Assembly: GCA_017524035.1 (NCBI GenBank)
Contig: JAFWUY010000098.1
Coordinates: forward strand, 1-36,978
Reading direction: 5' to 3'
DNA length: 36,978 nucleotides
Origin: Lachnospiraceae bacterium
Lineage (GTDB): Bacteria; Bacillota; Clostridia; Lachnospirales; Lachnospiraceae
Positions 1 to 36,978 of this stretch are shown here, piece by piece. Every line of letters starts with the position of its first letter. The first letter of the stretch is position 1. The notes under the pieces are model-generated. The model was not told the DNA's origin, searched no databases, and saw only the letters and a list, made by a program, of their open reading frames with translations. Both the position numbers and the translations under genes were made by a program.

Positions 1-1019
1 GTACGAGGATCGACTCTTGCGGTGATAGGGAACTCCTCGAGATCGAAGTAAAGGAATACTTCAGCACCCATGAGCTCGTAAACCTTAACAACTGACTCGA
101 ATACGCTTGCGGGAGAGGTCTCGATGTACATCTCTGAATCGTAAACGTCCTCAGGTCTGATACCGAAGGTAACGATCTTTCCGTCATATCCGCCCTCGAT
201 GAGCTTCTTGCTCTTTGCGGGAGGAAGGGGAATTGCATGTCCTGCGATCTCAAGGTTAGCAACATCGCCATCAACAACTACAGTTGCATCAAGGAAGTTC
301 ATCTGAGGTGATCCCATGAATCCTGCAACGAAGAGGTTGCAAGGCTTGTCATAGAGATTCTGAGGAGAATCAACCTGCTGAACGATACCGTCCTTCATAA
401 CGACGATTCTGTCGCCGAGGGTCATAGCCTCTGTCTGGTCGTGGGTAACGTAGATGATGGTGGTGCCGAGTCTCTGGTGAAGCTTAGCGATCTCGATTCT
501 CATCTGTACACGGAGCTTAGCATCGAGGTTGGAGAGAGGCTCGTCCATGAGGAATACCTTGGGGTTACGTACGATAGCACGTCCCATGGCAACACGCTGT
601 CTCTGTCCACCGGAAAGAGCCTTGGGCTTACGGTCGAGGAGAGAGGTGAGGTCGAGGATACGAGCTGCTTCCTTAACCATCTTGTCGATCTGATCCTTGG
701 GAACCTTACGGAGCTTAAGTCCGAAAGCCATATTATCATAAACGGACATATGAGGATACAGAGCGTAGTTCTGGAATACCATTGCGATATCACGATCCTT
801 GGGCTCTACATCGTTCATGAGCTTGTCGCCGATGTAAAGTTCGCCGCCGGAGATGTCCTCCAGACCTGCGATCATACGGAGAGTGGTTGACTTTCCGCAT
901 CCGGAAGGTCCGACGAAAATGATGAATTCCTGATCGTTGATCTCCAGGTTGAAATCCTTAACTGCCTCAAAGCCGTTGGGATAAACCTTGGTGATGTGCT
1001 TAAGTGAAAGACTTGCCAT
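1..1019 (-). CDS. Sugar ABC transporter ATP-binding protein (MsmK/UgpC type), 3' end beyond window
   Basis: This is the ATPase subunit that powers carbohydrate ABC importers; family members of the MsmK/UgpC/MalK type often serve several sugar transporters. The start is the ATG at 1017-1019, preceded by an AAAGGAG ribosome site. Visible motifs are Walker [10 protein letters not shown] (residues 37-45), Q-loop [13 protein letters not shown] (about 81-93), signature LSGGQ (135-139), Walker B FLMDEP (156-161) and the switch region [10 protein letters not shown]. The sequence then enters the C-terminal TOBE-like regulatory domain and runs off the window edge after about 339 codons; full-length members are about 370 residues. 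No permease or binding protein adjoins it here, which fits an orphan multitask ATPase, though the downstream side cannot be seen. Family assignment is firm; the substrate is unknown. Confidence 0.93.
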
Positions 1020-1044
1020 TAGTTCATACTCCTTTCAGAATACC

Positions 1045-1063
1045 ATTATAGGCGTTTTACGCC
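1045..1063 (-). promoter_or_regulatory. Putative -10 box with an adjoining operator-like inverted repeat before the ABC ATPase
   Basis: On the minus strand a perfect TATAAT lies at 1045-1050, about 25 bases before the ATPase start codon. It abuts the inverted repeat GGCGT-TTT-ACGCC (1051-1063). A protein bound there would cover the core promoter. No good -35 hexamer is visible at 17 bp. This is seen directly in sequence; the regulatory role is inferred. Confidence 0.45.
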
Positions 1064-1115
1064 CAATACATACGAAATATACCATCATACGCCATTCGTG
1101 GAAATAACCGACTTA

Positions 1116-1160
1116 GACAAAGTTTTGTCAATCGTTTGGTCAAATTGCCATTAATGGTAA
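1116..1160. promoter_or_regulatory. Two further palindromes upstream of the ABC ATPase
   Basis: GACAAA-GT-TTTGTC occupies 1116-1129 and overlaps a minus-strand TTGACA (1126-1131). The near-perfect 16-bp palindrome TTGCCATTAATGGTAA occupies 1145-1160. Both have the size and symmetry of repressor or activator operators. With the repeat at 1051-1063, this makes three dyads in about 110 bases of intergenic DNA. No binding protein can be assigned. Confidence 0.4.
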
Positions 1161-1223
1161 AAAAACACAAAATCTATTGGCATATTGCCCAACAGTCCGT
1201 GGAACACTTTCGGCAAAATGACG

Positions 1224-1928
1224 TTATTTCTCATCCCTCTTCATGGCAGCCTGCATAGCTTCCTCCACGGGATCGATCTCAGGTGCCTGGTCGGGGTGTT
1301 CCTCGTAAAACCTGTTCTCCACCTGCTCAAACGCCTTCCTGTAGAGCATTGCGCTCAGATATCCGGGGCCGCTGATGCCGAACATGATGACTATGGGGAT
1401 CAGGGGACTCTCAATTCCGATAAAAAGAAGGATTGCCACGGGGATCAGATAAAGGATTCCCATAAGGATCGCCTTGGGCAGGATCGCAACCGTCATATGG
1501 AGACCGCTCTTGATGGTTCCTTTGATGGTATTGTCGAATCTCGCGAGTACGGGGAAGATCATGATGCAACCGATATAGATAAAGAACAGAAATGCGAACA
1601 TCACTGCACGTACTATCTGTGTTCCTTCGCCCTCGAGTCCGAGTGCGAAAAAGACATCGAATATTCCGAGCACTATCACAACGAGCATGATCAGCCAGAT
1701 GATCGTAGCCTGCTTAAAATTCTGCCTGAACGAGCGGAAAAATCCCTTTGTCGTGCCCGTATCCTCGTTTTTAAGGAGCTTATAGCACATGTAATCCTTG
1801 GCGGTCAGTGCGGCACCTATCGTTATGATGGGGAAACAGAGCACAAGCGTCAGGATATTGATCCACATAAGATCGGCCATCTTGGTCAGTGCGACCATAA
1901 ATTTTGAATCGGGATTAAATAATTTCAC
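1224..1928 (-). CDS. YesL-like (DUF624) membrane protein
   Basis: A 234-residue integral membrane protein resembling the YesL/DUF624 family, whose members are frequently encoded beside carbohydrate ABC transporters. The function is not established; a role in sugar uptake or its regulation is usually inferred from context. The start is GTG at 1926-1928 behind GGAAGG with 6-bp spacing. There are about five hydrophobic segments (roughly residues 20-45, 75-98, 105-128, 145-170 and 170-190). The N-terminus contains the family-typical MKLFNPDSKFM and a W-N-L-T-L stretch entering the first helix. The C-terminal tail is charged and probably cytoplasmic. It lies upstream of the ABC ATPase on the same strand, but the 200-bp palindrome-rich gap suggests separate transcription. 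Confidence 0.8.
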   Translation of the reverse strand: MKLFNPDSKFMVALTKMADLMWINILTLVLCFPIITIGAALTAKDYMCYKLLKNEDTGTTKGFFRSFRQNFKQATIIWLIMLVVIVLGIFDVFFALGLEGEGTQIVRAVMFAFLFFIYIGCIMIFPVLARFDNTIKGTIKSGLHMTVAILPKAILMGILYLIPVAILLFIGIESPLIPIVIMFGISGPGYLSAMLYRKAFEQVENRFYEEHPDQAPEIDPVEEAMQAAMKRDEK

Positions 1929-1939
1929 TTTGTACCTTC

Positions 1940-2431
1940 CTAAAAAACCAGTTCCATTCCGGTAACCCTGATGCCCGAGATGTTCCTCTCCGGCTCGGTT
2001 ACCTTAAATCCTATCTTTTTGTAAAAATCTACGGCATACGGTGCGGCCCTTACCACCATGGTGTTCTCGTGGCATATATCCCTCAGATATCTGCAGAGCT
2101 TATCAACGATCTCTGTCGCTATGCCCATGCGGTGGAATTCCTTTTTCACAAAAAGGAGGGAGAGCCTGTTGGTGTTCCTCAGCGACCCGACTCCGATGAT
2201 CTGACCGTCAAGCCTGGCAACGACCATCGGGTAATTTCCGCCCAGAAATGCCTTGTGCAGATCGTCATCCGTTACAAACTCAAAAAAATGACCCACTCCT
2301 TCGGAACCGTAATCTTCGGCCTCAAATTCCATAAAGGTAGTCCAGACCAAAGAGATACTGTCCGTCCAGTCCTCGGGGCGGGCCCATTCGTAGGTTATTC
2401 GGGATTTCAGGAGAGCCTTGCCGTTATCCAT
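1940..2431 (-). CDS. GNAT family N-acetyltransferase
   Basis: A 163-residue acetyltransferase of the GCN5-related family, expected to move an acetyl group from acetyl-CoA to an unknown amine. The acetyl-CoA binding motif appears as FVKKEFHRMGIATEIV (about residues 94-109), with the preceding beta strand GVGSLRNTNRLSLL and the late FYKKIGFKV signature near residue 136. The start ATG at 2431 overlaps the 3' end of the upstream hydrolase by 25 bp, so the two are probably translated together. It ends with TAG, one of only two apparent natural TAG stops among the genes in this window. Reading through it would add only four codons before TGA. The substrate cannot be predicted. Confidence 0.85.
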   Translation of the reverse strand: MDNGKALLKSRITYEWARPEDWTDSISLVWTTFMEFEAEDYGSEGVGHFFEFVTDDDLHKAFLGGNYPMVVARLDGQIIGVGSLRNTNRLSLLFVKKEFHRMGIATEIVDKLCRYLRDICHENTMVVRAAPYAVDFYKKIGFKVTEPERNISGIRVTGMELVF

Positions 2432-3339
2432 TCAAGGATATCCTCTTTGACAACTTCCCTGTCATCCTCGTTGAGTATTTCGTGTCTGTCTCCGGGATAG
2501 AGCTTCACGGTGATATCGCGGACCCCGGCATTTTTGTAGCTTTCGGCCGCAGTCTTAACGCCCTCGCCGTAATTTCCGACGGGGTCCTCCTCTCCCGCAA
2601 CAAAAAGCAGCGGCAGATTCTTGGGCACGGCATCTATATTGCTCTGCTTCTGCATTCGCTTTATCAGCTCCATGAGAGTGATATAGCCGTTGGCGGTAAA
2701 TCCGAATCCGCACATCGGATCGGCGATGTATTTATCCACGTTCCCGCTGTTTACGCTGAGCCAGTCATAGGATGTACGGGGCGACTCGATCCTCTTGCAG
2801 TAGCTTCCGAAGCTCATCTTGGCCATAAGGGGAGACTTTGCTTTCGAACCCTTGAAAAGAGCCGTCATCTTTGCGATCGTGCTTCCGGCGAAAACAAGTC
2901 CTCCGGGCGTGGTCCCGGTACCCATGATGACCGCCATGTTGATGCCGGTCCCGTATCTGTAGATGTAGTTCCTTGCTATGAAGGAACCCATGCTGTGACC
3001 CAGTATTATGATGGGAAGTCCCGGGAATTTCTCCTGGGTGATCTTCTTTAATCTGTGAACATCCCTTACAACAACGGTCGCGGGATCCTGCTCGCAGAAA
3101 TACCCCGTGATCCCGCCTTCGGGAATGCTTCCGCCGTGGCCGAGGTGATCTTCCCCGGTCACGATGAAGCCGTTTGAAGTCATAAATGAAGCAAAATCTT
3201 CGTATCTTTCGACATACTCTTCCATTCCGTGGATGATCTGGATGATGCCTGCGGCCTCACCCTTATCCGGCATCCATCTTACGCCGTGTATGGAAGTTTC
3301 GCCGTCTCTTGAATCAAAATAGAATTCTTCTTTTTTCAT
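2407..3339 (-). CDS. Alpha/beta hydrolase, monoacylglycerol-lipase/lysophospholipase-like
   Basis: A 310-residue serine hydrolase of the type found in lysophospholipase and monoacylglycerol lipase families. It has no signal peptide, so it is probably cytoplasmic. The oxyanion-hole strand is IIHGMEEYVERY (about 35-46). The nucleophile elbow GHSMGS places the serine at residue 116, an acid is plausible at D252 (GEEDP), and the catalytic histidine is H286 (GDRHEILNE). The start ATG is behind GGAAGGAG with 7-bp spacing. It shares a transcript with the downstream GNAT gene, with which it overlaps, and lies 19 bp downstream of metG. The substrate (lysolipid, monoglyceride or another ester) is not determinable. 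Confidence 0.88.
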   Translation of the reverse strand: MKKEEFYFDSRDGETSIHGVRWMPDKGEAAGIIQIIHGMEEYVERYEDFASFMTSNGFIVTGEDHLGHGGSIPEGGITGYFCEQDPATVVVRDVHRLKKITQEKFPGLPIIILGHSMGSFIARNYIYRYGTGINMAVIMGTGTTPGGLVFAGSTIAKMTALFKGSKAKSPLMAKMSFGSYCKRIESPRTSYDWLSVNSGNVDKYIADPMCGFGFTANGYITLMELIKRMQKQSNIDAVPKNLPLLFVAGEEDPVGNYGEGVKTAAESYKNAGVRDITVKLYPGDRHEILNEDDREVVKEDILEWITARLS

Positions 3340-3358
3340 GGAAGTACTCCTTCCGTAA

Positions 3359-5356
3359 TCATCCTATTTCCGCACCGGCAGGCATATCCTTGTCTATGCC
3401 GAGAAGAGAAAGCTCGCCCTCTGCATTCTCCGCACAAAGGAGCATTCCTTCGCTTGTAAGTCCCGCGATCTGGCGGGGTGCAAGGTTGGTGAGAACAACA
3501 ACCTTCTTTCCGACCATCTCTTCAGCCGAATAACCCGACTTGATACCGGAAAGGATCTGTCTCGTCTTGCTTCCGATCTTAACCTGTGAGCAGAGGAGCT
3601 TCTTGGACTTCGGAACCTCTTCGCAGGAGATGATCTGTCCGACCTGAAGCTGGAGCTTTGCAAAATCGTCATACGTGATCTCAGCCTTGGGCTCAAGATC
3701 TATGCCGTCATCTGCGGCAGCTTCCCTGTTCTCTTCGGGGGTGATGCCGTTCTCCCTTTCGTACTCCGCTCTCTGTGCCGCGCGGATCTCCTCTACCTTC
3801 TTCATTATATCTTCAAGGTTAAGGCGTGCAAAGAGAGTCTCGGGATCTGCGGTAACCTTCTTTCCCGATTCGAAAAGACCGAATTTATCGAGATCTTCGT
3901 AATCTCTGAGGTCATTCTCGCCGATCTGTGCAAGGATGGCCTTTGCGGTCTCGGGCATATATGAATACAGGAGATTTGCTCCCACAGCGATGGACTCGGT
4001 AAGGTTGTACATAACCTCCGCGAGTCTGTCCTTACCGGCTTCGTCCTTGGCAAGAGTCCAGGGCTCGGTCTCATCGATATATTTATTGGAACGCTTGAAG
4101 ATCGCAAATACTTCGTCGATGGCATCGGCAACCCTGAGGTCATCCATCTTCGCTGCTACCTTATCCCTGGCGGCTGTAACGACTGCCTTAAGATCGGCAT
4201 CGACATCTGCCTCTGCGCCGGTCTTTGTTACAACGCCGTCAAAGTACTTGTTGGTCATGGAGATCGTTCTCTTTACGAGATTTCCGAGGATGTTCGCAAG
4301 ATCGGAATTGTATCTCTCGGTCATGAGCTCCCATGTGATGGTTCCGTCATTTTCATAAGGCATCTCATGAAGCACATAGTAACGTACCGCATCGACACCG
4401 TAGAGGGAGATGAGATCGTCCGCATAGATCACGTTTCCTCTTGACTTACTCATCTTCTCACCGCCCTGAAGAAGCCAGGGATGTCCGAATACCTTCTTGG
4501 GAAGGGGCTCTTCAAGGGACATAAGGAAAATGGGCCAGTAGATCGTATGGAAACGGACGATGTCCTTTCCTATAAGATGAAGATCTGCGGGCCAGAACTT
4601 CTAGTACAGATCGGAGCTGTTGCCGTCCGCATCGTATCCGATACCGGTGATGTAGTTGCTGAGCGCATCAAGCCATACATACACCACATGCTTCTCATCA
4701 AATGTAACGGGGATGCCCCATTTAAAGGAGGTCCTGGATACGCACAGATCCTGAAGTCCGGGCTTGAGGAAATTGTTCACCATCTCGTTCTTGCGGGATA
4801 CGGGCTGGATGAACTCGGGATGCTCGTCATAATACTTCATGAGCCTGTCGGCATATTTGCTCATCTTGAAGAAGTATGCCTCTTCCTTGGCGGGCTTTAC
4901 CTCACGTCCGCAGTCGGGACACTTGCCGTCGACAAGCTGGCTCTCGGTCCAGAATGACTCACAGGGAGTGCAGTAAAGTCCCTCGTAAGCTCCCTTGTAG
5001 ATATCGCCCTTGTCGTACATCTTCTTAAAGATCTTCTGGATCTGGACTTCATGATCCGCATCGGTGGTGCGGATGAATTTGTCGTAAGAAACGTTAAGAC
5101 TGTCGCAGATGCCCCTGATGATGCCGGCTATCCGGTCAACGAATTCCTTGGGGGATATACCCTCAGCCCCGGCCTTTTCCTCTACCTTCTGACCGTGCTC
5201 ATCGGTTCCTGTCTGGAAAAAGACTTCGAAACCCTGCTGTCTCTTATGTCTGGCGATCGCATCCGCCATTACTATTTCATAAGAATTTCCTATATGGGGT
5301 TTGCCTGATGTGTAGGCTATTGCCGTTGTAATGTAATAAGGTCCTTTATTCTGCAT
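3359..5356 (-). CDS. metG: Methionine--tRNA ligase (MetG), reading frame interrupted by an in-frame TAG codon
   Basis: Methionyl-tRNA synthetase charges tRNA-Met and is normally essential. Counting from the ATG at 5356 (AGGAAGG, 7-bp spacing; a GTG three codons earlier is less likely), the frame would give 665 residues. Visible are the HIGH-like signature HIGN (21-24), the zinc cysteines C129, C132, C146 and C149, the KMSKS loop (301-305), and a C-terminal tRNA-binding (EMAP/Arc1-like) domain over roughly the last 105 residues. A TAG at 4601-4603 replaces codon 252, between the two catalytic signatures. Sequence on both sides stays in one frame and both match MetG: GNSSDLY before, KFWPADLHLIGKDIVRF after. 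The next downstream ATG (4522) has no ribosome site. It may be a sequencing error, a true nonsense mutation with another copy elsewhere, or suppression. Confidence 0.93.
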
Positions 5357-5436
5357 ACCTATCACCTTCCTTTTCGGCGTCGCATAACGAACGTCTGTCT
5401 TTTCGAATATAATAGACTAATCTACCACAAATGGCT

Positions 5437-6228
5437 TTATTCGTCCATTAAACGCTGATATTCCTCGCATATCGCTTCGAAGATCGCCTCGGATCCGTTT
5501 CCGCTGTCCGGATGGTAAACCTTGCACAGATCGCGGTATCTTTTCTTTATCTGTTCGGGAGTCCTGCAGCCCTCGAAGAATCCGCTCACAGAGCCTCTTC
5601 CGCCCCGGCTGTCTTCTATATAATCTTCATCGTTTTCTTCGATATATTCTTCATCGGAATAGTCATCGTCGTAATAATCTTCCTCGATCCGCTCATTCCT
5701 GCGTCCGGGTATCCGCTCGTGCCTGCCTTTTGTATAGCCGTCATTATAGCCCCTGTCATATCCTTCGTCGTAGCCGTGGACATTTTCATATATGTCGTCG
5801 ATCTTCTCTGTAAGGCTTTCCGACTCCTCGAGTACCTCACGCTTGAGGTTGATGTACCTTATCAGCCTGAGCACATCCAGAACAGGTCCGCCTACGATCA
5901 TGATGATCACGATCAGACGGAGCTGCTCATCCGTGACCTTATCCTTCAGGGTATAGAGCACATAAGCCGCAACCGCCGCAACACCGCAGCCCACGAAGAA
6001 GTTCTTGAATATCCTGATGAAAAAGTAAACATATGACACGATACCGTACATCGTGATGAAAATCTTAGCACATCGCAAAGGATCCGCGGACATCGCCGCA
6101 AGTGTTGCCCCGGCATCCCCTTCCCAGAAAAGAAGACCTGTAAGGAGCACCGCCATTATGAGTTTTGCCGGTATCACAGCCAGTCGTGCCCTGAGCTCCG
6201 CTACCTTTACCACTTTAAGTCCGTTCAT
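5437..6228 (-). CDS. Membrane protein with C-terminal J-domain (DnaJ-like) and GYxx repeat
   Basis: A 263-residue protein in three parts. The N-terminal half has about four hydrophobic segments (roughly 20-36, 55-75, 78-95 and 103-121). A linker at 152-168 carries four GYxx units (GYDE, GYDR, GYND, GYTK), followed by a strongly acidic, tyrosine-rich stretch (183-206). The end (about 215-263) is a short J-domain with the HPD tripeptide at 239-241, the motif that stimulates Hsp70 ATPase. It is predicted to recruit DnaK to the inner membrane face; the client is unknown. The start codon overlaps the stop of the upstream Wzy-like gene (ATGA at 6225-6228), so the two are translationally coupled. 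The J-domain is abbreviated compared with DnaJ (about 70 residues) but keeps helices II and III. Confidence 0.8.
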   Translation of the reverse strand: MNGLKVVKVAELRARLAVIPAKLIMAVLLTGLLFWEGDAGATLAAMSADPLRCAKIFITMYGIVSYVYFFIRIFKNFFVGCGVAAVAAYVLYTLKDKVTDEQLRLIVIIMIVGGPVLDVLRLIRYINLKREVLEESESLTEKIDDIYENVHGYDEGYDRGYNDGYTKGRHERIPGRRNERIEEDYYDDDYSDEEYIEENDEDYIEDSRGGRGSVSGFFEGCRTPEQIKKRYRDLCKVYHPDSGNGSEAIFEAICEEYQRLMDE

Positions 6229-7841
6229 TCATCCTCCGTTCCGGAAAGCTTCCTTACAGCCGATGCCCCGAATCCGACAAGAATCGAAAGCTGTGAAAGG
6301 TTCATCGCCGTCTGAAAGCTGAATAGATTGTTTACGATATATGCCGCGATCCCGAGCGACGCCGCAAGCACCGCCGCATTCAGGCTTCGCATCTTACCGG
6401 ATGCACTTCTCTTCGCCGCACCGAATGCTTCCGCAAAAAGAGAAATGATGATCCCGTAGAAGCATACGCATCCCGCAAGTCCCGTATTTACGAGCATGGT
6501 CACCGGCTCACAGTGCGCATTTGTAAGTCTCGCGCCGCCGAAATAATCGGTGACCCTGTCCGCAAGGTCCGGGAATCTTCCGCTGTAGATCAGCGAATAA
6601 AATGTATCCGGGCCGGTTCCGAAGAGCTTCTCCCTGATCGTCATCCCGCGAAACAGCTCCAGTCCGACGGATATTGTCATACCCCTGCTGCTCGCCCACT
6701 CATCTCCGAAATAAAGTACCGGACCGGTTCCGAGAAAGCCGCCCTTCAATGTGTTGACCGTTACGATAACGGCATATATGACCAGAGATGCACAGATTGC
6801 CGCAAGAACTGCCCTGCCGGTGTGAATGCCTGTTTCTTTCCTTCCGCTCTTCAGCCTTCCGCGCATTATGAACATTATGATCACTGACGCCGTCAAAAGG
6901 AACAAAAGGAATACCGGACCGTCAAGAAACTTCGTGACAATGTCATTCGATCTTTCGACCGCGCCTAACCCTGCCGCAGCCGCATGAACGACACCGCCCG
7001 CGGAAAAGAGAACGCACAGCTCCGCGAGACTTTTATGCCTTTCAATATTCCTGCCGCAGTAATACATTGCGACGACAAGTGCCGCAAGTGCAGCGGGATA
7101 ACCGCTCGACGATCCCTGCGAAAAGAAACAGTATGCCCCGCTTCCGAAAACGACAGCCGCGAGGATTTTTATGACACGTGTGTCTTTTCTTCCGTCCGGC
7201 CCCGCTGTCATGTAACAGGCCGCAGAGAAGAACAGAACGCACACCATATATCCGCAGAACCAGTTTATGTTTCCGACGGTGGACATCTTGGATGTGTTCC
7301 ATCCGTCTATATCAAAAAGATTTCCCGCGATATCGAACACTATTCCGACCGCAAATACCGCAAACGAAGCAAGGAGCATTGTACCGGTAAAGAGCCTGCC
7401 GCTCATGACGGTTCTTCCGATCACCAGGATGCAAAGGCACATCGCTGTGTATTCCCACGCACCGACATACCAGTTTGTCTCTCCCATGTCCGCAATATCC
7501 CTTCGAAATGACATTGCATAGGACAGTCCGATGCAGATCATGAACAGTATCGTCCATATCTCGTGCGGAAGGAACCCCTTTTTGATCTCCCCGAATCCCG
7601 GGAAAAGAGGACCTTCTTCCGTAAGGATCCTGACAACGAACGATACGGCATATACAAAGACCGCTGCCGCCGCGATACACAGCGTTACCTTCAGCTGCGT
7701 TATCCAGAATAACGATTTGTCCGTGCCGAGGGAATTGTATCCCGGCAGATAAAGCGGAAGCAAAAGTCCTGCTGTCAGCAGGTAATAAAGTGCGGCGCCT
7801 CTGAATAACAGGGTATTATATTTCAAAAACTTCTTGAGCAT
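6225..7841 (-). CDS. O-antigen ligase/Wzy-type polymerase family membrane protein
   Basis: A 538-residue polytopic membrane protein of the O-antigen ligase/polymerase superfamily, which in Gram-positive bacteria is associated with capsule or secondary wall polysaccharide assembly. About 11-12 hydrophobic segments are present. Family hallmarks include the STVGNINWFCGYM segment (187-199), an SQGSSSGYPA turn (241-250) and a large extracellular loop (about 362-440). The loop contains GTGPDTFY (408-415) and ends in NAHCEPVTMLVNTGL (441-455), matching the usual N-A-H...NTG pattern. The start overlaps the end of the upstream pseudouridine synthase gene by 26 bp without a clear ribosome site, suggesting coupling. 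No sugar-nucleotide enzymes or glycosyltransferases of the cytosolic type adjoin it, so the polymer is unknown. Confidence 0.82.
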   Translation of the reverse strand: MLKKFLKYNTLLFRGAALYYLLTAGLLLPLYLPGYNSLGTDKSLFWITQLKVTLCIAAAAVFVYAVSFVVRILTEEGPLFPGFGEIKKGFLPHEIWTILFMICIGLSYAMSFRRDIADMGETNWYVGAWEYTAMCLCILVIGRTVMSGRLFTGTMLLASFAVFAVGIVFDIAGNLFDIDGWNTSKMSTVGNINWFCGYMVCVLFFSAACYMTAGPDGRKDTRVIKILAAVVFGSGAYCFFSQGSSSGYPAALAALVVAMYYCGRNIERHKSLAELCVLFSAGGVVHAAAAGLGAVERSNDIVTKFLDGPVFLLFLLTASVIIMFIMRGRLKSGRKETGIHTGRAVLAAICASLVIYAVIVTVNTLKGGFLGTGPVLYFGDEWASSRGMTISVGLELFRGMTIREKLFGTGPDTFYSLIYSGRFPDLADRVTDYFGGARLTNAHCEPVTMLVNTGLAGCVCFYGIIISLFAEAFGAAKRSASGKMRSLNAAVLAASLGIAAYIVNNLFSFQTAMNLSQLSILVGFGASAVRKLSGTEDE

Positions 7842-8493
7842 AGATCTTAAATGCCGGATTTTCCGGCTTTACATCAAATGTCCTGAACGAACCGTCCGAC
7901 AGATCCCTGACCGTAAGGCGGTCTGCACACAGTGCGGGAGCGGATATCCCTTTGCTTTCTGAAAACGCCCGGCTCTCATTGCTTCCGTATTTCATATCAC
8001 CGAGCAGCGGAAGTCCCAGTCTTGCCATCTGCGCTCTTATCTGATGAAACCTCCCCGTCATGATCTCGATACGGTAAAGCGAAGTTCCTTCCGCTCTTCC
8101 GAGAAGCTCATATTTCAGCTCGGCTCTTTTGTAATCCTCACCTTCACCTATCACGCACAGATTGTCCCGGGTCTTTTTCATATGACACACATCGGTTCCC
8201 GATTCGGGTCCCTCACCGTAAGCTACGGCGATATAGGATTTCTTCAGTTCTCCCTTTGATACCTCTTCGGACAAAGAGGCTGCGCTCTTTTTGTCCTTGG
8301 CAAAAACAAGCAGTCCCTCGACAGGCTGGTCAAGCCTGTGTATCACGCCCAGGTATCCGCCCTTCAGGTGGTTCTTCAAAATACTGCAAACATCCCGGGT
8401 GCTTACGGATGCGGTCTGTACCGGGATCCCGGCCGGCTTATATATGACCATGAAGCTGTCATTTTCAAAAATGATCTTTATCTCCGGTTTCAT
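7816..8493 (-). CDS. RluA-family pseudouridine synthase
   Basis: A 225-residue RNA pseudouridine synthase of the RluA/RluD family, converting specific uridines in rRNA or tRNA. The family signature HRLDQPVEGLLVFAK lies at 52-66, with catalytic aspartate D55. A later RFHQIRAQMARLGLPLLGD segment matches the conserved substrate-binding motif. There is no S4 domain, which suits the shorter RluA-type subfamily. The start chosen is the ATG at 8491-8493, which overlaps the stop of the upstream methyltransferase gene (ATGA). An open frame extends further upstream but lies inside that gene. It is probably co-expressed with the rRNA methyltransferase, making a small RNA-modification pair inside a membrane-protein operon. 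The target nucleotide is not determinable. Confidence 0.9.
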   Translation of the reverse strand: MKPEIKIIFENDSFMVIYKPAGIPVQTASVSTRDVCSILKNHLKGGYLGVIHRLDQPVEGLLVFAKDKKSAASLSEEVSKGELKKSYIAVAYGEGPESGTDVCHMKKTRDNLCVIGEGEDYKRAELKYELLGRAEGTSLYRIEIMTGRFHQIRAQMARLGLPLLGDMKYGSNESRAFSESKGISAPALCADRLTVRDLSDGSFRTFDVKPENPAFKIYAQEVFEI

Positions 8494-9875
8494 CCCTGTA
8501 TCCTCAGTCCCTTGGGGTAATGGTTCTTGATGATCCCGCCGGAGACCTTGCCCCAGCCGAGCGAATATCCGCCCGCGCTTATCAGACACCAGCCCTTTCC
8601 TTCACCCGAAAGAGTCATCCCCTTAACAAAGCTCTCGGCCTCGTCTTCTCCCACTCTCTTTGAAAGACGCACATCACCTTCTCCGAGAACAAGTGCCAGG
8701 GCATGTGCCGGCTCGAACCTGTCCTTTTTGAACGTGCCTATATGAAGTCCGCACCTGGCAACCTTAAGGCCCGAAAGGGCCGGCGTATCCGCGGGCATTA
8801 TGAAAAGATTATCGCCGAAAAGTCTGAACCTGTCCTTTGCAGATGTGATCAGCGCTGCCGCTTCCTCCGTAAGTGTTTCGGAAAGAAATTCGTCCAGTGC
8901 CTTTCTGTTCTTTACATCGGATGAGGGCTCATATCCTCCGGGAGGCAGAAGGTCCGCAGTGCTTCCTTCCTTTTCGAGAAGTGCGGCAAAATGTCCCTCG
9001 CCGTTAAAATACATCGGCCATACGCGCACGGCATCACGGCAGGACCCGAAACCGTCACGGAGCCCCTCCGCTTTCTCTTTGAAAAAGTCCGTGTTCAGGA
9101 GCTTCATGTCGGGATGCTTTTCGATAAGTCCAGAAACCCTGTCCTCATTTTCCGCTCTTTCAAATGTGCAGGTGGAATAGAGCAGGATCCCACCGCTCTT
9201 AAGACAGGTGTAAGCATCTTCAAGGATCGATTCCTGTCTCCCGGCACACATGTTTACATTTTCCCTGCTCCACTGTGACACCGCATCGGAATTTTTCCTG
9301 AACAGCCCCTCTCCGGAACAGGGAGCATCGACGATCACGATATCGAAATATCCCGGAAATCTTTCCGAAAGTCTCTCCGGCGATTCGTTCAGCACTACGG
9401 CATTGGTGATGCCCATTCTCTCGATATTGCCGGACAGAACGGCGCATCTGTTTTTTACGATCTCATTGGAAAAAAGAATACCCTTTCCCGCCATTGCGGA
9501 TGCTGCCTGAGTTGATTTTCCTCCCGGCGAAGCACACAGATCGAGAACCTTCATTCCTTCCTTCAGATATCCGCCGCTCCTGAGAATTGCTCCCGGGATC
9601 ATTGCACCCGGATCCTGGATATAATATGCTCCCGCATCGTGGAAAGGTCTTCTTCCGGGTACGCATTCGGGATCGAAGAGATATCCGTCCTCTTCGTAGG
9701 AAAGCTTTTCAAGCTTTATTTCCGAAACAAGATCCGCTCCTCCGGCCGCCGCTTTCTTGAGAGGGTTCAGCCTGAGTGCCTTTACTGCCTCTTCCTCACA
9801 GGCATGCTCAAGAAGAAGGGTTTCCTCTTCTCCGATCATTTCCCTTATTCCGTTTAAGAATTCTTCAGGCAGCAT
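8490..9875 (-). CDS. RsmF/RsmB-like 16S rRNA (cytosine-C5) methyltransferase
   Basis: A 461-residue SAM-dependent RNA m5C methyltransferase of the NOL1/NOP2/Sun family. SAM-binding motif I is LDLCASPGGKST (111-122). Motif IV, VDAPCSGEG (182-190), contains the release cysteine C186, and motif VI, LYSTCTFE (232-239), contains the catalytic cysteine C236. The extra C-terminal region after about residue 290 looks like the RsmF-type PUA-like extension and ends in a GWGKVSGGIIKNHYPKGLR segment. This architecture fits RsmF (YebU) better than RsmB, which has an N-terminal NusB-like domain that is missing here. Its stop overlaps the start of the pseudouridine synthase gene, and 17 bp separate it from the arginase-like gene upstream. 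The exact 16S position modified is inferred only. Confidence 0.9.
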   Translation of the reverse strand: MLPEEFLNGIREMIGEEETLLLEHACEEEAVKALRLNPLKKAAAGGADLVSEIKLEKLSYEEDGYLFDPECVPGRRPFHDAGAYYIQDPGAMIPGAILRSGGYLKEGMKVLDLCASPGGKSTQAASAMAGKGILFSNEIVKNRCAVLSGNIERMGITNAVVLNESPERLSERFPGYFDIVIVDAPCSGEGLFRKNSDAVSQWSRENVNMCAGRQESILEDAYTCLKSGGILLYSTCTFERAENEDRVSGLIEKHPDMKLLNTDFFKEKAEGLRDGFGSCRDAVRVWPMYFNGEGHFAALLEKEGSTADLLPPGGYEPSSDVKNRKALDEFLSETLTEEAAALITSAKDRFRLFGDNLFIMPADTPALSGLKVARCGLHIGTFKKDRFEPAHALALVLGEGDVRLSKRVGEDEAESFVKGMTLSGEGKGWCLISAGGYSLGWGKVSGGIIKNHYPKGLRIQG

Positions 9876-9892
9876 TTAAAATTCCGGGAAGA

Positions 9893-10630
9893 TCACTTAT
9901 CTTCCGTTATCTCTTTCAATATCATTAATAGTTTCATGTCCGATGACATATTCCCGGAGCGGATTTCATCCGTATAGCCCGGATCGCTTTCGGAAAGTCC
10001 TCCGCATATATCCGCACCGATCACCCTGCGCCCATACGCAAGTCCCTCGAGAAGCTTTGACAGCTCATCCAAAGTAAGATCACCCTGATCCCAGTTTGTG
10101 ATGCACTCCGATCTGTTCATCACATCCTTGTCTACGGAGATATACAGGGGAAATACATCACCCGTAAAGCCTCTGCCCCTGTAAACGCATCCGGTCAGCT
10201 TTCTCCCGGCTTCGGTAAGCATTGTTTCTTCGCCGCCCTCTTCGAACTTTTCGGGACCGATAACCGTGAGCGTTCCGAGATGTTCATCTTTTTCGAGCAC
10301 TTCCCTTGCCCAGCTTCCGCAGCTTAAGAGCCCTCCGAAGGAAGCCTCCTGCATATCGGTATGATGGTCGACGAGAAGAAGATCGTAAGGCTCATCGATA
10401 AAGGAAGTAAATACTCTCGAAAGATAATGATAGTTGCCCGTATCGATCAGATGTATTCCGGATGCGGGTGCGGCGATCCCGGACAGTCTTTCCCTGATGA
10501 TGCGGTATGCCTCATCATCGCAGTACATATTCCTTCCCTCGACATCCTTCATGGAAATTCTGACAGGATTGTCACAAATTCCGGCTTTGAAAAGGATGCC
10601 CGCAAGATCTTCCGGATAAGTATCATTCAT
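9893..10630 (-). CDS. Arginase/agmatinase-fold (ureohydrolase-like) protein
   Basis: A protein of about 245 residues with metal-binding signatures of the ureohydrolase superfamily (arginase, agmatinase, formimidoylglutamase). They are a candidate first ligand histidine in TGNYHYLS (H68), DHHTD (88-92) and SVDKD (165-169), then GADICGG (205-211). These match the order of GGDHS, DAHxD and SxDxD in the family, although the first motif is divergent. It is shorter than typical arginases (about 300). The substrate is unknown. The start is uncertain. The first ATG (10628-10630) has no ribosome site, whereas GGAGG (10659-10663) is spaced 7 nt before an in-frame ATC at 10649-10651, which would add IRLIVTD, a plausible first beta strand. 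It lies just after a PTPS-related membrane protein in one operon. Confidence 0.72.
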   Translation of the reverse strand: MNDTYPEDLAGILFKAGICDNPVRISMKDVEGRNMYCDDEAYRIIRERLSGIAAPASGIHLIDTGNYHYLSRVFTSFIDEPYDLLLVDHHTDMQEASFGGLLSCGSWAREVLEKDEHLGTLTVIGPEKFEEGGEETMLTEAGRKLTGCVYRGRGFTGDVFPLYISVDKDVMNRSECITNWDQGDLTLDELSKLLEGLAYGRRVIGADICGGLSESDPGYTDEIRSGNMSSDMKLLMILKEITEDK

Positions 10631-10641
10631 GTCGGTAACGA

Positions 10642-12474
10642 TCAGTCTGATGATGTCACCTCCGTCTTCATGCTTTTTCCGTTTACATACACCGCGATGC
10701 AGATGAAGATAAAGGTAAGAACCGAAAGAATCTCGGATATCCTCCAGAGCGCCGGCACGGAGAATTTCATCACAAAGCTTCCGTCAAATCCCGCGGGAAG
10801 ACCGGTCACAACTCTTCCGTCCTCACTCTGATAAGTATCGAGCACCTGTCCGTTTTCCGTAACGGACTTATATCCCTTGTAGTAAACAACGGGAAAGATG
10901 ACTAAGCCCTCTCCGTTATCCGCGGATGCATCTACAGTCCATCTGTAGTTTACGATCTCAAATCCTTCGATAACGGCACCGCCTATGGCAAGAGGCGCCC
11001 TCTCATAATCGGCTTCACGATTCCATGCCACGGGATAATAAAGCTCATCCCCGACAATGCCTATATCACTTCCGGTATTTATCCGTACATGTCTGTTTTC
11101 GCTGCAGGCCCTGCATTCAAGGACAAGCGCGGGTACCAGTGCGAGAACCGCAAGCAGAGCGGCGAGGCACAGGCCCATACGGCGGTTCCTCATAATAACA
11201 TCCCTCACAAGCATGGCTCCTAAGAATACGGTCAGAACGGATGCAATCCCTATATATCTCCACGAAAACTGAATGCTGCAAAGAAGTGCGGTCAGCGCAT
11301 CATGTCTCGATTCGATATATGTCCAGGGGAAATATCTGCTCGATATAAAGAGCGCGATGCCTGCGAGAATGAACAGATACAGTTTTACCGCAGAAACCGC
11401 GGATAAACCTTTCTTAACGGATCCGTTCCTAACGGATGCTGCAAAACGTATAACCGCCGAAACCGCATATGCGGCAAGCACAGCCGTAAGTGCGGCACCT
11501 ATCGCGGTAGGCATCCTCAGTTCGATCGCAATTCCGGATCCGCTTCCCGAAGGGATCAGCTCAAGAAGCTCCCTCCATCCCGGATAGAATCCTCTCATCG
11601 TATATGACGATCCGCTCACGAGATAAGTATCACTCCTCATATAATCAAGCATCGGAAGAAGTGCATATGCCGACAGACCGGCGAAAATCACAACCGCCGT
11701 CACAAGTCTTCCGAATACCTTCGGAGTAAAGGTCTTCCTGATGAGAATAAGTGAGGTGACGAGCAGAAGCGCCGTCACGATCATTGTCGTAAGAACATGC
11801 GAACACGCAAGAAGGGCCATCCCCGCTCCGAGAGGCAGTGCGCACTTTATGATGTCAAAATGCGGTCTTTTTTCCGGAGACTCATATGTATAGATCCTTG
11901 CGAAGCCGTATATGACAAGGGGAAGCACCGCCATTGCGGTGTACTCTCCTATCGCGTCCCTGATGTAGATATTCGTGAGTCTGTAAACGGAAAGGGTATA
12001 GAGAAACGAAGCTACCGCAGCGGGAATGCATCCCGCATTTCCTTCCTTGCATGTACATAAGCCCTCCGACGTCTTCGAAGGCGAAACACATCCGAGGAAT
12101 CCCTTTACGCAAAGGTACGCCATGACCGCAGTCACGATATTGGTAAGTATCACATAAACGGTGTAGGTTATGCCGAGCGGCATACCGAGAATATGAAGAA
12201 CAGCCGGAAGGTACAGATTCAGATCCGGATAGAAAACCGGCATCGCATACCCTGTGCCGCCGTTCATTACAAAGTAGATCCTTGCGGGGAAATACCCTGC
12301 CCTGAGAGTATCCGCAAGGGCTGCGATCCTTCTGAGATGGATCAGCTTATCCTGATAATCGGGAAGAATATCGTATCCGAAAAATGCCGTGACACAGGAA
12401 AGCACGATCCCGGCAGTTACGATCAGAAATGAAATTGTACATTTCTTATTCCGGGAACCCGTTTCCGATATCAC
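10642..12474 (-). CDS. Large polytopic membrane protein, PTPS-related/GT-C glycosyltransferase-like
   Basis: A 610-residue membrane protein that resembles the '6-pyruvoyl-tetrahydropterin synthase related' membrane family, whose layout is that of GT-C-type lipid-linked glycosyltransferases. After a first helix (about 14-33), an extracellular loop carries D-K-L-I-H-L-R-R (42-49), then YFPARI and a MPVFYPDLNLYLP segment (78-90). Roughly ten more helices follow, then a soluble extracellular domain of about 110 residues (about 455-575) and a final helix (about 580-600). The stop of the upstream DUF6020-like gene overlaps its start (ATGA at 12471-12474), and 11 bp separate it from the arginase-like ATG. 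A role in envelope polysaccharide assembly is inferred from fold and neighbours, not shown. Confidence 0.7.
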   Translation of the reverse strand: MISETGSRNKKCTISFLIVTAGIVLSCVTAFFGYDILPDYQDKLIHLRRIAALADTLRAGYFPARIYFVMNGGTGYAMPVFYPDLNLYLPAVLHILGMPLGITYTVYVILTNIVTAVMAYLCVKGFLGCVSPSKTSEGLCTCKEGNAGCIPAAVASFLYTLSVYRLTNIYIRDAIGEYTAMAVLPLVIYGFARIYTYESPEKRPHFDIIKCALPLGAGMALLACSHVLTTMIVTALLLVTSLILIRKTFTPKVFGRLVTAVVIFAGLSAYALLPMLDYMRSDTYLVSGSSYTMRGFYPGWRELLELIPSGSGSGIAIELRMPTAIGAALTAVLAAYAVSAVIRFAASVRNGSVKKGLSAVSAVKLYLFILAGIALFISSRYFPWTYIESRHDALTALLCSIQFSWRYIGIASVLTVFLGAMLVRDVIMRNRRMGLCLAALLAVLALVPALVLECRACSENRHVRINTGSDIGIVGDELYYPVAWNREADYERAPLAIGGAVIEGFEIVNYRWTVDASADNGEGLVIFPVVYYKGYKSVTENGQVLDTYQSEDGRVVTGLPAGFDGSFVMKFSVPALWRISEILSVLTFIFICIAVYVNGKSMKTEVTSSD

Positions 12475-14309
12475 TTTGCTTCCTCCGTTTTTTTCTCCGA
12501 CAAAGCCACAGCCGTCAGTATCGGAAGTGCCGCTATGAAAGGATAGATATACCTGAAATTGACGCAGGGTCCGAGGAACATGGTCATCAGGTAAAAGAAC
12601 GGATATGAAAATACCGCGATGCTCTTTTTATTTCTTTTGTAGATGATGATGAACAGATCAAGCACAAAGAACCAGAAATAAAACGCGGGCTTCATAAGGA
12701 CAGATACCACCGGCCACTTCAGATACGAATTGCCGTTAACGATATGGGAATACATTCTTTCCAACGAAGGAAGATATGAGTGCGAAGGAATACCCTCCTT
12801 AAGCGCGGCATTCGGCGAAGCATTGAATGTGTACAGCAGTCCGAGATCACTGTCATCACCGTATCCGAGCATCTCCGCATGAGACCTGTCGCCGACATAC
12901 CAGTAGCCTATGGTAAGACCAAGGAACGCATCGAGAAAATCATTGGGATATGCTTTCCCGATCGTTATATAGTCCGCGATCAGAGTGTTGGCTTCACCGA
13001 TCCAGGCAGAGGAGTTATAAGCGGAAACAGCCGATTTGGCTCCGTCCGCTATCCAGGGATAATAGTCACCCCAGCTGCATTCCGGTATGTATCTGCAGAG
13101 GATATTTCTCTGTTCCTGTGTCAGATTGTCGTTCTGATATTTGGTGACCCTTACCATCTGCATAATGGGAACACTGTATTTCTCTGTCTCGGAACCCGGT
13201 ATTGCATTCATGCATGTTCTGATAAGGGTTTTGGAACCGAGCCCGGCTGCGATCATAAGGACCGTCAGAAGGATCGTGAGCACTTTCCTTTTGACCCCGT
13301 CCCCCGCAAGAAGAAATGCGGGGATCAGAAAAACAAGCGCATAGGATGCGTTGTTTCTGAAAAGGATGTTCAGAATGCCGGTCACGATAAAGAGAACCGT
13401 CAAAGGCGCCGAAGGCTTTTCCGTCATGCGCTTCACCGTCAGAATCATGAACACAAAGAAAGCCGTGAACAGAATGTCCTTGGTCATGCTTATGGCAAGG
13501 ATGGGGTTGTATGGAAGAAGCGCGAACATCAAAAACCAGATGACCGCAGGGATCCTGCCCGATCTCCTGAGTACAAAGGTGATCCCCGCACTGATCGATG
13601 ATGCAAGTACGATGCTCTGAAGTATGGCAAATATCGCCATTCCCGCTGCGGGCGAGCCGAGTCTGCATCCGAGCAGATAAAACATCCTTATCAGAAAGGT
13701 GTGTGTGAGCGGCTGATATTCAAAGAACCATATGTATCCCCTGACAGCCTCTTCGCACTGCCTGTTGAAATCATAGCTCATGATCGCGGGATAATACGCA
13801 AGAAAAGCGGGAAACCAGAAAAGCTCCAGCCCCGCAAGTCCCATAAAGAACGACTTCTTTTCATTAACCCCGGCTTTTCCGGAAGACTTTCCGAAAGAAT
13901 ACTTTCCTTCAACTGCCCTGAACAGTCTGTAGGTGAACGGAAGTATAAGAAGCGAAACGCACAGACCGCACAAAAGGATGACCGCCTTGCCCTTGATTCC
14001 CGGCGCCGTCATCTCTCTGAGTTCAAACTGAACACCCATGTCTGTCGCAATACCGAAAAGAGCTCCGTACACAAATGCGTACCTGAGCATCTTGACCGAA
14101 GCATGTCCGTCCTTTGCGATAAGTCCGAGCAGTCCCGTCTGAATCATGAATATCAGTACAATGGATACAGCAGATAAAAGAAAACCGTACGATCCGGGCT
14201 CCTTACCCGAATCACGGACAAGAAAGCACAGTCCGCAGAAGCTGAAAAAAGTGAGCAGGATCGCAGGAACTATTGCTTTATGATCTTTTTTGTACACTTC
14301 AAAAAACAT
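12471..14309 (-). CDS. DUF6020-like polytopic membrane protein
   Basis: A 612-residue protein from the ATG at 14307-14309. The open frame extends 18 codons further upstream to a TTG, but that segment is not hydrophobic and overlaps the previous gene. About 13 hydrophobic segments are present. Distinctive conserved-looking stretches are FLAYYPAIMSYDFNRQ (extracellular loop after a helix), QPLTHTFLIRM, SMTKDILFTAF and FRNNASYALVF; together these match the DUF6020 family of Firmicutes membrane proteins as I recall it. Function is unknown; the layout recalls GT-C or mannosyltransferase-type enzymes. No Shine-Dalgarno precedes the ATG. Instead TGCTATAAT lies 6 bases upstream, predicting a leaderless mRNA. 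The stop overlaps the next gene's start. Confidence 0.72.
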   Translation of the reverse strand: MFFEVYKKDHKAIVPAILLTFFSFCGLCFLVRDSGKEPGSYGFLLSAVSIVLIFMIQTGLLGLIAKDGHASVKMLRYAFVYGALFGIATDMGVQFELREMTAPGIKGKAVILLCGLCVSLLILPFTYRLFRAVEGKYSFGKSSGKAGVNEKKSFFMGLAGLELFWFPAFLAYYPAIMSYDFNRQCEEAVRGYIWFFEYQPLTHTFLIRMFYLLGCRLGSPAAGMAIFAILQSIVLASSISAGITFVLRRSGRIPAVIWFLMFALLPYNPILAISMTKDILFTAFFVFMILTVKRMTEKPSAPLTVLFIVTGILNILFRNNASYALVFLIPAFLLAGDGVKRKVLTILLTVLMIAAGLGSKTLIRTCMNAIPGSETEKYSVPIMQMVRVTKYQNDNLTQEQRNILCRYIPECSWGDYYPWIADGAKSAVSAYNSSAWIGEANTLIADYITIGKAYPNDFLDAFLGLTIGYWYVGDRSHAEMLGYGDDSDLGLLYTFNASPNAALKEGIPSHSYLPSLERMYSHIVNGNSYLKWPVVSVLMKPAFYFWFFVLDLFIIIYKRNKKSIAVFSYPFFYLMTMFLGPCVNFRYIYPFIAALPILTAVALSEKKTEEAK

Positions 14310-14315
14310 AAGGAA

Positions 14316-14324
14316 ATTATAGCA
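14316..14324 (-). promoter_or_regulatory. Extended -10 promoter for a probably leaderless transcript
   Basis: Minus-strand TGCTATAAT occupies 14316-14324. The DUF6020-like ATG follows after six bases, so the expected transcription start falls on or beside the start codon. No TTGACA-like -35 is visible. The site overlaps the end of the upstream gene (stop at 14338) closely enough to act as an internal operon promoter. Confidence 0.5.
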
Positions 14325-14337
14325 TAAAACGCTCTGT

Positions 14338-15030
14338 TTACATATGATAGGTCGAAAGCACAAATATCAGTTTCCAGGCACCGCAGAGGAAAAGAACGGT
14401 TCCGGGAACAAGTCCGTATATAACGGGTGCATCATCCTTTTCTCCGGTCGGCGGCAGTCTTAAAAAAGGCATTGCGATAAAGTACCCCGCCGCAAAAAGA
14501 AAGCCCTCGAAAGCGGGAGTGATGAATCCGAGAAGCACGCTTGCCGCGGAAAGAGCCGCACACACAAGCACAGTCCCGTACTCCTCTTTCTTACGCGAAA
14601 AGAAAACAAGCATCAGAATTCCCGCACATATGATCCATGTCGGAAACCAGGTGACAAATGCGTTCCGCTTATCATAAAGCGAAAGAATCGTGCCTCCCGT
14701 AAACGGAGCGATCAGCCTGTCGGGGCGTGCGTAAAAGGAAAATGCGGAAACGGCCAGGAAAAACAGTGCGGAGCTTCCAAGGCCTGACTTAAGCACAAGA
14801 GAAGGAACGATCAAAAGTACGATCATCAGGATTACAAGCGCCAGATCAACGATCACATTCCAGCCTTCCCTGGAAAGAGCACCGGTCCTGATGAACAGGG
14901 AATATCCCGCACCTGCCGAGGTATTGGTATCGTGAACCGCAAGCACGGAAAGAGCAAATACGATCAGTGCTTCAAGACACAGGATGATATCGATATTTCT
15001 TTTTTTCGAAATAAAACCGGTCATCTTCAT
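14338..15030 (-). CDS. Polytopic membrane protein of unknown function
   Basis: A 230-residue protein with about seven hydrophobic segments (roughly 13-33, 55-78, 83-100, 128-147, 155-172, 172-190 and 207-226). I do not recognise the family. An early loop contains HDTNTSAGAGYSLFIRTG and a middle loop SFYARPDRLIAPFTGG. The start ATG (15028-15030) overlaps the stop of the upstream DUF6056-like gene, so it is translationally coupled to it. The size and position between two larger membrane proteins suggest an accessory subunit, but nothing in the sequence proves this. Confidence 0.7.
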   Translation of the reverse strand: MKMTGFISKKRNIDIILCLEALIVFALSVLAVHDTNTSAGAGYSLFIRTGALSREGWNVIVDLALVILMIVLLIVPSLVLKSGLGSSALFFLAVSAFSFYARPDRLIAPFTGGTILSLYDKRNAFVTWFPTWIICAGILMLVFFSRKKEEYGTVLVCAALSAASVLLGFITPAFEGFLFAAGYFIAMPFLRLPPTGEKDDAPVIYGLVPGTVLFLCGAWKLIFVLSTYHM

Positions 15031-16193
15031 ACCACTATCAGATACATAACCGCAGCCGATGAGGCGAGCAGCATTATGGGAAGAACAAAACGCACCGCAT
15101 TTTTCTTTTCACGCAGCACTTCGCTTATCAGCGAAACCGATACGGCTTCTATAAGGACACATGTTCCGAATGCGGAACGGTCGGGATAATGCGGTGATGC
15201 GATCATGGCGCCGTATGAAAGAAATGCTCCGAGCAGGATCACGGCATTTCCCGTGGAAAGCTTCTTACCAACCACTATCCTGTGTGCGATAAGCGCACCG
15301 GCAAGAATCGCAAGCGATGGAAAGAGATAATCTCCCGCCCCTTTAAGCATCTGGAGAAGTCTTTCGGGAAGGGTGAGCGCAAGGTCATCCCCCGAGCCGG
15401 TCTTCCTCACAAAATTACCGGGAGCCAGGATGCAGAAGCACGAACCTATAAACGATGTGACCACTCCTTCTATCATCCATATCTTCCTGGAGCGGGGTGC
15501 ACCGCTGCGTATGCAGACATATGTGACAAGCGCCGCGGCAAGACATGCGGACGGTCCCATGCTCTCGGTGCTCCATCCGGTCACAAGGCCAAGAACCGGA
15601 ATGAACGCGCAGACAAACGGAATATCTTTTTTGTCCTTATCAAGCACCCTCAGATAAATGATATAGAAAAGAATTATCCAGACCGATGAATAAACATAGT
15701 TTGCGCATCCCGCCTGCCAGAGCATACTCATCCTGAAATTGGGGCAGCAGGAGATCAGAAGTCCGAAGGCAAGAGCAAATTCCGAAATGTACTCTGTTCT
15801 GTCTTTTGCGGGAAAGCCGCTTCCCGAAGAGATCCTTGCGGCCAGGCACATAAGCGCCGCCAGTGCCAGGGATGTAACGGTGTTTATAACATCGGCGGAT
15901 CTTTCGCCGCTCATCAAAAGCAGCTGGAGAATACCGTGCGTAAAGGATCTTCCTCCCCAGTTTTTGTAGTGCCAGACCTGGGAACCGAAGATGTCTCCGA
16001 TGCCGCTCAGAGACTTTCCGCTCCGAAGATCGGTGGAATACCACAGGTCATCCATCATGAAGGGAACTCTCACATTGGACAGAAATAAAAGTAACGCCGC
16101 AAGAACGGTCGCAGTCACACAGACAAGTGACAGTACCGCAGCAAGGGGCGTCATCCCGAAGATTATTCTTTTTTCTTTTTCAATCTTTTTCAT
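15027..16193 (-). CDS. DUF6056-like polytopic membrane protein
   Basis: A 388-residue membrane protein resembling the DUF6056 family. It has a first helix (about 16-38), then an extracellular loop with PFMMDDLWYSTDL (44-56) and QVWHYKNWGGRSFTHGILQLL (72-92). The paired acidic DD motif and the W-GGRS-H motif are typical of this family as I know it and recall GT-C-type glycosyltransferases. About nine further helices follow. It is the first gene of the chain that runs down to the J-domain gene. The start ATG lacks a strong ribosome site (only AAAG about 10 bases before), and a TATAAT lies 18 bases upstream, so its leader is very short. Confidence 0.68.
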   Translation of the reverse strand: MKKIEKEKRIIFGMTPLAAVLSLVCVTATVLAALLLFLSNVRVPFMMDDLWYSTDLRSGKSLSGIGDIFGSQVWHYKNWGGRSFTHGILQLLLMSGERSADVINTVTSLALAALMCLAARISSGSGFPAKDRTEYISEFALAFGLLISCCPNFRMSMLWQAGCANYVYSSVWIILFYIIYLRVLDKDKKDIPFVCAFIPVLGLVTGWSTESMGPSACLAAALVTYVCIRSGAPRSRKIWMIEGVVTSFIGSCFCILAPGNFVRKTGSGDDLALTLPERLLQMLKGAGDYLFPSLAILAGALIAHRIVVGKKLSTGNAVILLGAFLSYGAMIASPHYPDRSAFGTCVLIEAVSVSLISEVLREKKNAVRFVLPIMLLASSAAVMYLIVV

Positions 16194-16211
16194 AGCCGGA
16201 TATCTTTATAG

Positions 16212-16217
16212 ATTATA
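16212..16217 (-). promoter_or_regulatory. Putative -10 box ahead of the polysaccharide-type operon
   Basis: Minus-strand TATAAT lies 18 bases before the DUF6056-like start codon, in the AT-rich context TGATATATAATCT. No convincing -35 is visible. It lies downstream of the permease-gene terminator at 16254-16273, so it would start the operon of nine genes transcribed to 5437. Confidence 0.45.
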
Positions 16218-16253
16218 TATCATATCCGCCAAAAAGTCCTTATATGCGAAAGA

Positions 16254-16273
16254 ACTCCGGCCATTGCCGGAGT
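16254..16273 (-). terminator. Rho-independent-type hairpin after the ABC permease gene
   Basis: A perfect stem ACTCCGGC / GCCGGAGT (8 bp) with the four-base loop CATT lies between the permease stop (16321) and the next operon. On the minus strand it is followed by TTCTTTC rather than a pure T-run, so it is a moderate terminator. Confidence 0.6.
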
Positions 16274-16302
16274 CTTTCAAAAGATTTCAGGGGAAGAATG
16301 TC

Positions 16303-16317
16303 CGGATGGAACATCCG
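16303..16317. repeat. Second hairpin immediately after the ABC permease stop codon
   Basis: CGGATG-GAA-CATCCG forms a 6-bp stem with a three-base loop a few bases past the permease stop. There is no T-run. It may stabilise the 3' end in tandem with the larger hairpin at 16254-16273. Confidence 0.45.
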
Positions 16318-16320
16318 TCA

Positions 16321-18357
16321 TCAGTACGGTTCTATGTAATATTCATCTTCGTAATAACCGTAATCGTCATAATTGTAATTTACCAATTCATCTATGGTGA
16401 TTCCTGTCAGTCTTTCGATCAGCTCTACGGTCCTGCGATCATTGTCTTTAAGATAGATATAGAAGAAATGTGTCGAAGTCGACTCTTCGTTGTAGACCAT
16501 CTCATACCTGCATATAAGCTGGTATTTATAGATGTTTCCGTCAAGAACGTTTATTCCTTCTTCATCGTAGTTTTTCCTGAACTCATCAAAGTATGTGTCC
16601 ATCAACTGCTGCTTCTCTTCATCTGTAAAACTGTAGACACGGTTTCCGTAATCGTCCACCAGTTCCACTGACAGAGGATAACCCAGCAGTCCGCAGTTGA
16701 GAGGATAATTGATATCCCTGTATTCATCGAGCTTGGAGATCTCAAGGACAAGATCGGGATCGGCCAGCCGGTACGATCTGTAGAAATCAGGACCGGTCTT
16801 CCTGTCGGCCTCAAAGTATACGTAACTGATCATTCCCGATCCCGGATACAGATCATTGCCCGTGTAAGTGGTCTTAAGTCCCGTAACCGGATCCTCAATG
16901 TAATATGTATAGCCCGAACCGGCAATATACATTTCGGAATACACCTTCTCGGCGCTCAGTATTCTCACAGCCAGTTCCTTCGGGATCGCCACATCACCGT
17001 AATGGTCGGAAATGAAACGGTCTTCCGTCCAGCATATATATCCGGGCCTGTCTTCGACAGCTCTGTAGCCACCGCCGGTATCACCCCAGTAGTAATAATC
17101 AGGGTTCATACGTATATATGCTTCGGCTATATTGTCCTCCGGAACGATATGGTTGTCGAAATTGATCAGATCGAATAAGAATACGGACAGAATGATCTCT
17201 GCGACAATGACACTTCCTATCATCTGACCGATGTGATCGAAAAAGCTTCTGAAGGATTTCTTCTGTATGATCTCCAGAATTCCGAACATCAGAACCGTGA
17301 ACACTGCCGTTATGACCATGCACCAGAAAACATATCCCTCGTCTCCGATGACATTCTTGACAAGGAGTGCCACATAAAGTCCCGCAAGCATACTGTTCAC
17401 AAAACGAAGAACGAACTTATATACCTTTCCGATGGTTCCGCTCTCGGCAGCTTCACTTTTTCTTGTCACATAGATCCTGTATGCGACTATTAAATTGATG
17501 ATGCATACCGCAATGGTCAGTATCAGACATATGACCGTAGAGGGTGAATCGAAATACAGATCCGCCCTGTCCATCCGGTCGGCTATCACAAAACCGTACG
17601 TAACGGATGAAACCAGCGGTGACATCCAGCCTATCTCGAGAATATCCAGCGAGGGCCTCCAGAAATTATCAAAAAAGTTCTGGGCCATAAGGATCAGGCA
17701 CAGATACGCTATGGCAGCATCCAGCCCGAGACACAGCATATTGACCAGGGAATTGAATACGGTTCCCGAGATTGCAGCTGCAAGTACCGCAAGGTTATAC
17801 ACACACATAAATGTGATCAGCGCACCCGCAAACGTCTGCAGGAAGCACGCAAAGGCTGTCGGCATCACCCCGTAAGAACCCAGCCTTGCGGCTACTATGA
17901 TCAGTGTTATCGCAACGGACACCATAAAGGGCACAAGCCACATAAGAAATCCGTTCAGATAGATGACCGCAAACTGCTTCCCTCTTTTTACGGGAACGGA
18001 ATTCATCATATCGGTCATGCTCTTATTGAACAGGTGCCTGAAGCCTCCGATGCCCACTATGAGTGCTCCGCATACTGCTATTACGATCTCCAATCCGCCC
18101 AGATAACCCCTGAACAGCGTGTCAACGGAGTCCAATGCCTGCCGGACCATCACTTCGGGATCAGTTACATAATACCTGCTGTTGTATCTGGAAAGTATAA
18201 AAACCGTCACAAAAGGACCGAGCAGCAGCTGTACAATACCGGAGAGGACAAGCATCCACTTTCTGTGCCTGAGATCCTCGATCATCAGGCTTGCGAATGA
18301 TATTCCGGTCTTTGCCGCAGGCTCAGTGTTCTGAGTCTTTGCATTATCTTCTTTCAT
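16321..18357 (-). CDS. ABC transporter permease (ABC-2 type) with large extracytoplasmic domain
   Basis: A 678-residue permease from the ATG at 18355-18357 (AGGCGG ribosome site). A start 17 codons earlier lies inside the ATPase gene and is less likely. About six hydrophobic segments lie in the first two thirds, then one near residue 380, followed by an extracytoplasmic region of about 260 residues with no cysteines obvious at its start. The end is a tyrosine- and acid-rich tail (last 20 residues include YDDYGYYEDEYY). The cytoplasmic loop before the first permease unit has NSVPVKRGKQF, typical of Firmicute ABC-2 permeases paired with YtrA-type regulators. It follows the ATPase gene (stop 18383) with a 25-bp gap. 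A role in envelope stress or peptide-antibiotic response is inferred from family and neighbours. Confidence 0.85.
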   Translation of the reverse strand: MKEDNAKTQNTEPAAKTGISFASLMIEDLRHRKWMLVLSGIVQLLLGPFVTVFILSRYNSRYYVTDPEVMVRQALDSVDTLFRGYLGGLEIVIAVCGALIVGIGGFRHLFNKSMTDMMNSVPVKRGKQFAVIYLNGFLMWLVPFMVSVAITLIIVAARLGSYGVMPTAFACFLQTFAGALITFMCVYNLAVLAAAISGTVFNSLVNMLCLGLDAAIAYLCLILMAQNFFDNFWRPSLDILEIGWMSPLVSSVTYGFVIADRMDRADLYFDSPSTVICLILTIAVCIINLIVAYRIYVTRKSEAAESGTIGKVYKFVLRFVNSMLAGLYVALLVKNVIGDEGYVFWCMVITAVFTVLMFGILEIIQKKSFRSFFDHIGQMIGSVIVAEIILSVFLFDLINFDNHIVPEDNIAEAYIRMNPDYYYWGDTGGGYRAVEDRPGYICWTEDRFISDHYGDVAIPKELAVRILSAEKVYSEMYIAGSGYTYYIEDPVTGLKTTYTGNDLYPGSGMISYVYFEADRKTGPDFYRSYRLADPDLVLEISKLDEYRDINYPLNCGLLGYPLSVELVDDYGNRVYSFTDEEKQQLMDTYFDEFRKNYDEEGINVLDGNIYKYQLICRYEMVYNEESTSTHFFYIYLKDNDRRTVELIERLTGITIDELVNYNYDDYGYYEDEYYIEPY

Positions 18358-18382
18358 GATTTCCGCCTCTGTTACTGGATTA

Positions 18383-19288
18383 TTATTTGGTGATTCCGGT
18401 GAAGTCATATCCCAGCACCTCCGTTTCGCTTATGAATATCTCCTCAAGAGTAAGTGGCAGGACCTCGTAGAACACGGGAACCTGTGACGTGATAACTGTC
18501 TCAACCTCCGTACGTCCGCCGCGGATCGTAAGAGTTACCAGGGAGCCCCTGTGCTCTTCGGATATCACCTTGAGATTGTTCCTTACCGTCTCCAGTGATG
18601 TGCTGTCCCTGAAGACAACCTGGACCTTGTAAATGCCCAGCTTCATATCCTCCAGATCCTTGGAAAGGATAACTCCTCCCTTGTGAAGAAGTCCCACATA
18701 TTCGCATATGTCCTCAAGCTCTCTTAAGTTGTGGGAAGCGATCACGGGAGTGATCCCGAACTCTTCCATATCATGTATGAAAAGCCTCTTGACGGCCTGC
18801 CTTACGACAGGGTCAAGTCCGTCGAAGGTCTCATCGCAGAGGATATACTTACATCCCGATGCGATGCCGAGCATGATGGCAAGCTGCTTTTTCATTCCCT
18901 TGGAGAATGTCTGTATCCTGCGCTTCGGATCCAGAGAAAGGCTCTTCATAAGATCATGGAATCTGTCCGAAGAGAATGTATCGGGATACATGGTCCGGTA
19001 AAATCTCTCCATCTCCTCCGCGTTGGATCCCGGGTAATAATACTGGTCATCCGATATGAAGAATATCTTCTGCTTTGCGGAAGGATTTTCATAGACCGGT
19101 TCTCCGTCCACAAGGATCTCTCCCTCATCGGGCCTGCAAACTCCGCAGATGCTCCGAAGAAGGGTACTCTTACCCGCACCGTTTGTTCCCACAAGTCCGA
19201 AGACCTGTCCCTCCGGCACTTCAATTGTCACTCCCGAAAGTGCGTTTACATCATCGTATTTTTTACTGACGTTTTTTATCTCGATCAT
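18383..19288 (-). CDS. ABC transporter ATP-binding protein (YtrB-like)
   Basis: A 301-residue ATPase subunit. The start is the ATG at 19286-19288, which overlaps the TGA of the GntR gene (ATGA) and follows GAGAGGG; the open frame extends 11 codons upstream but inside that gene. Walker A GTNGAGKST occupies 34-42. The signature loop is FSKGMKKQLAI rather than LSGGQ, a form common in this drug/antibiotic-type ABC subfamily. Walker B is YILCDETFDGLDP, followed by the SHNL switch. The C-terminal 70 residues form the extra domain usual for ABC-2 exporters. It is the second gene of the GntR-ATPase-permease operon and should work with the 678-residue permease downstream. The exported substrate is unknown. 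Confidence 0.92.
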   Translation of the reverse strand: MIEIKNVSKKYDDVNALSGVTIEVPEGQVFGLVGTNGAGKSTLLRSICGVCRPDEGEILVDGEPVYENPSAKQKIFFISDDQYYYPGSNAEEMERFYRTMYPDTFSSDRFHDLMKSLSLDPKRRIQTFSKGMKKQLAIMLGIASGCKYILCDETFDGLDPVVRQAVKRLFIHDMEEFGITPVIASHNLRELEDICEYVGLLHKGGVILSKDLEDMKLGIYKVQVVFRDSTSLETVRNNLKVISEEHRGSLVTLTIRGGRTEVETVITSQVPVFYEVLPLTLEEIFISETEVLGYDFTGITK

Positions 19289-19656
19289 CTTACATCCCTC
19301 TCGTATGCTTTTCTGACACATTCAAGCGCTTCCTCAAGCCCGACGCTGCATGACATGGCCTTCCCTGCTGCGCTTTCCAGTTCATCAAGCACTTCCTTCT
19401 TCAGATTATTCTTCCACTGGGATTCTTCGCTGACATAATTTCCACGCCCCGTTATCGTCGTTATGTATCCTTTTTCCTCCAGAGCTGCATAAGCTCTCTG
19501 TACAGTATTGGGATTCACCGACAGATCCATGGCAAGATTCCTTACACTGGGAAGTCTTTCGCCCGGAACAAGACCGCCCTGGGCTATGAGATTCATTATT
19601 TTCTCCGCAACCTGTTCGTTCAGCGGCCGCTTGTCCCTGTAATCAAGTACTATCAT
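19285..19656 (-). CDS. GntR-family transcriptional regulator, YtrA subfamily
   Basis: A 123-residue repressor with an N-terminal winged helix-turn-helix. The region LPSVRNLAMDLSVNPNTVQRAYAALEEKGY (about 40-69) is the classic GntR recognition unit, and a short C-terminal helix pair replaces the large effector domain. That short form defines the YtrA subfamily, which usually controls an adjacent ABC transporter, as here. The start ATG is behind GGAGG with 5-bp spacing. Just upstream, a 23-bp operator-like inverted repeat covers its own promoter, so autoregulation is likely. Inducers in this subfamily are often cell-wall-active antibiotics; the signal here is unknown. Confidence 0.93.
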   Translation of the reverse strand: MIVLDYRDKRPLNEQVAEKIMNLIAQGGLVPGERLPSVRNLAMDLSVNPNTVQRAYAALEEKGYITTITGRGNYVSEESQWKNNLKKEVLDELESAAGKAMSCSVGLEEALECVRKAYERDVR

Positions 19657-19678
19657 CTCAACCTCCGATGCTGCTATG

Positions 19679-19701
19679 GTGTATTAAGACATTTAATACA
19701 C
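19679..19701. promoter_or_regulatory. GntR/YtrA-type operator overlapping the promoter
   Basis: GTGTATTAA-gacat-TTAATACAC is a perfect 9+9-bp inverted repeat with a five-base spacer. It covers the -10 region (TAATAC, 19681-19686) and most of the spacer of a minus-strand promoter whose -35 TTGTCA lies at 19705-19710 (18-bp spacing). Binding would block RNA polymerase. Confidence 0.75.
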
Positions 19702-19717
19702 TTGTGACAATAAAATA

Positions 19718-19737
19718 ACACGGCCAAACGGCCGTGT
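19718..19737 (-). terminator. Intrinsic terminator of the dlt operon
   Basis: Stem ACACGGCC / GGCCGTGT (8 bp, loop of four) begins six bases past the dltC stop (19744-19746). On the minus strand it is followed by TATTTTATT. It separates the dlt operon from the GntR operon. Confidence 0.8.
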
Positions 19738-19743
19738 CAACTG

Positions 19744-19974
19744 TTATGCTCTGGAAATCACATATTCCGCAAATTTCTCGGGAGTGTTGATCTCCTCCTT
19801 TGAAACCTCGGAAGGAGCGATCGAGATGTTAAATCGGCTCTCAACCTCCACCAGAAGATCGAGGTAAGCTATCGAATCAAGAAGTCCCGACTCGAAAAGA
19901 TCCACATCCGTTTCCTCGAGAACAACCTCGTCATCGCATATTTCCGCAAGCAGCTGCAGTAATTTTTCTTTCAT
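19744..19974 (-). CDS. dltC: D-alanyl carrier protein DltC
   Basis: A 76-residue acyl-carrier-type protein that receives activated D-alanine from DltA on a phosphopantetheine arm and delivers it to the membrane step. The attachment serine is S34 in FESGLLDSIAYLDLL, where the DSxx context matches DltC closely. Length and four-helix pattern fit. The start ATG is behind GGAGG with 8-bp spacing. It is the last gene of the dlt operon, 47 bp after dltA, and is followed by a terminator. Confidence 0.93.
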   Translation of the reverse strand: MKEKLLQLLAEICDDEVVLEETDVDLFESGLLDSIAYLDLLVEVESRFNISIAPSEVSKEEINTPEKFAEYVISRA

Positions 19975-20021
19975 CCGAAAAACCTCCGTAGGGGATCATA
20001 TGAAACGAGTACATTATCACT

Positions 20022-21545
20022 CTATTTTTTCAGAGATGCAAGCAGTGCTCTTCTGTCGGTCTTTCCGTTGCCCGTCATCGGCAGCTCCTCGAAAAAGAGA
20101 AACTTCTTGGGGATCATATAATCGGGAAGAAAGCTCTTTGCCTCGGCTCTCAGCTCCTGTCCCGCCTTGAATGCGCTCTCCGGCATCTTCTCGGGAATGA
20201 TGCATGCGGTAAGACTAACGATCTTGCCGTCCTTTTCATTCGGGATGACCGTTGCCTTTTCCACACCCGTAAGCTTCATCAGATTGTTCTCAATATCCTC
20301 GAGCTCAATGCGGTATCCGTGGAGCTTGATCTGAAGGTCTATCCTTCCCTGATAAAAGAGCAGACCGTCCCTGAGGTAACCCTTGTCGCCGGTGCGGTAT
20401 CCCCTTACTCCGTTCTCTTCAAAGAATGCCTTTGCACTCTGCCCGGGCAGATTCCTGTATCCGATGCTGACGGTATCTCCGAGGATTATTATCTCACCGC
20501 TCTCGCCTTCGGGAAGATCCTCACCATTCTCGCCCCGTATCCTCAGCTCGCTTCCGGGCTTGATCCTGCCCACGGGGAGCGGATCATATTCCCCGCACAC
20601 CTCGTCCGTAACGGTCACGTCGGTGATCGCAACGGTGCTCTCGGTGGGACCGTACGTGTTGATGACCTCTGCCTTAGGGAATCTTTCGCGAAGCCTCTTT
20701 ACGACAACGGGAGGAAGCGTCTCACCGCAGAACAGGAACCTCTTCATTTCCGGCAAAAGCTCCTGTGAAAATCTCTTGTCCGAAAGACACACTTCCGCAA
20801 AGGAAGGAGTGGATACCCAGATCCCTGCACCGCTCGATTCCAGCGAGTCCATGAGAAGCCCGATATCCGCCTGTACCTTCTTGGGAAGAACATGCAGTGT
20901 TCCGCCGCTGTAAAGACACATATAAAGATCCATGACCGACAGGTCAAAGGAAAACGGAGCCTGGTTCAAAAATACAGGCTTTTCACCTTCCGCAACTCCC
21001 GCGCCGAGCCCCATCGCCCAGTGAATGAAATTATCCAGACAGTCTCCTGTTATCTGAACGCCCTTGGGAGTTCCGGTACTTCCGGAAGTGTAGATTATAT
21101 AGCAAACATCGTTACCCGATATCGCCTTATCCGCAGGCACTCCCTTTGAAGCTTCCGAGGTTATGCGGGTTATCTCTTCAAGCGTTACGCACCCTTCGGG
21201 GCCCTCCTCATCGCAGGGACTGAGGATGATCTCGGGCTCCAGGTTTTCTATGATTCCCTTGACTCTGTCGGAGGGAACGGATGTATCAACGGGACAGTAC
21301 CCCCTTCCCGACAAAAGAGAACCCAGAAAGCATACTATCATCATCGGATCCTTGTGTCCGTATACGACCACGGGAGTATCGGTCTTAAGCTTCCCGTCAA
21401 GATATGCCGCAAGGCCTTCCGCCCTGTCCCACAGCTCTTTCCATGTAAGCTTTTTGCATTCCCCGCCGGGGATCGCATACTCGTAAAATACTCCGTCCGG
21501 ATCACTCTCCGAATGCTGTTTTATTTTCTCAAGAAAATCGGTCAT
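20022..21545 (-). CDS. dltA: D-alanine--D-alanyl carrier protein ligase DltA
   Basis: A 507-residue adenylating enzyme that activates D-alanine with ATP and loads it onto DltC. Adenylation motifs are visible in order: YTSGSTGTPKGV (A3), NTYGPTES (A5), YRTGDKGYL (A7), GRIDLQIKLHGYRIE (A8) and NGKTDRRAL with the final catalytic lysine (A10). Length matches DltA (about 500). The ATG (21543-21545) overlaps the TGA of the DltD-like gene and follows GGAG. It ends with TAG; reading through would add 16 codons before a TGA overlapping the dltC start. That is a normal stop in all likelihood. Confidence 0.93.
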   Translation of the reverse strand: MTDFLEKIKQHSESDPDGVFYEYAIPGGECKKLTWKELWDRAEGLAAYLDGKLKTDTPVVVYGHKDPMMIVCFLGSLLSGRGYCPVDTSVPSDRVKGIIENLEPEIILSPCDEEGPEGCVTLEEITRITSEASKGVPADKAISGNDVCYIIYTSGSTGTPKGVQITGDCLDNFIHWAMGLGAGVAEGEKPVFLNQAPFSFDLSVMDLYMCLYSGGTLHVLPKKVQADIGLLMDSLESSGAGIWVSTPSFAEVCLSDKRFSQELLPEMKRFLFCGETLPPVVVKRLRERFPKAEVINTYGPTESTVAITDVTVTDEVCGEYDPLPVGRIKPGSELRIRGENGEDLPEGESGEIIILGDTVSIGYRNLPGQSAKAFFEENGVRGYRTGDKGYLRDGLLFYQGRIDLQIKLHGYRIELEDIENNLMKLTGVEKATVIPNEKDGKIVSLTACIIPEKMPESAFKAGQELRAEAKSFLPDYMIPKKFLFFEELPMTGNGKTDRRALLASLKK

Positions 21546-22630
21546 GACTGCTCCAATATAAAATGATATTCTTCAATGCCTTTTTCGGGCTTTATGTGAT
21601 GCCAGTCGGCAAAGTCCTCTTTTTCGATACCGGATAAATGAGGATTGAAGGTTCCGTGCACGGTAATGCCGTACCTCGAAGCCATTTCCCTTATCCGGAT
21701 CTCGGAAAGCTCAACTCCCTCGTACAGTTCGGAAGATGCGATATGATCGTACAGCACAGGATACATCGCGGGAAGATAAAGTTCAACGGTAACGCCTTCC
21801 TCCGTCAGATGCCTGATGAGATCTTCAAAAAACCCTGCATTATCCTCCGAAAGCGATGCGAATTCCTCGCCGAAGGAATCGATATGTCCGCTCTCTATAT
21901 ACCAGTTCACATCCCCGTCCATCTTCGCGACCGAATCCTGTCCGAGACATGTGTGCCTTCCGTCGGGAAGTATGCAGGGTATGGATTCGGAATCCGCCTC
22001 GGAAATGCTTCGTATCTTCTCTTCAGCGGGACTCAGGGCATAACCCCATCCCCATTTTCCGATATATTCCACCGAAGACTGGAAATAGGAAAAGGACAAA
22101 AACTCCTTCCAGGAATCATCGGTCTTTTTCTCATCAAGGATCATTGCCGCTTCTTCATAGGGAACTCCGGAAGAAAGCGCGGCTTCAAACCTTCCGTATT
22201 CGGCAATGCTGTCGTGATGACCCACTCCCTGATCCGTCCTGAGTATCCAGGGATCAACGCATATGACGACTCTTTCCGGAAGATCACCCTCCGCGTCAAG
22301 CAGTCCGACGGCCGCAAGATCGTCCCAGAGATACGCTCCCGAAAGACCGATCACCTGATAGTTATCGTATTCCCAGGGAATGTAAAGAACCGAGCTCGAT
22401 CCTATGATCACCGTATCGGGATCCCCGGCATCGAGCATGATCTTCTGCAGGAGTCCTTCGTTGTAATCACCCGGGCTGGCGACGATCTCTCCCGCAAGAA
22501 GCCTGCCGGCCATCTCGTTTACCATATCGTCGCCGGCAATGTTGGCGGGATCCGCTATTATATTGACACTTATGACGATCGCATAGACAAATGCCGCTAT
22601 GAGAACGCATTTAAAAATTAACTTCTTCAT
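21542..22630 (-). CDS. Membrane-anchored SGNH-fold protein, DltD-like
   Basis: A 362-residue protein with one N-terminal helix (about 5-25), then an extracytoplasmic domain. IIGSSSVLYIP (75-85) has the Gly-Ser-Ser serine-nucleophile context of SGNH hydrolases and acyltransferases. DFADWHHIKPEKG (339-351) supplies the late Asp...His pair. It occupies the DltD position in the dlt operon, between dltB and dltA, but is shorter and more divergent than Bacillus/Lactobacillus DltD (about 400-420). The inferred role is transfer or acyl-shuttling of D-alanine onto lipoteichoic acid outside the membrane. The start ATG overlaps the sequence just after the dltB stop, and its stop overlaps the dltA start. 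Confidence 0.78.
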   Translation of the reverse strand: MKKLIFKCVLIAAFVYAIVISVNIIADPANIAGDDMVNEMAGRLLAGEIVASPGDYNEGLLQKIMLDAGDPDTVIIGSSSVLYIPWEYDNYQVIGLSGAYLWDDLAAVGLLDAEGDLPERVVICVDPWILRTDQGVGHHDSIAEYGRFEAALSSGVPYEEAAMILDEKKTDDSWKEFLSFSYFQSSVEYIGKWGWGYALSPAEEKIRSISEADSESIPCILPDGRHTCLGQDSVAKMDGDVNWYIESGHIDSFGEEFASLSEDNAGFFEDLIRHLTEEGVTVELYLPAMYPVLYDHIASSELYEGVELSEIRIREMASRYGITVHGTFNPHLSGIEKEDFADWHHIKPEKGIEEYHFILEQS

Positions 22631-22633
22631 CCC

Positions 22634-24160
22634 TCAGAAACCGAAATAGATAAACGACGAAACTCCGAACGCGCCGAATCTTATTATCACATACACAAGT
22701 GCAAAATACAGTATCCATCTGACTATAAGAGGTCTCTTTGTTATCACGGTCTCATTTGAGATCTTGTGATACTCCCTGTAGTCAAGAATGAGCTGAATGA
22801 CGATGAGTACCGTAACAACTGCCAGAACCCTGACACCGCCGAACTCGTTCCACGACAGGTCCTTGAGTCTCTTGGCGGATGCTATCGGGTCTCCTCCCCG
22901 GAAAAAGCTTGCAAGGAGTCCCAGTCCCGCAGGATAATCCGCCGCCCTGAAAAACAGCATGCCTATACTGAAGAATATGTATGTCCTTACGGTCTGGAAA
23001 GCGATCCACAACGGATTCTCATCCTTAATATGCAGCTTGGCCTTCAGCTTTTTGAACTGAGGTGCGAAAGCCTGTCCGGTCACGATCACAAAGAAGTACC
23101 ACCAGCCTTCGCCGAATATGTATTTCCACGAATCCCCGTGCCACAGACCCATTGCGGACCAGAGAATGAAAAGAGCGGGGAATGTCGCAATGCGTGCTCC
23201 TTCTTTTCCGAAACGGTCCTTACACTTGGTCTTGAGCTTCTTGAAAGGTCCGGTTTTCAAAAGAGGGAACAGTATATAGTCATTGAGCCATGTGCCGAGG
23301 GCGATGTGCCATCTCTGCCAGAACTCCTGAAGTGTCCTTGAAAAGAAAGGCGCCCTGAAGTTTTCGGTAAGTGTGATTCCGAAGCACTCCGATATTCCGA
23401 GGACAATATCCATGCATCCGGAAAAGTCGAAATACAGCTGGACCGAATAGATCATCGGCATAAGCAGCGCCCACAGTCCCGGGAACTCGGCACTGTTTGA
23501 GAACATGCTGTCCACGGGTATCGAGAGTCTGTCGGCGACCACGAGCTTCTTGGCAAAGCCCCAGCCGCATCTTCTTATTCCCCGGGTCACGCGGTCATAA
23601 TCGAAACGGTGTTCTTCAAAAAGCTTCTTTCCGAGATCCTTGTAACGGCTCATGGGTCCGGATACCATCAGGGGATAGTAGCATACGAAAAGAAGAACCT
23701 TGAACGGATTTTTCTCGATGTCCTTATATCCCATATAGCAGTCGATCAGATAGGACAAAAGGCTCATGGTGTAGAAGCTTATCGCGAGCGGTGCGGCTAT
23801 ATGGATATCCGGAAAGATCCCGCCCCTGCCGAAAAGACCGCCCACGGAATTGACCGTATGAACTCCTAGGTTCACATACTTCAAAACGGCAAGGAATATG
23901 AGATTTAAGAACAGTGCTCCGAGGAACGCTCCTTTTTTCTTCTTTTTGTCATCGGGGTATTTTTCGAAGACCGAGGTGGCCAGATATACCGCCATGACAG
24001 CGGCGACCATATAGATGAATGTATAGGGTCTCGAATTTATGAAAAAGAAAACAAGGCTTCCGGCAAGAAGCCACATCCATTGAAAACGTGTCGGAAGATA
24101 CCAGTACACTATCAGAAGTACTGCGGTGAATATCAAGAATTTTACATCCGTGATTACCAT
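22634..24160 (-). CDS. dltB: MBOAT acyltransferase DltB
   Basis: A 508-residue membrane-bound O-acyltransferase that passes D-alanine from DltC across the membrane. Family marks are YFDFSGCMDIVLG (about 243-255), FWQRWHIALGTWLNDYILFPL (280-300) and MGLWHGDSW (337-345), where H341 is the expected catalytic histidine. About eleven hydrophobic segments are present. The open frame extends 20 codons upstream, but that part is polar and contains promoter-like DNA. The ATG at 24158-24160 is the better start. No ribosome site precedes it; an extended -10 lies 7 bases upstream. It is the first gene of the dlt operon, whose order here is B, DltD-like, A, C. Confidence 0.9.
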   Translation of the reverse strand: MVITDVKFLIFTAVLLIVYWYLPTRFQWMWLLAGSLVFFFINSRPYTFIYMVAAVMAVYLATSVFEKYPDDKKKKKGAFLGALFLNLIFLAVLKYVNLGVHTVNSVGGLFGRGGIFPDIHIAAPLAISFYTMSLLSYLIDCYMGYKDIEKNPFKVLLFVCYYPLMVSGPMSRYKDLGKKLFEEHRFDYDRVTRGIRRCGWGFAKKLVVADRLSIPVDSMFSNSAEFPGLWALLMPMIYSVQLYFDFSGCMDIVLGISECFGITLTENFRAPFFSRTLQEFWQRWHIALGTWLNDYILFPLLKTGPFKKLKTKCKDRFGKEGARIATFPALFILWSAMGLWHGDSWKYIFGEGWWYFFVIVTGQAFAPQFKKLKAKLHIKDENPLWIAFQTVRTYIFFSIGMLFFRAADYPAGLGLLASFFRGGDPIASAKRLKDLSWNEFGGVRVLAVVTVLIVIQLILDYREYHKISNETVITKRPLIVRWILYFALVYVIIRFGAFGVSSFIYFGF

Positions 24161-24167
24161 AAAACAC

Positions 24168-24176
24168 ATTCTACCA
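24168..24176 (-). promoter_or_regulatory. Extended -10 promoter of the dlt operon, probably leaderless
   Basis: Minus-strand TGGTAGAAT at 24168-24176 lies between the response-regulator terminator and dltB, with seven bases to the ATG. No -35-like TTGACA is visible 17 bp upstream. Its position after a terminator indicates the operon's own promoter. Confidence 0.55.
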
Positions 24177-24200
24177 AAAAACACGCGGATTTTACACATT

Positions 24201-24235
24201 AAAAAGCCTCCCGGGCGCATTTACGCACGGAAGGC
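24201..24235 (-). terminator. Intrinsic terminator after the response regulator gene
   Basis: On the minus strand GCCTTCCGTGCG pairs with CGCCCGGGAGGC (12-bp stem with two G-U pairs, six-base loop) and is followed by TTTTT. It lies 14 bases after the response regulator stop. Confidence 0.8.
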
Positions 24236-24249
24236 CTTAAGTCCTATCA

Positions 24250-24945
24250 TCAGATCTTGAAGCGGTATCCGACACCCCAGATGGTCTCGATATACTTTGA
24301 ATCTCCGCTGACATCACCGAGCTTTTCGCGGATCTTCTTGATATGCACGGTTACGGTCGCGATATCACCTACCGATTCCATTCCCCAGATCGTCCTGAAG
24401 AGGTCGTCCTTGGTGTAGACCTTGTTGGGATTCTCGGCAAGATATGCAAGGAGGTCGAATTCCTTGGTGGTGAAAACCTTCTCCTCACCGTCAACAAATA
24501 CCCTGCGGGCGGACTTGTCGATCTTGATTCCGTGGATCTCGATGAGATCGTTATCATTCTTTTTGTTGCCGGCACCGACAAGTCTTTCGTACTGTGCGAG
24601 ATGTGCCTTGACTCTTGCAACTAGCTCACCGGGAGAGAAGGGCTTTGTAAGATAATCGTCTGCACCGAGGCCGAGACCACGGATCTTGTCGATATCGTCC
24701 TTCTTCGCGGAGACCATGATGATGGGAATATCCTTGGCAGCCCTTACCTTGCGGCATACATCAAAGCCGTCGAGACCGGGAAGCATCAGATCCAGTACGA
24801 TCAGGTCGTAATCATTCTTTTCGGCCGCTTCGAGACCGGTATCACCGCGGTCATAACATTCAACCTCGAAATCATTCATCTCAAGGTAATCTTTTTCGAG
24901 ATCGGCTATTTCCTTTTCGTCCTCGATTATGAGAATCTTAGCCAT
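24250..24945 (-). CDS. OmpR/PhoB-family response regulator
   Basis: A 231-residue two-component regulator. The receiver domain has the acidic pair ED (8-9), the phosphorylation site D52 in LIVLDLMLPGLDG and the lysine of LTKPFSPGEL (about 103). After a linker comes a winged-helix DNA-binding domain (about 135-231) with FTTKEFDLLAYLAENPNKVYT and IETIWGVGYRFK. The start chosen is the second ATG (24943-24945), 6 bp after AAGGAGG; an ATG two codons earlier overlaps that ribosome site. The ribosome site lies inside the last codons of the sensor kinase gene, giving an 8-bp overlap and tight coupling. Its targets are unknown; the adjacent dlt operon and LtaS-like gene are natural candidates. Confidence 0.93.
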   Translation of the reverse strand: MAKILIIEDEKEIADLEKDYLEMNDFEVECYDRGDTGLEAAEKNDYDLIVLDLMLPGLDGFDVCRKVRAAKDIPIIMVSAKKDDIDKIRGLGLGADDYLTKPFSPGELVARVKAHLAQYERLVGAGNKKNDNDLIEIHGIKIDKSARRVFVDGEEKVFTTKEFDLLAYLAENPNKVYTKDDLFRTIWGMESVGDIATVTVHIKKIREKLGDVSGDSKYIETIWGVGYRFKI

Positions 24946-26398
24946 AAACATCCTCCTTGTATTTCCTTATGACAAAATGCATGCAGGTTCCTTCCCCCAG
25001 CTTTGAAGTGGCCCAGATATGTCCTCCGTGGTCCTCGATGATCTTCTTTACTATCGAGAGGCCTATTCCGCTTCCTCCCTGTGCGGTGTTTCTCGCGGAA
25101 TCGGATCTGTAGAATCTTTCGAAGATCCTTGTTATATCGTTAACGGCTACACCTTTGCCGTTATCCTCGATCTCGACTATTATGTCATCGCCGCCGTCAA
25201 GCACTCTCATGGATATGGTCTTCGAAGGCTTATCCATGTACTTGATGCTGTTTCCGATGATATTGTTGATGACCTTCCTGAGCTGCTCGGGATCCGCGAT
25301 GATCTTCGTCTTGGAAGGCAGGGTATTGACGTAATTGAATGCGATACCCCTGGTCTCCATATCAAGTCCGACTTCCTCGATACAGTCCTTGAAATAGTCC
25401 GTAACGTTGAGCTTGAGGAAATTGTACTTGATCCTGTCGTTCTCAACATTTGAATAGAGAGTCAGCTCGTTTAAGAGCTTGTCCATATCAACAGCTTTAT
25501 TATATATGGTCCTTAAGTATTTTTCCTGCTTTTCGGGTGTGGATGCGACTCCGTCGAGAATTCCCTCGACATAACCCTTTATCGATGTAATGGGCGTCTT
25601 AAGATCGTGGCTTATATTCGAAATAAGCTCACGGTTTTTCTTTTCCTGTTCGGCGCTGCGCTCCTCGTTCTCTCGGAGCCTCATTCTCATGTCTTCGTAA
25701 TTTCTGAAGAGCTCTCCGACCTCGCCTCTTTCTCCGGTGTGCTCGATGACGTAATCGAAATTACCTTCCCTGACCTGCGTAAGTCCCCTTGAAAGCTCGC
25801 TCATGGGATCGAGCATTCCCTTCTTGTTCCAGAAGGTTACGAGAAGTGCGGTGATCAGAAGGATGAGGATCATCGATACAAACATATCGACGGTAAGCTT
25901 TCTGTTCATAACGGTATTGGCATTTACCAGGATAAAAAGAGTACCCTTGCCACCGTCGGGAAAAACAAAATCGTACTGTCTTACGAATTCTTCCAGCTCC
26001 CCGAAATAAATTCCGGAACCGGCTCCGGTGGAATTGCTTCCGTATTCGGGAAGTCTGTCCCATACCTCGTCGGTCATACGGGAATTGCCCGTAAAATACA
26101 GCTCTCCGCCTTTTCTTATGATCAGTGTGCCGGACAGCGAAGCCAGCTCTCCGGACAGATCCTGAAGATACGACTTATCCTCCATACAGGACGGGTCTTC
26201 ATCAATACGTGCGCAGATTCCGGAATAGAGTTCATCCACCCTGATGACGATGGCCTCCATGTTGCTGCCGAGGTTAAATCCGTCATTTCGGGATACATCA
26301 AGCGACATCCTCAGAAGACAAAAAACGATAACCATCATAACCAGCGGTACAAGAGCTACCGCCAGAAACGTTATTACCATTCTTGTATGTATCTTCAT
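24938..26398 (-). CDS. Sensor histidine kinase (HAMP, HisKA, HATPase)
   Basis: A 486-residue membrane sensor. Two helices (about 8-30 and 170-190) flank an extracytoplasmic sensing region of about 140 residues with no recognised ligand motif. A HAMP linker (about 190-245) follows, then HisKA with the phospho-acceptor H264 in ISHDLKTPITSIKGY. The C-terminal ATPase has N-box NIIGNSIKYMDK, G1 EIEDNGKGV, an F-box-like IFERFYRSD and G2 GGSGIGLSIVKKI. It is translated before its response regulator, the reverse of the commonest order. The ATG has no Shine-Dalgarno; TGCTATACT lies 7 bases upstream. Possible inputs are envelope charge or antimicrobial peptides, judged only from neighbours. Confidence 0.93.
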   Translation of the reverse strand: MKIHTRMVITFLAVALVPLVMMVIVFCLLRMSLDVSRNDGFNLGSNMEAIVIRVDELYSGICARIDEDPSCMEDKSYLQDLSGELASLSGTLIIRKGGELYFTGNSRMTDEVWDRLPEYGSNSTGAGSGIYFGELEEFVRQYDFVFPDGGKGTLFILVNANTVMNRKLTVDMFVSMILILLITALLVTFWNKKGMLDPMSELSRGLTQVREGNFDYVIEHTGERGEVGELFRNYEDMRMRLRENEERSAEQEKKNRELISNISHDLKTPITSIKGYVEGILDGVASTPEKQEKYLRTIYNKAVDMDKLLNELTLYSNVENDRIKYNFLKLNVTDYFKDCIEEVGLDMETRGIAFNYVNTLPSKTKIIADPEQLRKVINNIIGNSIKYMDKPSKTISMRVLDGGDDIIVEIEDNGKGVAVNDITRIFERFYRSDSARNTAQGGSGIGLSIVKKIIEDHGGHIWATSKLGEGTCMHFVIRKYKEDVYG

Positions 26399-26405
26399 GG
26401 TGAAA

Positions 26406-26414
26406 AGTATAGCA
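26406..26414 (-). promoter_or_regulatory. Extended -10 promoter of the sensor kinase gene, probably leaderless
   Basis: Minus-strand TGCTATACT with seven bases to the ATG at 26396-26398. No purine-rich ribosome site lies between. The layout matches those before dltB (24168-24176) and the DUF6020-like gene (14316-14324). Confidence 0.55.
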
Positions 26415-26464
26415 CAGAAAAATAGTGCCTTTAGAACACGTTGTGAGCAATTTAAAAAATTTTT

Positions 26465-26489
26465 ATAAAAAAGAAGCCTTTAAGGGCCC
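26465..26489 (-). terminator. Weak terminator-like element after the LtaS-like gene
   Basis: On the minus strand GGGCC and GGCTT can form a short stem with G-U pairs around CTTAAA, directly followed by CTTTTTT. The stem overlaps the last codons and stop of the LtaS-like gene. The T-run is good but the stem is short. Confidence 0.4.
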
Positions 26490-28780
26490 GTTTCACCGGA
26501 CCCGTCGCCTGCTTCTTCGGCAGCCTGCTGTGCCAACAGGGAATATACATACGGGAAATACGCATTATAGATGACATTCCTGTTGAACGCGATCTTATTG
26601 GCAACTATGGCATTGTGACGCTTGATATAAGCCTCTCCGACCTCTTCGTATCCGGGGTTCGGTGTAAAGACTCCGGTGGAAGCCCTGTAAGAGCCGACCT
26701 CAGTCTTCCAGTTATATCCGCTGTCAAAATACAGTCCCTCGGCATCCGAGAGAACATCCCTTCCGATGTAGAGTCTCGAATCCCACTCGCATCCGAAAAG
26801 ATTCAGGAGCGTGGGAAGGATATCAAGGGGAGATGTGGGCTTGTCGATTATGATGGGATCCATATCCTCAAGGATTCCGCACCATATGACGGCCGTATTC
26901 CTGTCACGGTCGAGCTGGGTCTCTACCTTATATCCGTAAAGCTCATCGAGATAGGGAAGATTTCCGAGATATCCTCCGTTTGTAAGACCGTAGGGGAAGT
27001 GGTCCGGAGCAAGTGCGATCACGGTATCATCGGCAAGGCCGTTTTCCTCAAGATATTCGAGAGTATACTCCAGAGCCTTCTCCAGTTCGAGCTGGCAGGC
27101 GATATATGCCTTAACTGGTTCGGTATATTCGAGTCCCTTCTCTGCACACCACTCCTCGATCCTTTCACGGTTGCGTACGGACATGGCATTTGAAGAGAAG
27201 TTGTATCCGCTGTGTCCGCTGACCGTCATGTAATAGATATTGAAAGGCTGGTGATCGGTATAGAGCGGAAGGGTTCCCTGCATCATCTCGAGATCGCTCT
27301 CGGGCCATGCCCTTGAGATAAGCTTCTCCATTCCGTTTCCGAATCCCATGAATCCCTCGCTGTAGCCGAGAAGATTATGGGTTATGTTTCTGCTGTAATA
27401 CAGGTCGTCATTATCATGGAAGGCCATTCCGTAATAACCCATATCCGAACTCAGCATTGCTCCCATATTGGTATAGGATCCCTGAGCCGTCATGGTGAGC
27501 ATCGAATCGCCGCCCGCAAGAGGCATCAGTCCGAAGATGAGCTCAAATTCTCCGCCGGTGGTTCCCGCGGTTGCCTGCTCGTAATAATCGGTAAAATTGA
27601 TTCCCTTGGTGGTAAGTCTGTAAAGGGCGGGAGTAAGCTCGGGATCAATGATGCTCGAGGAGAATGCTTCCGCACAGAAGACTATAAGGTTCTTTCCCTC
27701 GAAAAGTCCGGTGTACTCATTCTTTGAAGAAGGAGTAAGGGAAGCGACATACGCATTCATATTCGAATAAGCGCCGCCGGCTTCGGCAAGTGCCGCAAAA
27801 TCTATATCATATGCATTTACGCCGTATACTACGGGCTCTGCCACGGTTACGGTTCCGTCATCATTTCCGGATACGGACACATCCGTGGTTACGGGAACGG
27901 GAACTTCGATCGGATCGGGATAATCAACGATGACGAACTCACTCTCGGTAACCGTGGAATTGCCTATGTTTTTCACATCAAGTGCGACCGAGCCCGCAAG
28001 TCCGAGATCTACTACGGAATTCTGGAAGCTGTACTTCGGTCCGAGCTTCTCCTTATCGATCACGCCCGCATAAGACATGATGAAAAGGGATGAAATCGCA
28101 AGAAGCAGTACTCCCGCAGGGATAAGTCCCGCAACAAAACGCCTTCCCCTGTTGGAAAGAGGTCCTCCGCAAGGCTGTTCCATTGTCCTCGGAGAATCGT
28201 CTTCCTCCTCTGCCTCGGAAAGGTCTATCATCTCGATACCCTTTACCTTTTCGGGAACGGGGAATGACTTTTCTATCATCCTTGTGCGCCTGATGCCTTT
28301 AACCAGTCTTCTTCCGAATATTATCCAGCAAACGGTCGGAACGAGAAAAAGAAGGATGTGGGAGATTCCGTCAAAGCAGAAGATAAGCGCCCTGATATCT
28401 CCGGCAAATCCCTTGAGTGCGTCGGTGGCGGCATTGAGTATGGTATTGATATCGTAGAATACGCTGAATTCTCTCTGAATGAAAAATTCGATCAGAAACG
28501 AGACCGTGGAGACCAGAAGGGCCAGTGCCGCGGTGATGCGTGCAAGAACGCAGGGAAGCATGTAAATGAGAAATGCAATTATGCTTCCGGTTATAAATGA
28601 TATCGCAAGCATCCTTACTACGGATGCGTCTAACACTATCGCTGAAACCGAGTATTTAAATACCAGCTCCATGTAAAAGAACGACAGTCCGAAAAATAAA
28701 GTAAGTCCCAGTGCAGTCAGAGGGTACGATGCTTTCTTTTCGACGGTTTTTTCAGATATTGATGATTCTTTCCTGCTCAT
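26480..28780 (-). CDS. LTA synthase family protein (sulfatase/phosphotransferase)
   Basis: A 766-residue membrane enzyme of the LtaS/alkaline-phosphatase superfamily, expected to transfer glycerolphosphate from phosphatidylglycerol to a growing lipoteichoic acid or a related lipid. There are four or five N-terminal helices (about 20-40, 55-75, 80-101 and 138-158), a charged cytoplasmic loop (160-212), another helix (215-238), a linker, and an extracytoplasmic catalytic domain from about 360. Metal-site candidate E371 lies in LIVFCAEAFSS, and the nucleophile threonine is in ATAGTTGGEFEL (407-408). The linker (240-350), rich in Val, Pro and Asp, is longer than in S. aureus LtaS (646 residues total). 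The start ATG is behind GGAAAG. It sits upstream of the sensor kinase and dlt operon, supporting a teichoic-acid module. Confidence 0.85.
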   Translation of the reverse strand: MSRKESSISEKTVEKKASYPLTALGLTLFFGLSFFYMELVFKYSVSAIVLDASVVRMLAISFITGSIIAFLIYMLPCVLARITAALALLVSTVSFLIEFFIQREFSVFYDINTILNAATDALKGFAGDIRALIFCFDGISHILLFLVPTVCWIIFGRRLVKGIRRTRMIEKSFPVPEKVKGIEMIDLSEAEEEDDSPRTMEQPCGGPLSNRGRRFVAGLIPAGVLLLAISSLFIMSYAGVIDKEKLGPKYSFQNSVVDLGLAGSVALDVKNIGNSTVTESEFVIVDYPDPIEVPVPVTTDVSVSGNDDGTVTVAEPVVYGVNAYDIDFAALAEAGGAYSNMNAYVASLTPSSKNEYTGLFEGKNLIVFCAEAFSSSIIDPELTPALYRLTTKGINFTDYYEQATAGTTGGEFELIFGLMPLAGGDSMLTMTAQGSYTNMGAMLSSDMGYYGMAFHDNDDLYYSRNITHNLLGYSEGFMGFGNGMEKLISRAWPESDLEMMQGTLPLYTDHQPFNIYYMTVSGHSGYNFSSNAMSVRNRERIEEWCAEKGLEYTEPVKAYIACQLELEKALEYTLEYLEENGLADDTVIALAPDHFPYGLTNGGYLGNLPYLDELYGYKVETQLDRDRNTAVIWCGILEDMDPIIIDKPTSPLDILPTLLNLFGCEWDSRLYIGRDVLSDAEGLYFDSGYNWKTEVGSYRASTGVFTPNPGYEEVGEAYIKRHNAIVANKIAFNRNVIYNAYFPYVYSLLAQQAAEEAGDGSGETGP

Positions 28781-28805
28781 TGTAAGTACTTTCCGTTCTC
28801 AAACA

Positions 28806-28837
28806 GATGCCTTCGGGACCACGATCCCAAAGGCATC
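28806..28837. repeat. Strong hairpin between the FakA-like gene and the LtaS-like gene
   Basis: GATGCCTT-c-GGGA / TCCC-a-AAGGCATC forms a 12-bp stem with one internal mismatch and a six-base loop, 17 bases past the small gene's stop and 26 bases before the LtaS-like start. On the minus strand it is not followed by a T-run, so it may be an attenuator, processing site or weak terminator. Confidence 0.55.
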
Positions 28838-28853
28838 GAAGTAAAACTATTTA

Positions 28854-29120
28854 TCAGCCGTGAAGGCCTCTTGACTGACGGTCCATATCCTCTACGACGA
28901 TATCGTAGATCTCGCCGAGGCTTCTGCAATACTCAAGTATCTTCCAGGGCTCGTTGGTATGAAAATGGATCTTGACGAGTTCCTCGTCACCTGCGGCAAC
29001 AAGGCTGTCACCGACAAAATTGGCGGTGATATAATCCCTGATCACATCCTCATCGAGATCCTCGTTCTCGCTCTCGATGAGAAGCTGTGTGTCATATCTG
29101 AATTCAATACTCTGTTCCAT
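28854..29120 (-). CDS. Stand-alone FakA-like (DAK phosphatase-type) domain protein
   Basis: An 88-residue protein matching only the middle/C-terminal part of FakA (fatty acid kinase; formerly DAK2-domain protein). The stretch VGDSLVAAGDEELVKIHFHTNEPWKILEYCRSLGEIYDIVVEDM (about 36-79) has the family's D-S-L-V...K-V/I-H-x-H-T-x-x-P pattern, with the H-F-H-T histidines. The N-terminal kinase domain with nucleotide-binding residues is absent, so it cannot be a kinase by itself. The start ATG is behind GGAAAGGAA and its frame is complete, so this is a real short gene rather than a fragment. It lies 20 bp downstream of the MTA/SAH nucleosidase. Function unknown; it could regulate or partner a separate kinase. 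Confidence 0.75.
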   Translation of the reverse strand: MEQSIEFRYDTQLLIESENEDLDEDVIRDYITANFVGDSLVAAGDEELVKIHFHTNEPWKILEYCRSLGEIYDIVVEDMDRQSRGLHG

Positions 29121-29140
29121 TTTTAATTCCTTTCCTTATA

Positions 29141-29839
29141 TCAGATTCTGGGAAGCATATCCGCAACAAGCTTTGCGCAATGAGCGGCTGCAGCCTTTTC
29201 AAATGCCGGATAATCCTCTTCAGCCGAACCGTCTGCCTTGTCGGAGATAGCCCTTATGATTACAAAGGGAATCTTGTTAAGGTATGCTCCGTGTGCGATC
29301 GACGCACCTTCCATCTCGGTACAGTCGGCTTCAAAATTCTTTATTATCCTGTCCTTTACCTCGGAACTGGATACGAACTGGTCACCGCTGGCAACTCTGC
29401 CGATGCGGTAGTTGAGGTCGGGCTGGGTCTCTTTGATGGATTGCTCCGCAGCTTCAATAAGATGGGCATCTGCGGGAAACTCCCTGATGCCGAGCTGGGG
29501 AACCTCTCCTATCTTGTACGAAAAAATAGTGACATCGACATCGTGATGAACGGCATCCTTCGAAATAAGTATATCGCCGATGTTCAGATCGTTGTTGAGC
29601 GATCCCGCAACACCTGTATTGATGACATGGGTCACCTTGAAATCATCACACAGGATCTGTACACAGAGTGCGGCATTTACTTTACCGATACCGCATCTGA
29701 CGACAACAACATCGGTGCCTCCGATGACACCTTCGCAGAACTCCATGCCTGCTTTCTTTTTGACGGAGATACCCTCTATCTGTCTCTTGAGGGCACTGAC
29801 CTCCAGTTCCATTGCACCGATAACGCCAACTTTAGTCAT
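29141..29839 (-). CDS. mtnN: 5'-methylthioadenosine/S-adenosylhomocysteine nucleosidase
   Basis: A 232-residue nucleosidase (MTAN/Pfs) that removes adenine from SAH and MTA, giving S-ribosylhomocysteine for LuxS. The start ATG (29837-29839) is preceded by AGGGGGAG; an upstream in-frame extension overlaps luxS and is rejected. Catalytic residues are visible: E11, E175/E177 in CTEMEGASIAH, and D200 in AISDKAD. The GVAGSLNNDLNIGDILI segment is typical of the phosphorylase/nucleosidase fold. It is directly downstream of luxS (16-bp gap), giving a complete two-step detoxification and AI-2 precursor route. Confidence 0.95.
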   Translation of the reverse strand: MTKVGVIGAMELEVSALKRQIEGISVKKKAGMEFCEGVIGGTDVVVVRCGIGKVNAALCVQILCDDFKVTHVINTGVAGSLNNDLNIGDILISKDAVHHDVDVTIFSYKIGEVPQLGIREFPADAHLIEAAEQSIKETQPDLNYRIGRVASGDQFVSSSEVKDRIIKNFEADCTEMEGASIAHGAYLNKIPFVIIRAISDKADGSAEEDYPAFEKAAAAHCAKLVADMLPRI

Positions 29840-29855
29840 ACTCTCCCCCTGTCGA

Positions 29856-30335
29856 TCACTGTGGATAAATAAGTCTGTCCTCGGTAATGCCGTACAGAAC
29901 ATTGTTCAGATATTTATTGGCAAGGAAATTAGCCATCGGAAGATTCTGATCGAGGTAATTTCCGCAGTCCTTGGCGGTAGCGCCGGGAATCTCTCCTTCG
30001 AAATCCCTGATGAACTCATACATTTCGGTGAGAAGGGTAACAATGTCCCTGCTCTCAAGATCACCCGCAAGAAGAAGATAAAATCCCGTTCTGCATCCCA
30101 TGGGTCCGAAATAAACAACCCTGTCCTTCCACTCAGCGTGGTTTCTGAGATAGGTTGCTCCGAGATGCTCGATCGTGTGCATCTCTGCGGTGTTCATGAC
30201 GGGCTCCTCATTGGGGCTGGTCATTCGGATATCGAAAGTGGTAACGGTCTCGCTTCCGATATGGTCTTTTCGTGATACATAAACTCCGGGCTGAAGCTTT
30301 ATGTGGTCAATTGTAAAGCTGGCTATTTTTTCCAT
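29856..30335 (-). CDS. luxS: S-ribosylhomocysteine lyase LuxS
   Basis: A 159-residue metalloenzyme that splits S-ribosylhomocysteine into homocysteine and the AI-2 precursor DPD. Metal ligands H53 and H57 lie in HTIEH, with C124 in KDCGNYLD; the catalytic cysteine is C81 in FGPMGCRTGFYLLL. Length and motifs are normal for LuxS. The start ATG is behind CAGGAG with 8-bp spacing. It is the first gene of luxS-mtnN-(FakA-like). Confidence 0.96.
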   Translation of the reverse strand: MEKIASFTIDHIKLQPGVYVSRKDHIGSETVTTFDIRMTSPNEEPVMNTAEMHTIEHLGATYLRNHAEWKDRVVYFGPMGCRTGFYLLLAGDLESRDIVTLLTEMYEFIRDFEGEIPGATAKDCGNYLDQNLPMANFLANKYLNNVLYGITEDRLIYPQ

Positions 30336-30383
30336 ATATAATCTCCTGAATCAGAGTCTGGTTAGTTATATAAAACCGCAGAT

Positions 30384-30392
30384 ATTCTACCA
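30384..30392 (-). promoter_or_regulatory. Extended -10 promoter of the luxS operon
   Basis: Minus-strand TGGTAGAAT, identical to the dltB extended -10, 48 bases before the luxS ATG. Unlike dltB, luxS has a normal leader with a ribosome site. No -35 consensus is visible. Confidence 0.5.
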
Positions 30393-30407
30393 TAAAAGGC
30401 TTGTTTT

Positions 30408-32504
30408 TTAAACAGCGGTTTTTTCGGTCATTCTGATCTCATAATCACCGGAAGACATGGGACGTGCAAAGACATAACCCTGGATCATGTCGCAGCCCTG
30501 TTCGGCAAGAAACTCGACCTGCTCCCTGTCCTCAATTCCCTCCGCAACGGTGAGCATGTTCAGCTTTCTTGCAAGCTTGATGGTCTCGGAAACAACAACC
30601 CTTCCTCTTTCGCCCGCATTTTCTCCCCTGAAGAACTCGGCATCGAGCTTGAGAACATCCAAAGGCATATCCTTGAGCGAATTCAGCGAGGAATAACCGG
30701 ATCCGAAGTCATCCATGGATACCTTAAAGCCGTATTCCTTGAGTCTGTTGATCGTCCTTACCAGTGCGTACTTGTCATCGAAGAAAGCACTCTCGGTAAG
30801 CTCTATCTCGATAAGGTTTCTCGGAGCGCCGACCGCATCAACGGTATCTCTTATCTGCTCGGCAAGATCGGTCTCTATGAAATGGGCTCTCGAGATATTG
30901 ACCGATACGGGCACGCATTCGAAGCCCTTGTCAAGCCATCTCTTCTGGTCCCTGGCGACATTCGAGAGCATGTAATGGTCGATATTCGTGATAAATCCGT
31001 TCTTTTCGAAGATGGGGATGAACTTTCCGGGTGCAATGAGATTTTCCCGGCCCTCATCATCCGTATGCTTCCATCTGATGAGTGCTTCCGCACCTTTGAG
31101 AGTACTTGTTACGGGATCGTATTTGGGCTGGTAATAGACCATGTACTCATCATTCTGAAGGGCAAGACGGCAGTTGGCCTCGACCCAGTCCTGCCACTTT
31201 CTTTCTTCGATAAGCGTAAGATCGAAATATGCTATTCCGGAATCTTCCTTGTCTCCGAGGGTTCCCCTTGCCGTGCAGGCATTGTTGTATTCCTGCTCTA
31301 TGTCTATATCCCTGCGGCGGACAACACGTCCGGCCGAATCCCTCATGGGAGGAAGGATGACTACTCCGGCCTGATATGTGAAAGCATGGACTTCGTTGAA
31401 TCTTTCAAGATCCTCAATCAGCGAATTAAGCCTTGCCGTAAGAGCGTCCGTATCCGGTGCTTTGAGAAGGAGCATGAATTCCTTGGGTGCTCCGTGAGCA
31501 TTAAGCTCTCCTCTGGTGATATGCTTATCGATACATTCGCTGATACCGCGGAGAACGGCCTCACCCTCCGCAACGGAATGGCACGCACAGTAGGTGGTGT
31601 ACTTAACGAAGATCAGGTTTACGATCGCATACTGATTTGATGCGGTGAACCTGCTTTTCAATACGCTGTCACCCTTATAGAAGAACCAGGTCCTGTTCTT
31701 TCCGGCGGTCACTATATCCATGAAGAGCATCTTCAGGGACCTCTTTCTGGAACGGATCTCCCTTACCATGTTCACTATGAACATATTGAATATGGTAAAG
31801 AACATTACGATGAGCATTACAACGACGAGCGCGAGCATCGACAGATCGCTCATCTTGAAGGTGAGATATCCCTTTCCGATAAATATCTCTTTTCCCTTAT
31901 TGACCCTGCATCCCATCCATACGGGAAGTCTGAGCTGGAACTTGGATGTGACGTCAACGTAGAATCCGATGGTCTCGAAATGTTCCTCTTCATCCGCATC
32001 GGTCAGGGTAAGTATCTCGGAATCGTAATCCTCGTCATTCATCCCGTTCAGAGTCGCAAAAACCTTGACCAGTTCAATATTGACATTCCCGTTCCTGCCT
32101 GCGCTTATGAACGGGTAATCCTCATCGGGATATATGATGACCGATTCGGTAATTCCCGAAAGAGCAATCTTTCCGCTGTCATCATCGCAGGTATTGCCCT
32201 TGTCACCATAGATAAGCTTTCCGGACTTATCGCGGATTATGAATTCCTTTTCCGATTCTTCCAAAAGAGCCCATACGGATTCCCCGGTTTCTTCGGTAAG
32301 GCTTCTGTCGTAGATCCTGGCCATGTAGGATACGGATTCATACTCCGATGCAAGCTTTGCCTGTATGACGTAATAACCCAGTATCCCCAGGATATATGTG
32401 AGCATTGCGCCCGCAAATGCAAAAAAGATCAGATACACGATGATGGACAGCCAACCGTGACCCTTTTTCAGGCTTTCGATCTTTTTGAGATTCTTACTCT
32501 TCAT
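30408..32504 (-). CDS. Membrane-bound c-di-GMP phosphodiesterase with degenerate GGDEF and intact EAL domain
   Basis: A 698-residue signalling protein. Two helices (about 19-45 and 222-247) flank an extracytoplasmic sensor region of about 170 residues. The following GGDEF domain (about 265-430) has HGAPKEF (337-343) where an active cyclase has GGDEF, so it is probably non-catalytic. The EAL domain (about 445-695) keeps the metal and substrate residues: E473-A-L, N536 in VNIS, E568/E571 in IELTES, D598-D599 in DDFGSGYSS, K619 and E655/E658 in AEGIE. It should hydrolyse c-di-GMP. The start ATG is behind AAAGGAAAA, with a strong sigma-A-type promoter about 75 bases upstream. The downstream luxS operon has its own promoter. 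Confidence 0.92.
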   Translation of the reverse strand: MKSKNLKKIESLKKGHGWLSIIVYLIFFAFAGAMLTYILGILGYYVIQAKLASEYESVSYMARIYDRSLTEETGESVWALLEESEKEFIIRDKSGKLIYGDKGNTCDDDSGKIALSGITESVIIYPDEDYPFISAGRNGNVNIELVKVFATLNGMNDEDYDSEILTLTDADEEEHFETIGFYVDVTSKFQLRLPVWMGCRVNKGKEIFIGKGYLTFKMSDLSMLALVVVMLIVMFFTIFNMFIVNMVREIRSRKRSLKMLFMDIVTAGKNRTWFFYKGDSVLKSRFTASNQYAIVNLIFVKYTTYCACHSVAEGEAVLRGISECIDKHITRGELNAHGAPKEFMLLLKAPDTDALTARLNSLIEDLERFNEVHAFTYQAGVVILPPMRDSAGRVVRRRDIDIEQEYNNACTARGTLGDKEDSGIAYFDLTLIEERKWQDWVEANCRLALQNDEYMVYYQPKYDPVTSTLKGAEALIRWKHTDDEGRENLIAPGKFIPIFEKNGFITNIDHYMLSNVARDQKRWLDKGFECVPVSVNISRAHFIETDLAEQIRDTVDAVGAPRNLIEIELTESAFFDDKYALVRTINRLKEYGFKVSMDDFGSGYSSLNSLKDMPLDVLKLDAEFFRGENAGERGRVVVSETIKLARKLNMLTVAEGIEDREQVEFLAEQGCDMIQGYVFARPMSSGDYEIRMTEKTAV

Positions 32505-32579
32505 TCAAAGTTTTCCTTTATACGAAATATCCTACCTGCGCCTTCTGTCCTTGCCGGAAAAATGTACTGACGAACTATT

Positions 32580-32608
32580 ATTATATCTCTATTTACAGGC
32601 CTTATCAA
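32580..32608 (-). promoter_or_regulatory. Sigma-A-type promoter of the EAL-domain gene
   Basis: On the minus strand TTGATA (32603-32608) and TATAAT (32580-32585) are separated by exactly 17 bp. The predicted 5' leader is about 70 bases. This is the best consensus -35/-10 pair in the window. Confidence 0.75.
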
Positions 32609-32621
32609 ATCCGCGGGGCGA

Positions 32622-33230
32622 TCATTCATCCCCCTCGAGCATTTTCATATCCCGGTCATCCTGTTTGTTCATTTCATTCATCAGGATGATATTCTCTGTA
32701 TCTTCTATCTTCATCGGAAGCGTTGTGATGTTAAACTTTTCGGCTAATTCCGCTGCTCCGGGATCGTCCGAATTGAGATACCGGGTCCACAGGCACAATC
32801 CGCCGTATACGGTACAGACCAGTGCGAACAAAAGGAAAAACGTGATCGCAAATCTTCCGCTTTCCCACATAATAAAATCAAATACCAGCGCGATGCCCGT
32901 ATAGATCAGTCCGTTGCGCGATTTAAGTCTGATATCCTTAAGCTCGCTCCGGTAGATCTCCAGCATTCTTTTCATATGGACGGTATCTTTTTCGGCTGCC
33001 GCTTTATACTTTGATCTGGGCTGTTTTCTTGTATAGTCCTCGGGCTCGGTTTCCGTTACGGACACATTCTTCCGCAAAAAGAAAAACAGTATTGCAAGAG
33101 CCGCCATGCAGGCCAAAACGATCGGGATAATACTTTCCATATTACCCAGATTCTTTATCAGTCCGCATAGACACACTATCAATAATGCAGCTCCGAATAT
33201 CACGGAGCCCGGAATATTTGCTTTCCTCAT
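32622..33230 (-). CDS. Small membrane protein of unknown function
   Basis: A 202-residue protein with two helix pairs (about 7-27 and 33-52, then about 106-122 and 125-146). The cytoplasmic loop between the pairs (52-105) is basic and probably helical (KYKAAAEKDTVHMKRMLEIYRSELKDIR). The C-terminal tail (about 150-202) is acidic. I do not recognise the family. The start ATG is preceded by AAGGAAGG with short spacing. It is divergent from the Fe-S aldo-keto reductase, from which it is separated by about 200 bp holding promoters for both genes. Confidence 0.7.
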   Translation of the reverse strand: MRKANIPGSVIFGAALLIVCLCGLIKNLGNMESIIPIVLACMAALAILFFFLRKNVSVTETEPEDYTRKQPRSKYKAAAEKDTVHMKRMLEIYRSELKDIRLKSRNGLIYTGIALVFDFIMWESGRFAITFFLLFALVCTVYGGLCLWTRYLNSDDPGAAELAEKFNITTLPMKIEDTENIILMNEMNKQDDRDMKMLEGDE

Positions 33231-33273
33231 CTACCTTCCTTTTCACAATTTGTAAGATGATACTGCCATGTCA

Positions 33274-33282
33274 ATTATATCA
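33274..33282 (-). promoter_or_regulatory. Extended -10 promoter of the small membrane protein gene
   Basis: Minus-strand TGATATAAT at 33274-33282, about 43 bases before the ATG at 33230. The same nonamer serves the divergent gene at 33381-33389. No -35 consensus is present. Confidence 0.5.
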
Positions 33283-33380
33283 AAGATCATTCCGATAATC
33301 CGACATATAATATTTTACGTCCACGGAAAGCTTAGCATCTCCCGCAATCCGGCCTGTAAATGGTACGGAATGGCAAAGAA

Positions 33381-33389
33381 TGATATAAT
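33381..33389 (+). promoter_or_regulatory. Extended -10 promoter of the aldo-keto reductase gene
   Basis: TGATATAAT on the plus strand lies 39 bases before the ATG at 33429. It is followed by a GCCCG-GAA-CGGGC hairpin that touches the ribosome site. Confidence 0.55.
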
Positions 33390-33405
33390 TAATGGTGTGG
33401 TGAAT

Positions 33406-33423
33406 GCCCGGAACGGGCGGAGG
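33406..33423 (+). promoter_or_regulatory. Leader hairpin abutting the aldo-keto reductase ribosome site
   Basis: GCCCG (33406-33410), loop GAA, CGGGC (33414-33418), immediately followed by the Shine-Dalgarno GGAGG (33419-33423) and ATG five bases later. The stem may limit ribosome access. Its role is inferred. Confidence 0.4.
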
Positions 33424-33428
33424 TATAA

Positions 33429-34466
33429 ATGAAAAATGTAAGACTCGGAAGAACTGATATAACCGTACCGCAGAACGGATTCGGAGCTCTGCCCATCCAG
33501 AGAGTGAATTTGGACGAAGCGGTTAAGATACTCCGGAAGGCTTATGACGGGGGAATGAGATTCTTTGATACCGCAAGAGCATACAGCGACAGTGAGATAA
33601 AGCTCGGCGCTGCCTTCGGGGACGGATATGCGGACCGGGATAAGATCATTATCGCTACCAAGACTACCGCCAAGAAACCGGAAGACTTTTGGAAGGATCT
33701 TGAGACCTCCCTTACAAATCTCAAAACGGACTATATAGACATATATCAGTTCCATATGATGGGGGAATGCTGGAAGCCCGGTGACGGAAGCGGTATGTAT
33801 GAATGCATGCTTGAAGCCAAAAAGCAGGGAAAGATCCGCCACATAAGCGGAACGGCACACAAGATCGGTGTGGCAAGGGAGATTGTGGAATCGGGTCTTT
33901 ACGACACTCTCCAATATCCCATCAGTTATCTGGCGGATGATAAAGAGATCGAACTGATAAAGCTCTGCAATTCGAATGATGTGGGTCTGATCTGCATGAA
34001 GGGCCTGGCCGGCGGACTGATAACGGATTCAAGGGCCGCCATGGCATTCGTCTCACAGTTCGACGGAGCCGTGCCCATCTGGGGAATACAGCGCGAAAGC
34101 GAGCTGGATGAGTGGCTCTCCTATATGGATGAAACCCCGGAATACAGCGGAGAGATAAGAGATTTTATAGAAAAGGACAGAGAAGCCCTTTCGGGCGAAT
34201 TCTGCAGAGGATGCGGATACTGCATGCCCTGTACCGTGGGTATACAGATCAATCAGTGCAACAGGATAAGTCTGATGCTGAGAAGAGCTCCCAGCTCGGG
34301 ATGGCTCAGTGAATACTGGCAGGCCGAGATGGAGAAGGTAAAGTCCTGTGTGGAATGCGGAGCATGTCTTCCCCGTTGCCCTTACGGTCTGGATATTCCG
34401 GAACTGCTCAAGAAAAATCTCGAGGATTACCGCAAGGTACTCGCCGGGGAAGTATCAGTCCGGTAA
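33429..34466 (+). CDS. Aldo/keto reductase with C-terminal 4Fe-4S domain
   Basis: A 345-residue oxidoreductase. The N-terminal 270 residues form the aldo/keto-reductase barrel: FDTARAYSDSE gives catalytic D and Y (about 47-52), a lysine follows in IIIATKT (about 78), and YQFHMMGE supplies a histidine near 108. The last 75 residues hold two cysteine clusters, CRGCGYCMPC (about 261-270) and CVECGACLPRCPYGLDIPE (about 311-329), a ferredoxin-type pattern. Such fusions (YhdN/Fe-S AKR) are common in anaerobic clostridia and may pass electrons between a flavin or ferredoxin donor and a carbonyl substrate, which is unknown. The start ATG is behind GGAGG with 5-bp spacing. It is the only confident plus-strand gene here and is followed by a terminator. 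Confidence 0.93.
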   Translation: MKNVRLGRTDITVPQNGFGALPIQRVNLDEAVKILRKAYDGGMRFFDTARAYSDSEIKLGAAFGDGYADRDKIIIATKTTAKKPEDFWKDLETSLTNLKTDYIDIYQFHMMGECWKPGDGSGMYECMLEAKKQGKIRHISGTAHKIGVAREIVESGLYDTLQYPISYLADDKEIELIKLCNSNDVGLICMKGLAGGLITDSRAAMAFVSQFDGAVPIWGIQRESELDEWLSYMDETPEYSGEIRDFIEKDREALSGEFCRGCGYCMPCTVGIQINQCNRISLMLRRAPSSGWLSEYWQAEMEKVKSCVECGACLPRCPYGLDIPELLKKNLEDYRKVLAGEVSVR

Positions 34467-34502
34467 CGATCAATACGATCAGTCCGGAATTATAAGCGGT
34501 GG

Positions 34503-34525
34503 ATTGTTCGCATCGAACAATTTTA
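34503..34525 (+). terminator. Intrinsic terminator after the aldo-keto reductase gene
   Basis: ATTGTTCG-cat-CGAACAAT (8-bp stem, three-base loop) followed by TTTAT, 36 bases past the stop codon. It abuts the end of the convergent ACT-domain gene and could serve both directions. Confidence 0.8.
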
Positions 34526-34888
34526 TACAATAGTGTATCCTTCCTCAGACAGCACACTTAAAGCCCTCTCGAAGTTTTCCGCCTTTACAAGAATATAATC
34601 GGTGTTAAAAGTTGATACCGCAAATATTCCGATGTTATTCTCCGCGAGTATTCCCGATAGTTTCGATAAGATTCCGATCAAGGAAAAATCGAGAATGCCC
34701 TGAATACGAAACCCTTTCCATCCATCATCACGCTCAGTTGTTTTTGCCGGTGAATCTTCCGTCTTACAAACCAAAGAAATTTCATCATCTGTTTTTCCAA
34801 CAAAGAAAAAATCTGTTGTCAGATCTATGTCCGTAATCGCCTCAACCTTGCAAACGGTCAGATCATATTCAAGTTTCTTCAGTTCCAT
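34523..34888 (-). CDS. ACT-domain protein
   Basis: A 121-residue protein consisting of tandem ACT-like folds. The second half has the clearest match: ILDFSLIGILSKLSGILAENNIGIFAVSTFNTDYILVKAENFERALSVLSEEGY (about 65-118), where SLIGILSKLS and the FNTDYILV strand are typical of the small stand-alone ACT proteins (CASTOR/ACT_7 type). Such proteins bind amino acids; the ligand is unknown here. The start ATG is behind GGAGGG. It is convergent with the aldo-keto reductase and is the last core-like gene before the AT-richer accessory patch. Confidence 0.88.
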   Translation of the reverse strand: MELKKLEYDLTVCKVEAITDIDLTTDFFFVGKTDDEISLVCKTEDSPAKTTERDDGWKGFRIQGILDFSLIGILSKLSGILAENNIGIFAVSTFNTDYILVKAENFERALSVLSEEGYTIV

Positions 34889-35100
34889 CTGTCCCTCCGT
34901 TTACCATTGTTTGTAAAACCAAAAGATAATACAAATGCTTTAGGAATTATGTCCATAGTCAACTCGATTTGATAAGCATCATGATATCTATCAGTAACTG
35001 CTTTCAGAAGAGCGCCCCTTGCCCCGCCTGCTCAGAAAACCGAAATATTATAATTATGTTTCATCTATATAAGTATTGATTTCAATAGGTGTTTTTTCTA
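34889..35100. other. AT-rich intergenic region upstream of the ACT gene
   Basis: It contains the ribosome site of the ACT gene, a minus-strand TATAAT in the context CATAATTATAATATTT (about 35048-35056), and a short dyad ATTGA-TT-TCAAT (about 35085-35096). On the minus strand a 49-codon open stretch ends in a TGA overlapping the ACT start, but it has no convincing start or ribosome site. I see no clear gene. Base composition is lower in GC than to the left. Confidence 0.4.
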
Positions 35101-35250
35101 TTAAAACCTTAAAAGCCTGACTTGTCCTGATTCAAGAATACTTTCTTCCAATTGCAATTCAACTAACTGATTAGGCACATTTGCCTTTTGATATAAAACC
35201 TTATTCTCCTCAAAAAGATCAGTTATCATAACATGCATTTCTCTTTTCAT
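35101..35250 (-). CDS. Short ORF of unknown function next to the IS element, possibly a remnant
   Basis: A 49-residue frame starting at ATG 35248-35250 and ending at TAA 35101-35103. It contains MKREMHVMITDLFEENKVLYQK and a leucine/glutamate-rich end. A possible ribosome site, GGGAG, lies 7 bases upstream at the edge of the IS element. The frame one base over continues past the stop as a further 20 or so plausible residues (AFKVLIEKTPIEINTYIDET), so a frameshifted older gene is possible. No family is recognised. It may be the 3' part of a gene cut by the IS. Confidence 0.3.
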   Translation of the reverse strand: MKREMHVMITDLFEENKVLYQKANVPNQLVELQLEESILESGQVRLLRF

Positions 35251-35265
35251 GAGAAAAACTCCCAT

Positions 35266-36694
35266 GGGGGTGCGGACGTTTTTTTAGACACCCACACCTA
35301 TCCTCCTTCTGTATTCTAGAGGGCTGAACCCTCCGAGTGTAGATTTGATTCTGCTGGTGCAATACCAGTTGATATAATCGTTTAATTCTTTGATAAACTC
35401 TGAGATGCTGTAGTCATCCCAGTTATAACCGTAAAACATTTCATTTTTGAGATGTCCGAAGAAGCCTTCACAAGCTGAATTATCCGGAGAGCATCCTTTC
35501 TTCGACATTGATCTTGTCAGGCCGGCGTCGGTAACGATCTGAATCCATTCAGGCCATCGGTAATGACAACCTCTGTCGCTGTGAATGATCGGCTTTTCAT
35601 TAGGCTTTAGTGTTGAGATTGCTTCCTTGATCATGTCGTTGGCAAGTTCCGCGTTAGGCGATGTTCCGATCGTCCAACTGACAGGCATACCATCAAGGCA
35701 GTCTATAACCGGTGAAAGATAAACCTTACCTGCCTTTATTGAGAACTCCGTTATATCCGTGATCCACTTTTCGTTTGGTTTATCCGAATGAAAGTTTCTC
35801 TTCAAAAGATTAGGTGCGGCCGGAGATATCTCTCCCTTATAAGAATTGTACTTTCTACGGCGGGTGCGCTTTACGACGAGATCACATTGCTTCATGAGTC
35901 TTCGGATCACCTTTTCGGAAACAGTGATCCCGTCTCTTTTCAACAGCATATGGATCTTGCGATAACCGTAGGCATCATAGTTTTTGTGGAATAATTCAGT
36001 GATGCGATCGCGCAACTGATTATATTTATCTTCTGCATGGATCAACGATTCCTGATAATAGTAACTGCTTCTGGATATGTTCATTCTCTTGCAGAGTTTC
36101 GACAGTGAGTAAGAATTTTTCAGGGCGTCAATTATCACTGTCTTTTCGCAGTTCTTCAGAGCTGCCTGATTGACGCCGGGGTCTTTTTTTATTACATTCA
36201 GTGTTTCTCTGAGGATATCTATTTCCATTTGCATATCCATCATTTGAGCTTTTAAAGCTTCGATGTCTTTTGCGTTTTGGATACTCTCAGGAGATCTGGA
36301 TGATTCAGTATCAGATTTGTTCATCAGACCAACAAGCCCTTTCTCCAGGTATTTCTTGTGCCAGGTAAGAATGGCGACACTGGAATAACCTATTTCTTCT
36401 GCTACTGATTTTAATGTTTCTCCGTTTTCATAGCAACGTCGAATTGCATCGAGTTTAACATCGATAGGCGCCTTGATATGTCTTTTGTGAGATTTAGGAA
36501 CTACAACTTCAGGATGTTGATGAACCCAGTAAGCCAGGGTTCCTCGAGATGGATACCCTAAAGTTTCTACTACTTTAGGCAAAGATTTTAATTTACGATA
36601 CAATATGAGTGCGGCATGAACTTGTTCTTTGGTATAACGTGATGCCATAGTTTTTTCTCGGCGTCAAAGTGTCCAGGATTTTGTCCGCACCCCC
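35266..36694 (-). mobile_element. IS3-family-like insertion sequence, complete
   Basis: A 1,429-bp element bounded by 26-bp imperfect inverted repeats. Left end 35266-35291 and right end 36669-36694 share GGGGGTGCGGAC, then seven unmatched bases, then TRGACAC. It contains one transposase gene that fills most of its length. Flanking bases (CAT on the left, TGC on the right) give no obvious 3- or 4-bp target duplication, so the element may have taken part in a rearrangement after insertion. Confidence 0.85.
35284..36648 (-). CDS. IS3-family transposase, single-frame OrfA-OrfB form
   Basis: A 454-residue transposase. The N-terminal part has two helix-turn-helix units (about 8-50 and 68-105), including SVAEEIGYSSVAILTWHKKYLEKG. 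A leucine-rich coiled segment follows (about 129-155), then an HTH_21-like HKNYDAYGYRKIHMLLKRDG (about 213-232). The rve-type DDE core has first Asp in WITDITEF, second Asp in IHSDRGCHY and Glu in CEGFFGHLKNEMF. IS3 elements usually make this protein by -1 frameshifting between two genes; here both parts are in one continuous frame. It appears intact. Start: ATG 36646-36648, weak ribosome site. Confidence 0.92.
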   Translation of the reverse strand: MASRYTKEQVHAALILYRKLKSLPKVVETLGYPSRGTLAYWVHQHPEVVVPKSHKRHIKAPIDVKLDAIRRCYENGETLKSVAEEIGYSSVAILTWHKKYLEKGLVGLMNKSDTESSRSPESIQNAKDIEALKAQMMDMQMEIDILRETLNVIKKDPGVNQAALKNCEKTVIIDALKNSYSLSKLCKRMNISRSSYYYQESLIHAEDKYNQLRDRITELFHKNYDAYGYRKIHMLLKRDGITVSEKVIRRLMKQCDLVVKRTRRRKYNSYKGEISPAAPNLLKRNFHSDKPNEKWITDITEFSIKAGKVYLSPVIDCLDGMPVSWTIGTSPNAELANDMIKEAISTLKPNEKPIIHSDRGCHYRWPEWIQIVTDAGLTRSMSKKGCSPDNSACEGFFGHLKNEMFYGYNWDDYSISEFIKELNDYINWYCTSRIKSTLGGFSPLEYRRRIGVGV

Positions 36695-36773
36695 TGCGGG
36701 AAAAGGAACATCAAAGATCTCATTTGATGATCTGAAAAAAGCAGCAGAAACTCAAAACAAGAGTGCTTATTGA
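36695..36773 (+). pseudogene. 3' remnant of a plus-strand gene cut by the IS element, possibly a toxin C-terminus
   Basis: Immediately after the IS a plus-strand frame is open and ends at TGA 36771-36773. It encodes only about 25 residues (ending SFDDLKKAAETQNKSAY) and has no start. The stop overlaps the TTG start of the next ORF by two bases, a coupling typical of toxin/immunity or other paired genes. The 5' part is absent from this window. The toxin reading is an inference. Confidence 0.35.
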
Positions 36774-36964
36774 AATTATTTGCTGCTACACAATCATTTG
36801 TCTATGTTTGGGGAGATGGATTGGATATATCAATTGGCCTGTTTATTCCAGAGAAACTTGCATGGCAAGTCCTGACAGAATACATTAACGACAGGACATT
36901 TAGCAAAGACACCCAATGGATTATGTCTGCAGACATTCCTGAAGGCGGTAATTATATATGTTGA
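36770..36964 (+). CDS. Small protein, possible immunity protein
   Basis: A 64-residue frame from TTG 36770-36772 to TGA 36962-36964. The sequence has an aromatic, beta-rich start (KLFAATQSFVYVWGDGLDISIGLFIPEKLAWQVL) and ends in WIMSADIPEGGNYIC. The compact alpha/beta look, the W and the terminal GGN are reminiscent of short immunity-type proteins of polymorphic toxin systems, and the gene overlaps the end of an upstream frame. I cannot assign a family. The ribosome site would lie in AACAAGAG about 8 bases upstream. The expected partner is truncated by the IS. Confidence 0.45.
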   Translation: MKLFAATQSFVYVWGDGLDISIGLFIPEKLAWQVLTEYINDRTFSKDTQWIMSADIPEGGNYIC

Positions 36965-36978
36965 TTTATAATTAACAC

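Follow-up and report, generated by a model that had tools for sequence, protein, structure and literature searches.

In pyrrolysine decoding (PylS/PylT), TAG codons stand in frame within conserved genes, usually those of the methylamine methyltransferases, and in genetic code 15, which is used by some phages, TAG is read as Gln inside coding frames. Methionyl-tRNA synthetase (MetRS), the product of metG, is normally essential, and some Gram-positive bacteria carry two forms of it (MetRS1 plus MetRS2). A single substitution to a stop codon within an otherwise intact, conserved frame is the usual picture of a nonsense change in assembled genomes and young pseudogenes. PMC8629427 states that the bacterial code changes known before that paper's own screen all reassign UGA, and the literature consulted, PMC8165550 and PMC8629427 included, gave no report of a metG amber codon in bacteria of the kind described here.

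The window, the whole stretch of 36,978 nucleotides analyzed here, belongs to the genome assembly (G000) of an uncultured, gut-type Lachnospiraceae bacterium, of 2.16 Mb on 153 contigs that is 76.8% complete; its nearest named records are uncultured Lachnospiraceae, the top one from yak rumen. On the minus strand, a single metG frame runs from ATG at 5356 to TGA at 3359-3361 and encodes a type-1, PRK12267-like MetRS. Its sole interruption is a TAG at 4601-4603, codon 252 when counted from this ATG and residue 255 when counted from GTG at 5365, and this TAG is real in the assembled sequence. With X placed at the stop, the translation matched the Pfam families tRNA-synt_1g, Anticodon_3, and tRNA_bind, and the best tRNA-synt_1g stretch (residues 153-367) spanned the stop. 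The part before the stop (4604-5356) holds a HIGH-like signature at 5285-5296, and the part after it (3362-4600) holds the KMSKS signature at 4442-4456 and the C-terminal tRNA-binding domain; both signatures were placed by hand on the translation. The next in-frame ATG 3' of the stop is located at 4520-4522, and no Shine-Dalgarno-like stretch was found ahead of it by eye. An earlier note, made from the letters alone, had described a metG frame open on both sides of the TAG, a stop lying between the HIGH-like and KMSKS signatures, and an ATG at 4522 without a ribosome site, and these points were borne out. The first 7.8 kb of the window aligned in one piece with two relatives (89.6% with G017 and 87.0% with G001) and is thus not a join of unrelated pieces. 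The intact metG of G017 scored 867.7 bits against NF008900, and no Rfam regulatory RNA was found at metG within the window.

We read the TAG as a stop codon and not as a recoded sense codon, namely as a nonsense change in a presumably metagenome-assembled consensus (an error or a non-functional strain allele), and assign this reading a probability of about 0.5. The data speak for an ordinary nonsense change, carried by an assembled genome, and not for a new genetic code. A single-base change would have converted a Lys codon to TAG in the consensus, either through a base or strain-mixing error or because the population holds a non-functional allele, and the living cells of that population would keep a working, intact metG. 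Support for this reading comes from the single stop in an intact, constrained frame that is conserved in relatives, from stops of other types elsewhere in the assembly, and from searches that returned no decoding machinery.

Against this reading stands recurrence. metG was compared in 59 genomes, 31 of which (G000 included) belong to the genus, and one in-frame TAG each was also found in G030 (L007) and G019 (L026), at other Lys codons. The interruption therefore affects 3 of the 28 genus genomes whose metG covers residues 250-295; the three left out were G006 and G008, with no metG assembled, and G016, with only the end of the gene. When codon-aligned, the three stops fall within 36 residues, at 255 in G000, at 291 in G030, and at the equivalent of 256 in G019 (252 in its own count). 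In each of the three genomes, the two sites broken in the others are sense codons; the three TAG events were thus independent. Alignment with close relatives, the route to the ancestral residue proposed in the earlier note, gave Lys (AAG or AAA) at residue 255 in all 23 other aligned genus genomes. Residue 256 is usually Lys (Gln in G007 and G025), and residue 291 is Lys in the close group and Gln in G019, G010, and G003. The nearest relatives of each broken metG have Lys AAG at its site. Given TAG, the chance that all three would arise at AAG is 0.008 to 0.031, depending on transition bias, and the chance of three stops within 36 residues is about 0.009, both tests having been chosen after the data were seen.

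Once flagged rows had been checked, no true interior stop was left in PolC of the genus (matches in 29 of 31 genomes, some partial) or in LeuS (matches in 26 of 31), a result that likewise counts against the preferred reading. Candidates discarded along the way were a TGA in metG of G009 and the LeuS stops flagged in G009, G006, G026, and G008, all of which precede the start, and a PolC-like row of G003 that runs beyond the end of a 735-aa paralogue. Among 80 named records, three of which are probably the same as G009, G023, and G026, metG had no interior stop, the one flagged stop lying before the start. A search of 397 genomes of the family gave a match in 381, and among the approximately 155 matches listed, only that of G000 contained a stop. 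Outside the genus, one TGA was flagged by genome search in MetG of G042. What is striking in these data, and worth a read check, is that a single gene was hit repeatedly within a single genus.

Interior stops in other genes were scanned by codon usage, with 65% sensitivity on long frames, and were told apart from gene junctions by eye (G000 contributed 24 rows, G030 2, G019 and G027 16 each, and other genus genomes 3). The 565 kb scanned in G000 gave three additional interior stops that were judged real, all in Pfam-supported frames: a TGA in a RimK-like ATP-grasp gene (L249:7211), a TGA in a small membrane protein gene (L265:12801), and a TAA in a lacI-type gene (L438:7409), at which the intact, 96%-identical G027 copy has Tyr. 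Three rows in the same 565 kb were TAG, two of them gene junctions by eye and the other metG, which makes metG the only TAG among the four interior stops judged real; there was no set of many genes with an in-frame TAG at one kind of residue. These further stops of other types show that the assembly carries ordinary nonsense changes. At the same time, TAG accounted for 13 of 153 gene-end-like stops in the 380 kb of G000 that were sampled first (the metG TAG counted), so it is rare yet used as a stop, as the earlier note had supposed for the window. In 385 kb of G019, one further interior TAG was found in an extracellular solute-binding protein gene (L226:19192); no relative was found that tells the residue at this position, which could be a fourth Lys site. 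Scanning of 161 kb of G030 gave no further interior stop, and G027, which is nearly complete, had none that was judged real (410 kb scanned). At the rate suggested by the four stops found outside metG, it would be unusual, though not astonishing, for 27 metG genes to take two further hits, an estimate of our own made from rows sorted by eye.

An earlier all-against-all comparison of DNA from the genus (158,885 aligned codons, 8 genomes) had supported the three metG TAGs only. On visual inspection, its 12 other rows, 11 with one supporting protein and one with three, were all taken for antisense frames or for sequence ahead of a start. The view that metG was the sole gene with an interior stop was overturned for G000 by more DNA and a more sensitive scan, which gave the three stops above.

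Codon comparison indicated that selection on metG is not relaxed after the stop. Between G000 and G017, 22 synonymous and 4 nonsynonymous codons were counted before the stop (4 of 26 changed codons) and 50 synonymous and 6 nonsynonymous codons after it (6 of 56), and the corresponding nonsynonymous shares between G030 and G017 were 4 of 30 and 9 of 69. Relaxation after the G019 stop was considered because nonsynonymous changes made up 0.48 and 0.44 of the changed codons after it vs 0.27 and 0.28 before; the intact control pair G010-G003 has the same tilt (0.13 to 0.23), and the G019 excess is thus no sign of decay. Across 558 metG columns where nine close relatives agree, G000 has no private change other than the stop, and the same holds for G030; in G000, LeuS has 4 private changes (731 columns) and PolC 4 (1188 columns), none of them radical. 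Together with the constraint after the stop, the lack of other private changes in metG indicates that the gene was functional until recently or is still so in the population. Random error is expected to give far more missense than nonsense changes, so a stop standing as the only private change in both G000 and G030 counts against the error form of the preferred reading. The G019 bin contains two full-length LeuS genes (G019:C186 and G019:C191, 82% and 76% identical to that of G000) and may therefore be mixed, which fits strain mixing.

The recurrence in metG is best explained by a close rival, which we hold to be less probable, in which the TAG would mark a true nonsense allele of the resident type-1 gene and an accessory MetRS, missed in assembly or binning, would supply the function. 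A second enzyme would have been acquired and the old metG freed, and the three species would be at an early stage of its loss. This explanation owes its strength to the fact that the genus carries such genes: second MetRS genes were found in 3 of 31 genomes (G026, G016, and G009). The gene of G026 (L406:12012-14007) is PRK00133-like, has a T-box leader, and is placed just after lysS, where G027 and G011 carry other, unrelated genes. G016 has a PRK00133-like MetRS related to that of G026, and the second MetRS of G009 is of the PRK12267 type (type-1). Plasmid records contain 387 relatives of the G026 enzyme, all less than 60% identical to it, and 288 of them have at least 80% coverage.

The form of metG also varies within the genus. 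Short forms in G011, G015, and G018 are 70-73% identical to P0001, with LeuS at 92-95%; in G011 and G018, the distance between these two figures makes metG look replaced. The metG genes of G011 (L034), G018 (L030), and G022 (L031) encode 551-553 aa without the C-terminal tRNA-binding domain, have similar neighbor genes, and are 70-73% identical to that of the window. On the other side, the assembled parts of G000, G019, and G030 (77-83% complete) contain no second MetRS. The search for a second metG that the earlier note had advised found none in the 2.16 Mb of G000 at 76.8% completeness, and a search of G000 with the other MetRS type of the genus returned only metG itself and LeuS. Moreover, G026 and G009, in which metG could be checked over this region, possess a second enzyme and still have an intact metG, and free decay would not be expected to produce a Lys-to-TAG change in all three cases and a frameshift in none.

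Reading of the TAG as Lys by an unassembled suppressor tRNA, for example a phage- or plasmid-borne one, with MetG made at full length, is unlikely. It would agree with the location of all three TAGs at Lys codons of the nearest relatives and with the constraint on metG after the stop. CUA tRNAs with a Lys-like core do exist on phages: 12 IMG/VR contigs match one Lys-like CUA tRNA pattern, and each of the 12 has a CUA tRNA by ARAGORN. The IMG/VR phage contigs L416, L417, and L424 have two adjacent CUA-anticodon tRNAs, next to which L416 and L417 carry a third tRNA-like gene, and their longest frames lengthen with TAA as sense and not with TAG. Lys-inserting suppression fits the three Lys sites and nothing else. 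In the genus, prfA (RF1) was above the family cut-off in 28 of 31 genomes, including G000, G019, and G030, in which it has no internal stop (RF1 was compared for presence and for stops). One TAA was flagged in the prfA match of G022. PylS (TIGR02367) was above the cut-off in 0 of 31 genomes, with weak matches in 24, a kind of hit that LysS of G026 also produces.

Typing of every tRNA match in G000 (searched at 76.8% completeness), G019, and G030 gave no tRNA with a CUA anticodon, nor did two patterns reveal one in the 31 genus genomes, including G011 and G027 at 98-99% completeness. Of the 31 genomes, 27 had matches to the class-I CUA pattern, and nearly all rows were one string, which ARAGORN placed in tRNA-Arg(UCU) in another register at 6 of 10 tested loci; the remaining 4 loci, from odd rows, had no CUA tRNA by ARAGORN, and two rows had no locus. 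The long-variable-arm CUA pattern matched in 5 of 31 genomes, and none of the matches was a tRNA by ARAGORN. In G000, ARAGORN also reported tRNA-Pro(AGG) twice and tRNA-Leu(AAG) (L057, L061, and L063), so A34 anticodons beyond Arg may be used there. With RF1 intact, no PylS above the cut-off, no CUA tRNA found, and TAG still ending genes, the TAG of G000 is most simply a stop. Genome-wide recoding of TAG was rejected because of the intact RF1, the outcome of the tRNA and PylS searches, and the mixed types of interior stops. Error, nonsense with a second metG, and suppression, the alternatives put forward in the earlier note, were the right ones; the recoding that it left conceivable is not supported, the searches of these genomes having given neither a CUA tRNA nor a PylS above the cut-off.

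Low-level read-through or a two-piece enzyme, in which some ribosomes pass the TAG or restart after it and make enough MetRS for slow growth, is very improbable: the downstream frame is intact and conserved and split class I synthetases can reassemble, but no Shine-Dalgarno-like site was seen by eye ahead of the next starts, no common codon follows the three stops (AAG, GTA, and TAC), and nothing specific speaks for it. Less probable still is that a mobile element of the genus supplies a Lys-inserting amber suppressor and that metG repeatedly took up TAG at Lys codons, so that the cell would depend on the element (addiction through translation) or the level of MetRS would be tied to suppression.

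The observation stands, and the recoding idea does not. If the preferred reading holds in its error form, the case is a warning that recoding should not be proposed from a single stop in an essential gene of a metagenome-assembled genome until the other interior stops of that assembly have been compared. A real recurrence would point to MetRS turnover in the genus, in which an accessory enzyme takes the place of the resident one, and a new kind of bacterial decoding would follow only if the TAG were read as Lys.

Compared with the described systems, the locus resembles pyrrolysine decoding in its in-frame TAG at Lys positions of a conserved gene, but PylS exceeds the cut-off in 0 of 31 genomes, the searches for a CUA tRNA gave none, and metG is not a methylamine methyltransferase. 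As in genetic code 15, the TAG stands inside a coding frame; unlike there, the gene is a bacterial housekeeping gene, the relatives have Lys and not Gln, RF1 is intact, and the searches gave no suppressor tRNA. Bacteria with two MetRS enzymes are matched by the second MetRS in 3 of 31 genus genomes, whereas the three genomes with a metG TAG have none assembled. Closest are the nonsense changes of assembled genomes and young pseudogenes, with one substitution to a stop in an intact, conserved frame and other types of stop in the same assembly, although the gene hit here is normally essential and the same gene was hit in three species of one genus.
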